Positions 1-64,000 of a stretch of 64,000 bases of DNA are shown in pieces. Below the pieces are notes generated by a model. It did no database searches. It was not told the origin of the DNA and saw nothing but the letters and a program-made list of their open reading frames with translations. The position numbers and the translations under genes are program-made. Origin of the DNA: Thermoplasmata archaeon (GTDB lineage: Archaea; Thermoplasmatota; Thermoplasmata; Lutacidiplasmatales; UBA184); the NCBI GenBank assembly GCA_021844945.1, contig JAKBSJ010000005.1:1-64000 (forward strand), in the 5' to 3' direction. The stretch's first letter is position 1, and each line of letters opens with the position of its first letter.

Positions 1-243
1 CGGGCCTCCTGTAACAAGTGGGGCAACCATGCCAGAAGCACCCGTCGACAAACACGGCGACTCGCCGAACTCTACTCCCGAAATCGGGCCGGCCGGGGAG
101 GTCGGTAAGCTGCGTTCTATATCGACCGCCGAGGCTCCATACGGCCTTTCGAAGCTTCACTTCAATAGGGGTGTCTTTCCTACGGACTCGAGCCATTCTG
201 GCTGACGTGAATCGATTTGTTGTCCATTTGGCGCTCCGTTTGG

Positions 244-738
244 TCATACTAAACGCAGCTTGAGAGACGCGCGCTTAAGAGCACGGGGAACCGATATGAG
301 AGGTCGGACCTCGATTGGGCCTTCCAGGAGGACTCCGAGCTCCAAGTTCTCCACAAGGTTTTCGTAAATCAGATTCGCAGACCCGAGAATCGCTCGCTCG
401 TTGTCTGCCAGGAAGAGCTTGCAGTGGAATCCCCGGTGTTCGTCTCCACCCGGCGTCCCGACGTACTCGTAGATACTCCATCCACTTCGCTTCGCCACGT
501 CGGCTAACCCCTTCGGAGCCTTGCGAGTATAGATTTCCCAGTCGGCAGTTCGTGGAGTTCTGTTGTACGCGGCCTTGAGGACGTCGACCCCGGTAGAATC
601 GATGAAGGGACAAACGAGCTGCAACGCATGCTTGGCCCCGGAAAGTAGATGCTCGAGTTCGAGGAGATAGTCCCCCGACCCTCGTGGCGGAAGCCCGCGG
701 AGCGACGGGTCTAAGGGATGTGTGAAAAGCAACCGCAT
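244..738 (-). CDS. drmC: PLD-family protein, DrmC-like (DISARM)
   Basis: HKD motif HCKLFLADNERAILGSANL typical of phospholipase D-like proteins; last gene of a tight operon after DrmA/DrmB-like genes. Confidence 0.7.
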   Translation of the reverse strand: MRLLFTHPLDPSLRGLPPRGSGDYLLELEHLLSGAKHALQLVCPFIDSTGVDVLKAAYNRTPRTADWEIYTRKAPKGLADVAKRSGWSIYEYVGTPGGDEHRGFHCKLFLADNERAILGSANLIYENLVENLELGVLLEGPIEVRPLISVPRALKRASLKLRLV

Positions 739-742
739 GGCT

Positions 743-2686
743 TCAAGTCCAGAATCCCCCGTCCCTGACGAGGAGACGGCGGTTTAGAGTGCGATTGAAA
801 CTGCTGCAGCTGGTCTCAGCTAACTGCACGCAGCCGTGGCACGATCCGTTCCGCTCCTCACAAACCGGGTTGTAGACGCATCTCAGTGCATCCTCGCGTA
901 ATCCCCTCAAGACAGTCGCCAGGTGAAACTCGAAGAGGAGTTGAAGTCCGCCAAGAGTGAAGTCTCCGCTGTGGTTTGCGTAGATCAGGAGGCTGTTCGT
1001 GTAGGGCAGTATGTCCTCACTGATCCCTTCCTGTTCCAATCCCGTGACTCGACCAGCGCCCTTGATAAGGAGATGGCTAATCGTGTGGAGCAGTCCAAAG
1101 TGCCTCTGGGTCCAGGAATCATCGAACGCTCCGAACAAACCCCTGGCGCCGGCGACGTAAGCCCGCTGTAGGCAAGCCAAGTCCCCTGCAAAGCTTCCAG
1201 TTGGAGCGACTTGCTCGGCCACTCCCAAATTGAGCCAACCAAGGGTAGCCGTCGGGTCCAGTTGGATCCAGATTCCTTCTGTGGTGGAACGTGCGACATA
1301 TACGTCGATTCCTCGGCTTCGGTCTGGTCGGATGAAAAGGTTCAGCTTGGCCTCAGAGGGTTCGTAGGATCCCCGCGTGAAACCAATCAGGGCGGAAGTG
1401 AATGGGATTCTTTCCTGATGGCGGACATCTGCGAAGTGGAGTTCGCGCACTATGTGTGAAGCCCGAGCAAGATCCTCAGCATGGTCCCTGTCTTCACCGA
1501 CCTGGCCCGCAAGATCTTGTAGGCCGATACCACGTGTGGCATCCATGTACAACGCCGTGTCTCGGATCTGACGCGCGTAGTCGGGTCGTCGGGTTGCTTC
1601 GATAAGGTCGCGATAGCTCACAGCCGCGCCAGTCGGTCGTTGACTCTCCGCAATCTGCCTGTCGATGTTCTCCAGAATCCTACGGCGTTGCGCGTCCTCT
1701 GGTAGGTGCTCTGCAAGGTATTGCCTCTGCTCTAGGAGTTCAGCGACGGTGAGTCCCCCGGAACCTCGCTCTTCGGCGTCGGCAGAGAATCCCTGGCTCC
1801 AATGATCGAATCCAGAGTACGGATCGAAGTTCCGGAATGCGCCGCCATCTCTGAGGCATCCCGCGGCGGCGATGGCCGCCTGGCGAGTGCCCGCTACCAC
1901 CTGGTCGAGGCTGTCGTCACTGTTTAGCAGATTCACCACCTTCGCCATGTAGTGCGTGGCCTTCATGAAGGGGAAAGTTCCGTAATCAGAGCGGTATGTG
2001 TCGGTCCACTCGACGATTCCGTCGAGCGGACAACCGAAATGACGCCTAAAAAACGCGTCTCGAGCTTGCCACGAGGTGTCGCACCCGTCCACCATGCATG
2101 CTAGCCTCCACCGGGCCGCTCGCTCACTTCCCTGGCGATACCAATGAATGTGAGTGGCGCCATGCCGCGGGCACCTGATGTTAGGCCCGCTAGGCGCGAA
2201 AATTTCGTCGCCGCAGTAGTGCGTGGTCAGCACGTCGTATTGAACCAATGGTCCTCCACAGTGCCCTCCAGTCGAGACACATGTGCATAGACGATCGGGC
2301 GGGACGTGACGCTCAAGGAACTGGATCGGGGTGAGGCGTGATATCCCTCGAACCTCTGACGGAGGGGGATATAGGTGGCCACACTGCTGACAGTAGAAAC
2401 AAGTGGGGTAAGGGCTCGACTCGACCCGATCTGGTTGGACGACGTGGATTTCGGTATGGTCGACTTGCCGCTCTTCGAGATCGGCCAGAGGATAACTCAT
2501 AATCTGGCTGCGGAGTAAGCTCTTCAGCTGTTCGCGATTGATTCGGATATCGGGAGTCCCTGGATCCTGTCGTATTGCAATAACGCGCTCGATAAGGCCG
2601 GAATGTTCGTGCCTAAATACCTTACCTGGGCCGTAGCGATAGAGGACGTGACTTCGCCCTCGTAAGATCGGTCGAACCTCGGTCAT
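743..2686 (-). CDS. drmB: DUF1998-containing protein, DrmB-like (DISARM)
   Basis: Cys-rich motifs CFYCQQCGHLYPP and C-terminal CNPVCEERNGSCHGCVQLAETSCSSFNRTLNRRLL (DUF1998 type); start overlaps the stop of the DrmA-like gene. Confidence 0.78.
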   Translation of the reverse strand: MTEVRPILRGRSHVLYRYGPGKVFRHEHSGLIERVIAIRQDPGTPDIRINREQLKSLLRSQIMSYPLADLEERQVDHTEIHVVQPDRVESSPYPTCFYCQQCGHLYPPPSEVRGISRLTPIQFLERHVPPDRLCTCVSTGGHCGGPLVQYDVLTTHYCGDEIFAPSGPNIRCPRHGATHIHWYRQGSERAARWRLACMVDGCDTSWQARDAFFRRHFGCPLDGIVEWTDTYRSDYGTFPFMKATHYMAKVVNLLNSDDSLDQVVAGTRQAAIAAAGCLRDGGAFRNFDPYSGFDHWSQGFSADAEERGSGGLTVAELLEQRQYLAEHLPEDAQRRRILENIDRQIAESQRPTGAAVSYRDLIEATRRPDYARQIRDTALYMDATRGIGLQDLAGQVGEDRDHAEDLARASHIVRELHFADVRHQERIPFTSALIGFTRGSYEPSEAKLNLFIRPDRSRGIDVYVARSTTEGIWIQLDPTATLGWLNLGVAEQVAPTGSFAGDLACLQRAYVAGARGLFGAFDDSWTQRHFGLLHTISHLLIKGAGRVTGLEQEGISEDILPYTNSLLIYANHSGDFTLGGLQLLFEFHLATVLRGLREDALRCVYNPVCEERNGSCHGCVQLAETSCSSFNRTLNRRLLVRDGGFWT

Positions 2687-5600
2687 TCGTCCATATCCTC
2701 CTCGACGCGATTGCCCAGGGAGCCGGGGCTAAAAATTGGGATCGCGACGTCGGTGTCGCGGAGACTGTTCAGAGCATCGAGGCGGGCTTTGGCGGTACGC
2801 TCTTCTCTCGGATGATGCGGACGACGCTGTAGCTCTGATCGAATGTTCCCGATGAGGTCCTCGACTGTCTCAGATTGTCGACGGACGAGCATGCCGTCGC
2901 CTGCCGGAGCAGTCGGAATCCCAAGCGATCTACGAACGGCGTCCACGAAAGTGGCAGGGTCTGCGCGGATCTCGGCGAGCAGGCCGTCAACCGTGGTCTT
3001 CTGCCAGACGTCGAGGTACGGGAATTCATAGTTTACGTATTGCAGAACCAGTCCGGGGGTCGTCCTCTCGAGGGCCTGGCGGCTAAACCGAGTGGTTGGG
3101 ATGTTCCTGATCAGAATGCTTCGAAAATCCAAGAATTTGGAGTGAGATTCGAAATAAGAGGAATCCCGCTCGCGATTCGGGTTGTACACGTTCACGACTA
3201 TGGCCGGGACCCCATCTCGTCTCCCGACCCTGCTCATCACCTGAATGTACTCGGAAACGGTGTGCGGCATGCCGCGGAAGACGAGGAAATTGAGATCGTC
3301 AAGGTCTACTCCATGACTGATGATGCTCGTCGCAGTCACAGCCTGGATGTACCCTTCGTCCTGCCCGCTTTCTATGGTCTCGAGGAATTTCTGTACCTTA
3401 CCGATCCATAGATCCCCCGTCAGATTCAGCACTCGCTCGGGTTCGAACGGCGGGTATCCGTCCCGTTGCATGTAGGGGTTCAGCTGGCCCACGTAAGACC
3501 CATTGACTTGAGTTACCTCGTTGCGCGAAATTCCATAGGTCACCGCGGTCCGGTATCGACGCGCAAATGACTGACGATCTCGATCTGTCAGTCCTTGCAA
3601 AGGCCCTGGTAGTGGTATCGGCTCTGAGCACCCAGTCGGGTCCGCGGCTGGGGCGACAATTTTGTGGTAAGTTAAGAGAATCTTCATCACGGTGTCGACG
3701 TGGCTAAGCCCGTGACTTCGTACGCCTAGCACAAATCGCTGGGGTTCCTCCGTCTCCTCGGAATAGAAGGATTCGGTCGACGTGGGTCCGGGACTCGGAA
3801 AGCGAATTGCATCGTCACGGTTGTAGAGCTGTCGAACCAGCTGCCGGTACCCTTCGATCGTCGCGGTAGATCCGACGATTTTCCAGGGGCCTCCTCCGAG
3901 TCCGGTGGCTCGCCGACGTCGTGCCGTTTCGATCAGCATGGTTTCGTAATGGCTCGCAAACGCACCGAGAGATTCGGTTAGAAGGTGGAGTTCATCCTGC
4001 ACTAACAAACCCGGCAGCGGATCGACGTTTGGTGGACAGTGGGTCAATGTCTCGGTGCAATCTAGCACAGGACACGTTCCCGACTCTCTTCCATCAGGGT
4101 CGACGGGCATAGCGATCAGGTAGCCGTGTATCCGGCATTGCGCGGTGGCTCCACCGAAGAGCGACCTCCCCCAAGGCTCGGTGGCCAATCGGGCTAACTT
4201 GTCGATAGTGGCGATCACCAACGTCGGTAGACGGCGAAAGACCTCCGTATCCGTGAGGTAGAGGTGAAGGTCCCGGCCACAGTCTCGGCATCGATGTCGG
4301 AACCCAACCACGGATCTGTCAAAGGTCGTCTCGATGCGCCCGGGAAACCCATCCGGCCGAACGCAGATTGGGCAACTTGGCACCTTGTTGTGTCGATGGA
4401 CCTCCCACGCGAGCCGGGATTGGCTCTCAAGGATCGGAGCGAATTCAGGAGTCCACCTACTATGCCTGCTAGATCGGTCAGGTGAAACTGGAAAATCCAA
4501 AAGGTTGAGCGTGTTACCTTTCCCGGCGTAATATCCCACACTGAAGGGGTCACCCCGCCGGCCGTCGAGCTCCGGCGCGCTTCTTCGGAGATCCTCGGCC
4601 TGTTCCATCACGCCAGTAACTCGCGAGAACTGTTGCAAGCTCAGCATTCTGAGAGGGAATTTCGCGAACGCGGTGACACCGAACGGCTTTCCCCTCAACC
4701 GATCCCAAAATGCATGGAGCACAACGAGACCGAGATAGGCTTCCGTCTTTCCGCCCCCGGTCGGGAACCACAGAACCGTCGGCGGCGGTTCTTGGCTCCG
4801 CGTATCAGTCCGCAAAAGAAGGTCTCCGAGTTGGCTAACAATAAAGACAATCTGAAAAGTTCGCCAGCCAGGGGTATCCGCAGGTTCCGGGTTACCCGCG
4901 TGACCCCGCGCTGCGCGCAACTCCCTGAGATGCGCGAAACGACGATCGAATGCACGATTCATCAGGCGAAAGGCGGCCAATAGATCCGAGTGCCTTGGAT
5001 CCTCCAAGATTGCCAGGCCTCTGGCAAACCTGGCGAGTTCTGAGGCAAACTCGACCCTCCCAATCTCTACTCGCTCTGGATTTGAGTCAGCGCCTTCTAC
5101 CGTCAGTGCGCGTGCGTTCCAGGACTCTAGGTAGTCCTCCATCAGGCTAAGGGTATCTCGTAATATTGGAATCGCGGCCTCCCCCGAGAGAGCATCAAAA
5201 GCGTGAGTAACTGTCCGTCCATCTCTCATAGCGAGAGGTCGAGAGCGGAGGCGCATCTGAACGAACAATGGTACGGATTCCGTTGAAATCCGAAGGCGAT
5301 CTACCTCGAATCCGACGACGGAATCGCAGTTTCGTCCGGATGCCCAAGTCCAGGGCTGAAGCCTGTAATCTCGCGCTTCAGCTTCCGGCAAATGTATCCG
5401 AGCGAAACAACTTCTGTCGCCCGAAATTGTGAGTCTAACGTCGATAAATGTCGACTCCTCAACCCACCGAGTCTTTTTGCCCGTGTTGCAGACAAGAATC
5501 TCTATCGACCAACCATCGTTCACCTGACGTATTCTGTACTTGATTCGTCCCGACCATGCCGGTTCGGCCGGTCGTGTGCATTGCTGAACTCGAGTTTGCC

Positions 5601-6204
5601 AGGCAGTCGGGTCGCGGAGCTCTGCAACCCGGAAGACCTTCGTATGTCCAGTCCGTTGTTCTCTCGGAGCTATGCGATAGAGGTCAGCGTCCGATAGAGC
5701 TCGGCCCCTGGCTGCATCCAGTTCGCGCTGCAGAGCCTCGGATGCGACTCCGAGGTCTTCGAACCCATCCGTGGGCGCTAGCCTCATGCGAACGTGGGGT
5801 AGATCGAGTTCCAGGGCGATCCTTCGGTACTTTGGTGGGAGTTTAACGTCGGTCCCTTGGGCGAACCTCTCAACGAAACGCACAACCTCGGCGTGACTGG
5901 GCATCACCGGGTAGTACAATGAAAGCGAGAGATGGAAGTCAAGGTCGAGTTCCCCCTCGGCCGCCGACTTGATGAGTAATCCCAAGGCGGAGGGCATGTA
6001 CTCGGTGCGCCCAAACTCTTCCTCGAGTTCGGTGACTAGCTGACGTTCGTCCGCCGGAAACAGCGCCCCGCACGGGAACAAGTTCTGGGGCATGTCTTCG
6101 AGTACCTCATCGAACTCCCTCCCTCTTCCCTCCATCGCGTTCCGGATGGCTCCGACGCAGTGCTGGACGAAGTCGAGTCGAGTGGGGGGATCGTCAGCTA
6201 CCAT
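2683..6204 (-). CDS. drmA: SF2 helicase, DrmA-like (DISARM)
   Basis: Walker A-like WFPTGGGKTEAYLGL, QDELHLL, and C-terminal helicase motif ATSIISHGVDLDDLNFLVFRGMPHTVSEYIQVMSRVGRRDG; 1173 aa. Confidence 0.82.
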   Translation of the reverse strand: MVADDPPTRLDFVQHCVGAIRNAMEGRGREFDEVLEDMPQNLFPCGALFPADERQLVTELEEEFGRTEYMPSALGLLIKSAAEGELDLDFHLSLSLYYPVMPSHAEVVRFVERFAQGTDVKLPPKYRRIALELDLPHVRMRLAPTDGFEDLGVASEALQRELDAARGRALSDADLYRIAPREQRTGHTKVFRVAELRDPTAWQTRVQQCTRPAEPAWSGRIKYRIRQVNDGWSIEILVCNTGKKTRWVEESTFIDVRLTISGDRSCFARIHLPEAEARDYRLQPWTWASGRNCDSVVGFEVDRLRISTESVPLFVQMRLRSRPLAMRDGRTVTHAFDALSGEAAIPILRDTLSLMEDYLESWNARALTVEGADSNPERVEIGRVEFASELARFARGLAILEDPRHSDLLAAFRLMNRAFDRRFAHLRELRAARGHAGNPEPADTPGWRTFQIVFIVSQLGDLLLRTDTRSQEPPPTVLWFPTGGGKTEAYLGLVVLHAFWDRLRGKPFGVTAFAKFPLRMLSLQQFSRVTGVMEQAEDLRRSAPELDGRRGDPFSVGYYAGKGNTLNLLDFPVSPDRSSRHSRWTPEFAPILESQSRLAWEVHRHNKVPSCPICVRPDGFPGRIETTFDRSVVGFRHRCRDCGRDLHLYLTDTEVFRRLPTLVIATIDKLARLATEPWGRSLFGGATAQCRIHGYLIAMPVDPDGRESGTCPVLDCTETLTHCPPNVDPLPGLLVQDELHLLTESLGAFASHYETMLIETARRRRATGLGGGPWKIVGSTATIEGYRQLVRQLYNRDDAIRFPSPGPTSTESFYSEETEEPQRFVLGVRSHGLSHVDTVMKILLTYHKIVAPAADPTGCSEPIPLPGPLQGLTDRDRQSFARRYRTAVTYGISRNEVTQVNGSYVGQLNPYMQRDGYPPFEPERVLNLTGDLWIGKVQKFLETIESGQDEGYIQAVTATSIISHGVDLDDLNFLVFRGMPHTVSEYIQVMSRVGRRDGVPAIVVNVYNPNRERDSSYFESHSKFLDFRSILIRNIPTTRFSRQALERTTPGLVLQYVNYEFPYLDVWQKTTVDGLLAEIRADPATFVDAVRRSLGIPTAPAGDGMLVRRQSETVEDLIGNIRSELQRRPHHPREERTAKARLDALNSLRDTDVAIPIFSPGSLGNRVEEDMDE

Positions 6205-8359
6205 GCTCAGCAGTCACCTTGGTCACCGTGTCGAATCGCACGACAGAGGCCAAATCTTCGATCGAAATGCCCTCGGGCCGATCCTCGTTCTCATCTGCTA
6301 CTGCCTTCCCTAGGATCTCATCTAGACGTCCCGTCGCCAGACGGAACAGGAAGTCATAGATAATGCGGCGGTCGTGGCGGTGATCGACAGCGGCCGCGTA
6401 GATGAGATCGACAACGTTGGACGAATAGCCAAGAGAACGTAGGAGAAGAACCAGGTGTTCTCTCCGAGGAGCAACGGGATCGTCTTCCTTGAGCCAAAGG
6501 CGAAACTCGGAGTACGTCACTCCGGTTTCGAGTCGGCGATAGATCTCGACTACTGGTGCGTCCCCAAACGTCTTGGCAACGTATTGACGGAGGAACTGGC
6601 GCCAAGTACCGGCGACGATTCGAGTCCTCTCCATCAGCGGGTTTCGGCGGCAGATTCGTGCGACAACCTCGTGGGCTGAAGGATCGCCCCCGCCTCTCGG
6701 AGCCACGAGGACATCTCCGACCTGGATACCTGAGCACTCGATCTCCCTGAACGACCTTCCGCGCATGACAACGACAATACGCTCTGGGGGAAACGAAAAC
6801 CCGCCCGCCGGAGTTTCGACTGATACCCTTGGTCCGTGATTCTCAGTTTCGAGCGGAGCGGGCAACTCCCCGGTTTCGATCGGCTCCTCGACTTCCTGGC
6901 TTCTCCACTCAATCGTCCGAGGTCTTGGCACGAGAGTTGAGCTGGAAGCTGTTGGAAGCGGCCGTATCGTTGGTGCCATCGGAATTCGTGGCCAATCCGT
7001 TATGCCGAAGCGTTGTGCGGCTTCCTGCAGTCGTTTCCTCGCGGAGTTGTAGACGCTCGCTTCCCATGGATAAAGAAGAAGTACGGTGTGGCGAACCGAG
7101 CCAGAAGATAGTTGCTGCAGTACCCTTGCCCCTGGCGCGGCGGAAACTACTACCCCTCTCGGTCGAGGGCGACGAAGTGTTGAGACTGTATCAACGGTAA
7201 CTCTTGTGTGCGGAGGACCTGGCCAATGGGAAGCGAACTCTCGCCCGCGAGCCGCGTTGAACTCGCCATCGACTAGAATGGCAGGGGAATCCGCCTCCTC
7301 AAACAGAGCTCGCCGACTCTCAATCCAGTTGAGCTTTGGCGGCGCGTAGTTTTGTCTTCGAACCAGAAGCATCCGCGCATAGCCAATGAAGTCCTGGGTC
7401 TCGGGGACAGGCGGAGCGTTGCCGGTTCGGTAAAGGAACGTGAGAAAGTCCAGAAGGCCCTCGTCGCTGGTGCCAAGCCCGGTTTGCGACTCACCTTCAG
7501 GTGGGAAGACATCGGCTGCGAGTCTCCAGAGCAGCGTCTTCGAGATACCGAGGAACGTACTCCACCGTTGCCACCTCCCTACGGAAAGCCTTCGGAACAC
7601 GTCTCCGAGCTGGGTAAGCTCGTCCTCCGGGGGTTCCACGATTTGTACGTTCCAGCGGTGTTGCACTAGGTTGCTCTCCTGGCAACCTAGTCGTTCCACG
7701 ATCACAGGAGCTGGTGTCGTTGCGGTGCATTCGGCCGAAGTTGGGAGGGTCAGTTCGCAAGGACGGCGAATTCGTTCCACAGAGGTGAGGTCTCCAGTCA
7801 AGACACCCCTGAGCACGACGTGGCTACGTTGTGGTCGGGGAACCGAAACATCAGATGGGTCGGACACCATGTAGAGCACTGGGCTCCGGGGCGAGCGACG
7901 AATCCAGAACTCCAGGTCCTCCGCGGTGAACGCCCTGAAGAATCCTCGACTCGGAACAAAGGAGCGGATTGGCACCCGACGCCTTCCATGTGGAATTGTG
8001 TCGCCCACTCCTCTGTAGTACATGGGATAAGTCGCGGCCCAAGTCCCCATGACGGGCTCCTTCAGAGCAAAGTACGACCGTGTGAAATCGGGATCCGTAG
8101 AGAGTAGGATCAGGCATTCCGAGCCGCTGAGACTCATGACGAGGTTTCTCACGACCAAGGCCGCGGCGAGACCAGAGAATCCGGGAGCGACCTGGTCCCT
8201 GGCTCCCTTATCGGAGAACGCGGCCCACGCCCGTCGAGTTACGACCAGGGTCCAGTTGGACACCGAATGACGAGTGTCGAATGGTTCACCCCTAATGCGA
8301 TAGGGAAGCGACCAACGGCGCTCCAAGAGACCGAGCTCCGTCAGAGAACGGCTTGACAT
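6194..8359 (-). CDS. Large protein of unknown function, possible DrmE-like DISARM component
   Basis: 721-aa uninterrupted ORF overlapping the start of the DrmA-like gene; no helicase or methylase motifs; position and size suit a class 2 DISARM DrmE-like protein (inference). Confidence 0.5.
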   Translation of the reverse strand: MSSRSLTELGLLERRWSLPYRIRGEPFDTRHSVSNWTLVVTRRAWAAFSDKGARDQVAPGFSGLAAALVVRNLVMSLSGSECLILLSTDPDFTRSYFALKEPVMGTWAATYPMYYRGVGDTIPHGRRRVPIRSFVPSRGFFRAFTAEDLEFWIRRSPRSPVLYMVSDPSDVSVPRPQRSHVVLRGVLTGDLTSVERIRRPCELTLPTSAECTATTPAPVIVERLGCQESNLVQHRWNVQIVEPPEDELTQLGDVFRRLSVGRWQRWSTFLGISKTLLWRLAADVFPPEGESQTGLGTSDEGLLDFLTFLYRTGNAPPVPETQDFIGYARMLLVRRQNYAPPKLNWIESRRALFEEADSPAILVDGEFNAARGREFASHWPGPPHTRVTVDTVSTLRRPRPRGVVVSAAPGARVLQQLSSGSVRHTVLLLYPWEASVYNSARKRLQEAAQRFGITDWPRIPMAPTIRPLPTASSSTLVPRPRTIEWRSQEVEEPIETGELPAPLETENHGPRVSVETPAGGFSFPPERIVVVMRGRSFREIECSGIQVGDVLVAPRGGGDPSAHEVVARICRRNPLMERTRIVAGTWRQFLRQYVAKTFGDAPVVEIYRRLETGVTYSEFRLWLKEDDPVAPRREHLVLLLRSLGYSSNVVDLIYAAAVDHRHDRRIIYDFLFRLATGRLDEILGKAVADENEDRPEGISIEDLASVVRFDTVTKVTAEHGS

Positions 8360-8559
8360 TAGGCACCAACAACGAACCGGATGACAAGAAGTAGCTCAAC
8401 ACATCTCTCGCCCAGCGCAACGCTGTGGACCCCCATACGAATCCTTGAACCAATCGAATGTGCCGTCATAGTCATGGTTTGAGCCGTTTCACCACCGCGT
8501 GCGGGTCGTAAACACCCGGGCTTGGCTTGGGTCAGCCGTGCCTGAGCGTAGGTTCTAGG

Positions 8560-8661
8560 CCGTATACGGGGCGGGTCCCTCCTCGGATCTCCTAATCCTC
8601 GCCGTGTCGGTTCGGTCCAACGACAAGTGCATCTGCTCGCGATATGCCCCGTAATACGGGG
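8560..8661. repeat. Two inverted-repeat sites upstream of the DISARM-like operon
   Basis: CCGTATACGG at 8560-8569 and CCCCGTA-A-TACGGGG at 8647-8661; an outer ATGCCCC/GGGGCAT pair at 8644-8650 and 8691-8697. Confidence 0.5.
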
Positions 8662-9132
8662 TACATGGTGTTCCGGGAAACCTATCGCAAGGGGCATCGG
8701 CAGTACCTCTACGAACGGGAATCCATCCGGCCTAGTTTAACAGACGCACTCACACCGACCGTGCGTCTCTCGGTCAACCATATCGTCTCCATTCAGTCTC
8801 CGTAGGTCGCTGACCACCTCGAATGGACCCTTCAGTGGGCTGGAATGGTGGAACTGCGTCTGTAGCTCATTGACGAGTAGGGTCCAAGAACATCCTCCTG
8901 TCTCAGCCGTTACGCCGGAACTCACCAACGACGCGCATCGATGGGAAGCAACCGCACTGACTAGAGATCAGACGGTATTCGAGGACCAGTCATCGATCGC
9001 GCAATTTCAATCAATATGCATCAAGTAGCACCCAGGTAACTCCTCGAAGAGGTCAGAGTGTGCTGGGACTAAGACCTGTTTCCTCAAGCCCCGGGGCGAA
9101 CGGCAGGTTAACATCGGCCACTTCGAGTCGCG

Positions 9133-9166
9133 CTCATCGCGGTCGCGTCATCGAACGCGCGGTCCC
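9133..9166. repeat. Imperfect direct repeat, copy 1
   Basis: ctcatcgcggtcgcgtcatcgaacgcgcggtccc, closely similar to 9669-9703. Confidence 0.5.
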
Positions 9167-9260
9167 TTCTTCAAGCTCGCGGTGAGCTTCGCTCACCGTC
9201 GTCCCTCTCCCGGACTCTCACCTGGGCAGGGGGCCGTTCGCCCGGCTCATCGTATGGGTC

Positions 9261-9544
9261 TGGTCAAGCTTTGCGCGGGCTCAGCTGGTGGAGTCTCCGA
9301 TTGGAGTAAACCCAGCTCCCGTCCAGAACGATCAACATGAACCCAGCGGTTCAGATGAGATAGATCGCAAGACCGGCCCCAAAGGACGTGGCGTAGTTCC
9401 CGGTCGAGGTGGCCCAGAAGCCAAGGCGGTGATAGCTGTTAACACGATGACGCCCACCACGACAATCGTGAGGTCGGCGCGGTAGTTACGGTTCCAGGAA
9501 GCGAGTAGGATCGGATCTGAGGCGGCCGCGTTTTGAGCAGCCAT
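9261..9544 (-). pseudogene. Relic small membrane protein (frameshift plus in-frame TGA)
   Basis: Frame 1 reads MAAQNAAASDPILLASWNRNYRADLTIVVVGVIVLTAITAL; it then continues in another frame as GFWATSTGNYATSFGAGLAIYLI*TAGFMLIVLDGSWVYSNRRLHQLSPRKA*. Confidence 0.5.
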
Positions 9545-9668
9545 GGACCCGTGTTTGATGGTGCTTCCGTGGACTTGTAGGTTCCTGCCGACGGGCGTGG
9601 ACGCGGACGACGCATGTGATGGCCCACGGCACTGGCCCCGTTGCTTTCAACATGGGTCAGCACCCACG

Positions 9669-9703
9669 CCCATCGCGGTCCCGTCATCGGACGCCCGCGT
9701 CCC
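9669..9703. repeat. Imperfect direct repeat, copy 2
   Basis: cccatcgcggtcccgtcatcggacgcccgcgtccc, matches 9133-9166 with a few substitutions. Confidence 0.5.
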
Positions 9704-10011
9704 ACATCAACGTCGCGCCGGCCTGCGGCCGCCGTCCCCTCGCTTCGCGCCGATGACCGCAATCAGCGCCGCCAGCGCGACGGAGAGCGATGGCCACGAG
9801 ATGGCGAACCCTTTCCCCGACCTGCCCGCGATTCACGGGTCCGACGCGAGCGCGCAGCCACCTCACTTTCGGAGGCCCGCCCCCTGGACGTATCTACTCC
9901 CCCGCTTCGGTGACTACTAGCGGACGCGGTTCGAGTCGCGGGCCGCGTTAGGAGGGCCAGGGAGGAGGGTAGTGCAACTTCGATCGAATCGGTACTACCC
10001 CTCGGGTTGGA

Positions 10012-10084
10012 TGGGCTCGGCCGGATTCGAACCGGCGATCTTCGCTGTGTGAGAGCGACGTCGTAACCGCTGGACCACGAGCCC
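10012..10084 (-). tRNA. tRNA-Val(CAC)
   Basis: Minus strand GGGCTCGTGGTCCAGCGGTTACGACGTCGCTCTCACACAGCGAAGATCGCCGGTTCGAATCCGGCCGAGCCCA folds as a cloverleaf; loop CTCACAC. Confidence 0.92.
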
Positions 10085-10102
10085 GCGCCCGGAGCGGATT
10101 CG

Positions 10103-10996
10103 TCACGGGACATAACGCATTCCGGCGGGCAGCGCGAGCAGCAAGGGCACGAGCAGGCTCGCCAGCACCGTCAGGATGAGCCCCGAAGTGAGCGCAAGCG
10201 AGGCCGCCTCGGCGTCCCCGAAGCGCAGGACGAAATAGAGGGTCGTGTCCATCGAAGTCGCCCCTCCCATCGCGGTCAGCCCTTCGCCGCGGATACGCCG
10301 TCCGATCACCGGCGCGAGGAGCATCGTGAGGTTCTCGCGCAGGAAGTTCGCGAGGAACGCGAGGAGACCGAGCGCCGCGCCCAGGCTGGCCGCGACGAGC
10401 GGACCGTCGAGCGAGTACCAACCGAAGGCGAACGTGATCGCGAGCGACGAGCGCAGGGCGAGTCCCGTGGCGGCGGTGTAGATTCCGGCGGCGACGAGCG
10501 CGCCGAGCAGCGCCGCGGTCACCGGGACCCAGACCCGGGACAGCGATCTCCACAGCCACTGCAGGCCGAGGCCCACGAGGAAGAGGAGGAGGTAGAGGGC
10601 GTAGGTGATGCCGTTCTCGGCCGGCACGGGCACGGCCGATGCCGTCGCGTACCCGACGACGAGCGCCGCGATCAGCGCGACGGAGAACCACGACGACGAC
10701 GAGGTCGGCGGGCCTTCCGTCGGGGGAGCCACGGGCGGAGGGGCCCGCGCGCGGGGGATCAGGAGCGCGATGGCGACCGTGCACGCGAGGATGAGGACAG
10801 CGAACCCGAGACCGAGCGCGATCGCGCTCGGAAGGTCGGCGGCCGGCACGCGGATGAGCGAGGCGCCGAGGAAGAACAGGAGGACGAGGATCGTCGCCTG
10901 CGTCGCGCGGGCGATCCACGGGGTCCGCGGACGCAGCGCCCAGCCGAGCAGGACCCCCGCGCCGAGAGCGACGTAGAGGAACGGATCGATGTCCAC
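10103..10996 (-). CDS. Multi-TM membrane protein, LysO-like (DUF340) lysine exporter family
   Basis: Hydrophobic protein VDIDPFLYVALGAGVLLGWALRPRTP...; start trimmed to GTG at 10996. Confidence 0.6.
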   Translation of the reverse strand: MDIDPFLYVALGAGVLLGWALRPRTPWIARATQATILVLLFFLGASLIRVPAADLPSAIALGLGFAVLILACTVAIALLIPRARAPPPVAPPTEGPPTSSSSWFSVALIAALVVGYATASAVPVPAENGITYALYLLLFLVGLGLQWLWRSLSRVWVPVTAALLGALVAAGIYTAATGLALRSSLAITFAFGWYSLDGPLVAASLGAALGLLAFLANFLRENLTMLLAPVIGRRIRGEGLTAMGGATSMDTTLYFVLRFGDAEAASLALTSGLILTVLASLLVPLLLALPAGMRYVP

Positions 10997-11003
10997 GGGG
11001 AGT

Positions 11004-12347
11004 TCACTTCGCCCAGCGGGAGATCGGTTCGGGGCGGGGGCGACCCGTGCGGGAAGAGGTCCGTCGGACCGTCTCGTCCCGCTGCGCGCCGTAGCTGACG
11101 TACTCGACGGGCACGCCGGTCTCCTGCTCCACGAAGGCCAGGAACTCCTGGAGCGCCCGCGGCAGGGCCCGGGCGCCTTCGCGCCGGAGGCGCTCGGTGA
11201 GGCGGGGATGGAACTCGGGCCAGCCCGGCCGGCGCACGTAGACGGGCTCGAGGCCCGCGTAGTCGTCGATCGCGGTCGGCGGTCGGTCGGTCCATCGGGT
11301 CCCGTCCGGCCGGACGTAGGCCGTGCAGACCGGGACAGACTCGAGTCCGCCGAGCACATCGACCTTCGTGATCGCGAGCGAAGTGAGGCCGTTGAGGCGG
11401 GCGACGTAGCGCAATAGCACGAGGTCGAGCCAGCCGCAGCCCCGCGGGCGCCCGGTCGTCGCTCCGCGCTCGCCGCCGATCCGCTGGAGGTACTCCTCCT
11501 CCCGGGGCTCGGCCCGGGTCAGGAACGGCCCGCCGCCGACGCGGGTCGCGTAGGCCTTCGCGACCCCGATCACCTCGCTCACGCACTGCGGAGGCAGCCC
11601 CGCGCCCACGAGCGCCCCGGCGCTGGTCGGATGCGAGCTCGTCACGAACGGGTACGTCCCGAAGTCGATGTCGAGGAGCGCGCTCTGCGCGCCTTCGAGG
11701 AGGATCGGCTCTTCGCGCTCGAGCGCGCCGAAGAGGAGGGGGTCGACGTCCCGGATGTACGGGGATAGGCGCTCTCCGGCTTCGAGCAGCGAACGCTCGA
11801 GCTCGGCGCGGGGGGGCAGGTTCGGGATCAGCCGCTTGCGCTCGTAGAGCAGGTCGAGGCGCGCGCGCAGGGTGTCGAGGTGGCTGAGCTCGCCGTAGCG
11901 GATCCCCCAGCGGCCGTAGCGGTCGGCATAGGCCGGGCCGATGCCGCGTCCCGTCGTCCCGATCCCGCGGGAGGGATCCTGGCGCGCGCGCAGCGCATCC
12001 TCCCAGGCATCCTCGACCTCGTGGATCGGCAGCAGGACGTGCGCGCGGTCGCTGATCACGGGCTCGCCGAGCAGGAGCTTCTTCTCCTCGAGCTCCCGCA
12101 TCTCGTCCACGAAGCGCATCGGTTGCACGACCATGCCGGGTCCGCTGATCCCGGTCACGCCGTGCCGGAGCACTCCGACCGAGAGCTGGTGGAGGATCAC
12201 CGAGCCTTCGGGGAGGTGGATGCTGTGGCCCGCGTTCGGCCCTCCTCCCGTGCGGACGACGTACCGGGCGTCGGCCGCGAGGTAGTCCGTGATCTTTCCC
12301 TTCGCCTCGTCTCCGTACTGGGCGCCGATCACGATGCGGACCGTCAT
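11004..12347 (-). CDS. purA: Adenylosuccinate synthetase
   Basis: MTVRIVIGAQYGDEAKGKITDYLA..., GGGPNAGHS, TTGRGIGPAYADR, DFGTYPFVTSSHPT. Confidence 0.95.
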   Translation of the reverse strand: MTVRIVIGAQYGDEAKGKITDYLAADARYVVRTGGGPNAGHSIHLPEGSVILHQLSVGVLRHGVTGISGPGMVVQPMRFVDEMRELEEKKLLLGEPVISDRAHVLLPIHEVEDAWEDALRARQDPSRGIGTTGRGIGPAYADRYGRWGIRYGELSHLDTLRARLDLLYERKRLIPNLPPRAELERSLLEAGERLSPYIRDVDPLLFGALEREEPILLEGAQSALLDIDFGTYPFVTSSHPTSAGALVGAGLPPQCVSEVIGVAKAYATRVGGGPFLTRAEPREEEYLQRIGGERGATTGRPRGCGWLDLVLLRYVARLNGLTSLAITKVDVLGGLESVPVCTAYVRPDGTRWTDRPPTAIDDYAGLEPVYVRRPGWPEFHPRLTERLRREGARALPRALQEFLAFVEQETGVPVEYVSYGAQRDETVRRTSSRTGRPRPEPISRWAK

Positions 12348-12457
12348 CGAGGTACCTGTGCCCCGAGGGAGGCCTCCGGCTTGAAACGGATTGCGGCGGT
12401 GCGCCGGCGCGTGCCACACCGGCGCTCGGCCTCCATAAGTGTAAATCCCGGGCGACG

Positions 12458-13630
12458 GTGGCGCTCGAAATGGTCGCTCGCCGGGTGGGCGAGGTAGAGA
12501 TCTCCGGCATCCGGCGGATGTTCGAGGCAGCGCGTCCCGACTGCATCAACCTCGGGCTGGGGGAGCCGGATTTCGACCCTCCGAAAGAGATCGTGGCCGC
12601 GCTCGTCGCAGCGACGCGCCACGGGGCCAATCACTACGGGCCCACCGCGGGCCTTCCCCAGCTGCGCCGCCTCGTGGCGGAGTTCTACACCGACCGGCTC
12701 CCGGCCACGACCGGGGAGAACGTGATCATCACGTCCGGGGGCTCCGAGGCGCTGATGGCCTGCGCCCTCGCCCTCTACGATCCGGGCGACGAGGTCCTCG
12801 TGCCGGATCCGGGGTTCGTCCTCTACGCCCCGCATGCCCGCCTCGTGGGCGCCCGTCCGGTCCCGTACCCCCTCAACGAACGGGACGGCTACCTCCCTCG
12901 GATCGAGGAGATCGAGCACCGCATCACCCCCCGCACCACCGCGATCGTGGTCAACAGCCCCTCGAATCCGACCGGCGCGGTGTTTCCGCGCGCGACGGTC
13001 GATGCGCTCGTCGCCCTCGCGGAGCGCCACCGCCTCACGATCGTCTCCGACGAAGTCTACGATCGCATCACCTACGAGACGCCGGCGACGTCGTTCTGGG
13101 GCCGCACCGACCGGGCGATCGTGGTCAACTCCTTCTCGAAGACGTTCGCCACCACGGGCTGGCGGCTCGGGTTCGTCGTCGCGCCGCGCCCGCTCGTCGG
13201 CCCGATCGGGAAGATGCACTACCACATCATGGCCTGCCCCTCGACGCCGGCGCAGCAGGCCGTGCTGGTGGGCCTCACGACGTCGCTGGGCACCACGCGG
13301 GCGATGGTCCAGGAGTTCCGCGGGCGCCGCGACCTCGTGATGCGCGAGCTCGCGCGCGTCCCCGGGATGCATTGCGTCCGCCCGAACGGCGCGTTCTACG
13401 TATTCCCCGGCTTCGACTGGCCCGAGAGCGCCTCCGAGGTCGCGATGGGTCTCCTCGAGGCGGGGCTGATCACCACTCCGGGCGACTCGTTCGGCGCGCG
13501 CGGAGCGAACCATCTGCGGATCTCCTTCGCGGCGTCCCGCGACGACCTCACGAGGGGCCTCGGCATCCTCCGGCGCTACGCCGAACAGCTCACGGCGCGT
13601 TCGTCGCCGAGGACGCGATACGACCCGTGA
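12458..13630 (+). CDS. PLP-dependent class I/II aminotransferase
   Basis: INLGLGEPDFDPP, NHYGPTAGLPQLR, NSPSNPTGAVF, NSFSKTFATTGWRLGF. Confidence 0.93.
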   Translation: MALEMVARRVGEVEISGIRRMFEAARPDCINLGLGEPDFDPPKEIVAALVAATRHGANHYGPTAGLPQLRRLVAEFYTDRLPATTGENVIITSGGSEALMACALALYDPGDEVLVPDPGFVLYAPHARLVGARPVPYPLNERDGYLPRIEEIEHRITPRTTAIVVNSPSNPTGAVFPRATVDALVALAERHRLTIVSDEVYDRITYETPATSFWGRTDRAIVVNSFSKTFATTGWRLGFVVAPRPLVGPIGKMHYHIMACPSTPAQQAVLVGLTTSLGTTRAMVQEFRGRRDLVMRELARVPGMHCVRPNGAFYVFPGFDWPESASEVAMGLLEAGLITTPGDSFGARGANHLRISFAASRDDLTRGLGILRRYAEQLTARSSPRTRYDP

Positions 13631-14798
13631 GGACCTCCGAATAGATCGCCTCGAGGCGATCCACGAGCGCATCCCACGTGTACCGGGGCGCCACGACCTC
13701 CCGCGCGTACCGTCCCATCGCGGCCCGTCCGGGGGCGTCGGTCCACAGGGTCCGCAGCGCCTCGGCGAGCGCGACGTCGTCGTGCGGCGGCACGAGGAGT
13801 CCCGCCTTCCCCTCCTCCACGAACTCCGGGATCCCCCCGACCCGGGTCGCGACCACGGGAGTGCCCTGCGCCATCGCGTCCAGCAGTACCAGCCCGAACG
13901 CCTCGTAGTAGCTCGGCAGCACGAAGATCGACGCATCGCGAAGGGCCCCGGCGAGCATCGCTTCGTCGGCGAGGTAGCCCACGCGCCGCACGCGCCCCTC
14001 GAGATCGTGGTAGCGAACGCGGCGAGCGACCTCGGCCTCGACGCCGCCGTCGTCGCCGATCAGCACGAGGGAGAGGTCCGGCGCCTCGCGGGCCAACCGG
14101 GCGAAAGCGTCCACCAGGGTCCCGAGCCCCTTGTTCGACGCAAGGCGTCCCACGTAGAGGAGGTACGGGCCCGGGATTCCGTAGGTCTTCGCGAAGGCTC
14201 CGGGAGCGGCGGGAGCGGGGAACGGAGTGAACCCCGGCGGCACCACACGGACGGCCGGTACGGGGAAGCCGAGGCCGGCGAGCAGGCGCTCTTCCTCCCG
14301 GCTCTCGACGAGGAGGCACGCGGCGTTCGCGAGGGCGGGGCCGCCGACGTTCCGGTCGTAGAAGGTCCGCAGCTCGTGACGCAGGAAGCCGCCGTGGATC
14401 GAGGTCACCGGGTGGAAGTGCGTCGCGAGGACGAACGGCACGCCCCGTCGGCGGCGGAACCGGTCGGCGATGCGGACCTGGTGCGTCCCGTACGTGTGCA
14501 CGTGCACGATCTCGGGGTCCGCGCGTCGCAGCGCGCGTCCCATCCCCCGGAAGAACGGGTAGTGGAGCTCGCCGGGCAGGCTCCACACGGGAAGTCGCTC
14601 GATCGAGCCGAACGCGGTCGTCTCGTGCCGCGGCACGTCGTTCGGCAAGCGCTCCCACGGGAACTCCCGACGCAGGTAGCTCGTCAGGACATGGACACCG
14701 TGGCCCCGCGCGCCGAGACGGGTCGAGATCTCCTGGACGTGCCGCTCGACCCCCCCGGGTCCGGGAGGGTAGCGCGTCGAGAGCTGGGCGATCCGCAC
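13590..14798 (-). CDS. GT4-family glycosyltransferase
   Basis: MRIAQLSTRYPPGPGGVERHVQEIS..., LLYVGRLASNKGLGTLVDAFARL, FVLPSYYEAFGLVLLDAMAQGTPVVAT. Confidence 0.92.
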   Translation of the reverse strand: MRIAQLSTRYPPGPGGVERHVQEISTRLGARGHGVHVLTSYLRREFPWERLPNDVPRHETTAFGSIERLPVWSLPGELHYPFFRGMGRALRRADPEIVHVHTYGTHQVRIADRFRRRRGVPFVLATHFHPVTSIHGGFLRHELRTFYDRNVGGPALANAACLLVESREEERLLAGLGFPVPAVRVVPPGFTPFPAPAAPGAFAKTYGIPGPYLLYVGRLASNKGLGTLVDAFARLAREAPDLSLVLIGDDGGVEAEVARRVRYHDLEGRVRRVGYLADEAMLAGALRDASIFVLPSYYEAFGLVLLDAMAQGTPVVATRVGGIPEFVEEGKAGLLVPPHDDVALAEALRTLWTDAPGRAAMGRYAREVVAPRYTWDALVDRLEAIYSEVLTGRIASSATNAP

Positions 14799-14808
14799 GA
14801 GTCCGGCG

Positions 14809-15888
14809 CTACGCCGAAAGGCGCAGCGTCATGAGCCGTTGGGCGTACTTCTTGAAGACCTCGGTCGCCCGCGCGACCGACTCGATCTTCACGTACTCGT
14901 TCGCTTGGTGGGAGAGCTCCTCCTCCCCCGCGCCGTAGATCGCGACCCGCGGGTTCACGAGGGAGTAGTGGACCGCTTCCGACGCGTGGACGAGGACCGT
15001 TCCCTCGGCGCCGGAGATCTCCTGGAGGAGCTTGATGTGCGGCGAAGCCACGTCGATCTGGACCGACGGCATCGCCACCAGCCGGCGGAGCGTGAACGGG
15101 GTCTTGATCCGTCGCAGGTGCTCTTCGATCTCGTGGTAGAGCTGGTCGGGGGAGTACGGGGGAGGGAAGCGGATGTCCACCTCCACGGTCGCCTTGTTCG
15201 GCACGACGTTCAGCCGCGTGCCGCCGTGGAACGTCCCGAGGTTCATCGTCACGGAACCGAGCTCGGGATGCGCGATCCGCCCCTTGAAGGACTCGAGGCC
15301 CCGGACGATCCGCATCATCTTGGTGATCGCGTTGTCGCCGAGGTGCGGCATCGCTCCGTGCGCGGCCTTCCCTCGGGTCTCGATCGCGATGTCGAGGACC
15401 CCTTTCTCCGCGTGCGCGACCCGCAGGCCGGTCGGCTCTCCGACGACGACCGCCTTGGCACGCCGGACCGGCAGCGTCTTCGATAGGGCCATCGCGCCCA
15501 GCATCGTCGTCTCTTCGTCGGTGGTGAGGGCGAGGACGACCGGGATCTTGCGGGCCGTGAGGTCGGCGGCCGCCTGCAGCATCGCGACGACCGTCCCTTT
15601 CATGTCCGCGGCGCCGCGTCCGTAGAGGCGGCCGCTCGCGATCTGGCTCTGGGAGAAGCTCCAGTAGTCCCCGATCGGCGGCGTGTCCAAGTGCCCGGAG
15701 AGCACGACCCCGCTCTGGCCGTACTCCGCGAGGAGCGCCGGCGCCTGCGCGTCGCCGAAGAGCGTGTTGCGCATGTGGATCTGGTCCGTGAACGACTGGA
15801 CGTAGTCGAGGATCTCTTGCTTGTCGGAAAGCGGGTCGCTCGGGATCTTGACGAGCTCCGCCAACATATCGATCATCTGTCGCTTCAT
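14809..15888 (-). CDS. M20-family metallopeptidase (ArgE/DapE-like)
   Basis: VVLSGHLDTPPIGDYWSFS, GRGAADMKGTVVAMLQA, TTDEETTMLGA. Confidence 0.9.
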   Translation of the reverse strand: MKRQMIDMLAELVKIPSDPLSDKQEILDYVQSFTDQIHMRNTLFGDAQAPALLAEYGQSGVVLSGHLDTPPIGDYWSFSQSQIASGRLYGRGAADMKGTVVAMLQAAADLTARKIPVVLALTTDEETTMLGAMALSKTLPVRRAKAVVVGEPTGLRVAHAEKGVLDIAIETRGKAAHGAMPHLGDNAITKMMRIVRGLESFKGRIAHPELGSVTMNLGTFHGGTRLNVVPNKATVEVDIRFPPPYSPDQLYHEIEEHLRRIKTPFTLRRLVAMPSVQIDVASPHIKLLQEISGAEGTVLVHASEAVHYSLVNPRVAIYGAGEEELSHQANEYVKIESVARATEVFKKYAQRLMTLRLSA

Positions 15889-16195
15889 GCGGACCTAGAG
15901 GCAGCGGGCCCACCGGCACGAAACGTCGCACGGTAAGCCAAACACAGCGGCACCCGCAAGGGCCGAGGGCCTTTAATACCGTCGGGGCGCGATTCTCCAC
16001 GATTCCCTCGTCCGCGGCGCGATCGAAGCCGTGGCCCGGTGCCCGGGGAATGTATCCCTTCCTCGAAGCCCGGTTCGGGGGCGTTCCGGGCCCGTGGAGC
16101 CGGCCACTCCCGCCTCCGCGCTCCGAATGCGAAGGCGCTCGTCGCCCGGAGGGCTGGACCAACCATTATCAGGCCCCCGGACCGTCGCGGGACCC

Positions 16196-17344
16196 ATGGT
16201 GCATGCCCATCTCATATGGGCTCCCGCGATCGCCCTCCTCGCGTCGCTGCCCCTCATCCGCGACCGAGCGGGGGCTCCCTACTTCTCCATCATCGTCTAC
16301 ACGTGGCAGCGCACGGAGTTCATCGAGCAGGCCGTGCGCAGCGTTCTCGCGCAGAGCGTATCCCGCACCGACTACGAGATCATCGTGGTCCGAGGCTATT
16401 CGAACGCGCCGCTCGACGCTCTGCTCACCGGCATGGGCGCCCACATCCTCTCCTCCCCCACCTCCTCCCAAGGAGCCGCGCTCGCCCTCGGGGTCGCCGC
16501 GGCCCAGGGCCAGGTCCTCGTCTTCCTCGAGGACGACGACGAGCTCGAGCCGACGAAGCTCGCGACCTTGCGGGCCGAATTTGACGAGGACCCCGATCTC
16601 GCGCTGGTGCGCAACGCGAACCGGTGCATCGACGCCGCCGGCCGTCCCCTGCTCGACTGGCCGAACAACTACTGGCCCGCGCTCCCGCTCACCGCGACCG
16701 AGGAGCGGCGCACCCCGGGGGCGAAGTCCGAGGCTCCGAGCCTCCCTATCCACAACCTGAGCTCGATCAGCGTCCGCCGCGACGCCGTGGCGCCCTACGT
16801 ATCCTACTGGAGCGCGAGCCCTTCCGCCGCAGACTCCCTCGTCTACCTGTCCGCCCTGGGGAGCCCGGGGGTGGCCCGCTTCGACGAGCGGGTGCTGACC
16901 CGGCGACGGGTCCATGCGAGCACGAGCCTCGAGAACTTCTCGGCGGAGGGCATCGGCCCGCCCCGGAGCCTCGAACGCCTGCGTCGGCTCGACGTCTCCC
17001 ACCGACAGCAGCTCGCGATGGTGCGCGGCACTCCCGCGGAAACCACGGCGCGCTGGCTCGAGGTCATCCACCGGTTCGAGGCCGCGATGAGCGCGTCCGA
17101 GTTCCCTTCCCCCGACCGGCGCGACTACCTCGACATGCTCCGCGGCATGGTGCGCGAACGCCAGCTCTTCCGGGCTTGGATCGTGGGGTTCTCCCTCCTA
17201 CGCCGCATCGCGCCCGAACGCGCGATCCGCACGTGGTGGCGGTTCAACCGCGAGTCCTACCGGCGCGTCGCGCCCGGGATCAACTACGGCGGCATCTTCC
17301 TTCCGGGCTCGCAGTCACGGACATCTCCGCACTCGCCGCACTGA
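16196..17344 (+). CDS. GT2-family glycosyltransferase, paralog 1
   Basis: FSIIVYTWQRTEFIEQAVRSVLAQ..., VLVFLEDDDELEP. Confidence 0.87.
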   Translation: MVHAHLIWAPAIALLASLPLIRDRAGAPYFSIIVYTWQRTEFIEQAVRSVLAQSVSRTDYEIIVVRGYSNAPLDALLTGMGAHILSSPTSSQGAALALGVAAAQGQVLVFLEDDDELEPTKLATLRAEFDEDPDLALVRNANRCIDAAGRPLLDWPNNYWPALPLTATEERRTPGAKSEAPSLPIHNLSSISVRRDAVAPYVSYWSASPSAADSLVYLSALGSPGVARFDERVLTRRRVHASTSLENFSAEGIGPPRSLERLRRLDVSHRQQLAMVRGTPAETTARWLEVIHRFEAAMSASEFPSPDRRDYLDMLRGMVRERQLFRAWIVGFSLLRRIAPERAIRTWWRFNRESYRRVAPGINYGGIFLPGSQSRTSPHSPH

Positions 17345-17370
17345 CCCGGGGCCCGGGGGGACCGCCGTCG

Positions 17371-18417
17371 GTGGAGGATACGAGCGCGGCCCCCGAGGTC
17401 GCGGTGGTCGTCGCCGCGTACCGGCGTAGGCGGTTCCTGGACGGGGCGCTCGGCTCGGTCCTCGCGCAGACGGTCCCTCGGGAGTCCCTGGAGATCCTCG
17501 CGCTCGCGGACTTCGACGACTCCGAGATTCACGCCCGGTGCGCGCGCGAAGACATCGCCTACCGCCGGGACCCCGAGCCGGTGATCGGCCGGTGGCTCCT
17601 CGGCGCGATCGACGCGACCCGGGCGCCGATCGTCGCGATCCTCGAAGACGATGACCTCTTTGCTCCCGAGCACGTGGCGCGGGCGCTCGCGCGTTTCCGC
17701 GCCCGCCCGGACACGGCGCTCTACCGGAACCGAGTGAGCGTCGTGGACGAGCAGGGGACCCCGGTCCCGATCTCGCGCTGGGCGCCGATCGAGCGGGAGC
17801 GCGCCCTCGATGCGGGCCCGATCGAAGTGCCCGCGGACTCGAAGGACGCCGGAATCGAACGGTTGCGCCGTTCGGGCGTAGAATGGCTCAACGTGGGGAC
17901 GATGGTGTTCCGACGGTCGGTCCTGACTCCCGAAATCCGACCGCTGATCGCGCAGTCCATCTGCCCGGATCTCTCCGTCTTCGTGGCCGCGGCCGTCGCT
18001 CCGGGATCGATGTACTTCGACGAAGTTCGGACCACTCGGTACCGGCACTACGGGACGAGCGCCAGCCGCCGGGCCGGCTGGAAGCAGCGGCACTGGGAGG
18101 ACCACGAACGGTTCGCCCGGTTCGTACGGTCCCGGGGGCCTTCCGCCCTGGGACGCTGGCTCGACGCGCGGACCCGGACGCTGGAACGCGTCGCCGATGC
18201 GGCCAATCTGCTCGATCCCATCCGTGCGGGTGCCGCGCCGGTCAGCGTACGGCGCTCGCTACGAGCGTACCTCGGTCGCCGCCTCCGCGAGCGGCCACTC
18301 GATCCGCCGGCGGCGGTTCGGTGGGGGGCCGGAGCCGTAGCCGGAGCGTACTGCGTTGCCCCGGGGGTCTCCCGCCGCGTCCTCCTCGGCCTGGACCGGC
18401 ACCTCGATCTTCCCTAG
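17371..18417 (+). CDS. GT2-family glycosyltransferase, paralog 2
   Basis: VAVVVAAYRRRRFLDGALGSVLAQTVPRESLEI..., IVAILEDDDLFAPEHV; GTG start. Confidence 0.85.
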   Translation: MEDTSAAPEVAVVVAAYRRRRFLDGALGSVLAQTVPRESLEILALADFDDSEIHARCAREDIAYRRDPEPVIGRWLLGAIDATRAPIVAILEDDDLFAPEHVARALARFRARPDTALYRNRVSVVDEQGTPVPISRWAPIERERALDAGPIEVPADSKDAGIERLRRSGVEWLNVGTMVFRRSVLTPEIRPLIAQSICPDLSVFVAAAVAPGSMYFDEVRTTRYRHYGTSASRRAGWKQRHWEDHERFARFVRSRGPSALGRWLDARTRTLERVADAANLLDPIRAGAAPVSVRRSLRAYLGRRLRERPLDPPAAVRWGAGAVAGAYCVAPGVSRRVLLGLDRHLDLP

Positions 18418-18495
18418 CGGTTCGAGCCGGCGGATGTGCGGGGGGAAGCGAAGCCTCATAGCGAGGGACGGACGTGGTCCGTCGACCCCCGCGAT

Positions 18496-19701
18496 ATGTC
18501 CGAAGCCCTCTTCGAATCCGCCGACGCGCCGGAGCGACCGGAGCTCTCCGTCGTGATCCTCGCCTGGAAACGGCGAAGGTTCGTCCGGGACGCGGTCCGC
18601 TCGGCCGTCGCGGGACCGCCCCCGCCCGGCGGCCGGGAGATCCTGGTGGTGCACAACTTCGACGATCCCGCCCTCGAGCGAGAGCTCGCCGGCGAAGGGA
18701 TCCGCATGGTGACGGACCCCCGAAGCCCCGTGGGGGCCAGCGTCGCCCGCGGGCTCGAGGCGGCCCGCGGAGAGGTCGTCGCCTTCTTGGATGACGACGA
18801 CGAGTTCGAGCCGGAGAAGCCGGCGACGGTCGCGGCCTGGTTCCGCGAGGATCCCGAGCTCGCCCTCGCGAGGAACGGATATCGCCCGATCGACTCGTAC
18901 GGGCGACCGGTGCCGGGTTGGCCGGCCTGCGAGTGGCCCGGCACAGCCCTTCGCGCGCCGGTCGTCCTTCGCACGGTCGCCGAAAAGCGCGGTAGCCGCG
19001 TGCTCCCGATGTACAATCTCAGCACGATCTCCGTCCGCCGCTCATTCCTCCAGCCGTTCCTCCCCGCGTTCGAGGACGTCGCGGCCGGATCGGACTCGCT
19101 CGTCTTCCTGAGCGCGCTCGCGAGCCGCGGCGGGATCCGGGTCGACCCTCAGATCCTCAGCCGCCACCGCATCCACCGTAGTACGAGCATGGAGACCTTC
19201 GGCGAGAGCGGCATCCGGCCCCCGGAGGACCCGTCGTACTTCGAGCGATCGCTCGAGGCGCTCCGGCGCCAGGAAGCGATCGTGCGCGGGACCCCCGCGG
19301 CGGCGTGGGCGCGCTGGCTGTACGCGATCACGCGGGTGGATGCCTACCTGAGCCTGCCGGACGCTCCGGCGCCGACCGCCTCCGAATACTTCGAGTTCCT
19401 CAAGGGGACGATCCGCGAGCGCCAGCGCTTCCGCGTGCCCGCTCTCGCCTTCACCGCCGCGCGCCGGTTCCTACCGGGAGTGGCGTTCGACCGCTGGTGG
19501 GCCTACCGCCGCCTCCAATACCGCCGGGACGCCCGCGGCGTGGACGCCGCCGAGCTGTTCGCGAGCGAGGGAGCGGACGACGCCGCCCCGCGCGCCCTTT
19601 GGCAGCCCGCTGCGCACGCGTTCGGGTCTCGACGAGCGCACGGGCATATCGCTCCGGCGAACCGACCGAGCGCCACACCCCCTCCCGAGGGGTCAGGATA
19701 A
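18496..19701 (+). CDS. GT2-family glycosyltransferase, paralog 3
   Basis: LSVVILAWKRRRFVRDAVRS..., VVAFLDDDDEFEPEK; collinear with paralog 1. Confidence 0.87.
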   Translation: MSEALFESADAPERPELSVVILAWKRRRFVRDAVRSAVAGPPPPGGREILVVHNFDDPALERELAGEGIRMVTDPRSPVGASVARGLEAARGEVVAFLDDDDEFEPEKPATVAAWFREDPELALARNGYRPIDSYGRPVPGWPACEWPGTALRAPVVLRTVAEKRGSRVLPMYNLSTISVRRSFLQPFLPAFEDVAAGSDSLVFLSALASRGGIRVDPQILSRHRIHRSTSMETFGESGIRPPEDPSYFERSLEALRRQEAIVRGTPAAAWARWLYAITRVDAYLSLPDAPAPTASEYFEFLKGTIRERQRFRVPALAFTAARRFLPGVAFDRWWAYRRLQYRRDARGVDAAELFASEGADDAAPRALWQPAAHAFGSRRAHGHIAPANRPSATPPPEGSG

Positions 19702-20491
19702 GCGCCTGGACGCGGCCGCCGTCCCGGATCAGTCGCGCGATCCCGTCGGTGAGTTCGAGCTCCTCCGGGTGGCGACGCGCCTCCTGTCGGAGGGCGTCCC
19801 AGATCTTCGGCCCGAAGACGTAGACCGCGGTCGCGGCCCACCGGGAGCGAGGCGCGGCCGGCTTTTCGACCATGCGCGACACGGCCAGCCGGCCGATCCC
19901 CCGGAACGCCGAGAGGCGTCGCCCTTCGACGACCCCGTAGCGTCGCGGGTCCGTCACCGGGCGCACGAGCAGCGCCGCGTCCAACCGCTCGCGCGCACGC
20001 AGGTCGACCATGGCGCGGACGATCCGACCGCGCTCCCTCTCCAGAAGGACCGCGTCCCCGGCGTGAACGACGAACGGTTCGTTCCCCACGGCGGGAGCGG
20101 CGCGCAGGACCGCGTCGCCGAACCCCCGGGAGCGCCGGTCCTTCGGCTGGCGCTGGAGGCGGAACTTGATGCGAAGGTGCGCGAGCGATCGGTAGAACCG
20201 CTCGGTCTCCCGCACCCGCTCCGGGTGGTGGGCGTGCCGGCGCAGGAACGCAGGATCGATGCTGAAGTACGTTCGCACGTAGCTCAGGTTCTCCGGTCGG
20301 ACGACGAGGACGAGGTCCGTGATCCCCGCGCCCACGAGGGTCTCGAGGACGAAGTGGGCGACCGGCTTGAGGACCGGGTCTCCACGACCGTCGCTCGGGG
20401 CGTCGAAGAGCGGGAGGAACTCCTTGCGGACGAGGCGCGCCCACGGCAGCATCCGGCTTCCGTCGCCGGCGAGGGTGACGACCCCGCGCAT
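19451..20491 (-). CDS. Sugar-phosphate nucleotidyltransferase (GalU-like)
   Basis: MRGVVTLAGDGSRMLPWARLVRKEFLPLFD..., EPFVVHAGDAVL, RYGVVEGRRL, SRMVEKPAAPRS; Arg-rich C-terminal tail overlaps the opposite-strand GT2 gene. Confidence 0.82.
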   Translation of the reverse strand: MRGVVTLAGDGSRMLPWARLVRKEFLPLFDAPSDGRGDPVLKPVAHFVLETLVGAGITDLVLVVRPENLSYVRTYFSIDPAFLRRHAHHPERVRETERFYRSLAHLRIKFRLQRQPKDRRSRGFGDAVLRAAPAVGNEPFVVHAGDAVLLERERGRIVRAMVDLRARERLDAALLVRPVTDPRRYGVVEGRRLSAFRGIGRLAVSRMVEKPAAPRSRWAATAVYVFGPKIWDALRQEARRHPEELELTDGIARLIRDGGRVQALILTPREGVWRSVGSPERYARALVETRTRAQRAAKGRAGRRRPLPRSRTARRRPRRGRPGGIGGGGRPTSGRTPLPVGTGARR

Positions 20492-20495
20492 CGGA

Positions 20496-21722
20496 CTACG
20501 TCGCTCCGCTCGATGGGGGAGGCCCGGGAGGGGTCGGCACCCGGGACCCGAGCGAGCCGCGGTTGTCTCCTTGGCGCCAGTCGATCGCGGGCTGGACGAC
20601 GTGCTGCTTGGCCACGAGGCGCCCGCGGTAGCGTCGGAGGGTGGTGAAGATCTCGCGGACCACCTCTTCCAGGGTCCGCGTGCGGCGGTAGCCGAGCTCG
20701 TAGAGGTGCTCGTGGACCGGCTCGTAGCCGTGCTCCTCCGCTTCGACCCGGGGATTCGGCGGGTGGGCGATCGTCGCGGAGTAGCCGAGCTCGGTCGCGA
20801 TGCGGGAGGTGGTCTCCGCGAGGTGGTTCACCGAGTAGGCCGCGTCGAACTGGTTGAAGACCCGGTACTCGCCGGGTCGCGCGGGGTGCTCGATCGCGAT
20901 CCGCAACGACTGGACGGAGTCCTCGAGCGCGATGAAGCCCCGGGTCTGGCCCCCGCGCCCGTAGACCGTGAGGGGAACCCCGAGCATCGCTTGGGCGATG
21001 AAGCGGTTGACGACCGTTCCCCACGTCTCGTCAAAATCGAAGCGGGTGAGGAGGCGTCGGTCGGTCATCTCCGGGGTCCGGATCCCGTAGATCACGCCCT
21101 GCATGACGTCGGTGGCGCGGAAGTTCCAGATCCGGCTCGCGAACATCACGTCGCCCGAATCGAAGACCTTGCTCCAGTGGTACCAGCTTCCCGCCTGCCG
21201 GGGGAAGGGGAGCGTGTCCTTGCCGCCGCGGTACTCGACCTCGAAGAACCCCTCGGGGATCGGGACCTTCGGGGTCCCGTACTCGCCCATCGTGCCCATC
21301 TTGACGAGGTGCGCGTCCGGTGCGTGGGCGCGCATGGCGTAGAGGAGGTGGAGCGTGCTGGTGACGTTCTCGACCTGCGTCGCGACCGCGTGGCGTACAT
21401 CGATCATCGAGTACGGCGCGCTCCGTTGCTCGGCGAGATGGACGATCGCGTCCGGTCGCTCGGTCGTGAGGACCTTTTCGACGACCTCGTACCGGCCGAG
21501 GTCGCCGCGGTAGAAAGGGATCTCCTGGCCGAGGACCTCCCGTACAGCGGCCTGCCGGCGCGCGAACGACGGGATCGGGGTCGCGGACCAGCTCCCGACC
21601 TCCCGGACCCTGCGCCGCGTCACGAAATTGTCGATCCCGACGACTTCGTGGCCGCGCGCGAGCAGATGCAGGGCGAGCGGCCAGCCCGAGTAGCCGTCGA
21701 TGCCCGTGATGAGTACCTTCAT
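20496..21722 (-). CDS. NAD-dependent epimerase/dehydratase, UDP-sulfoquinovose synthase-like (SQD1/Agl3 family)
   Basis: MKVLITGIDGYSGWPLALHLLARGHEVVGIDNFVTRR, MGTMGEYGTPKVPIPEG, SWYHWSKVFDS. Confidence 0.85.
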   Translation of the reverse strand: MKVLITGIDGYSGWPLALHLLARGHEVVGIDNFVTRRRVREVGSWSATPIPSFARRQAAVREVLGQEIPFYRGDLGRYEVVEKVLTTERPDAIVHLAEQRSAPYSMIDVRHAVATQVENVTSTLHLLYAMRAHAPDAHLVKMGTMGEYGTPKVPIPEGFFEVEYRGGKDTLPFPRQAGSWYHWSKVFDSGDVMFASRIWNFRATDVMQGVIYGIRTPEMTDRRLLTRFDFDETWGTVVNRFIAQAMLGVPLTVYGRGGQTRGFIALEDSVQSLRIAIEHPARPGEYRVFNQFDAAYSVNHLAETTSRIATELGYSATIAHPPNPRVEAEEHGYEPVHEHLYELGYRRTRTLEEVVREIFTTLRRYRGRLVAKQHVVQPAIDWRQGDNRGSLGSRVPTPPGPPPSSGAT

Positions 21723-21859
21723 CCGGCGACCGCCGCGGCGAGCGACACTGCCGCTTTAACGCTGAGGCTCCCGGCGGCAATCCCCGCGGGAACGGACGAA
21801 AGCCCATAAACGGGCCGCCCTTCGGTCGGGATGAGGATCGCTCCCCGGGAGAGCCAACG

Positions 21860-22633
21860 TTGAGCGGGCGCCTTCAGGTCGTGGACACGCAGGGCGACCC
21901 GCTGAGCGGGGCGATGATGGTCGTTGGATTCCCGACCCACGGCCTCGTCGGCTCGGTGGCGGCCTCCTACCTCGTGCACACGCTCGATATGCGGCCGGTC
22001 GCCTACATGGTGGGCGAGGACTTCCCCCCGACCGTCGTCATGGAGGAGGGGGTCGTCAGCGCGCCGGTCCGCTTCTACGCGAGCAAGATCGTCTGCGGAC
22101 CGGACCGCACCTGCGACCAGCTGGTCGTTGCGATCTCGGACATCCAGCCACCGGCGAACCTCCTGAACGAGCTCGGCCGGACGCTGCTCGACTGGGCCGA
22201 GAGCAAGGGACTTCAGCTCGTCGTCGCGATCGAGGGACAGCCGATCGAGAACGAGGCGAAGACCGACGCGCGCGTCGTCGCGATGGCGAACCGCGCCGCC
22301 GCTCCGTTGCTCGATCGCTATTCCTTCACCGCCGCGAGCGGGGTCGTGACCGGGTTTGCCGGCGGGCTCCTCCTCCCCGCGATCTCCCGGTCGATCCCGG
22401 TGCTGTGCCTGATCGCCCAGGCCCACAAGGACTACCCGGACGCGCGGGCGGCCGCCAAAGTCATCGAGACCGTCAACCCCTTGGTCCCGTTGCTCGTGCT
22501 GAACACGCGTCCCCTGAGGGAGAAGGCCCGGCAGATCGAGGCGGAGGTCCGAGCGAGCCTGGCCCAACAGCAGAAGTCGATCGCGAGCCTGCGCCCCATC
22601 GACACGGACGGAGGGGGTGAGATGTATCGCTGA
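21860..22633 (+). CDS. PAC2-family proteasome assembly chaperone-like protein
   Basis: AMMVVGFPTHGLVGSVAASYLVHTLDMRPVAYM...; TTG start. Confidence 0.85.
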   Translation: MSGRLQVVDTQGDPLSGAMMVVGFPTHGLVGSVAASYLVHTLDMRPVAYMVGEDFPPTVVMEEGVVSAPVRFYASKIVCGPDRTCDQLVVAISDIQPPANLLNELGRTLLDWAESKGLQLVVAIEGQPIENEAKTDARVVAMANRAAAPLLDRYSFTAASGVVTGFAGGLLLPAISRSIPVLCLIAQAHKDYPDARAAAKVIETVNPLVPLLVLNTRPLREKARQIEAEVRASLAQQQKSIASLRPIDTDGGGEMYR

Positions 22634-23153
22634 GCCGGGGCCGGCCCAAGCCCCGGGCACGGAGGACGACGGCGAGCCTTCCGCTACGTTGCGTGGCTTT
22701 CATCCTTCCGACCTCGACACGATCATGGAGATCGTGGCGGAAGGCCTGCACGAGCACTACGACCCCACCCTTTACGGAACGCTGAGCGCTGCCTGGCCCG
22801 AAGGTTTCCTCGTCGCGGCGGACGAGGTCGACCGGCCGATCGGGTTCCTGCTCGGGGTCAACCAGACGCCGGGGGAGGGGCGGGTCCTGATGTTCGCCGT
22901 CGGCCGGACCGCTCGGCGGCGGGGCGTCGGGACGATGCTGATGGAGACGTTCCTCGAGCGGTGCCGCCGCCGCGGCCTGCGGCGGGCCACGCTCGAGGTC
23001 CGGGTGTCGAACGCCACCGCGATACGGCTCTATGCCCGGTTCCGGTTTAGCGTCGTCGACCTACTCCGGGGGTACTACTCGGACGGCGAGAACGGCTACC
23101 AGATGGCGCGCGACATCGGCGAAGGTGTCGAGCGCCCGCTCCGCCAGCGCTAA
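22617..23153 (+). CDS. GNAT-family N-acetyltransferase (RimI-like)
   Basis: FAVGRTARRRGVGTMLMETFLERCRRRGLRRATLEVRVSNATAIRLYARFRF. Confidence 0.85.
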   Translation: MRCIAEPGPAQAPGTEDDGEPSATLRGFHPSDLDTIMEIVAEGLHEHYDPTLYGTLSAAWPEGFLVAADEVDRPIGFLLGVNQTPGEGRVLMFAVGRTARRRGVGTMLMETFLERCRRRGLRRATLEVRVSNATAIRLYARFRFSVVDLLRGYYSDGENGYQMARDIGEGVERPLRQR

Positions 23154-23178
23154 GACGGGTGCCGTACGTTCCAGCCCG

Positions 23179-24414
23179 ATGCCCGACCGTTGGCCCACCG
23201 CGATCGATTTGATGACCGCCGACCTCGTCACCGTCACGCACGACGCTCCGTTGAGCGAAGCTCTCGGGTTGATGCGTTCCCGTGAGATCCACGAGATCCC
23301 TGTGCTCCGGGGGAACCGCATCGCCGGGATGCTCACCTTCGAGTCGATCGCGCGGCGCGCGACCCTCCCCCTCTCCACCAAGGCCGAGCACCTGCTGATC
23401 CTCCCCCCGGTCGTCCTCGGCACGACGCCGTATCCCGAGATCGCCGAACAACTGCTCTCCACCGGGTTACGGGCGGCCCCGGTCGTGGGGCGGCGGGGCG
23501 AGCTGCTCGGGCTCGTGAGCCGCACCGATCTCGTGAAAGCGCTCCCCTCGCTCGTTCGCTCGGCGAGCAAGCCCGTGGACGGCATCGCACGCTCCATCGG
23601 CACCACGGTGAAGGAGAGCGACCCCGTTCGCTCGCTGATCGCCCGCATCCGTCTGTTGGAAGAGCATCCGCTGCCGGTCGTCGATCGCAAGGGCAAGCTG
23701 GTCGGCGCCGTGGGCATACGGGACCTGGGTCGGATCCTGTGGCGACCGACCATCGGCGGGAAGCGGGATGCCGAGAACAAGGGGAACGCCATGGATGTCG
23801 CGGTCAGCACGATCATGCATTCTCCCCCGGTGACGGCGAACGCCGGAACGTCGATCACGGAAGCCGCGCGCCGGATGATTCGCGAGCACGTCTCGAGCGT
23901 ATTCGTCCTGAGCCCGTCCGGGAAGCCCGAGTCGCTCGTCTCCCAGGCCGACCTGCTCGGTCTCGCGATCGCGGAAGCGAGCCGGGAAGGGAAAGCGCTC
24001 GGGGACGTCTACGTGGAGGTCACGGGCCTGCGCGGCGCGAGCGATCCTTCCATCCTCACCGAGATCGATCGCGCCGTGGCGGGAGGGCTCCGCCGGACCT
24101 CCCGGTACGCCCGTCCGCTCCTGCTCAACCTGCACTTCGCCCCCCACGCGACGCACCGCACCGGCGACGTCACGGTGGAGGCGCGCCTGCACACGAACAA
24201 GGGGATCTTCTACGCCTCGACCACGGGTTGGAACCTCCTCGCGGGGACCGGCGGGCTGATGGACGAACTCGTGGCCCAGGTCCGCCGGCATCAGGAGGAG
24301 ACCCGTCGACCGCGCCATATCGGCGGCGGCCGCCGTCCGTCTGGTGAGGACGAGTCGATCCTCGTCGACCCCGAACTGGAGTCGCGGATCCGCACCGCGA
24401 CCGAGGACGAGTAA
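23179..24414 (+). CDS. Four-CBS-domain protein with C-terminal HPF/YfiA-like domain
   Basis: Repeated CBS units (DLMTADLVTVTHDAPLSEALGLM..., STIMHSPPVTANAGTSITEAARRM...) followed by VYVEVTGLRGASDPSILTEIDRAVAGGLRR...VTVEARLHTNKGIFYASTTGWNL. Confidence 0.78.
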   Translation: MPDRWPTAIDLMTADLVTVTHDAPLSEALGLMRSREIHEIPVLRGNRIAGMLTFESIARRATLPLSTKAEHLLILPPVVLGTTPYPEIAEQLLSTGLRAAPVVGRRGELLGLVSRTDLVKALPSLVRSASKPVDGIARSIGTTVKESDPVRSLIARIRLLEEHPLPVVDRKGKLVGAVGIRDLGRILWRPTIGGKRDAENKGNAMDVAVSTIMHSPPVTANAGTSITEAARRMIREHVSSVFVLSPSGKPESLVSQADLLGLAIAEASREGKALGDVYVEVTGLRGASDPSILTEIDRAVAGGLRRTSRYARPLLLNLHFAPHATHRTGDVTVEARLHTNKGIFYASTTGWNLLAGTGGLMDELVAQVRRHQEETRRPRHIGGGRRPSGEDESILVDPELESRIRTATEDE

Positions 24415-24437
24415 CGGGAAGGGGGCCCCGCCCGTCG

Positions 24438-24842
24438 ATGATCGGCAACCCCCGCGATCCGCGGCAGATGGAGCGCATGATGCGCCAGCTCGGGATGACG
24501 ACCGAAGAGGTCCCGGGCGTGGAGGAGGTCATCGTCCGCACCTCCGACAAGGAGCACGTCTTCCAGCGCCCCGAGGTGACGATCCTTTCCGTCCAGGGCG
24601 TGAAGACCTACCAGATCGTCGGCACCCCCCAGGTCCGCGCGCGTTCGGCCGGAGCTTCCGGTGCCGCGACACCGGCCGGCGCCGCTCCCCCCGCGCGCGC
24701 CGGGCCCCCCGAAGAGGACATCGCGCTCGTGATGGAGCAGGCCGGCGTCCCGCGGGAGGAGGCGCTGGAAGCGCTCTTCGTCGCCCACGGCGCCCCGGCG
24801 GAGGCGATCCTCTCCCTCCTCGCGCGCCGAGGGAAGGGGTGA
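24438..24842 (+). CDS. nac: Nascent polypeptide-associated complex protein (archaeal NAC)
   Basis: NPRDPRQMERMMRQLGMTTEEVPGVEEVIVRTSDKEHVFQRPEVTILSVQGVKTYQIVG plus C-terminal UBA-like segment. Confidence 0.92.
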   Translation: MIGNPRDPRQMERMMRQLGMTTEEVPGVEEVIVRTSDKEHVFQRPEVTILSVQGVKTYQIVGTPQVRARSAGASGAATPAGAAPPARAGPPEEDIALVMEQAGVPREEALEALFVAHGAPAEAILSLLARRGKG

Positions 24843-26296
24843 GCGCGCCGGATTCGGGCACGATCGCGCGGGAGTGCGTCGAGGGCTACCTCTACACGGC
24901 CCGGCCGTTCGAGCTCTGGATCTTCCGTCGCCCCCCCGCCCGCGGCGGCATCTGGGTGCCGATCAGCGGCAAGGTCGAGACGACCGATGCGGATCTCGAA
25001 TCCGCCCTCCTACGAGAGCTGCGCGAGGAAACCGGACTGGAACGACCCGGCGCGATCACCCCTCTCGACTGGCAGGTGCCCTTCGACGCGCCGAACGGAG
25101 AAGGGACCTGGCGGCTCACCGCCTTTGCCGTCGAGGTCGATCCGACGTGGACGCCCGGCCTGAGCGCCGAGCACGACCTCGCGGAACGCGTCTCGCCGTC
25201 GGTCGCGTCGGTCCGTCTCCACTACACGGACAACCGCGAAGCGGTACAGCGGCTCGTCGAGCGTCTCCAGCCACGCCTGGGATTGGACGCTCGCGAAGCG
25301 CCTCATGTCTATGCCCGGGTCGGCCCCGAGCTCTTCGAAGCGCTCCGGCAACGACGCCCGAAACGGATCGCGCTCCAGGTTCCCGCCGGCCTCGTGCGGA
25401 ACGCCCACGAGCTCGCGGAGCAGATCCGCGCGGCCACCGGCGCGCCGGTCTTCCTCGCCGGTCGACCTTGCTTCGGCGCGTGCGATGTGCCGATGCCGGA
25501 CGAGGTTCCGGGCGCGGAGGTAGCGGTGGTTCTGGGCCACGCCCCGATCCCGAACATGGTCCTGCCGCCGCCCACCTACTTCGTCGAGATGCGCTATTCC
25601 GGGGGCGACCCTTCCCGGCTCGCGGAGATGGTCAAGACGGCTCGCCTTCCGGCGCGGCTGGGCATCGTGGCTTCGGTCCAGCACCTCGATCTCGTCGCGC
25701 CCCTCGAGCGCGAGCTCGTTCGGGCCGGGTTCTCGCCCAAGGTCGGTGCGGGCGACCGTCGGCTGGCCTACCCCGCCCAGGCCCTCGGATGCAACTACAC
25801 GGGCGCGGAGCAGGTCGCGGCGGAGGTCGACGCCTTCCTCTTCGTCGGCACCGGCCGGTTCCACCCGATCGGCCTCGCACTGGCCACCGACCGACCGGTC
25901 TATTCCCTCGACCCCCTTCAAGAGAGCCTCGAGCCGCCCATCGACCGAGCGGCGATCGTTCGTCGGCGCCAACTCTTGGTCGCCGGGGCCCGCGACGCGA
26001 AGCGCTGGGGGATCCTCGTCTCCACCTTCGCCGGCCAGAACCGGACCGCGACCGCTCTCGCGATGCAGCTTCGGGCGCGCCGGCACGGCCGCGAGGCAGA
26101 GATCCTCACGTTCTCCCGGATCGACCCGCGCGATCTCGAGGGCCGAGCGTTCGACGCCTACGTCAACACGGCGTGCCCGCGGATTGCGATCGACGACTCC
26201 GACCTCTATCCGAGGCCCATGCTCACGCCGCCGGAGTTCCTGATGGCGCTGGGCGAGCTTCCCCTCGAGCCGTATCCCTTCGACACCTATCACTAA
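24839..26296 (+). CDS. dph2: Nudix hydrolase domain fused to Dph2-type diphthamide biosynthesis enzyme
   Basis: N-terminal Nudix box GKVETTDADLESALLRELREETGL; C-terminal Dph2 with three Cys contexts GRPCFGACDVP, ALGCNYTGAEQV, NTACPRIAIDD; GTG start overlaps the NAC stop. Confidence 0.85.
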   Translation: MSAPDSGTIARECVEGYLYTARPFELWIFRRPPARGGIWVPISGKVETTDADLESALLRELREETGLERPGAITPLDWQVPFDAPNGEGTWRLTAFAVEVDPTWTPGLSAEHDLAERVSPSVASVRLHYTDNREAVQRLVERLQPRLGLDAREAPHVYARVGPELFEALRQRRPKRIALQVPAGLVRNAHELAEQIRAATGAPVFLAGRPCFGACDVPMPDEVPGAEVAVVLGHAPIPNMVLPPPTYFVEMRYSGGDPSRLAEMVKTARLPARLGIVASVQHLDLVAPLERELVRAGFSPKVGAGDRRLAYPAQALGCNYTGAEQVAAEVDAFLFVGTGRFHPIGLALATDRPVYSLDPLQESLEPPIDRAAIVRRRQLLVAGARDAKRWGILVSTFAGQNRTATALAMQLRARRHGREAEILTFSRIDPRDLEGRAFDAYVNTACPRIAIDDSDLYPRPMLTPPEFLMALGELPLEPYPFDTYH

Positions 26297-26365
26297 CCCG
26301 CCGACTCGTCCGGGCCCATCGCTAGGCACAAAGGGAACGACGCCCTACGCCCTACGGAGGGCGGT

Positions 26366-26752
26366 ATGGCGGTGGGGGGTCGCATCTGGTTCCCGGCCGC
26401 CCTGTTCCTCGCCGGCCTCGCGGTCGTCACGGATGCGGTCATCCTGGGCGCGCTCCAATCCCCCCATGTCGCGCCGACGGCCGAGCTCGCGATCGGCGTC
26501 GCCGTGATCGCGGTAGGGTTTGTCGCGATCGAGCGCGCATCGCGGGGGCTGATCGAGGGCGTACCCGCCTCGATCGCACTCGAGGAGACCGAAGAGCCCG
26601 AGATCGGAGCCGAGCCCAGGGTCCTGGTCATCGGTCCGGCGCCGATCTTCCTCGATGCATGGCGAGCCGGCCAGTCGCGTCGTCGTCGCGCCGGCTGGAT
26701 CGCGGTGAGCGTGGCCCTCTTCGCCGCGTCCGTCGCGATCCTGTTGCTCTAA
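26366..26752 (+). CDS. Small membrane protein
   Basis: 128 aa with several hydrophobic segments, C-terminal TM. Confidence 0.6.
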   Translation: MAVGGRIWFPAALFLAGLAVVTDAVILGALQSPHVAPTAELAIGVAVIAVGFVAIERASRGLIEGVPASIALEETEEPEIGAEPRVLVIGPAPIFLDAWRAGQSRRRRAGWIAVSVALFAASVAILLL

Positions 26753-27345
26753 ACGGACCGTCTCGCGACGCGCGCCCGCTGCAGGAACGCGCGGTGCACC
26801 CGGGGATCGTCCGTGAGCTCGGGGTGGAACGTCAAGCCCCAGGTGTTTCCCGCGCGCGCCCCCACCACCTCGCTTCCACGCCAGGCGAACGGCTCGGCCC
26901 CGGGCCCCACGAGGAGAATGCGGGGGGACCGGATGAATACACCGGGAAACGGGCCCCCGCGGAGCCCCTCCACGCGCACCGGTGCCTCGAACGATTCGCG
27001 CTGCCGGCCGAAGTCGTTGCGACGTACCCGGACATCGAGGATCCCGAGCGGGTGCGGGTCCCGACCCTCCGCGCTCACCTCGAGATATCGGGAGAGAAGA
27101 ATCAGGCCCGCACAGGTCGCCAGGGTGGGGACCCCCGAGCGGATCGCGGTCGTGAGGGGCTCCCGCAGGCCCGCGCGATCGATCAGGTCCGATATCGTGG
27201 TGGATTCGCCGCCCGGCAGGAGCAGCGCGGCGAGGCCCTCGAGGTCCGACGGACTGCGGACCGGTCGAACCTGCACGCCCAGGCGGGCGATGGCCCGGGT
27301 CTGCTCCGGTACGTCCCCTTGCAAGGCGAGCACGCCGACGATCAT
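26749..27345 (-). CDS. pdxT: Pyridoxal 5'-phosphate synthase glutaminase subunit
   Basis: MIVGVLALQGDVPEQTRAIARLG, LLLPGGESTTI, TCAGLILLS. Confidence 0.93.
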   Translation of the reverse strand: MIVGVLALQGDVPEQTRAIARLGVQVRPVRSPSDLEGLAALLLPGGESTTISDLIDRAGLREPLTTAIRSGVPTLATCAGLILLSRYLEVSAEGRDPHPLGILDVRVRRNDFGRQRESFEAPVRVEGLRGGPFPGVFIRSPRILLVGPGAEPFAWRGSEVVGARAGNTWGLTFHPELTDDPRVHRAFLQRARVARRSV

Positions 27346-27352
27346 CCCATGC

Positions 27353-28651
27353 CTACGGGTGGCGTAGCTCGTCCAGTATCGCCTTGGCGCGGTCGAAGCG
27401 CACGGCCCGCTCCCGCACGAGCCGTTCCGCGACGCGGTCGATCTCGTCGGGCCGAGCGCCCGCACTCACCGCGAGATTGCGCGCGTGCAACTCCATGTGA
27501 CCTCGCTGGATTCCCTCGGTAGCCAGGGCACGCAGAGCGCCGAAGTTCTGGGCCAGCCCGACCGAGGCGATGATCTCGCCCAGCTCTCGGGCGGACTTCA
27601 CCCCGAGCAGCTTCACGTTCGCCTTCGCGGTCGGATGGACCGCCGTAGCCCCCCCCACGAGCCCCACCGGCATCGGTACCTCGATCGACCCTACGAGGTC
27701 GCCGTTCGCGTCCGTTTCGTAGGCGGTCAGCGGACGGATCACATGCCCGGGAGCCGCGGTCCACGCGGCGAAGCTGTGCGCACCCGCCTCGATGGCTCGG
27801 AAATCGTTGCCGGTCGCGATGACGACCGCCGAGATCCCGTTCATGATCCCTTTGTTGTGCGTCGCGCAACGGAACGGATCGGCAACGGCGAATGCGTACG
27901 CTTCCAAGATCGCGTCGACCACTTGGGGTCCCGTTGCGTTCTCCGTCGCGAGCGCGGCGGCGGGGAACGTCGCCCGGGCGCGTACGACCCGGTGGATCGC
28001 GAGGTTCGAGATGATCCTCAGCCGGAACCGACCGCCGGCGATGCGCGCCAGTTCGGGACCGAGGGCCTCGCACATCGTGTTGACGGCGTTCATCCCACCG
28101 GCATCGCGCGCATCGACCAGGAGGTGGACGACGACCATGGGCCCGCGCGGGCTCTCGAGGAGGCGGACCTCGAGGTCCTTCGCGCCGCCCCCGAACTTCA
28201 CGAGCACGGGGTCGAGCGCGTTGGCGGCGTCGAGCAGCCGCTCGCGTTCCGCGAGGATCCGGTGACGGGCCGCCGCCGGGTCGGGCACCTCGAGGAGCTG
28301 GACCTGCCCAATCATGACCGGGGGCGAAGAGCTGGCGAAGAACCCTCCGGCCGATCTCGCTACCTTGGCCGAGTTCGATGCGGCGGCGACCACGCTCGGT
28401 TCCTCGAGCGCCATCGGGACCAAGCGATCGACCCCGTTGACGCGGAAGTGCGTCGCGACGCCCAGCGGAAGGGGGAAGATGCCGATCACGTTCTCGATCA
28501 TCCGGTCGATCGTGGCCGGATCGATCCCTGGGGGGAACTCGTAGGCCGCCATCTCCACGTCCGAAAGGCCTCCCCATCCCCGGATCGCTTCCCTCCGTTC
28601 GGCAATAGAACGACGGTAGAACCCCGAGATCTCGCTCGACCGATCGCTCAT
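27353..28651 (-). CDS. Hydroxymethylglutaryl-CoA reductase, class II-like
   Basis: GIFPLPLGVATHFRVNGVDRLVPMALEEPSVVAAASNSAKVAR, HNKGIMNGISAVVIATGNDFRAIEAGAH. Confidence 0.93.
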   Translation of the reverse strand: MSDRSSEISGFYRRSIAERREAIRGWGGLSDVEMAAYEFPPGIDPATIDRMIENVIGIFPLPLGVATHFRVNGVDRLVPMALEEPSVVAAASNSAKVARSAGGFFASSSPPVMIGQVQLLEVPDPAAARHRILAERERLLDAANALDPVLVKFGGGAKDLEVRLLESPRGPMVVVHLLVDARDAGGMNAVNTMCEALGPELARIAGGRFRLRIISNLAIHRVVRARATFPAAALATENATGPQVVDAILEAYAFAVADPFRCATHNKGIMNGISAVVIATGNDFRAIEAGAHSFAAWTAAPGHVIRPLTAYETDANGDLVGSIEVPMPVGLVGGATAVHPTAKANVKLLGVKSARELGEIIASVGLAQNFGALRALATEGIQRGHMELHARNLAVSAGARPDEIDRVAERLVRERAVRFDRAKAILDELRHP

Positions 28652-29217
28652 GGGGATGCCTCCCGAGGCGCCTTCGGCGTCGAGGGCTCCGGACCGCTCG
28701 CCGCCGATCGGGCTACGACGATTTTCGCGGGCCGTATGAGCCCGCCCGGGAAACGGTAGCCTTGCTGGACGATCTCGACTACGGTCCCGTCGGGGTGCTC
28801 GGGATCCGCGGAGGTCTCCGCGACCGCCTCCTCATCTTCCGGGGCGAACGGGGCGCCGATCACAGCGACCGGGGTGACGCCTTCCCGCTGAAAGAACCTG
28901 CGCCACTCCTGTTCGATCAGGTCGAACCCCTTGCCGATCGCCGCGTCCGCGCGTTCTCCCGCCTTGCGGGCGTGCCCGAACGCTTCGTAGATCGGGATCA
29001 GCTCTCGCAGCACCGCAGCGAGGGCCTGACGGGAGATCATTTCCCGTTCCCGCTCGATGCGACGCCGGAAGTTCTCGAAGTCGGCGAGGAGGTACTTGTA
29101 GCGGGTCGCCCAATCTTCGCCCACCGAAGCGTTCTCCGACTCCGGCGCAGCGGCACCGCCGGTCGACGCTTCCGCCGGCGCCGGAAGGGGTGCGGGAGCC
29201 TCCTCTTCTCCGGGCAT
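28648..29217 (-). CDS. grpE: Nucleotide exchange factor GrpE
   Basis: RYKYLLADFENFRRRIEREREMISRQALAAVLRELIPIYEAFGHA, GTVVEIVQQGYRFPGGLIRPAKIVVA. Confidence 0.88.
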   Translation of the reverse strand: MPGEEEAPAPLPAPAEASTGGAAAPESENASVGEDWATRYKYLLADFENFRRRIEREREMISRQALAAVLRELIPIYEAFGHARKAGERADAAIGKGFDLIEQEWRRFFQREGVTPVAVIGAPFAPEDEEAVAETSADPEHPDGTVVEIVQQGYRFPGGLIRPAKIVVARSAASGPEPSTPKAPREASP

Positions 29218-29391
29218 CGTTTCCCGCCCACCGTCGTGCGCTAATAGCGATTTGTCGGGCGCTCTTGGGGCATCGTCAATTGTCGAAATGGCCCCGCGCG
29301 CTCCCGCGCCGGCGAGATACGCGTACGGCGCCCGAACCCCACCGGTCGAAGCTCTAAGAAAGGCGCTCGCCGTTGGCCCGCCGGGGGACGC

Positions 29392-29676
29392 ATGAAGTTC
29401 CACCTCTCCGCCCGGGTGAGCAGCGACCGACCGGAGGCCCTAGAGCCGGTACTGCGCCAACGGATCCCGAGCGGGACCGTGCGCCGTGAGGGCGCGGAGT
29501 TCGTGATCGACTCCTCGTGGGAAGGGGCGAGCGCGAAGGACCTGAATCGAGCCCTGCTTTCGGAGCTACGACGGGCCGAGAAGCGCACCCGGCTGCGCGC
29601 GGAATGGACCTCTCCCGATGGAACGGTCGAACGGTACTTCGACTACGTTCGGACGCAGGTCCGCCCCCCCGGGTAG
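29392..29676 (+). CDS. Conserved small protein, possibly Pcc1/KEOPS-like
   Basis: 94-aa ORF; ...AKDLNRALLSELRRAEKRTRLRAEWTSPDG; family assignment weak. Confidence 0.5.
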   Translation: MKFHLSARVSSDRPEALEPVLRQRIPSGTVRREGAEFVIDSSWEGASAKDLNRALLSELRRAEKRTRLRAEWTSPDGTVERYFDYVRTQVRPPG

Positions 29677-29810
29677 GCCCGTGCTCCGGCCCGAAAAAGG
29701 GCCCGGAAGGCCCAGGATTTAATGGGTCCGGAGGGTCTCGTTTTCCGCGTCGAAAATGGCCCTTGTTTCCGCCGCGCACATACTGTTATAACGCATGTCC
29801 GGCTCGTTGA

Positions 29811-31757
<1,947 letters not shown>

Positions 31758-31888
31758 CGAGGGGAAAGTTCGGTGTCGAGCGCCGCGTTCGGCGGGGCCA
31801 CGGTCGTCCCCGCCCATCGGGGGAGCGGGCCAAGGGAACCGTGGGGTCCCGTGGGCCCGCCGACGCACGCTCTCGGAGGAGGCGCCGC

Positions 31889-33211
31889 GTGAGCGATCGC
31901 TCGGAGTCCTACTGGTTCGAGAACGCTCTGATCGTCACGCAGGACGACGAGCGCCGCGTGTTCCGCGGCAACGTCCGCATCGAGGCCGGTCGGTTCACCC
32001 ACGTCGGCCCCGAGGCTCCGCGCGAGGGCGCGGTCAAGATCGACGCCACGCGATACGCGCTCGTCCCGGGGTTTATCAACACGCACGGCCACGTGGCGAT
32101 GGCGCCGCTGCGCGGCATCGCGGACGACCGCGACCTCGCCGGCTTCTTGGAGACGCTCTTCGCCGTCGACGCGCACCGGACCGAGCAGGATGTCGAGGCC
32201 GGAGCCGCGCTGGGAGTGATCGAGATGCTCCTGAGCGGCACCACCTCGTTCCTCGACCTCTACTACGCCGAAGACGCGGTCGCCCGGGCCGTCAAGCGTT
32301 GGGGGATCCGCGGATTCCTTGGCTGGGCCGTGCTCGATCCCGAGCTCACGACGCAGACCGGCGTCCCGCTCGATAACGCACGCCGGTTCATCTCCCGGTG
32401 GAAGAACGACCCTCTCGTCACCCCGCTCGTCGCCCCCCAAGGGGTCTATGTCTGCGGAAAGGAGACGTGGCTCGCGTCGCGCGCCCTCGCCGAGGAGGCG
32501 GGGACGCTCTGCCACTACCACTTGGCCGAGACCCGAAAGGAGGTCCACGATCACGAAGCGAAGACGGGCCGTCGTCCCGCCGCATGGCTCGAGGAGATCG
32601 GGTTCCTGGGCCCCCGCCAGATCGCGGCGCACGCAGTGTGGCTCACCGGCCACGAGATCGGGCTCCTCGGTCGTCACGGCCTCGGCATCTCCCATTGCGC
32701 GTGCTCGAACCTCAAGCTCGCGTCGGGCGGCGTGGCCCCGGTCGTGGAGCTCGCCGAAGCGGGCGCCGTCATCGGACTCGGGACCGATTCGGCCGCCTCC
32801 AACAATTCGCTCAGCATGCTCCGCGAGATGCACGTCGCCGGCCTCGTCCAGAAGAACCAGCGCTGGGACGCGGCTCAGCTCCCGGCCCAGCGCCTCTTGG
32901 ACATGGCGACACGCGAGGGAGCGCGAGCGCTCGGCCGCGACGGGGACCTCGGCTCGATCGAGCCGGGCAAGCGCGCTGACTTCTCGCTCGTGGCCCTCGA
33001 CCACCCGTCCGTGCAGCCGGCGGGCCCGGAGACGATCGTCTCCCATCTCGCCTACTCAGCGTGGGAGGAGGCGATCGACTCCGTGTACGTGGACGGCGAC
33101 CTCGTGATCACCCATCGCCAGCTCCCGAAGGGCGGATGGAGAGAGGTGCGCGAGGCTGCGACCCAGGCTGCCATCCACCTGTGGTCTCACCGGCCGAGCT
33201 CGCCTTCCTGA
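31889..33211 (+). CDS. Amidohydrolase, MTA/SAH deaminase-like
   Basis: VPGFINTHGHVAMAPLRGIADD, THRT-like N-domain, ISHCACSNLKLASGGVAPVVELAEAGAVIGLGTDSAASNN; GTG start. Confidence 0.85.
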   Translation: MSDRSESYWFENALIVTQDDERRVFRGNVRIEAGRFTHVGPEAPREGAVKIDATRYALVPGFINTHGHVAMAPLRGIADDRDLAGFLETLFAVDAHRTEQDVEAGAALGVIEMLLSGTTSFLDLYYAEDAVARAVKRWGIRGFLGWAVLDPELTTQTGVPLDNARRFISRWKNDPLVTPLVAPQGVYVCGKETWLASRALAEEAGTLCHYHLAETRKEVHDHEAKTGRRPAAWLEEIGFLGPRQIAAHAVWLTGHEIGLLGRHGLGISHCACSNLKLASGGVAPVVELAEAGAVIGLGTDSAASNNSLSMLREMHVAGLVQKNQRWDAAQLPAQRLLDMATREGARALGRDGDLGSIEPGKRADFSLVALDHPSVQPAGPETIVSHLAYSAWEEAIDSVYVDGDLVITHRQLPKGGWREVREAATQAAIHLWSHRPSSPS

Positions 33212-33870
33212 CGCTCGAGCGCGAGCGAATCGAGGATCCGCTCTCGTAGCTCGGCCGCCAGTTCCTCGGCCGGAGCATCGATGCCCAGATCGTCGGTCCC
33301 CGCGAGTCCCTCCAGCTCCTCGTCTCCGAGACCAAAGAGGGCGGCATGGGCGGCCCGGTCCACGGTGCGCGGCAGTACCCCATGGTGGAGGAGGGCCCGG
33401 CCGGTGAGGTGTTGGGCCGCTCCTCCCACCACGCGCCCATGGACGGTCAAGGATCGGCCCCGGTAGCCCAGGAAGCAGCAGGACTCCGAGCGACCGGGCG
33501 AAGGGACCCACGCGGCAGGGATCCCCCGGGAACGGTAGAGCTCCGCCGCCCCGCGGCCGAGTCGCGCGTACTCGGCCGAGAGCTCCGGGCCCCGGAGGCG
33601 ACCGTCTCGAGGTAGGACCACCGCCCACGCGACATCCCCGGGAGCGTGGAGAACGCCCGTTCCCCCGCTCGAGCGCCGCACCACGGGTACCCCGAACGCC
33701 TGAGCCTTCCGGAGCATGGGGTCGTTGGGTCGAACCCCGACCCCGACGCTCAACGCACGGTCGGTGAGCACGGCGGTCCGGATCGCCATCACGCCCGCGC
33801 TCAGCCGCTCGAGGTCGGCCGTCGCGTTCTCGAGCGCGCTCAACTGGAGGTGGGACGCGGCCCGCGCCAT
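33187..33870 (-). CDS. Lipoate-protein ligase A-like protein
   Basis: LSVGVGVRPNDPMLRKAQAFGVPVVRRSSGGTGVLHAPGDVAWAVVLP. Confidence 0.8.
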   Translation of the reverse strand: MARAASHLQLSALENATADLERLSAGVMAIRTAVLTDRALSVGVGVRPNDPMLRKAQAFGVPVVRRSSGGTGVLHAPGDVAWAVVLPRDGRLRGPELSAEYARLGRGAAELYRSRGIPAAWVPSPGRSESCCFLGYRGRSLTVHGRVVGGAAQHLTGRALLHHGVLPRTVDRAAHAALFGLGDEELEGLAGTDDLGIDAPAEELAAELRERILDSLALERQEGELGR

Positions 33871-33922
33871 CGGCCGCCGGCATCCGGTCACGCCATATGA
33901 CGCCCCGCGGGATCGGAGGGCC

Positions 33923-34474
33923 ATGGCCGAGATCGCAGCATTCCGCCGGAACCCGGGGGATGTCGCGCCGTCCTTCGCCCTCCCGGGCACCGATGGGAAG
34001 GTCCACCGTCTCGAGGAGTTCGCGGACCGCCCGTTCCTGCTGGTCACCTTCTGGTGCAACCACTGCCCCTACGTGCGCGCCTGGGAGGAACGCATGATCG
34101 ACATCGGCCGCCGTTACGGATCCCGGGGCGTGGGGATCGTGCTGATCAATTCGAACGACATCTCCGAGTATCCGCAAGACCGCCCGGAGGAGATGGCGCG
34201 ACGAGCGAAGGAGAAGGGTTACCCGTTCCCCTACCTCTTCGACGAGAGCCAAGAGGTCGCGCGCGCCTACGGTGCGGAGGTCACCCCGCACCCGATGCTC
34301 TTTGGACCGGATCGTCGCCTCCTCTTCCAGGGCCGGATCGACGACGATCACGAGCATCCCGAGCGCGTGAGGCGCCGCTATCTCGCGGAGGCACTCGATC
34401 GAGCCCTCGCCCACCAGCCGATCCCCGAACCGACCGTCCCGGTCCGGGGATGCTCGATCAAGTGGAAGGCGTAG
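33923..34474 (+). CDS. Thioredoxin-fold/AhpC-TSA family protein
   Basis: RNPGDVAPSFALPGTDGKVHRLEEFADRPFLLVTFWCNHCPYVRAWEERM. Confidence 0.88.
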   Translation: MAEIAAFRRNPGDVAPSFALPGTDGKVHRLEEFADRPFLLVTFWCNHCPYVRAWEERMIDIGRRYGSRGVGIVLINSNDISEYPQDRPEEMARRAKEKGYPFPYLFDESQEVARAYGAEVTPHPMLFGPDRRLLFQGRIDDDHEHPERVRRRYLAEALDRALAHQPIPEPTVPVRGCSIKWKA

Positions 34475-35483
34475 TCCGGCGCCGTCGGTTCCCGCTTCGG
34501 GGAGGATGGGCCAGGACCGCCTTCGCGCGCGCCTCGAACTGGGCGGCGAGCGTGGGATTGACGGGTCGACCGGCCCGGTCGAGCCGCGCGGCGATCGAGA
34601 CCTTGCCCGCCAGGGCACGCGCGAGCCGCCCTCGCGCGGCGCGGGAGTTCGACTGGATCCTCGGGTGGAGGAACAGCAGACCGTGTCGCGGCGGCGGTGC
34701 CCGTCCCCGAAGGTGCTCGAAGAACGCCTTCTCCGCCCCCAGGACCTGGACCGTGCTCGCGGGCAGGCGGCTCAATCGATCGAGTCCCCCGGCGGCGGCC
34801 ACCATCTGGGCCGCGAGCTCGGGGCCGAGCAAGGCGCTCAGGTTCGGGGTACGCTGAGGAGAGCTCTCCTGGATGGCCCGGTCGATCGACGCGCGGCTCT
34901 CCTGGAGCGTTCGGTAGCCGCGAGCGAGACCGCGACGGGCTTCGGCGAGCGCCGGGGGCGGGGTGGTCCTCGCCTCTCCCGCTCCCAGCTCGAGCAGAGC
35001 GCGTGCGGCACCGGCCGCATCTCCCGGATCGAGCTCGGGGCGATCGCGGGAGGCCCAGCTCCCGACCCGCTCTCCCAGCAGGTTGATCGCGCGGTCGAGG
35101 TCGCGCATCGCTCGCACCGCTTCCTCGACATGGATCGAGGGGTCCCAGCTCGCGTCGAGCGCCGCGTCCGCCCGCTCGAGCATCGCCCCACGCAGCGCGG
35201 CTCCCGCCGCCGGGTCGGGGGGAGGGAGCGCGAACGCGCCCATCGATTCGGGCGTGAATCGTACGCCGTGCGCGGCGATCCTGCGGTCCGCGGTCACGAA
35301 CTGCTCCCGCGAGTGCATCGAGAGCACCCGTTCGTCCTCTATCGTTAACCGGCCTTCGCGTCGCAGCTCGGACCGGGCGCGGAGCTCCGCCGCCGTGACG
35401 GGAGCGTCGGCCCGGTCCACAAGATGGCCGCTCTTGTCGATCGCGAACGTCCCGTACCAACGGCTTACGATCTCGAGCGTCAT
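34458..35483 (-). CDS. Nop5/Nop56-like C/D box RNP protein
   Basis: NOP-domain block NLSALLGPELAAQMVAAAGGLDRLSRLPASTVQVLGAEKAFFEHL...LLFLHPRIQSNSRAARGRLARALAGKVSIAARLD. Confidence 0.9.
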   Translation of the reverse strand: MTLEIVSRWYGTFAIDKSGHLVDRADAPVTAAELRARSELRREGRLTIEDERVLSMHSREQFVTADRRIAAHGVRFTPESMGAFALPPPDPAAGAALRGAMLERADAALDASWDPSIHVEEAVRAMRDLDRAINLLGERVGSWASRDRPELDPGDAAGAARALLELGAGEARTTPPPALAEARRGLARGYRTLQESRASIDRAIQESSPQRTPNLSALLGPELAAQMVAAAGGLDRLSRLPASTVQVLGAEKAFFEHLRGRAPPPRHGLLFLHPRIQSNSRAARGRLARALAGKVSIAARLDRAGRPVNPTLAAQFEARAKAVLAHPPRSGNRRRRTTPST

Positions 35484-35941
35484 CCGCTGTTCCGACCTCC
35501 ATCGACGGAGCCCCTCGCGTCCTCCCGGTAGGAAGCGCTCCCCCGACCACAGAACGCGATGGGCTCCGCGGCCTCCTCCGGCCCTGCGGCCGGACCCAGC
35601 GAGACCGGCTTCTCTCGTTGCGTGCGCCTCTGGGGCCCGTCGCTCGCAACGACCGGGATGCCGATGAATCCGGGGACGACGACGTACGGCGCTCTGCGAC
35701 CCGCGCGATTGCAGCGGACACGGTGGAACTCGAAGGCTCTCCGGACGGGTCGAGCGGCGCGGTGCGGCGGGAGCGGCCGTTGGGTTAGCTCGGCTGGAGC
35801 CAGCACATCCGTAGGACCCGGGCGCTCGAAATCGCCATCAAGCGCCTCTTGACGGAGACTCCGCTGGGAACCGGGCGCGCTGGGCCGGTGGGCGCTCGCG
35901 GCCGCGATCCCGGGCGAAGTTCGGGTGGCGAGGTCCGGCAC
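35480..35941 (-). CDS. Hypothetical protein upstream of nop5
   Basis: ORF stop overlaps the nop5 start (ATGA); no recognisable domain. Confidence 0.35.
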   Translation of the reverse strand: MPDLATRTSPGIAAASAHRPSAPGSQRSLRQEALDGDFERPGPTDVLAPAELTQRPLPPHRAARPVRRAFEFHRVRCNRAGRRAPYVVVPGFIGIPVVASDGPQRRTQREKPVSLGPAAGPEEAAEPIAFCGRGSASYREDARGSVDGGRNSG

Positions 35942-36008
35942 GACCCGGGTAGGAGGTGCGGCAGGTTAGCCTTGCCGTTCCTGCCGGGCGCGATTAATAT
36001 CGGACGAC

Positions 36009-36914
36009 ATGTCCCGGGTCATGTCCGGCACTCCCGAGCTTGACCTCGTTCGCTACGACCGCTCCGGCCCGATCGCTACCCTCACGCTGAACGCTCCGCC
36101 GGTCAACGTTCTGAGCCGGGTCGTGCTCGACGCGCTGTCGGCCCGGCTCCGCGAGGCGGCCGCGGACCTGGAGGCGCGGGTCGTGATCCTCGCGAGCGGA
36201 CTGGATCGCGCCTTCGCCGCGGGGGCGAACATCCGCGAGATGGCGTCGATGGGCCCGTCCGAGGCCCGCGAGCACGGCGGGAAGGGTCAGGCTCTCACTC
36301 GCCAGATCGAACTCCTCCCCCTCCCGGTCATCGCGGCCGTGAACGGGGTCTGCCTCGGCGGCGGATGCGAGATCGCTCTCGCGTGCGACTTCATCGTGGC
36401 CAGTGACGAGGCGACGTTCGGCCAGCCCGAGATCCTCCTCGGCGTCATGCCCGGGTGGGGAGGTACCCGCCGTCTCCCGCGGCGCATCGGCCCGGCGCGT
36501 GCCCGGCACTGGATCTACACCGGCCGGTCCGTCCCGGCGCGCGAGGCCGAAGCCCATGGGTTGGTGTTTCGGGTCGTTCCTCGATCCGAGCTCCTGCCGG
36601 CCGCGCGCGCTCTCGCCGAAGAGCTCGCCACCAAGCCTCCGGTCGCACTCGCGGCGGCGAAGTATTCGGTCCTCGCTTCGCTCGATCCGGGGATCGACCC
36701 CGGGCTCGCCTACGAGCTCGATCTCTGGGCGCGCCTGTTCGGGACGACGGATCAGAAGCAGGGAATGGAGGCATTCCTCGGGAAGCGCTCCTACCTCGTG
36801 GGTCCTCGGGCCGAGTGGGACCGGGCGTCGAAGGGGTTTCCGTGGATGGCGGGATCGAAGGACCCCTATAACGAGCCGCGGTCCCGCCGGAGGAGCGGAA
36901 AACGGAAGAACTGA
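36009..36914 (+). CDS. Enoyl-CoA hydratase/isomerase family protein
   Basis: LPLPVIAAVNGVCLGGGCEIALACDFIVASDEATFGQPEILLGVMPGWGGTRRLPR. Confidence 0.93.
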   Translation: MSRVMSGTPELDLVRYDRSGPIATLTLNAPPVNVLSRVVLDALSARLREAAADLEARVVILASGLDRAFAAGANIREMASMGPSEAREHGGKGQALTRQIELLPLPVIAAVNGVCLGGGCEIALACDFIVASDEATFGQPEILLGVMPGWGGTRRLPRRIGPARARHWIYTGRSVPAREAEAHGLVFRVVPRSELLPAARALAEELATKPPVALAAAKYSVLASLDPGIDPGLAYELDLWARLFGTTDQKQGMEAFLGKRSYLVGPRAEWDRASKGFPWMAGSKDPYNEPRSRRRSGKRKN

Positions 36915-36936
36915 CACCGCTCGGCCCCGTCCGAAT

Positions 36937-37009
36937 GCCGCGGTGGCTCAGCTGGTAGAGCGGCTCCTTGGTAAGGAGCAGGTCGAGGGTTCAAACCCCT
37001 CCCGCGGCT
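36937..37009 (+). tRNA. tRNA-Thr(GGT)
   Basis: GCCGCGGTGGCTCAGCTGGTAGAGCGGCTCCTTGGTAAGGAGCAGGTCGAGGGTTCAAACCCCTCCCGCGGCT; loop TTGGTAA. Confidence 0.95.
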
Positions 37010-37389
37010 GATCCTCTTGTGCTTCGCCCTGTCGACGGTGCCGAAACGGGCCGATCTGCCGGCGCTGCTGACGGTAGGAGGCCCGCTCCCCGAACCCCGG
37101 CGGATGTCCGTGTCGAGGGTAGGGCGAACGGGTGGGACCGTGAGGTCACGACCATTCACTCCACATAGCATCGCAGAACGGACGAGCGCGGTCCGAGCGA
37201 GCTTCGACGCGGCGGCTCGGGAGGGGACACGGGGGATACCCACGGGGGGCCTCTGGAAGGGCCTATCCGGCAGAGAGGCCTCAGTCCCCCTCCTGTCCCT
37301 GCGGTCCCCGGGGGCTAATAGACGGGGCAGGGATGCCCCCGACATGCAGCCGCCCGCTCCGCTGCGGGGATGAGGGCCCCATAACCCCG

Positions 37390-39183
37390 ATGGGCACGTC
37401 TCCGCCTTCGGCCGCACTCGATCCGGACTGGAGAACCCCCGCCGAGATCAGTGGCTATCGGTCCACCCCGACCTACGCGGAAACGATCTCGTTCCTGGAG
37501 CGAACGGCGACATCGTTCCCTCGTCTCGTTCGGATCGAGGACTTCGGACGAACCGGAGAGGGACGAGACCTGAAGATCGTCATCGTGTCGCGCGACGGGA
37601 ACTTCGACCCGGAGTCGATTCACGCCTCCGGTCGCGTCATCGTCCTCGTCCAGAACGCGATCCACGCCGGAGAGATGGACGGCAAGGATGCCTGTCTCGC
37701 GCTGCTGCGCGACCTCGTCCGAACTCCGGAGGCGGCCACGCTCCTCGACCGTGTCGTCCTCGTCTTCATTCCGGTGTACAACATCGATGGCCACGAACGC
37801 CGCTCTCCCTATAACCGGATCAACCAGCGGGGGCCGGACCTCGCGGGTTGGCGGGCCAACGGGACGAACCTGAACCTGAACCGGGACTACCTGAAGGCCG
37901 ACGCTCCCGAGACGCGGGCATTCCTTCGCATGTTCCACCGATGGATGCCGGATTTTTTCGTGGACGACCACGTGACCGACGGAGCCGATTTCCAGTACGA
38001 CGTGACCTTCGCGATCGACGAGACGCCGGACGTATTCCCGCCGACCGCGGAGTGGATCCGGACGTCCGTCACGCCCGAGCTCACGCGGCGGGTGAACGCG
38101 GCCGGCCACACCGCGTTCCCCGCCACGGTCTTCTTGAAGGACGACACCGACCCGTCGCAGGGACTCGCCTTCAACGAGAACCCGCCTCGGTTCTCCACCG
38201 GCCAGATGATCCTCGAGAACCGGCCGGGCCTCTTGGTGGAGCTGCACATGCTCAAGGACTACCGGACCCGGGTCACGGGGAACTACGCGATCCTTCGAGG
38301 CCTCCTCGAGATCCTGAACGAGCATGCGGACCGTCTGATCGCTCTGAACCGGGATGCGGACCGAACGGCCTCGGCGCCGAGCGCCGAGGCCGCGGAGAAG
38401 CCCGAGTTCCCTCTGGTCGTAGCCGGCTCCGGTGAAACGAGGACGATGGAGTTCCTCGGATACTCCTACGAGCGCTACCAGAGCGAGGTCTCCGGGGGGA
38501 TGGCGATCCGATACGGTTCGGAGCCCCGCACCTGGACGATCCCCGTAGAGACGGGCGGGGCGGTGGTAGTTTCAACGATCCCTCCGGCGGGATACATCGT
38601 TCCCCCGCAATGGACGGGGGTGATTGCGGTCCTGGAAGCGCATGAGGTGGCCCTCCATCGGACCCGGGCGGAGTGGACGGGAACGGTCGAACGCTACCGT
38701 TGTTCGGGGATGATTCGACCGAACCGACCGTTCGAGGGCCGCTACCCGATCCTGCGTACGGGGAACGTCGAGAGGGGAATGGGCCACTTTGGCGAGTGCG
38801 TCCGAAGCACGGAGACGATGTCCTTCCCTCGAGGGTCGGTCGTCGTCCCGCTCACCCAGCGTTGCGCGAAGGTCGCGATCCACTGGCTCGAACCGGAGGC
38901 GCCGGATTCCGCGCTCCGATGGGGCTTCTTTGACCCGATCTTCGAACAGAAGGAGTCCGCGGAGGCCTACGTGCTCGAGCAGCTCGCGCACGAGGAGATG
39001 GCCCGGGATCCCGGGCTTCGGGACCGGTTCGAGCACTGGGTCGCGCACGACGCTTCGTTTGCCGCGAGTCCCACGGCTCGACTCGCGTTCTTCTACGAAC
39101 GGTCCCCCTGGGGGAAGGCGAACCGAGTCGGTGACTACCCGGTGGGTCGGCTCGCGTCGCTCCGCGGACTACCCTTGGAGTGA
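37390..39183 (+). CDS. M14-family zinc carboxypeptidase-like protein
   Basis: TAEGRD-like GRTGEGRDLKIVIVS, QNAIHAGEMDGKDACL, NGTNLNLNRDYLKADAPETRAFLRMFHRWMPDFFVDDHVTDGADFQYD. Confidence 0.88.
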   Translation: MGTSPPSAALDPDWRTPAEISGYRSTPTYAETISFLERTATSFPRLVRIEDFGRTGEGRDLKIVIVSRDGNFDPESIHASGRVIVLVQNAIHAGEMDGKDACLALLRDLVRTPEAATLLDRVVLVFIPVYNIDGHERRSPYNRINQRGPDLAGWRANGTNLNLNRDYLKADAPETRAFLRMFHRWMPDFFVDDHVTDGADFQYDVTFAIDETPDVFPPTAEWIRTSVTPELTRRVNAAGHTAFPATVFLKDDTDPSQGLAFNENPPRFSTGQMILENRPGLLVELHMLKDYRTRVTGNYAILRGLLEILNEHADRLIALNRDADRTASAPSAEAAEKPEFPLVVAGSGETRTMEFLGYSYERYQSEVSGGMAIRYGSEPRTWTIPVETGGAVVVSTIPPAGYIVPPQWTGVIAVLEAHEVALHRTRAEWTGTVERYRCSGMIRPNRPFEGRYPILRTGNVERGMGHFGECVRSTETMSFPRGSVVVPLTQRCAKVAIHWLEPEAPDSALRWGFFDPIFEQKESAEAYVLEQLAHEEMARDPGLRDRFEHWVAHDASFAASPTARLAFFYERSPWGKANRVGDYPVGRLASLRGLPLE

Positions 39184-39636
39184 CCCGGGTATGCGCGGAG
39201 AGGGCGCGAACTGGGATGGCCGCGGATAGCGGCCCGACCCCCGCTCACGCCTCGGCCCTCGCGTTCGAGGAGGAGCGTGCCTTCGCGGGCTCCCGCTGCA
39301 ACGCCTCCCCCCTCCCACCGAAAGCACCGGCAGGAACTCCGGTTCACCGGCTTCTCGGACGAGCACGTTCACGTGCTCAAGCCCCTTGGTCGATACTCCT
39401 ACAGTGGGCGGACCGGTCCACCGCCCCGTTTCGGGAGCGGGGAACCCACTCGGCGGAACTCCGCTCACGAATACGCCGGTACTCGCCCTGCCGATAAGCG
39501 CGGCGACCAGGATGAAGTCCGCAACGCTCACGATGGTCGCGGGCGGCTGGGAGACAACGAACGAAATCGCGAGCAGGACTCCCAAGAGGACGGCCGTGCC
39601 CGGGAGGACAGTCGGTACTAAGGACCGCGTTCCCAA
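39169..39636 (-). CDS. Small membrane protein
   Basis: Two hydrophobic segments: VLPGTAVLLGVLLAISFVVS and IVSVADFILVAALIG. Confidence 0.45.
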   Translation of the reverse strand: MGTRSLVPTVLPGTAVLLGVLLAISFVVSQPPATIVSVADFILVAALIGRASTGVFVSGVPPSGFPAPETGRWTGPPTVGVSTKGLEHVNVLVREAGEPEFLPVLSVGGGRRCSGSPRRHAPPRTRGPRRERGSGRYPRPSQFAPSPRIPGSLQG

Positions 39637-39846
39637 GGGGCGGCCGACGGTGCGTCGACCCGGTCACCGGCCCGCATCTCTCAGGAGAATGCTGGTTCCG
39701 TGCCGCAGAGGAGCGAAGGCGAACTCCCCTCCATGTGCGGGCCGGGGCTTGCCAGCGCGCCCATTACGCACGGGGAATCCTTTCCTTAGCTAGGTTCGAA
39801 GTGCGCCGGTCGATCTTGTCCTAATCGCACTGTGCCGGCAATCAAC

Positions 39847-39870
39847 CGACGGGCCTCGGACGGCCCGTCG
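39847..39870. terminator. Perfect GC-rich hairpin, possible terminator or structured RNA
   Basis: CGACGGGCC-TCGGAC-GGCCCGTCG, 9-bp stem with 6-nt loop. Confidence 0.4.
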
Positions 39871-40033
39871 CCCCGGGAAATCTAACTGCAACTCGACTCC
39901 CCAAGGCTGGAGACCGATCGAAGCTCGTCTTTCGGCCCGGCCCTTTCGGGCTGGAGGTGGTCAAGGTGGGCCCTTCCGGAGGGGACACGCACAGCGTTGG
40001 GGTCGGTCGGCCCCCTGCGCTCCTCGTGGTCAA

Positions 40034-40234
40034 TCAGCGACCCTTGGTCTTTCCGTGGGACTTCCGCTTGACGGATGGGGAGGCGTAATCGTCCTCACGG
40101 GCGTTCAGCACGTACGATGCCTCGCTGGCGCGCTTGAGCAATGCGCCATCGCGGTCGCACTTCGGGTGTGCTGGCGCAGGGTCAAAAATGTATCCTCCAC
40201 CGCACACCGGGCATTCGTAGTACGTCATCAACAC
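40034..40234 (-). CDS. Small zinc-ribbon protein
   Basis: MTYYECPVCGGGYIFDPAPAHPKCDRDGALL. Confidence 0.65.
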   Translation of the reverse strand: MLMTYYECPVCGGGYIFDPAPAHPKCDRDGALLKRASEASYVLNAREDDYASPSVKRKSHGKTKGR

Positions 40235-40500
40235 CCCCAGACCGTAGAGCCTCCTCGGCTTAAGTCAGACCCGGCCCGCCTCGCTTTCGGAGACTTGGAA
40301 AAACCCGATGATTTCGTGGATCGTTCTCCCGCGCGCGGATCGCGGTCCTCTGTTGGCCGGCGGCGGATCCCCCGCCTCCGTCAACGTCCCCTCATAACCC
40401 CTTTCGGGAACCCGGGAAAGGGACCGGATTTGGACCGGTGCCAAAGGATCGGAGAATCGGGCGTCCGACCCGTCGAACCGTCGTGCCGGTGAGGCGTCCG

Positions 40501-43500
40501 TTACCGCCCAGCCGGGGGGGACGGGGGCGGAGCGAACACGAGATCCGCGGCTCTTCGGCGCCGGCGCTGCCAGGTCCCTAGCACGATGGTCACAACGGCG
40601 ATCACCGCGATCGCGATCAGGGCGTAGCCCCACCAGGGAATCCCGGCCGGGCTGAACGCGACGGTCCTCGTCACGGGCTCGCCGCCGACGATGAACGTAC
40701 CGCTCGAGCCGACGTAGCCCGGGGCGGACGTCGAGAAGGAGTAGCTGCCGTTGGCCACGAAGATGGTGATCTCGGAGGTCGTGCCGTTCGCGGCCGGCTC
40801 GCCCGATACATGGACCCACCATCGCTGTCCGGTGGGTAGCCCGTTCTCTACGAACGTCACCGGAACGGTGTAGAGCACGAAGACGGCAGTGGGCGCCCGC
40901 GTCGGCGTCCCCCGTACGGTCACCGTTGCGGTCACATCGATGTAGATCGGGTTCCGGGTGGTGGCGCGGAACGTGTAGGTGCCGTTGGGCAGCGTGACGG
41001 TCACATTGGTCCCGGCGACGGAGGACTTCGAGAAGCCGGCGACCGAGACGGTCCAATTCGTGTTCGGGGCGAGCCCCCGCTCTGAGAACGTCACCCCGTA
41101 GAACGGTGCGACTTCCCAGTCGGTCGCGATGACCGGGAGCGCGCCGTAGATCGCTGTCATGTTGTCGCTGCGCTCGTTGGCGACGTAGACATAGGCGTTG
41201 ACGGGGACGTAGGCCAGCGCGCTCGGACCGAGCCCAACGGCGATGGGCGCTCCGACCTTGACGCCGGTCGACCCGTTGAGGACGAGGACACTGTCGTTGC
41301 CGGCGTTCGCGATGTAGAGGAATCCGTTCGTCGGGTCGAAGGCGACGGCCGAGGGGGCTGCCGAGGCTCCCTCCATGAGAATCGTCGTCACTTTCCCCGT
41401 CGGACCGATCACCGAGACACCGCCGGTGCCGCGATCGGCGACGTAGATCGATCCATCGAGGGGATCGTAGGCCAGTGCCGAGGGTTCCGCCCCCACCGCG
41501 AGCGTTTCCGATACCCGGTCAGTGGCGCCGTCGATCACGGTGACGTTGCCGCCGACCGAGTCGGCCACGAAGAGGTCGTTGTTGGCGGGGTCGTAGGTGA
41601 TCGCGACAGGGCCGGTTCCGACGGGAATCCGCGTCCCGGTCCCTTCGTTGGTGGAGGCGTTGATCACGACGACGTCGCTGCTGTTACGAGCGGCGACGAA
41701 CACCTCGGTGCTTGACGGGTCAAATGCGATCGCGCTCGGCGTGCGGCCGACCCCGATGCTGGGCACGAGCACCCGGAGGGGATCGCCGCCGAGCACGGTG
41801 ACGTTGTCGCTTCCCGAGTTCGCCACGTACACCTCACCGTTCGTCGGGTCGTAGGCGACGGCGGCCGGCCCGATCCCGACCCCCAGGGTCTCGATCGGCG
41901 CGCTCGTCGTGGCGTTGATGACCGTGACGGCCCCGGCGCTCGAATCGGCGACGATCACGGCGTCCAACGCGGGGTCGTACGCCAAGGCGGATGGACCGAC
42001 CACCGGCCCGATGCTCGGGACCACGACGGAGTTCGGAAGTCCTCGGACCGTGACCGTTCCGGATGCGCCCGGGTAGAGCGACTGGAAACCGAATCCCCCG
42101 TTGACCGAATAGGGAAACGTTCCGTTCGGCTCTCGAACTTGGAGGTTCGTCCCGGCCGGGCCCGATGCCGTGGTCCCATTGACGGTCACACTCCAAGTGT
42201 TTCCCGCCGGCAAGCCGGACTCGGAGAAGGAGATCGGGTACGCGGGGGAGAGGGTCCACACCGTGGCTACGTAGCCGTTGGCGTTGATGGCAGCGACGCT
42301 GTCGTTCGTCGAGTCTACGACGTAGACGAATCCATTGGCCGAGTCGTAGGCGAGGCTCGTCGGACTCGCGCCGACCCGGAAGTCGGGACCAACCTTCGCG
42401 TTCGTCGCCCCGTTGATCACGCTGACGTTGTCGTTTTGCTCGTCCGCGACGTAGAGGTAGTCGCTCACCGGGTCGACCACCAAGGAGAATGGGTAGGAAC
42501 CTACCCCGACGCTGGGCGTGGTGACCACGGCCGATGTCGCGTTGATCACCGTCAGGTTGTTGCTGTAGTAATTGGCGACGTAGAGGTCTCCGTTATCGGG
42601 GTCGTAGGCGAGCGCGGAGGGGCCGTTTCCCACCGGGACGCTTCTCGGTCCGGTGTATCCCGGGGGTCCGAACACCGTGAGGTTGCTCCCTCCCTGGTTC
42701 GCGATGTACGCGACTCCATCCTGAGGATCGAATGCGATCGCGAACGGGTGTAGGCCCGTCGGGATGCTGGGATCGAGGACGGCGTTCGTGAGCCCGTCGA
42801 TGACCGTCAGATTATCGCTCTGCGAGTTGGCGACGTAGATGTCGCCGGTGGTGGGATCGTAGGCGATCCCTTCGGGCTGGGCGCCGACCCCGATGTACCC
42901 GACCACGGCGTTGGTGGTCGCGTCGATCACATCGACCTCGTTGCTGCCCGCGCTGGCCACGAAGATCTCGTTGTTCTGGGGGTCGTAGGCGAGGGCGTAC
43001 GGCTCGTTGGTCACCGAGATGCTCGCGATGACGACCCGATCGGTCGCACCGTCGATGACCGTGAGGTTGCTGGAGCCCTTGTTTGCGACGTACAGGTAAC
43101 CGTTCGCCGGGTCATACACCACGCTATACGGGTTCGGCCCGACGGGAATCTGAGGGTCCACGACCTGGTCGATCGGCCCCGCGATCACGAACGTTCCGGA
43201 AACACTCGGGAACCTCACCTGGCGCCCCCACTGATTCGTAAGAGTGTAGCTGTACGTGCCGTTCGGAAGAGGCACGCGGATATCGCTTCGGGTTCCGACG
43301 CTCCATTCACTGCCGTTCACGTTCACCGACCAGGGCACGTTCCACGGAAGGCCGGTCTCGTTGAACGTCTCGAAGTACACCGGCGTGGTCAGGGGCGCGC
43401 CTCGTTCCCCTTCCAGAGGGCTCGAAGCCGCGGACGCGCCCGCGTGGCTCGCCGGTACGGCCCATCCGGCCGCCAGGACGACCGGGACCGCCAGGAGGGC

Positions 43501-43533
43501 GAACACCACGCGCACGCGGCCCCCATCGGACAT
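40501..43533 (-). CDS. Surface protein with two seven-repeat YVTN beta-propellers and four FxExGLP-type domains, C-terminal TM anchor
   Basis: N-terminal signal-like segment; 7+7 repeats of the ~42-aa type (S)ALAYDPxNGxLYVANxxSxNxTVIDGxT; C-terminal WWGYALIAIAVIAVVTIVLGTWQRRRRR. Confidence 0.9.
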   Translation of the reverse strand: MSDGGRVRVVFALLAVPVVLAAGWAVPASHAGASAASSPLEGERGAPLTTPVYFETFNETGLPWNVPWSVNVNGSEWSVGTRSDIRVPLPNGTYSYTLTNQWGRQVRFPSVSGTFVIAGPIDQVVDPQIPVGPNPYSVVYDPANGYLYVANKGSSNLTVIDGATDRVVIASISVTNEPYALAYDPQNNEIFVASAGSNEVDVIDATTNAVVGYIGVGAQPEGIAYDPTTGDIYVANSQSDNLTVIDGLTNAVLDPSIPTGLHPFAIAFDPQDGVAYIANQGGSNLTVFGPPGYTGPRSVPVGNGPSALAYDPDNGDLYVANYYSNNLTVINATSAVVTTPSVGVGSYPFSLVVDPVSDYLYVADEQNDNVSVINGATNAKVGPDFRVGASPTSLAYDSANGFVYVVDSTNDSVAAINANGYVATVWTLSPAYPISFSESGLPAGNTWSVTVNGTTASGPAGTNLQVREPNGTFPYSVNGGFGFQSLYPGASGTVTVRGLPNSVVVPSIGPVVGPSALAYDPALDAVIVADSSAGAVTVINATTSAPIETLGVGIGPAAVAYDPTNGEVYVANSGSDNVTVLGGDPLRVLVPSIGVGRTPSAIAFDPSSTEVFVAARNSSDVVVINASTNEGTGTRIPVGTGPVAITYDPANNDLFVADSVGGNVTVIDGATDRVSETLAVGAEPSALAYDPLDGSIYVADRGTGGVSVIGPTGKVTTILMEGASAAPSAVAFDPTNGFLYIANAGNDSVLVLNGSTGVKVGAPIAVGLGPSALAYVPVNAYVYVANERSDNMTAIYGALPVIATDWEVAPFYGVTFSERGLAPNTNWTVSVAGFSKSSVAGTNVTVTLPNGTYTFRATTRNPIYIDVTATVTVRGTPTRAPTAVFVLYTVPVTFVENGLPTGQRWWVHVSGEPAANGTTSEITIFVANGSYSFSTSAPGYVGSSGTFIVGGEPVTRTVAFSPAGIPWWGYALIAIAVIAVVTIVLGTWQRRRRRAADLVFAPPPSPPAGR

Positions 43534-43702
43534 GGCCCTCCCTTCCTGCCGCCCGCCTCTTCCCCGAACAGGGGGCCGCCGCTCTTCTATCTATTCGGAG
43601 GCATCCGGGTGCGCCGGTGGTGGCACCCGGCCCTGAGGTTCGTTCTCCCACCGTGGCCGCGGCCCGACGTTTCATATACCGACCTCCACTACCGCCGCGC
43701 GC

Positions 43703-43808
43703 AGCGGGGTAGGGTAGTCAGGAAAACGGACCGGGGATTCTCCGTCCGCCCTGAGATCCCGACGGGCTCATAACCCGTAGATCCATGGTTCAAATCCATG
43801 CCCCGCTA
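43703..43808 (+). tRNA. Initiator-type tRNA-Met(CAT) with ~31-nt D-loop insertion (putative intron)
   Basis: AGCGGGGTAGGGTAGTCAGGA[aaacggaccggggattctccgtccgccctga]GATCCCGACGGGCTCATAACCCGTAGATCCATGGTTCAAATCCATGCCCCGCTA; A1:U72 and GGG:CCC anticodon stem fit an initiator. Confidence 0.85.
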
Positions 43809-43927
43809 TCACTCCGCGGCGGTATGAAACGGGCGAAAGCACGCCCCCGGGGCCACCCGGCGCAGGACGGGGAACCTCCGACGGTCATCCCCGAAATCCC
43901 CATACGCCCGCGCGCATCGAGAGCTCG

Positions 43928-44395
43928 ATGGCCGAAACACGGTTTCCCACGATCTCGGTCGCGACGGATGGTTCGGTCCCCGCGAACGAAGCCCTAGACG
44001 TGGCGATCGATCTCGCGAAGCGCTACGGCTCGTCTCTCACCGTACTCGCGGTCGCTCCGCTTCAGCCAACCTTTCTCGCGGCGAGCGAGGCGTACGTCCC
44101 TCCCACGCCCCCGGTCATCGACCTACCGTACTACCGGCATCAGGTGGATGCAGCCCTTGCGAAAGCCCGGGCCGCCGGGATCGCCACGGTAAAGGGGGTC
44201 GTCATGGAAGGGGTCCCGATCGACGAGATTCTTGTGTATCTCGAGAGGCAGGCCCCCTCGCTCGTCGTGGTCGGTTCGCGCGGTCTGAGCCGCGGCAAGC
44301 GACTACTGCTCGGCAGCGTCTCCACGGCGGTCGTTCAGGGGTTCAAGGGCGCGGTGCTCGTCGTGCATCCCCGAGCTACGGAGCCATCGCCGTAA
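43928..44395 (+). CDS. Universal stress protein (UspA family)
   Basis: ISVATDGSVPANEALDVAIDLAKRYGSSLTVLAVAP, LVVVGSRGLSRGKRLLLGSVSTAVVQ. Confidence 0.9.
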   Translation: MAETRFPTISVATDGSVPANEALDVAIDLAKRYGSSLTVLAVAPLQPTFLAASEAYVPPTPPVIDLPYYRHQVDAALAKARAAGIATVKGVVMEGVPIDEILVYLERQAPSLVVVGSRGLSRGKRLLLGSVSTAVVQGFKGAVLVVHPRATEPSP

Positions 44396-44885
44396 CGATC
44401 GAAAGGCGTGTCGGGACCGGGAGCTTGTGGGAGGCCTTGCGCATGGCCTCCTTCGCATCCTCGATGTGAGCCGGGGTCGTGTAGATCGTCAGAAGGCCGC
44501 TCCCAATCTGCGCGCGTACAGCGTGACCGACCGGCTTGCCGAAGGCGCGCCGCATCCCGTCCGAGATACGGTCTGCTCCCGCGCCCATGGCCATCTTGTG
44601 CTCGCGCAGGATCGCATGAGGGTACCGGCGCACCTTGAGATGATACTGGTTCGGCGCGGCCTTCTCGAGCACGCGGACCGCGCTGACCCGAGCCGCTTCG
44701 AGCGCGATGTCCCGGACCTGACCCGCCTCCTCGGTCCCTAGGGTGAGGGATACAGGGAAGGCCTCCTTCAGGTTCCCCGTGTCAAACTGGGTGACCCGGC
44801 AGACCGGTATCCCTCCCATGTACTCGTGGCGCGTGTAAATCTGGCCCTCGATCTTACGATACATGCGGGCCGGCTTGCGCGTCAT
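44376..44885 (-). CDS. rpl10e: Ribosomal protein L10e (L16/L10AE family)
   Basis: RKPARMYRKIEGQIYTRHEYMGGIP, YHLKVRRYPHAILREHKMAMGAGADRISDGMRRAFGKPVG. Confidence 0.93.
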   Translation of the reverse strand: MTRKPARMYRKIEGQIYTRHEYMGGIPVCRVTQFDTGNLKEAFPVSLTLGTEEAGQVRDIALEAARVSAVRVLEKAAPNQYHLKVRRYPHAILREHKMAMGAGADRISDGMRRAFGKPVGHAVRAQIGSGLLTIYTTPAHIEDAKEAMRKASHKLPVPTRLSIVTAMAP

Positions 44886-45826
44886 GGGGCGCGGCGAGCC
44901 TCGCCCCCTCTAAAATCCTTGCGGAGCCCCGGAGGGCCCGCCCGGGCCGTCGATGGCAGGACTCGCGCCCCGGTTCGCGCCAGCGACACCTCGGCCGCGC
45001 GGGATTCGTGGGTCTCTAGTACTCGCGCTATCCGATTGCGCGCGCTCGACCGGCGGGCCAGCACGAAGAAGCTCGAACCGAACATCGTCTGGGCCGCCCA
45101 GGCATCCGACCCTCGCAGGGCGTGGATGAGGCGGCGGAGCGGAGGAGGTGCCAGACGTACGCGATCGGTGAATCGCTCGCTTGCCTCGGCAAACCTCTCG
45201 AGCGAGGGGTGCGCGAGGAGCCCGTCCAAGTCTCGCGCCGCCCGATGGATCCGGGCGCGCATTCGGGGATTGGAGAGCACGCGGGGGGTGGCGATCCGCG
45301 GGCCGGCGACGCCGACCCATACCGTGGTCCGGGAGGATAGGTGGCGGATTTTTCCCCAGGGTGGGATCCCCGGCTTCGAGCGGAACTCGATCCCTCCACC
45401 GAGGATCGCGGCGACCCCACCCAACCCGGTGCCGCCGTCGAGTTCAGCGAGGTGCGCGGCCCGGATCGCCCACGGACGACTCTGCCCGACGAGCGAACTC
45501 ACCGCGAGCGTGGCTGCGAGGGTCCCCGCCGCGCTCATTCCAAACCCTTGGCCCACCGGCAGCTCGTGGCGTACTCGCACGACGAGATGTCCCCTCGCCC
45601 GAACCCCGACCCGACGGATGGCGTCCTCCGTGACGGGAAGCGGCGTGCCGGCCTCGTCCATCGCCGCGACGGAGTTCCGGGGCCCCGGCCGCAGCGTCGC
45701 GGTCGCGTAGGCTCCGAGCTCGAGGACCAAGCCCGCGCCTTGCGAGCCGGCCGCGCGTGGGTCGGAGCCCTGTGACGCGGGTCGGAAGATGCCCGTGATG
45801 TGGCCGGGGGCGAAGGCCCGCGCGAT
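44882..45826 (-). CDS. Pantoate kinase-like GHMP kinase (start codon uncertain)
   Basis: ARAFAPGHITGIF, HELPVGQGFGMSAAGTLAATLAV, HLAELDGGTGLGGVAAILGGGIEFRSKPGIPPWG; no in-frame ATG/GTG/TTG near the expected N-terminus. Confidence 0.82.
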   Translation of the reverse strand: MARAFAPGHITGIFRPASQGSDPRAAGSQGAGLVLELGAYATATLRPGPRNSVAAMDEAGTPLPVTEDAIRRVGVRARGHLVVRVRHELPVGQGFGMSAAGTLAATLAVSSLVGQSRPWAIRAAHLAELDGGTGLGGVAAILGGGIEFRSKPGIPPWGKIRHLSSRTTVWVGVAGPRIATPRVLSNPRMRARIHRAARDLDGLLAHPSLERFAEASERFTDRVRLAPPPLRRLIHALRGSDAWAAQTMFGSSFFVLARRSSARNRIARVLETHESRAAEVSLARTGARVLPSTARAGPPGLRKDFRGGEARRAP

Positions 45827-45876
45827 TCGACTCCGCTCCGTTCCCCTCGCCCCCCTCGCGCCGCTCGACCGGTCAC

Positions 45877-45887
45877 TCCTTATAAAC
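45877..45887. promoter_or_regulatory. TATA-box-like element shared by divergent pantoate kinase and PAN genes
   Basis: cttataaacg; near-palindromic, readable as TTTATAAG on the minus strand. Confidence 0.45.
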
Positions 45888-45940
45888 GAGGACGTATTCG
45901 TTAAGTCGACGGGGCGACCTTCCGTCCTCCAACCACACCG

Positions 45941-47146
45941 ATGAGCGATTCTGAAGCTCCCGTTGCCGGGCAGGACTCGTTCGACCGCATGAACTTCCTC
46001 GAACTGAGGAACACGCAGTTGGCGGAAGCGATCAAGCGGGTCGAGAGCGAACGGCACTACATGGAGTCGGAGATCCTCCGACTGCAGCGTGAGGTCAAGC
46101 GGCTCAAGACCGAACTCGACCGGCTCCGGTACCCGCCGCTCATTGTGGGTAGCGTGCGGGACGTACTCACGGACGGTCGCGTGATCGTGAAGTCGTCGAC
46201 CGGCCCCGACTTCGTCGTCAACTCGGCAGAGAACGTCGAGCACGCGAAGATGACGATCGGTAGCCGGGTCGCGCTCAACAAGCAGACGCTCGCGGTCATG
46301 GGCGTGCTGCCCGCGTCGGTCGACCCCCTCGTCACGGCGAGCGAGATCGTCGACAAACCCGCGATCACCTACGAGGACATCGGTGGGCTCATGGACCAGA
46401 TCCGCGACATCCGCGAGGCGGTCGAATATCCTCTCCTGCGGGCCGAGCTCTATCGGAAGGTCGGCGTCGATCCGCCGAAGGGCGTACTCCTCGTTGGCTC
46501 GCCCGGAACCGGTAAGACGCTGATCGCGAAGGCCGTGGCGCATCATACCAACGCGACGTTCATCCGGCTCGTCGGGAGCGAGCTCGTCCAGAAGTACATC
46601 GGCGAGGGAGCGCGGCTCGTTCGCGAGCTCTTCCAGCTCGCGAAGGAGAAGGCGCCCACGATCATCTTCATCGACGAGGTCGACTCCATCGGAGCGAAAC
46701 GCCTCGAGGTGGCCACCAGCGGGGACCGCGAGGTCCAGCGGACGTTGATGCAGCTGCTCGCCGAGATGGACGGCTTCGAGCCGCTGTCCAACGTCAAGAT
46801 CATTGCGGCGACGAACCGTCCGGACATCCTCGACGATGCACTGCTGCGCCCGGGGCGCTTCGACCGGATCATCGAGATCCCGGTACCGACTCCCGCGGGG
46901 CGCGCCGAGATCTTCCGGATCCACTCCCGGGGCATGGCGATTCGCGACACGATCGACTTCGAGGCGCTCGCCACCCGATGCGAAGGTGTGACGGGGGCCG
47001 ACATTAAGGCGATCTGTACCGAGGCCGGGATGTGGGCGATCCGAGAGGAGCGCGACCACGTGCTCGCGACGGATTTCGACCGCGCCGTCGAGAAGGTCGT
47101 TGGGGACGAGGAACTCCGCAAGGAGTCCGTCACGATGTTCGCTTGA
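45941..47146 (+). CDS. pan: Proteasome-activating nucleotidase (PAN)
   Basis: Coiled-coil N-terminus, YEDIGGLMDQIRDIREAVEYPLLRAELYRKVGVDPPKGVLLVGSPGTGKTLIAKAVAHHTNATFIRLVGSELVQKYIGEGARLVRELF. Confidence 0.95.
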   Translation: MSDSEAPVAGQDSFDRMNFLELRNTQLAEAIKRVESERHYMESEILRLQREVKRLKTELDRLRYPPLIVGSVRDVLTDGRVIVKSSTGPDFVVNSAENVEHAKMTIGSRVALNKQTLAVMGVLPASVDPLVTASEIVDKPAITYEDIGGLMDQIRDIREAVEYPLLRAELYRKVGVDPPKGVLLVGSPGTGKTLIAKAVAHHTNATFIRLVGSELVQKYIGEGARLVRELFQLAKEKAPTIIFIDEVDSIGAKRLEVATSGDREVQRTLMQLLAEMDGFEPLSNVKIIAATNRPDILDDALLRPGRFDRIIEIPVPTPAGRAEIFRIHSRGMAIRDTIDFEALATRCEGVTGADIKAICTEAGMWAIREERDHVLATDFDRAVEKVVGDEELRKESVTMFA

Positions 47147-47323
47147 TCCCGCGATCGAGGGACGAGCTCGGCATCATCGCCGTCGTTTCGAAGCGCGACG
47201 CGACGGCTACCTGCGAGGGAACTGGGGGTCCAACGCGGACCTCGTATCCGCTATCGGCGGCCCGCCCCCGACCCGGGCGCAGGCGCTGGGAGAGGTATCG
47301 AGGCGGGGTCCGGACGAGGTGGG

Positions 47324-48261
47324 CTACCGTGCCGAAGTCAGCTCTGTGCGCGCGACGATCCGAGGCCCGCTACCCACGTTGAGGTCGAATAGGTAGGCGG
47401 GCTGTCCCGCCGCGTAGACCACCGGGCGATCGGTCTTGATGCGCGCGTGCGGCCCCGAATGCTCTTCGACCACCATCGGCACGATCTGCATCCCGACCGC
47501 GACCGACATCCGAGATCCGACCCCCCAATCTCCCTTGTAGTAGCGGCACGGGAGGAGGCGTTCGCCCACCAGGTCCGCACCGGCGTTGAGCGACCCGGCC
47601 GGTGCCAAGATCTGTCCGCGCTCGACCTGGTCGACCTCGACGCCCTTCAGCGCCACCCCCACGCGCTCGCCGGCCTCGGCCTCCTTGACGTCGACATCAT
47701 GAACTTGGATCGACCGGATCTCCACGACCTTGTCGGTCGGCCACAGTCGAAGTTGCTCGTGCGCCCGGAGCGTTCCCCGACGGACCACCCCCAGAGCGAC
47801 CGTTCCGACCCCCTTGACCGGGAAGACGTGGTCGAGCGGCACCGCGACCGGACCCGAGTCGGCGGGAGCCCTCCATGATTCGACGGTCTCTCGCAGTTGG
47901 GGAACATCCAGCGGAACCCGCGGTGCGGACTCGAGACGGCTGCCTCTCAGCGCTCGCCCCAGCTCGTCCGTCCCGACGGCCGCGCCGGTGACGATCGTGG
48001 TTGGTAGATCGAAGAGCTCCACGGTCGCCATCGTCTCGGCGACCGAGCGCGTCAGCTCCTCGACGATGAGCAGGCATCGGTCGGCCATCGCAAGCGCCGA
48101 GAGGAGCGGCGCGAACTTTTCGGGGAACTGCGTTGGCTCGACGAGGGTCGTATGGTGATCGTCGTGGTTCGCGTCGAACAGCGTGAGGTCGGATTGCGTA
48201 CTCTTCTTTCCGAGCTGCGATGCAACGCCGTGCGTTCCGACCACCGCGACCGTGATGCCGC

Positions 48262-48265
<4 letters not shown>
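47324..48265 (-). CDS. EF1A/SelB-like translation-factor paralog with degenerate GTPase domain
   Basis: EF-Tu domain 2-like VPLDHVFPVKGVGTVALGVVRRGTLRAHEQLRLWPTDKVVEIRSIQVHDVDVKEAEAGERVGVALKGVEVDQVERGQIL; N-terminal domain lacks a canonical P-loop, DxxG and NKxD. Confidence 0.75.
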
Positions 48266-50871
<2,606 letters not shown>

Positions 50872-50925
50872 GGGCCCATTTGCAGCGTCGCGAGCCGATT
50901 TAAGCGCGTCTCCCGTCCCTACACC

Positions 50926-51870
50926 GTGCCCGATCTCTCGGTAGAGCTTGCCGGAATTCCGCTCAGAAACCCCTTACTCCTCGCGTCGGGGATTTGGGGC
51001 GAGAGCGGGCAATCCTTGATCGGAGCCTGGGACGCCGGGGCCGGTGGGGTTGTCACCAAATCGATTGGGTCGCGGCCGAGGCCCGGGTACCCGAACCCGA
51101 CGGTCGAGGAGTTCGATTCGTGGGGGATGCTGAACGCGATGGGGCTGCCCAACCCGGGGATCGCGGAGTATCCGCGCGAGATCCGGGCGGCGCGCGAACA
51201 CGGCGTGCTCGTTATCGGGTCGATCTTCGGTGGGAGCGCCGAGGAGTTCGCTCGCTTGGCCCGGGAGATGGCGACGACCGGGGTCATCGCCATCGAGCTC
51301 AATCTGAGCTGCCCTCATGCCGAAGGATTCGGCACCGAGATCGGGAGCGACCCGAAGGACGTGGAGGAGGTGATCCGCGCGGCGGTGCGCGAGGTGAAGG
51401 TCCCGGTGATCGCCAAGATCACCCCGAACGCGGCGGACCCGGCGGAGCTCGCCGTCGCGGCCGAGAGAGCGGGGGCGAAGGGGATCAGTGCGATCAACAC
51501 CGTTCGGGGACTGGCGATCGACACCACGCTCGCGCGTCCTGTGCTGGCCCACGGCATCGGGGGCCTCAGCGGCCCGGCGATCAAGTCGGTCGGGCTCGCC
51601 GCCGTCTGGCAGATCTACCGTAGGGTCCGGATCCCGATCGTCGGAATCGGCGGGATATCGAGCGGCAAGGACGTGCTCGAGTATGTGATGGCCGGCGCCC
51701 GCGCGGTCGAGATCGGTACCGCCGTGGCGCGCGAAGGGGTACGGGTTTTCGGTCGGATCGCTCAGGAGCTCGATCGCGCGCTCTCCGAACGCGGAACGGA
51801 TCGGCTCGTGAGCCTGGTGGGAGCGGCTCACCGGGGATTCGAGATGCCGACGGCCGACTTCCTGCCGTGA
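50926..51870 (+). CDS. pyrD: Dihydroorotate dehydrogenase, catalytic subunit
   Basis: NPLLLASGIWGESGQSL, ELNLSCPHAEGFG, VPVIAKITPNAADP, GIGGISSGKDVLEYVMAGARAVEIGTA; GTG start. Confidence 0.92.
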   Translation: MPDLSVELAGIPLRNPLLLASGIWGESGQSLIGAWDAGAGGVVTKSIGSRPRPGYPNPTVEEFDSWGMLNAMGLPNPGIAEYPREIRAAREHGVLVIGSIFGGSAEEFARLAREMATTGVIAIELNLSCPHAEGFGTEIGSDPKDVEEVIRAAVREVKVPVIAKITPNAADPAELAVAAERAGAKGISAINTVRGLAIDTTLARPVLAHGIGGLSGPAIKSVGLAAVWQIYRRVRIPIVGIGGISSGKDVLEYVMAGARAVEIGTAVAREGVRVFGRIAQELDRALSERGTDRLVSLVGAAHRGFEMPTADFLP

Positions 51871-51909
51871 CAGGCTGTAACGGTTTAACGGCGGCTCTCT
51901 AGCGGTGCC

Positions 51910-52686
51910 GTGCATCGGATCGTGGAGATTGAGGATCGCGTCCTCGAGACCCCGTCCACTGTGACGTGGCGCTTCCCCTACGCGGAGCCCTGCGCCCCCG
52001 GCCAGTTCGTGATGGTCTGGATCCCGGGGGACGACGAGCTGCCGATGTCGCTCTCCTACACCGACGGACCGTCCAAGGGGGTGACGATCAAGGCCATGGG
52101 CTCTACCACCCGCCACGTTCAGTCGATCCCCGCCGGCACCAGAATCGGGATTCGCGGCCCCTACGGTAACCGGTTCGACCTCACTCCACGGCGGATCCTC
52201 GTCGTCGGCGGAGGATCCGGCACCGCAGTCCTCGCCCCCGGCGCAGAAAGGGCCCTGCGATCCGGTGCGCAGGTCACTTGCGCGCTCGGAGCGACGACCG
52301 AGCTGGAGCTCCTATTCGCGAAGCGGTTGACCGCGGCTGGTGCTCGGGTCGAGGTGTCGACCGACGACGGGACGGCCGGTACGCCCGGGTTCGTCACGGC
52401 CGTAGTCGAACGACTGCTCGCCGAAGGGTCGTTCGACGCGGTGTGGACGTGCGGACCCGAAGTGATGATGCGCAAGGTCGCGGAGTTGGCGCGCTCGCGT
52501 GGCATCGTCGGATACGGCTCGGTCGAGCGTCATATGAAGTGCGCCCTCGGGATGTGCGATGCCTGCTCGCTGGGGCCCTACCACGTCTGCGTGGATGGGC
52601 CCGTCTTCCGTACCGAGACGCTCCTCTCCCTGGAGGAGTTCGGCCGTACGAAGCGCGACCCGTCGGGAAGACGGGTACCGTTGTAG
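51910..52686 (+). CDS. pyrK: Dihydroorotate dehydrogenase electron-transfer subunit
   Basis: APGQFVMVWIPGDDELPMSLS, RGPYGNRFDL, C-terminal Cys motif VERHMKCALGMCDACSLGPYHVCVDGPVF. Confidence 0.9.
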   Translation: MHRIVEIEDRVLETPSTVTWRFPYAEPCAPGQFVMVWIPGDDELPMSLSYTDGPSKGVTIKAMGSTTRHVQSIPAGTRIGIRGPYGNRFDLTPRRILVVGGGSGTAVLAPGAERALRSGAQVTCALGATTELELLFAKRLTAAGARVEVSTDDGTAGTPGFVTAVVERLLAEGSFDAVWTCGPEVMMRKVAELARSRGIVGYGSVERHMKCALGMCDACSLGPYHVCVDGPVFRTETLLSLEEFGRTKRDPSGRRVPL

Positions 52687-52776
52687 TAGGCCCAGAGCTG
52701 CGGATTGCGGAATGGGCCCCGGTCTCGCCGAATGGTTTATAGTGGCCGCTCACTACCAAATCGCCAGGTACATTTT

Positions 52777-54411
52777 GTGAAGGTAATCGTGGTCAGCGGG
52801 GGTGTCATTTCCGGCCTCGGTAAGGGCATCACCACCTCCTCCCTGGGCCGCCTCCTCAAGGCCCGTGGGATCCCCGTCACAATCCTCAAGATCGACCCGT
52901 ACCTGAACGTCGACGCGGGAACGATGAACCCGTACCAGCACGGAGAGGTCTTCGTGCTGGACGATGGCACCGAGGCCGATCTCGACCTTGGGAATTACGA
53001 GCGGTTCCTCGGCCAGAGCCTCTCGGGAACCCATAACCTAACGACCGGCAAAATCTATCGCGCGGTGATCGAGAAGGAACGGCGGGGCGACTACCTCGGA
53101 ACGACCGTTCAGATCATTCCGCACGTCACCGGAGAGATCAAGCGGACCATCCGAGAGGTCGCCCAGACTGCCGGCGCGGAAGTGATCCTTGTCGAGGTCG
53201 GAGGGACCGTGGGCGACATCGAGTCGATGCCGTTCCTGGAGGCGCTGCGCGAGCTATCCTACGAGCTGGGCGAGGGCCACACCGCGTTCGTGCACACGAC
53301 GCTCGTCCCGATCGTTGGGCCCGTCGGAGAGGCCAAGACGAAACCGACCCAGCATTCCGTTCGCGAGCTGCGCGCCATTGGCATCCGGCCGAACCTGATC
53401 ATCGCAAGGGGTTCGGCGCCCCTGGCGGCGGACATCAAGGCGAAGATCTCCCTTTTCTGTGACGTGCCTCCGGAAGCCGTCATCAGCGTGCCCGACCAGC
53501 CGACCATCTACGAAGTGCCGCTGGTCCTCGAAGCGCAGGGTGTCGGGACTCGGCTGACCGAGCTGTTGCACTTGCCCGACCGTCCTCCAGACTATGCCGC
53601 CTGGAAGGAGTTCCTGACGACCTACCGACGGAGCGGGGGATCGATCGAGGTAGCGATCGTCGGAAAGTACACCGAGCTTCGGGACGCATACCTTTCGCAC
53701 ATCGAAGCGTTCCATCACGTGCAGGGTCACCTCGGGGTGGAGGTCCGCCTATCCTGGTACGACGCCGAGGACATTCCGAAGAACCCCACGCTTCTCGCCC
53801 GGATCGAGCACGCCGACGCTCTCCTCGTACCGGGTGGGTTCGGAGTGCGCGGCGTCGAAGGAAAGGTCCAGGCGATCGAAGTCTCGCGTACCCGGCGCAT
53901 CCCGTTCCTCGGGGTCTGCTACGGGTTCCAGATCGCCGCGGTCGAGTTCGCACGCAATGTGCTGGGCCTCGCCTCGGCGAGCAGCACCGAGATCGAGCCC
54001 GAGACCCCCGATCCCGTCGTCTGCCTCCTCGAGCAGCAGAAGGGCCTCCAGGGCATGGGCGGCACGATGCGCCTCGGCGCGCAGCGCGTCGTCCTGACGC
54101 CGGGGTCGCTGATCGCACGCACGTACGGGAAGACCGAGGTCTGGGAGCGGCACCGCCATCGCTACGAGATCAATCCCGCATACTTCGACCGGTTCCGCGC
54201 CGCGGGGCTCGCGATTACGGGAACCTCGGTCGACGGTCGCGTCGAGTCCTTCGAGATCGCCGATCACCCGTTCTTCGTCGGAGTACAGTTCCACCCCGAG
54301 TTCCTTTCTCGCCCCGAGGCCCCGCACCCCCTCTATCTCGGCCTCGTTCGCGCCGCGCTGGCCCGGAAGGAGGTGCCGGCTCCTGCCGCTCGCCCGCCGG
54401 CTCTCTCGTGA
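52777..54411 (+). CDS. pyrG: CTP synthase
   Basis: KVIVVSGGVISGLGKGITTSSLGRLLKARG, IDPYLNVDAGTMNPYQHGEVFVLDDGTEADLDLGNYERF; glutaminase GVCYGFQIA; GTG start. Confidence 0.96.
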   Translation: MKVIVVSGGVISGLGKGITTSSLGRLLKARGIPVTILKIDPYLNVDAGTMNPYQHGEVFVLDDGTEADLDLGNYERFLGQSLSGTHNLTTGKIYRAVIEKERRGDYLGTTVQIIPHVTGEIKRTIREVAQTAGAEVILVEVGGTVGDIESMPFLEALRELSYELGEGHTAFVHTTLVPIVGPVGEAKTKPTQHSVRELRAIGIRPNLIIARGSAPLAADIKAKISLFCDVPPEAVISVPDQPTIYEVPLVLEAQGVGTRLTELLHLPDRPPDYAAWKEFLTTYRRSGGSIEVAIVGKYTELRDAYLSHIEAFHHVQGHLGVEVRLSWYDAEDIPKNPTLLARIEHADALLVPGGFGVRGVEGKVQAIEVSRTRRIPFLGVCYGFQIAAVEFARNVLGLASASSTEIEPETPDPVVCLLEQQKGLQGMGGTMRLGAQRVVLTPGSLIARTYGKTEVWERHRHRYEINPAYFDRFRAAGLAITGTSVDGRVESFEIADHPFFVGVQFHPEFLSRPEAPHPLYLGLVRAALARKEVPAPAARPPALS

Positions 54412-55693
54412 GCTAAAGGAGCGGGACGGCGACACCGTCCGCATCGCCGGTTTCCTCGAGGAATACCGCGCGCTCGGCGGCGTCGCGTTCGCGGTCGTCC
54501 GCGACCGCAGTGGCGGGACGCAGGTCACCCTGAAGAAGGGGGTCACCGACCCCACGTTGTTCGCGTTGCTCGCCGAGCTCCCGCGAGAGTCCGTGATCGA
54601 CGTCACGGGCACGGTACGTCGGTCGGAGAAATCGAACCGAGGCGTCGAGCTGCTCCCCGCGCGGATCGAGGTGTTGGCCCGCGCCGGAGTCCCGCTACCG
54701 CTCGGGGTGGTCGACCGGGTCTCGGCCGATCTCGATACGCGGCTCAACCACCGCGTGCTCGACCTGCGCAAACCCGAGGTGCGCGCGATCTTCGAGGTCC
54801 GGTCCGCCGTGCTCGCCGGGTTCCGGGAAGCGTTCCTGGAGCGAGGGTTCCTTGAGATCGAAACGCCGAAGCTCTTGCGCGCAGGCGCGGAGGGCGGCGC
54901 GACCCTCTTCGCGGTCGACTACTTCGGGGGCCCGGCGTACCTTGCTCAGAGCCCCCAGCTCTACAAACAGATGCTGATCGGCGCCGGTTTCGAACGCGTC
55001 TTCGAGATCGCTCCGGCCTTCCGCGCCGAGCCCTCCGACACGGTCCGTCACTTGACCGAGTTCGGCAGCCTCGACGCCGAGATGGGGTACATCGATGACG
55101 TGGAGGATGTCCGCCGGATGCTCGAGGAAGTCCTGGCGGCAGCGATCCGAGCTGCCCGTCGCCGCCTCGCCGACACGGGGAACCCGCACGTCGATCGACT
55201 TCCCGAGGTCCGTACTCCGTTCCCCCGCATCCCGTTCTCGACCGCGGAGGAGTGGCTGGGGCGCGCCGGGGCCGGGCTCGACTTCGGCACCGAGGACGAG
55301 AAGGTGATCGGGGAGCGTGCGCTTCAGGAGCACGGGAACCCGTTCTACTATCTCACGGACTTCCCGACGTCGGTCAAGGAGCGGACGTTCTATGCCCAGC
55401 GCCAAGACGCCGACCCATCGAGGACCTGGTATTTCGACCTCGACTATCGAGGGGTGGAGATCGTCAGCGGAGGCGCCCGCGAGCACCGACTGGAGCGGGT
55501 CATCGCGAACATGAGGTCCGCCGGGCTCGATCCGGCGTCGTTCGAAGGGTACCTGGAAGCCTTCCGCTACGGGATGCCCCCGCACGGCGGCTGGGGTCTC
55601 GGCGTCGATCGCTTGGTCATGGTCCTCCTCGGTCTCGGGAACGTCCGGGAGGCGCGCTTATTCCCGCGCGACCGCTACCGACTGGACCCGTAG
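54383..55693 (+). CDS. aspS: Aspartyl-tRNA synthetase, archaeal type (proposed CTG start)
   Basis: VRIAGFLEEYRALGGVAFAVVRDRSGGTQVTLKKG OB-fold; class II motifs FLEIETPKLLRAGAEGGATLF, LAQSPQLYKQMLI; GGAGGTG 7 nt upstream of CTG; no ATG/GTG/TTG in frame between 54302 and 54557. Confidence 0.9.
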   Translation: MPLARRLSRELKERDGDTVRIAGFLEEYRALGGVAFAVVRDRSGGTQVTLKKGVTDPTLFALLAELPRESVIDVTGTVRRSEKSNRGVELLPARIEVLARAGVPLPLGVVDRVSADLDTRLNHRVLDLRKPEVRAIFEVRSAVLAGFREAFLERGFLEIETPKLLRAGAEGGATLFAVDYFGGPAYLAQSPQLYKQMLIGAGFERVFEIAPAFRAEPSDTVRHLTEFGSLDAEMGYIDDVEDVRRMLEEVLAAAIRAARRRLADTGNPHVDRLPEVRTPFPRIPFSTAEEWLGRAGAGLDFGTEDEKVIGERALQEHGNPFYYLTDFPTSVKERTFYAQRQDADPSRTWYFDLDYRGVEIVSGGAREHRLERVIANMRSAGLDPASFEGYLEAFRYGMPPHGGWGLGVDRLVMVLLGLGNVREARLFPRDRYRLDP

Positions 55694-55704
55694 GAGGTTG
55701 GACG

Positions 55705-57828
55705 ATGGTCGCGGCCAAAAGGACTCTGCCCGCTCCGCCCGAAATCTCGGGCCGATGGGCCGCGGTCTTCGAGGAGGCGGGGGCACGCCCGGCAATCCTG
55801 CTCCTGGCGGACCGGATGCCCGAGGAACGGAGCCTCGAGTTGCCGTTCGCGACCCTCGAGGCGATCGACACGACGCTGGCGGACCTTCTGCTCGAGCGGG
55901 CCGAGGAGGTGCTCAGCGCGGGGATGCGGGCGATGCGCGACACCCTCCCGGTCGCAGGGCTCGAGGCCGAAGGGCTGCGACTGCGCATCACGGGCCTGCC
56001 CACGGTCGCCCGTCGGCCGATCCGCGAGATCCGGGAATCCGACCTCGGGAGGTTCCTCGCGGTCGAGGGCCTCGTCCGCAAGGTCAGCGAGGTGCGCCCC
56101 CAGATCCGCGATGCGGTCTTCCAGTGCGTTCTGTGCCGGACCGAGTTCCACGAGCCCCAGGATGACGCATCGCTCGTCTTTCGCGAACCGCTCGAGTGTC
56201 CGGAGAGCCAGGGAGGATGCGGAAAGCCCGCCGGCCGCACCCGGTTCCGCCTGCTCCCCGAGAAGTCCAGCTACGTCGATTCCCAAAGGATCGAGGTGCA
56301 GGAAAGCCCCGAATCGCTCCATCGCGGCGCTCATCCTCAAGGGCTAACCGTCCTGCTCACGGAGGACCTCGCGGGCAAGGTGATTCCGGGGAACCGGGTC
56401 GTTGCGAACGGCGTCCTGCGCAGTTTCCAGCGGGCCTCCGCGGGCCGCGCCGGGCCGGTCCGCAGCACGACCTTCGATCTGATGCTCCTCGGGAACTCCC
56501 TGGAATCGAAGGCGGTCTCGCTCGAGGAGGTCGAGCTCACCGATGAGGAGGAACGTCTCGTCCGCCAGTTCGAAGGGGATCCGACCGCCGTCGACAAGAT
56601 CGTTCTCTCCCTCGCGCCCACGATCAAGCAGATGGACCAGGAGAAGGAGGCCATCGCGCTCCAGCTCTTCGGCGGTGTCGAGAAGCGGCATCCGGACGGG
56701 GTGCGGACGCGCGGGGACATCCATGTCCTTTTGATCGGGGACCCCGGCACGGCGAAGAGCCAGCTCCTGCGCTACGTCGCCGAGGTCGCGCTGCACGGCA
56801 TCTACACGAGCGGCAAGGGGGCGACGGCCGCCGGTCTCACGGCCGCGGCGGTGAAGGACGATTTCGCCGGCGGGCGCTGGGTCCTCGAGGCCGGAATGCT
56901 GGTCCTGGCCGACGGGGGCATGGCGATCGTCGACGAACTCGACAAGATGACCGCCGAGGACCGCTCGGCGATGCACGAGGCGCTCGAGCAGCAGACGGTT
57001 TCGATCGCCAAGGCGGGGATCACCGCGACGCTCAACGCCCGATGCGCGGTCCTGGCCGCGGCGAACCCAAAGCTCGGGCGCTTCAACCCCGACAAGTCGT
57101 TCGCCGAGCAGCTCGACCTGCCACCGACACTGTTGTCGCGCTTTGACGTCATCTTCTCGATCCAGGACCGGCCGGAACCCGAGCGCGATCGACTGCTCGC
57201 GAACCAGATCCTAACATCGCACCAGGAAGGCGTGCCCGGGGGTTCGGATCCGGGAGTCACCGGTCGGGCCGCCCGATCGGCGCCGTTCGCTCCCGAGTTC
57301 CTGAAGAAGTACATCGCCTACGCGCGCCAGCGCGTCACCCCCCAGCTCTCGGACGAAGCGCTGAAGGTGCTCGAGGACTTCTACGTTCGGGTCCGCCGGC
57401 AGGGGGAAGGTCCCGGGGCTCCCGTCCCGATCACCGCCCGCCAGCTGGAAGCGCTCATCCGCCTCTCGGAGGCCGCCGCCCGCGCCCGACTCTCCCAGAC
57501 CGTGGGCATCGAAGACGCCCAGCGCGCGATCCGCGTCGTGGAGAACTTCATGTCCCGGGTCTCGAAGGACGAGTCGGGCCGGCTCGACGTTGACCTCGTG
57601 ATGACCGGGCACAGCGCGAGCCAGCGCGAGCGGCTCGAGACGCTCCTGACGATCATGCGCACGCTCATGGAGCGGCCCCAAGGATCGTTCACGCTCGCCG
57701 AAGTCCAGGAGGAGGCGAAGAAGTCGGGCATCGACGCGCAGCGTACGGAAGCGCTCTTCTTCGTACTGCGGAACCAGGGCGAGATCATGGAGCCGCAGCC
57801 CGACGTCTGGCAGCTCGTCCGGTTCTGA
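55705..57828 (+). CDS. mcm: MCM replicative helicase
   Basis: Zn-binding CVLCRTEF...CPESQGGCGKP, LLIGDPGTAKSQLLRYVAEVALHGIYTSGKGATAAGLTAAAVKDD, SRFDVIFSIQDRPEPERDRLLA. Confidence 0.96.
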   Translation: MVAAKRTLPAPPEISGRWAAVFEEAGARPAILLLADRMPEERSLELPFATLEAIDTTLADLLLERAEEVLSAGMRAMRDTLPVAGLEAEGLRLRITGLPTVARRPIREIRESDLGRFLAVEGLVRKVSEVRPQIRDAVFQCVLCRTEFHEPQDDASLVFREPLECPESQGGCGKPAGRTRFRLLPEKSSYVDSQRIEVQESPESLHRGAHPQGLTVLLTEDLAGKVIPGNRVVANGVLRSFQRASAGRAGPVRSTTFDLMLLGNSLESKAVSLEEVELTDEEERLVRQFEGDPTAVDKIVLSLAPTIKQMDQEKEAIALQLFGGVEKRHPDGVRTRGDIHVLLIGDPGTAKSQLLRYVAEVALHGIYTSGKGATAAGLTAAAVKDDFAGGRWVLEAGMLVLADGGMAIVDELDKMTAEDRSAMHEALEQQTVSIAKAGITATLNARCAVLAAANPKLGRFNPDKSFAEQLDLPPTLLSRFDVIFSIQDRPEPERDRLLANQILTSHQEGVPGGSDPGVTGRAARSAPFAPEFLKKYIAYARQRVTPQLSDEALKVLEDFYVRVRRQGEGPGAPVPITARQLEALIRLSEAAARARLSQTVGIEDAQRAIRVVENFMSRVSKDESGRLDVDLVMTGHSASQRERLETLLTIMRTLMERPQGSFTLAEVQEEAKKSGIDAQRTEALFFVLRNQGEIMEPQPDVWQLVRF

Positions 57829-57890
57829 GTGCGCGGTCCCCGGTTGGGGGGCTCGGCGATATATGCGGGCCCTGAGGTCTCCTTCGGGTC

Positions 57891-58214
57891 ATGGCCGAGA
57901 CGCAGGGCGCGATCGTGATGCGGATCCACCGGATCCGCGCGGAGTTCGTCGTCGCCGCGTGCGACGCCGAGCTGATCGGCCAGGAAGTTCCGGTCGGCTC
58001 GAAGGGTCGAACGGTGCGTATCAGCGAGCAGTTCTACGGAGAGCGGAAGGTCTCGCCCGAGGAGTTCCTGTGGGCCCTCGCTCGCGCGACGACCGCGAAC
58101 CTTCTCGGGAGCCGCGTGACGCGCCTCGCGCGCGAGGCCGGCTACGTCGACGACGGTTGCACCGGCACGCTCGGGGGCATCCCGCATGCCGAGATCTTCT
58201 CGATGAGCGCGTAA
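57891..58214 (+). CDS. DUF424-family protein
   Basis: VVAACDAELIGQEVPVGSKGRTVRISEQFYGERKVSPEEFLWALARATTANLLGSR. Confidence 0.8.
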   Translation: MAETQGAIVMRIHRIRAEFVVAACDAELIGQEVPVGSKGRTVRISEQFYGERKVSPEEFLWALARATTANLLGSRVTRLAREAGYVDDGCTGTLGGIPHAEIFSMSA

Positions 58215-58223
58215 CGGGGGCCG

Positions 58224-58961
58224 ATGCCAACGAACGGGGAGTTCTGCGTTCTCTGCGGTCGCACCGGCCGCGTCCTGACCGACGGGGTTTGCGCCGAGTG
58301 CGCCGCCGAGCATACGACGCTACTCACTCCCCCCGGCCGGGGGATCGTTACCGTCTGCCCCACCTGCGGCGCCCGCCGGATCGGGTCCCACTGGGATCGC
58401 GCGGGCGCGAGCCGGCTCCTAACCGCGGAGGACCTGACTCCGTTGCTCGTCCCCCACCCCGAGGTCGCGGTACGGTCGGTCCGCTGGGAGGAGACTCAGC
58501 GCAGCGGCCTCCTCCACCAGTTCCGCGGCACCGCGCGGCTGCGGTTCCGCGGTTTCGAGCGGGACCAAGAGGTTGCCCTGACGGTGAAGGTCGAGCATCG
58601 GACCTGTCCGGCGTGCTCGCGCAAGAGCGGCCACTACTACACCGCAATCCTCCAACTGCGCGGTCCCGAAGGGGGCCGCCGCAGCAAGGCGACGGCCCTG
58701 CGCGCGCGTCTCGAGCGGCAGTGGGAGGAACTGATGACCGAATCCCGTGCGGACTGGCGGGAGGCGATCAGCTGGCGGGAGGCGCTCCCGGAGGGCTGGG
58801 ACTACTACGCCGTCGACACGCTCGCCGCCCGCTCGATCGCCCGGCTCGCGAAGCAGCGGCTCGGGGCGAGCGTGAAGGAATCCGCGACGCTCGTCGGTCG
58901 CAAGGACGGCACGGATGTCTACCGCGTCACGTTCTGCGTCCGCCTCCCTGCGACCACCTGA
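58224..58961 (+). CDS. NMD3-family ribosome-associated protein
   Basis: FCVLCGRTGRVLTDGVCAEC, TVCPTCGARRIGSHW, HRTCPACSRKSGHYYTAILQLRG. Confidence 0.9.
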   Translation: MPTNGEFCVLCGRTGRVLTDGVCAECAAEHTTLLTPPGRGIVTVCPTCGARRIGSHWDRAGASRLLTAEDLTPLLVPHPEVAVRSVRWEETQRSGLLHQFRGTARLRFRGFERDQEVALTVKVEHRTCPACSRKSGHYYTAILQLRGPEGGRRSKATALRARLERQWEELMTESRADWREAISWREALPEGWDYYAVDTLAARSIARLAKQRLGASVKESATLVGRKDGTDVYRVTFCVRLPATT

Positions 58962-59024
58962 GGGAGCTCGTGCCGCGAGCGCGGGGGATATGTACCCGCG
59001 AAGCTCGCGAAAATCGGCCCTACG

Positions 59025-59306
59025 ATGCCGGTCGACATCGACGAAGCGGACGCACAGACGGCGAAGCTGGGCGGCTTGGGCATCTATTTCGTGCTCTCGG
59101 CCGTGACCGGCGAGGGGCTCGAGGTCAGCGTGTACGACGGAAGCCCGGCGGACCTCGCCGAGCTGCGCTCCTCCTTGGAGGAGTCTCTCGGCAAGAAGCA
59201 GCAGATCGTGCTGCTCCGGGGAGAGGCCCCCGAGGCGATGAACGTTCGGTGGTCCGTTCTCGACCCCCGCAAGACCCTGGCCAACCTTCCGGCGCGTGGT
59301 CCCTAG
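59025..59306 (+). CDS. Small hypothetical protein
   Basis: 93-aa ORF with balanced composition downstream of nmd3. Confidence 0.55.
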   Translation: MPVDIDEADAQTAKLGGLGIYFVLSAVTGEGLEVSVYDGSPADLAELRSSLEESLGKKQQIVLLRGEAPEAMNVRWSVLDPRKTLANLPARGP

Positions 59307-59913
59307 TGCCCTAGAGTCGCGGTCTCCCTCCGGGCGCTGCGGGGCGCGCCGAGGCCCGCCCGACGGACCGTCCCCCGGAGCATCCAGCGCAACCGCCACA
59401 GCCCGCGTCGCTGCCCGATGTCCCGAAGTTCATACGACCGACCGGGGCGGCGAGCCTCCGCATGGAGAGCGGTCGCATCGTTGGCGGCCAGTCTCGAGGG
59501 ATTTTTCCGCGCTCCTTCCCCGCGCGGCAGGACGTAGGACGTACGGGGAACGCCCGTGGTTTCCGCGAGCTCTGCGGGACCTCGCAAGAGCCTCGCCGGC
59601 GGAACGCGAAGCTACGATGCCGCCCGGGACCGGCGGACGGGGGCGCGCGGAGACAACTCCCGCGTCGCGATCGCACGGCGTCGGATCGCTTCGATTCCCA
59701 TGGTCCGCGTCTTTGCGGAGAACCTCCTCGAGTCCATCGGGTCCCCGGGCCCGCGCGGTGAGCTCGGAGCAGCGGGCCCCAAACGAGGCCCACGAGTCCG
59801 CACGGACAGAGCTGCGAAACGGACGGCGCGGAACGGTCGATGCCGGTTCAACTCCGGCAGTGGAACAATATCCTTAAGAGTCGAGTATCGCTCGAACCCT
59901 CCGGTACGGGGCG

Positions 59914-60288
59914 ATGGCGAAGGGCGGGATCTTGCGACGTCACCATGGCGCGGACACACTCGAAGAAGGAACGTTCCTCGACCTCGGAGCGTTGTCCTTC
60001 GAGGACGCGGATTCCGCGCTCGGAGCGAAGGGCAATATCCGCATGGCGGAGGTTCTTCGTTTGGACGATGTCCATACCTACTCCAAGCTGACGTACCAGG
60101 GTGACATCGTCATACTGGACTACACCTCGATCTCCAACGATGCGACCGCAGTGAAGCGGATGAGCACGGACCTACGGAACATCACGCGGGACACCGGCGG
60201 CGACGTCGCCGGGATCGCGAAGGACCTCCTGTGCATCACTCCCGCCGGGATCCGCATCGATCGCCAGAAGCTGCGCCCGACGCTGTAG
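59914..60288 (+). CDS. sepF: SepF-like cell division protein
   Basis: NIRMAEVLRLDDVHTYSKLTYQGDIVILDYTSISNDATAVKRMSTDLRNITRDTGGDVAGIAKDLLCITPAGIRIDR. Confidence 0.85.
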   Translation: MAKGGILRRHHGADTLEEGTFLDLGALSFEDADSALGAKGNIRMAEVLRLDDVHTYSKLTYQGDIVILDYTSISNDATAVKRMSTDLRNITRDTGGDVAGIAKDLLCITPAGIRIDRQKLRPTL

Positions 60289-60304
60289 GGGACCGGGGCC
60301 CGCC

Positions 60305-61843
60305 GTGCGGCTCTCCCTGTCCTCCGAGAGCCCGGCCACCGTCGCGGCCGATGCCGGGGTCTCCGGGGTCTGGGAGGCGGTGGCCGCAGACACTCCATTT
60401 CCTCGCGCGCTGGCGGAGCTCGATCGTGCGAGCGGCGGTGCGATCTCCGGAGCTTGGAAGAGCGGCGAGCTGAAGGGTAAGCGGAAGGAGATCGCCGTCT
60501 TCCATCGCACCTCCGGCGGCCCTCGGATCGTTCTGGTAGGGCTCGGCCCCCGGAACACTCACGATGCCGAAGGAGTTCGGCGGGCCGCGGCGGAAGCGAT
60601 CCGTTCCCTCGCGGGGCGAGGTGTGACGACTGCCGCATACGATGCGCGATCGTTCGTGGCCGGCCGGGTCGACCTGGCTTCCGCGGTGCGATCGATCGTC
60701 GACGGAGCGGTGCTCGGCAGCTACCGGTTCACGAAGTTCAAGTCGAAGTTCCCGGACACCCCGGTCGCCGCGAGCGTGATCGTCGTCGGACCCAAACCGC
60801 CGAAGGCGGTCACCGCCGCGTTCGCCGAGGAGGAGACGCTCACGGGGGTCGTCACGTGGACCCGAGACGTCGCGAACCTGCCGCCGAACGAGGCGACTCC
60901 CGCGCGCCTCGCCGAGATCGCGCTGGAGCTCGGGAAGAGCCATGAGCTCAAGGTCACCGTGCTCGACGAGAAGCAGCTCGAGAAGCTCGGATGCGGGGGC
61001 CTTCTCGCGGTCGGTAGCGGTTCGTCGCACCCACCTCGCCTGATCGCGCTCGAGTACCCCGGCCAAGGCGCGAACGCGCCTACGATCGCGGTCGTGGGGA
61101 AGGGGATCACCTTCGACTCCGGCGGCATCTCGATCAAGCCGGCACCGAGCATGTCCTACATGAAGTTCGACAAGAGCGGCGCGGTCGCCGTCCTGGGCAT
61201 CCTCCGCGCGGCCCGGGCCCTTCGGGTTCGCCCCCGGGTCGTCGGTATCATGGCGTGCGCGGAGAACCTGCCGAGCGGCTCGTCGTACCGCCCGGGGGAC
61301 GTTGTGCGGACCTACAGCGGTAAGACCATCGAAGTGCTGAACACCGACGCCGAGGGGAGGGTCGTGCTCTCGGACGCGCTCGCCTACGCCGTGAAGAACT
61401 ACGACCCGGCGGCGATGATCGATCTCGCCACCCTTACGGGGGCCCAGACCGTGGCCCTCGGCGACACCATCGCCGGCCTCGTGACGAAGGATGACGGCCT
61501 CGCCGAGCGGCTGCGGCGCGCCAGCGCGGCCACCGGCGAGGCGATCTGGAGGATGCCGCTCACGGATTACCACCGCGAACTAGTGCGCGCGGCGGATTTC
61601 GGCGACGTGCGCAACTCGGTCGAGATTCCGCTCGCGGGTATGCTGACGGCCGCCGCCTTCCTCGAGACCTTCGTGGACGATCGCCCCTGGGCGCACCTCG
61701 ACATCGCGGGTCCGGCCTACACCACGCCGACGACGCGCAAGTACCAGCCGGCGTATCTGAACGTCGGAGCGGTCGGGTTCGGCGTGCGCCTTCTCTCGCG
61801 ATTCCTGCTCGACTACGTTCCGGGAAAGGGACGCCGGCGATAG
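60305..61843 (+). CDS. pepA: Leucyl aminopeptidase (M17)
   Basis: VGKGITFDSGGISIKPAPSMSYMKFDKSGAVAVLG, NTDAEGRVVLSDALAYA. Confidence 0.95.
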   Translation: MRLSLSSESPATVAADAGVSGVWEAVAADTPFPRALAELDRASGGAISGAWKSGELKGKRKEIAVFHRTSGGPRIVLVGLGPRNTHDAEGVRRAAAEAIRSLAGRGVTTAAYDARSFVAGRVDLASAVRSIVDGAVLGSYRFTKFKSKFPDTPVAASVIVVGPKPPKAVTAAFAEEETLTGVVTWTRDVANLPPNEATPARLAEIALELGKSHELKVTVLDEKQLEKLGCGGLLAVGSGSSHPPRLIALEYPGQGANAPTIAVVGKGITFDSGGISIKPAPSMSYMKFDKSGAVAVLGILRAARALRVRPRVVGIMACAENLPSGSSYRPGDVVRTYSGKTIEVLNTDAEGRVVLSDALAYAVKNYDPAAMIDLATLTGAQTVALGDTIAGLVTKDDGLAERLRRASAATGEAIWRMPLTDYHRELVRAADFGDVRNSVEIPLAGMLTAAAFLETFVDDRPWAHLDIAGPAYTTPTTRKYQPAYLNVGAVGFGVRLLSRFLLDYVPGKGRRR

Positions 61844-61868
61844 ACGCGGCCCCTCGCACGCCGGCCCC

Positions 61869-63317
61869 TCACGCGCCCACGATCTGAACGCTCTCGCCTC
61901 CGTGCCGGGTGGCGCGGGGTCGGACCTCGCAGAACAACGGCGTGTGGTATCCGCCCCCGGTCACGAGCGCCGTTCCGACCGGGAGGGACTGGATCATCTC
62001 GGTCATCCCCGGCGTCAGTCCTTCGATCGACTGGGCGATCGCGCGCAGGTCGAGCGGGTTCGTCACCTGGAGGATCAGCTGCGTGTTGCACTGCGAAAGG
62101 ACGCTCTTGTCGATGCGGGCCGCGCGTTGGGTGACGACACACAGGCCGAGGCCGAACTTGCGTCCTTCGCTCGCGATGTTCTTGAGGATCCGCGAGCACG
62201 TCGCCTGTCCCTGCTGGGGGGCGAAATTGTGCGCCTCCTCGATGACCAGGAAGAGCGGCGGGATCTTCCCCTTCTTGCGGTTGTCGAAGAGCGTGGAGGA
62301 AATGCGGGCGACGACGAGCTCCTGGATGTCCGGCGCGACGCCGCGCAGGTTGACGAGCGTCGCCCTCCCCTTCTGGACGAGGTCGTTGAGCGAGGTCCCC
62401 TGGGGACCGAGGAGCTTCGTCTGGTCGACGTAGAGGAGCCGCTCGTGGAGGGTGTCGGCGATGGCACCTTCGGTCATCTCCGCGGCCCGCGCCAGGTCCG
62501 CCACGGTGTAGTCCGGATTCGCGGCGCCGACGCGCTCGATGATCTGTTTGAGCGGCGCGAGGAACGTCTTCACGTTCGTGAGCCCCATGAACACGAGGAG
62601 CTCGCGCGGGTCGAGGTGCCGCAAGGAGAACGTCAGAGGCTTCGCGCTCGGGTTGAGCGAAACGTCGGGGGAGTACTCGACGATCTGGTGGGAGAATCCT
62701 TGGGACTCGACCCCGAACTTGGCCTGGGCGGCGCTCCGCTCCGCCGGCGTGCGCAGCGAGCCGTACTCTCCGTGGGGATCGATGATGACGCACGTGACCT
62801 TGTGCCGGAGGAGTTCTTCGATCAGGACCCCCAGGAGGTAGCTCTTCCCGCCCCCGGTCTTGGCGAGCACGCTTACGTGACGCTGGACGAGTTGGTTGAT
62901 ATCGAGCTCGACCCGCAGGTTGTGGTTCCGCAGGAGCCCGACGTACGCCCCGCTGTTCGATCGATGGGTGAGCCCGAGGACGCGGGCGATGAGGGTCTCC
63001 TCCGCTCGGAAGACGTGAGCGCCGGGGCGGAACGGGATGGTGGGGATCTTGACGACGCCTTGCGAGTCCCGGTAGCCGATGATGATCGCGTGGCCCAGGA
63101 GGCTCTCATGGACGTGGGTCTCGTCGGCCGGGGTGAGCGCGCCGGCCTGTTCGAGATCGAGATCGCTCTTGCGCTGGAGGTCGTCCAGCTGGCAGAGGAC
63201 GTACCCGTGGTCCTCATCGGGGACCGACAGGTAGTCCCCCCGCTCAACCGGGCGGCTCAGACTCAGTTGGAAGCGGCCGAGTCCGACGTCGCCGAAGATG
63301 CGTCCGACCTCTTCCAC
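61869..63317 (-). CDS. herA: HerA-family bipolar DNA helicase/translocase
   Basis: HVSVLAKTGGGKSYLLGVLIEELL, CVIIDPHGEYGSL, LFLVIEEAHNFAPQQ. Confidence 0.92.
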   Translation of the reverse strand: MEEVGRIFGDVGLGRFQLSLSRPVERGDYLSVPDEDHGYVLCQLDDLQRKSDLDLEQAGALTPADETHVHESLLGHAIIIGYRDSQGVVKIPTIPFRPGAHVFRAEETLIARVLGLTHRSNSGAYVGLLRNHNLRVELDINQLVQRHVSVLAKTGGGKSYLLGVLIEELLRHKVTCVIIDPHGEYGSLRTPAERSAAQAKFGVESQGFSHQIVEYSPDVSLNPSAKPLTFSLRHLDPRELLVFMGLTNVKTFLAPLKQIIERVGAANPDYTVADLARAAEMTEGAIADTLHERLLYVDQTKLLGPQGTSLNDLVQKGRATLVNLRGVAPDIQELVVARISSTLFDNRKKGKIPPLFLVIEEAHNFAPQQGQATCSRILKNIASEGRKFGLGLCVVTQRAARIDKSVLSQCNTQLILQVTNPLDLRAIAQSIEGLTPGMTEMIQSLPVGTALVTGGGYHTPLFCEVRPRATRHGGESVQIVGA

Positions 63318-63475
63318 ACTCGATTCCGAGCGGGACCGCCGATATTAGGGTAGCGCGGAACTCGCAGTGCCTTTCCCGCCGGTAGCGCGAGTCGTGCCGG
63401 GGCCGAGTTAGCCTTTTATGGCGTCCCACTCTCGAACGCCGACTTCCGTCGCTTTAGGCGCGGAGACAGTGGCCC

Positions 63476-64000
63476 GTGGCCGATGCGACCCTCGAACTCG
63501 AGCGCAAGCGCTTCGAGACCAACCAGAAAGCCGACCAGCATCGTGGCGAGCGGGACCGCCTGAATGCCGAGTCCCGAGCGCTGGCGGACGAACGGGGTCG
63601 GATCTTGGACGATCTCCACCGGCAGAGCTCCGAGGCCCAGGAACACCGCCGGGTCCGCGACCAGCTCAACGAACAGGTCCGGGCGGAGAAGAAGCTCCGC
63701 GAGGAGTGGAATCATCGGCTCCAGATCGCCGGGGACCGCTTCCAAGAGCTGAAGCGGAATCGCACGCCACGACCGGGCGCGGTACCGGTATGGCGCCTCC
63801 GCAAGGAGCTCAAGGAACTCGAGTTCCGGCACATGACCACGGCGCTGACCGGCGACCAGGAGAAGCGCCTCATCGAGGAGATGAAGCGCCTCGAGGCGGC
63901 CATCCGTGACCAGGACGAGCAGCTCCGTCGGGACCCCGAGATCGACCAGGCCCTTACCGAGATGAACGAAGCCCGAACCCAGGCCGAGGCGCATCATGCC
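63476..64000 (+). CDS. Archaeal coiled-coil protein (COG1340-like), truncated by window end
   Basis: GTG start; VADATLELERKRFETNQKADQHRGERDRLNAESRALADERGRILDDLHRQ...LNEQVRAEKKLREEW...KELEFRHMTTALTGDQEKRLIEEMKRLEAAIRDQDEQ; open at window end. Confidence 0.75.
   Translation, partial: MADATLELERKRFETNQKADQHRGERDRLNAESRALADERGRILDDLHRQSSEAQEHRRVRDQLNEQVRAEKKLREEWNHRLQIAGDRFQELKRNRTPRPGAVPVWRLRKELKELEFRHMTTALTGDQEKRLIEEMKRLEAAIRDQDEQLRRDPEIDQALTEMNEARTQAEAHHA

What the first reader, a model, noticed from the sequence alone, without database searches (positions are those of the whole stretch)
244..8359. DISARM-like anti-phage operon in an archaeal chromosome with no methyltransferase in view
Seen: four tightly packed or overlapping minus-strand genes, a 721-aa unknown, a DrmA-like helicase, a DrmB/DUF1998 protein and a single-HKD PLD protein, in DNA visibly less GC-rich than the rest of the window. 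Established: the DISARM core is DrmA, DrmB and DrmC plus a class-specific DNA methyltransferase and DrmD or DrmE. Inference: this is a DISARM or DISARM-like island. The methylase is either just left of base 1 or absent, and absence would make this an atypical system that must separate self from non-self another way.
Basis: partly seen in the sequence, partly recalled or inferred. Interest (0 to 1): 0.78.

Follow-up and report, generated by a model that had tools for sequence, protein, structure and literature searches.

The report
Archaeal DISARM island cut by contig
This is a known type of virus-defence gene cluster (DISARM) in an archaeon of the Thermoplasmatota; the self-marking DNA methylase seems to be missing only because the assembled contig stops inside a repair gene that normally sits beside such a methylase.

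Summary
The four genes are real, intact and tightly packed. Profile searches make them drmE (divergent, found only with an iterated profile), drmA, drmB and a short single-HKD drmC, so the set matches class 2 DISARM. At 2-247 the operon continues, by an ATGA overlap with drmC, into vsr, a mismatch-repair endonuclease cut off by base 1. Base 1 of the window is also base 1 of contig C2 of an 87%-complete draft genome, so "no methyltransferase in view" is a property of the assembly. A cytosine-5 methylase lies in 15 of 16 surveyed DISARM loci with vsr, in one more from the same phylum, and directly beside both other vsr genes found in this genus. I therefore expect a DrmMII-like methylase just past the break. 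Two facts temper this: none is in the assembled genome, and among DrmE-bearing relatives such methylases are nearby in only a minority of loci. The low-GC island starts at the 3' end of a tRNA-Val gene. DISARM of this layout is already present in haloarchaea. Verdict: a new, divergent member of a known kind; the methylase-free idea is unsupported but not excluded.

The parts
6194..8359 (-). drmE, divergent, 721 aa; first gene of the operon
   Evidence: NCBIfam DrmE_fam 6.1e-5 over 534-716, below cut-off; iterated DrmE profile built without the window: 56.9 bits over 386-718 against 5.6 bits for the best of 1000 shuffles; position upstream of and overlapping drmA
2683..6204 (-). drmA, SF2 (YprA-family) helicase, 1173 aa; Walker A GGGKT, DELH and STAT motifs intact
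   Evidence: PADLOC DrmA 3.6e-97; NCBIfam DISARM_DrmAS 4.4e-95, below cut-off; PDB 7s9v DrmA 3.7e-46
2752..2754 (-). codon of DrmA Thr1151, the position that aligns with Serratia DrmA Val1296, the proposed DNA-methylation sensor
   Evidence: profile A2 aligns chain residue 1305 to profile position 1154; Thr1151 is profile position 1145; V or I in 54 of 62 DrmA rows with the motif
743..2686 (-). drmB, DUF1998-type partner, 647 aa, C-terminal four-cysteine motif intact
   Evidence: PADLOC DrmB 2.7e-41; PDB 7s9v DrmB 9.4e-10
244..738 (-). drmC, short PLD nuclease, 164 aa, one HKD motif (HxK...D...GSxN)
   Evidence: PADLOC DrmC 6e-13; Pfam PLDc_2 1.6e-8; a 156-aa DrmC occurs in L010
2..247 (-). 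vsr, 5' part (82 codons) of a very-short-patch-repair mismatch endonuclease, cut by the contig end; ATGA overlap with drmC
   Evidence: Pfam PF03852 2.3e-23; PDB 1cw0 E. coli Vsr 1.4e-9; no other Vsr piece in the assembly
1..1 (.). left end of contig C2: assembly break inside the operon
   Evidence: window = G000:C2:1-64000
10012..10084 (-). tRNA-Val (CAC); the island begins at its 3' end
   Evidence: ARAGORN; in most same-genus genomes homology to the right flank starts at about window 10006-10012
8360..10011 (.). low-GC stretch without recognisable genes between drmE and tRNA-Val
   Evidence: three ORFs tested, no Pfam match

Best explanation
A horizontally acquired, class-2-type DISARM operon (drmE-drmA-drmB-drmC-vsr) sits at the 3' end of a tRNA-Val gene in a Thermoplasmatota archaeon. 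It continues past the contig end, most likely into a cytosine-5 DNA methylase (DrmMII-like) beside vsr. Proposed mechanism: the methylase marks host DNA with 5mC. DrmA-DrmB loads on unmarked DNA with exposed single strands and is activated, and DrmE and the PLD nuclease DrmC assist. Vsr repairs T:G mismatches that arise when 5mC deaminates, and may penalise loss of the methylase. Shown here: gene identities, intact motifs, operon overlaps, the contig break, the insertion point and the vsr-methylase association. From literature on other DISARM and Vsr proteins: DrmAB activation and the Vsr role. Inferred: presence of the methylase and all function in this archaeon.
For: Gene identities. The contig starts at window base 1 and no other piece of vsr is in the assembly. 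Of 89 DrmA+DrmB loci, 16 have vsr; 15 of those have a cytosine-5 methylase, mostly directly adjacent, against 24 of 73 loci without vsr (Fisher p = 7e-6, inflated by relatedness). On the DrmA tree the vsr loci fall in six separate places, five of them with a cytosine-5 methylase. In same-phylum L137, vsr and the methylase overlap at their 3' ends, downstream of drmE-A-B. The only two other vsr genes in 78 same-genus genomes both touch a cytosine-5 methylase. Haloarchaea have the order drmE-A-B-C then a cytosine methylase. Type II DISARM is defined by DrmA, B, C, E and DrmMII (PMC9252829). DrmAB is repressed by methylation and prefers 5'-overhang DNA (PMC9142583). In Caulobacter a Vsr-like protein makes loss of a cytosine methylase costly (PMC12907096).
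Against: No methylase was seen: PF00145 is absent from the assembled 87% of the genome. In the DrmE-bearing survey loci with at least 3 kb on both sides, a cytosine-5 methylase is present in only 7 of 26. DrmA Thr1151 stands at the proposed methylation-sensor position, as in three loci (L058, L060, L064) with no cytosine-5 methylase found. DrmA is a long branch, at most about 32% identical to anything found, and DrmA, DrmB, DrmC and DrmE all score below NCBIfam cut-offs. Vsr can be unlinked to its methylase (PMC12907096).
Confidence: 0.7

Rival explanations
1. A DISARM-like system with no methylase of its own. DrmAB tells self from non-self by DNA structure (5'-overhang single strands, autoinhibitory loop) or by marks that unrelated host methylases make in trans; vsr is a leftover or a second nuclease.
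For: PF00145 absent from the assembly; many DrmE-bearing relatives have no cytosine-5 methylase within the fetched flanks, including loci on complete haloarchaeal plasmids (L021, L023, L026, L028); Thr1151 at the sensor position; the host carries N6_N4 methylase genes elsewhere; structure-based discrimination proposed for DrmAB (PMC9142583).
Against: A coupled vsr predicts a cytosine-5 methylase; the contig ends where the methylase would be; several relatives without a cytosine-5 methylase carry N4/N6 methylases instead.
Confidence: 0.17
2. The self mark comes from another kind of module beyond the break, as in relatives: an N4/N6 methylase, a BrxP/DndC-like PAPS reductase or a radical-SAM protein.
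For: N4/N6 methylases in L019, L063, L069, L071, L081; BrxP-like protein overlapping drmA in L068; radical-SAM protein right after DrmE in L009 and L085.
Against: None of these modules goes with vsr in the loci read; Vsr acts on products of 5mC (established for E. coli Vsr).
Confidence: 0.08
3. A decaying or non-functional DISARM remnant that keeps intact reading frames by chance.
For: About 1.6 kb without recognisable genes between drmE and tRNA-Val; no other same-genus genome searched has a DrmA match.
Against: Five adjoining frames without stops and with catalytic motifs intact.
Confidence: 0.05

Closest known systems
Class 2 (type II) DISARM: DrmA, DrmB, DrmC, DrmE, DrmMII
   Same: Four of five defining genes, operon order drmE-A-B-C, helicase and HKD motifs intact.
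   Different: DrmMII not seen (contig end); vsr in the operon; DrmE and DrmA very divergent; Thr at the proposed sensor position.
Haloarchaeal plasmid DISARM (Halobacterium sp. GSL-19 L022, Halorhabdus tiamatea L025)
   Same: Archaeal, drmE-A-B-C, DrmA about 30% identical.
   Different: These have a cytosine methylase next to drmC and no vsr; carried on plasmids.
Vsr plus cytosine-5 methylase pairs (E. coli dcm-vsr; vsr-methylase pairs in G025 and G038 of the same genus)
   Same: Vsr N-terminal half with the conserved PDF...DGCFWHGC stretch.
   Different: Here vsr is coupled to drmC and its partner, if any, lies beyond the contig.
ARMADA (DISARM-related, YprA helicase fused to a Vsr-type nuclease; PMC12458937)
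   Same: YprA-family helicase and a Vsr-type nuclease in one locus.
   Different: Here the helicase is split into DrmA and DrmB, Vsr is a separate gene, and DrmC and DrmE are present; none of the ArmA/ArmB-type genes is in view.

Membership tests
DISARM (core) | DrmA SF2 helicase | tested here: met
   PADLOC 3.6e-97; PDB 7s9v; below the NCBIfam equivalog cut-off
DISARM (core) | DrmB, DUF1998-type protein | tested here: met
   PADLOC 2.7e-41; 7s9v chain B
DISARM (core) | DrmC, PLD-family nuclease | tested here: met
   PADLOC 6e-13; HKD residues invariant in alignment A6
Class 2 DISARM | DrmE | tested here: met
   57 bits with an iterated profile, C-terminal half; weak with NCBIfam; no PADLOC hit; position fits
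Class 2 DISARM | DrmMII cytosine-5 methylase in the locus | tested here: inconclusive
   contig ends inside vsr; PF00145 absent from the assembled 87%; predicted from vsr
Class 1 DISARM | DrmD helicase and DrmMI adenine methylase | tested here: inconclusive
   neither lies between tRNA-Val and base 1; the left side is not visible
[quoted passage not shown]
   helicase and DUF1998 part are separate genes, Vsr is a separate gene, DrmC and DrmE present
DISARM (function) | protection against virus | not testable with these tools
   needs an experiment

The most novel reading that the evidence does not exclude
A DISARM whose operon truly lacks a methylase. It recognises self by DNA structure alone (DrmA with Thr instead of Val at the proposed methylation-sensor position) and uses Vsr as an additional nuclease.
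Probability: 0.08. Interest if true: 0.65.

Novelty: new member of a known kind. Interest (0 to 1): 0.3.

Why it matters
It places DISARM in a Thermoplasmatota chromosome and shows that the striking "no methylase" feature is best explained by a contig end. It also suggests that some DISARM loci carry their own repair gene (vsr) for the mutagenic side effect of 5mC marking. DrmE-bearing DISARM loci without a nearby cytosine-5 methylase appear common in the survey, so the question of how they avoid self-attack is better asked in complete genomes than here.

Tried and rejected
Reading "no methylase" as real absence: rejected because base 1 is a contig end. Continuing the operon on another contig: no other piece of vsr was found. 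Extension through viral contigs by an exact 30-mer: nothing. Single-protein scan of genome contigs with DrmA: no relative; the profile scan worked. Direct comparison of the 721-aa protein with a five-sequence haloarchaeal DrmE profile gave nothing; only the iterated profile was positive. A fold model of DrmE (pLDDT 61.5, pTM 0.46) matched SF2 helicases by Foldseek (best E 1.1e-7 but TM about 0.2) and the sequence has no Walker A motif; a degenerate helicase-like fold is possible, but the model is too weak to build on. ARMADA was considered because of Vsr and rejected on gene architecture. A motif search for N6 methylases in the survey missed annotated ones and was not used for counts. The only N6_Mtase (PF02384) hit in the host is below cut-off.

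Full report
What is there. The four minus-strand ORFs are present as described, without internal stops, and overlap or nearly touch. GC is 58.3% over the first 10 kb and 68.7% beyond; GC3 of the operon genes is 0.60-0.65 against 0.91 in a chromosomal neighbour. This fits horizontal acquisition.

Identity. DrmA, DrmB and DrmC models hit the second, third and fourth genes, and the best solved relatives of the first two are DrmA and DrmB of 7s9v. The 721-aa protein has no PADLOC or Pfam match and only a weak NCBIfam DrmE hit in its C-terminal part. A DrmE profile iterated on survey loci, without any window sequence, gives it 57 bits over residues 386-718; the best of 1000 shuffles gives 5.6. It is a divergent DrmE. 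All four score below NCBIfam cut-offs, so they are remote members.

The fifth gene. It is cut by base 1.

Why no methylase is in view. The window begins at base 1 of contig C2 of a 5-contig, 86.67%-complete genome. PF00145 has no hit in the assembled part, and no other piece of vsr is found in it. The genome does hold PF01555-type methylase genes elsewhere.

Insertion point. Homology with same-genus genomes starts at the 3' end of tRNA-Val at 10012. In three relatives, tRNA-Val lies 11.7-14 kb from a tRNA-Cys that is followed by a block syntenic with C4 7.4-20 kb of this genome. C4:1 and C2:1 therefore most likely face each other across a gap of unknown length in a variable inter-tRNA interval. 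No convincing attachment-site repeat was found in the visible part, and three ORFs tested in the 1.6 kb beside the tRNA have no Pfam match.

What vsr predicts. Ninety-two DrmA loci from genomes and plasmids were annotated with profiles. Of 89 with DrmB, 16 have vsr and 15 of these a cytosine-5 methylase, usually adjacent; of 73 without vsr, 24 have one (Fisher p = 7e-6). The loci are related, so the p-value is inflated. On the DrmA tree vsr loci sit in six separate places, five with the methylase (FastTree, with long branches, so placement of the window is unsure). Same-phylum L137 has drmE-A-B, then (past one opposite-strand gene) vsr whose 3' end overlaps the 3' end of a cytosine-5 methylase. 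The two other vsr genes in 78 same-genus genomes are both adjacent to one. In G062 the DISARM locus has DrmMII followed by a PADLOC 'type II nicking endonuclease' family protein, possibly a T:G mismatch enzyme (my inference).

What speaks the other way. Among DrmE-bearing survey loci, cytosine-5 methylases near DISARM are in the minority: 7 of 26 with 3 kb on both sides, though several carry N4/N6 methylases. DrmA Thr1151 aligns with Val1296 of Serratia DrmA, which the authors of PMC9142583 proposed as the methylation sensor and report in over 98% of the top homologues. The match of these two residues is read from the profile end points, because the printed alignment was cut short. Thr recurs in L058, L060 and L064, which have DrmA-DrmB with UvrD-type helicases (and NERD helicases in L058 and L064) and no cytosine-5 methylase found. 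Thr and Val are close in shape, so this alone does not show loss of sensing.

How it most likely works. From work on Serratia DISARM (PMC9142583), DrmAB is autoinhibited, binds DNA with a 5' overhang and is repressed by methylation; DrmC appears dispensable. I expect the same here, with a cytosine-5 mark. Vsr would repair deaminated 5mC and, as in Caulobacter (PMC12907096), make loss of the methylase costly. None of this has been tested in this organism.

Verdict. A divergent class-2-type DISARM with a vsr gene, truncated by the assembly: a new member of a known kind. Methylase-free DISARM is not shown here.

Noticed in passing
L068 7630-9210 (Candidatus Thermoplasmatota MAG; DrmA identical to L138 of G353): A PAPS-reductase protein similar to BrxP (4e-68), SspD and DndC overlaps the start of the drmA frame: a possible phosphorothioate-type mark joined to DISARM.
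   Followed up: partly
L009 6997-8229 and L085 9365-10660: Radical-SAM protein (with a B12-binding domain in L085) directly after drmE in archaeal DISARM loci without a cytosine-5 methylase.
   Followed up: partly
L058, L060, L064: DrmA-DrmB operons with UvrD-type helicase upstream and (L058, L064) NERD-helicase downstream, without detected DrmE, DrmC or cytosine-5 methylase; DrmA has SLRDT at the sensor motif, as in the window. L064 also has a DndB/DpdB-like protein.
   Followed up: partly
L057 5082-6947 and L059 4939-6855: GNAT plus ABC-ATPase fusion (mad3-like) directly upstream of drmE.
   Followed up: partly
L021 14700-16703 and L061 16239-18182: Pentapeptide-repeat protein directly after drmC in haloarchaeal DISARM.
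   Followed up: no
L010 6438-7121 (G062): PADLOC type II nicking-endonuclease family protein between drmMII and drmA, perhaps a T:G mismatch enzyme playing the part of vsr.
   Followed up: partly
window 10012-10084 and same-genus genomes: The tRNA-Cys to tRNA-Val interval is variable between species and several contigs end near it: a likely insertion hotspot.
   Followed up: partly
L011 4631-7999 (right end of contig C1): Long repetitive, probably secreted repeat protein running off the contig end.
   Followed up: no
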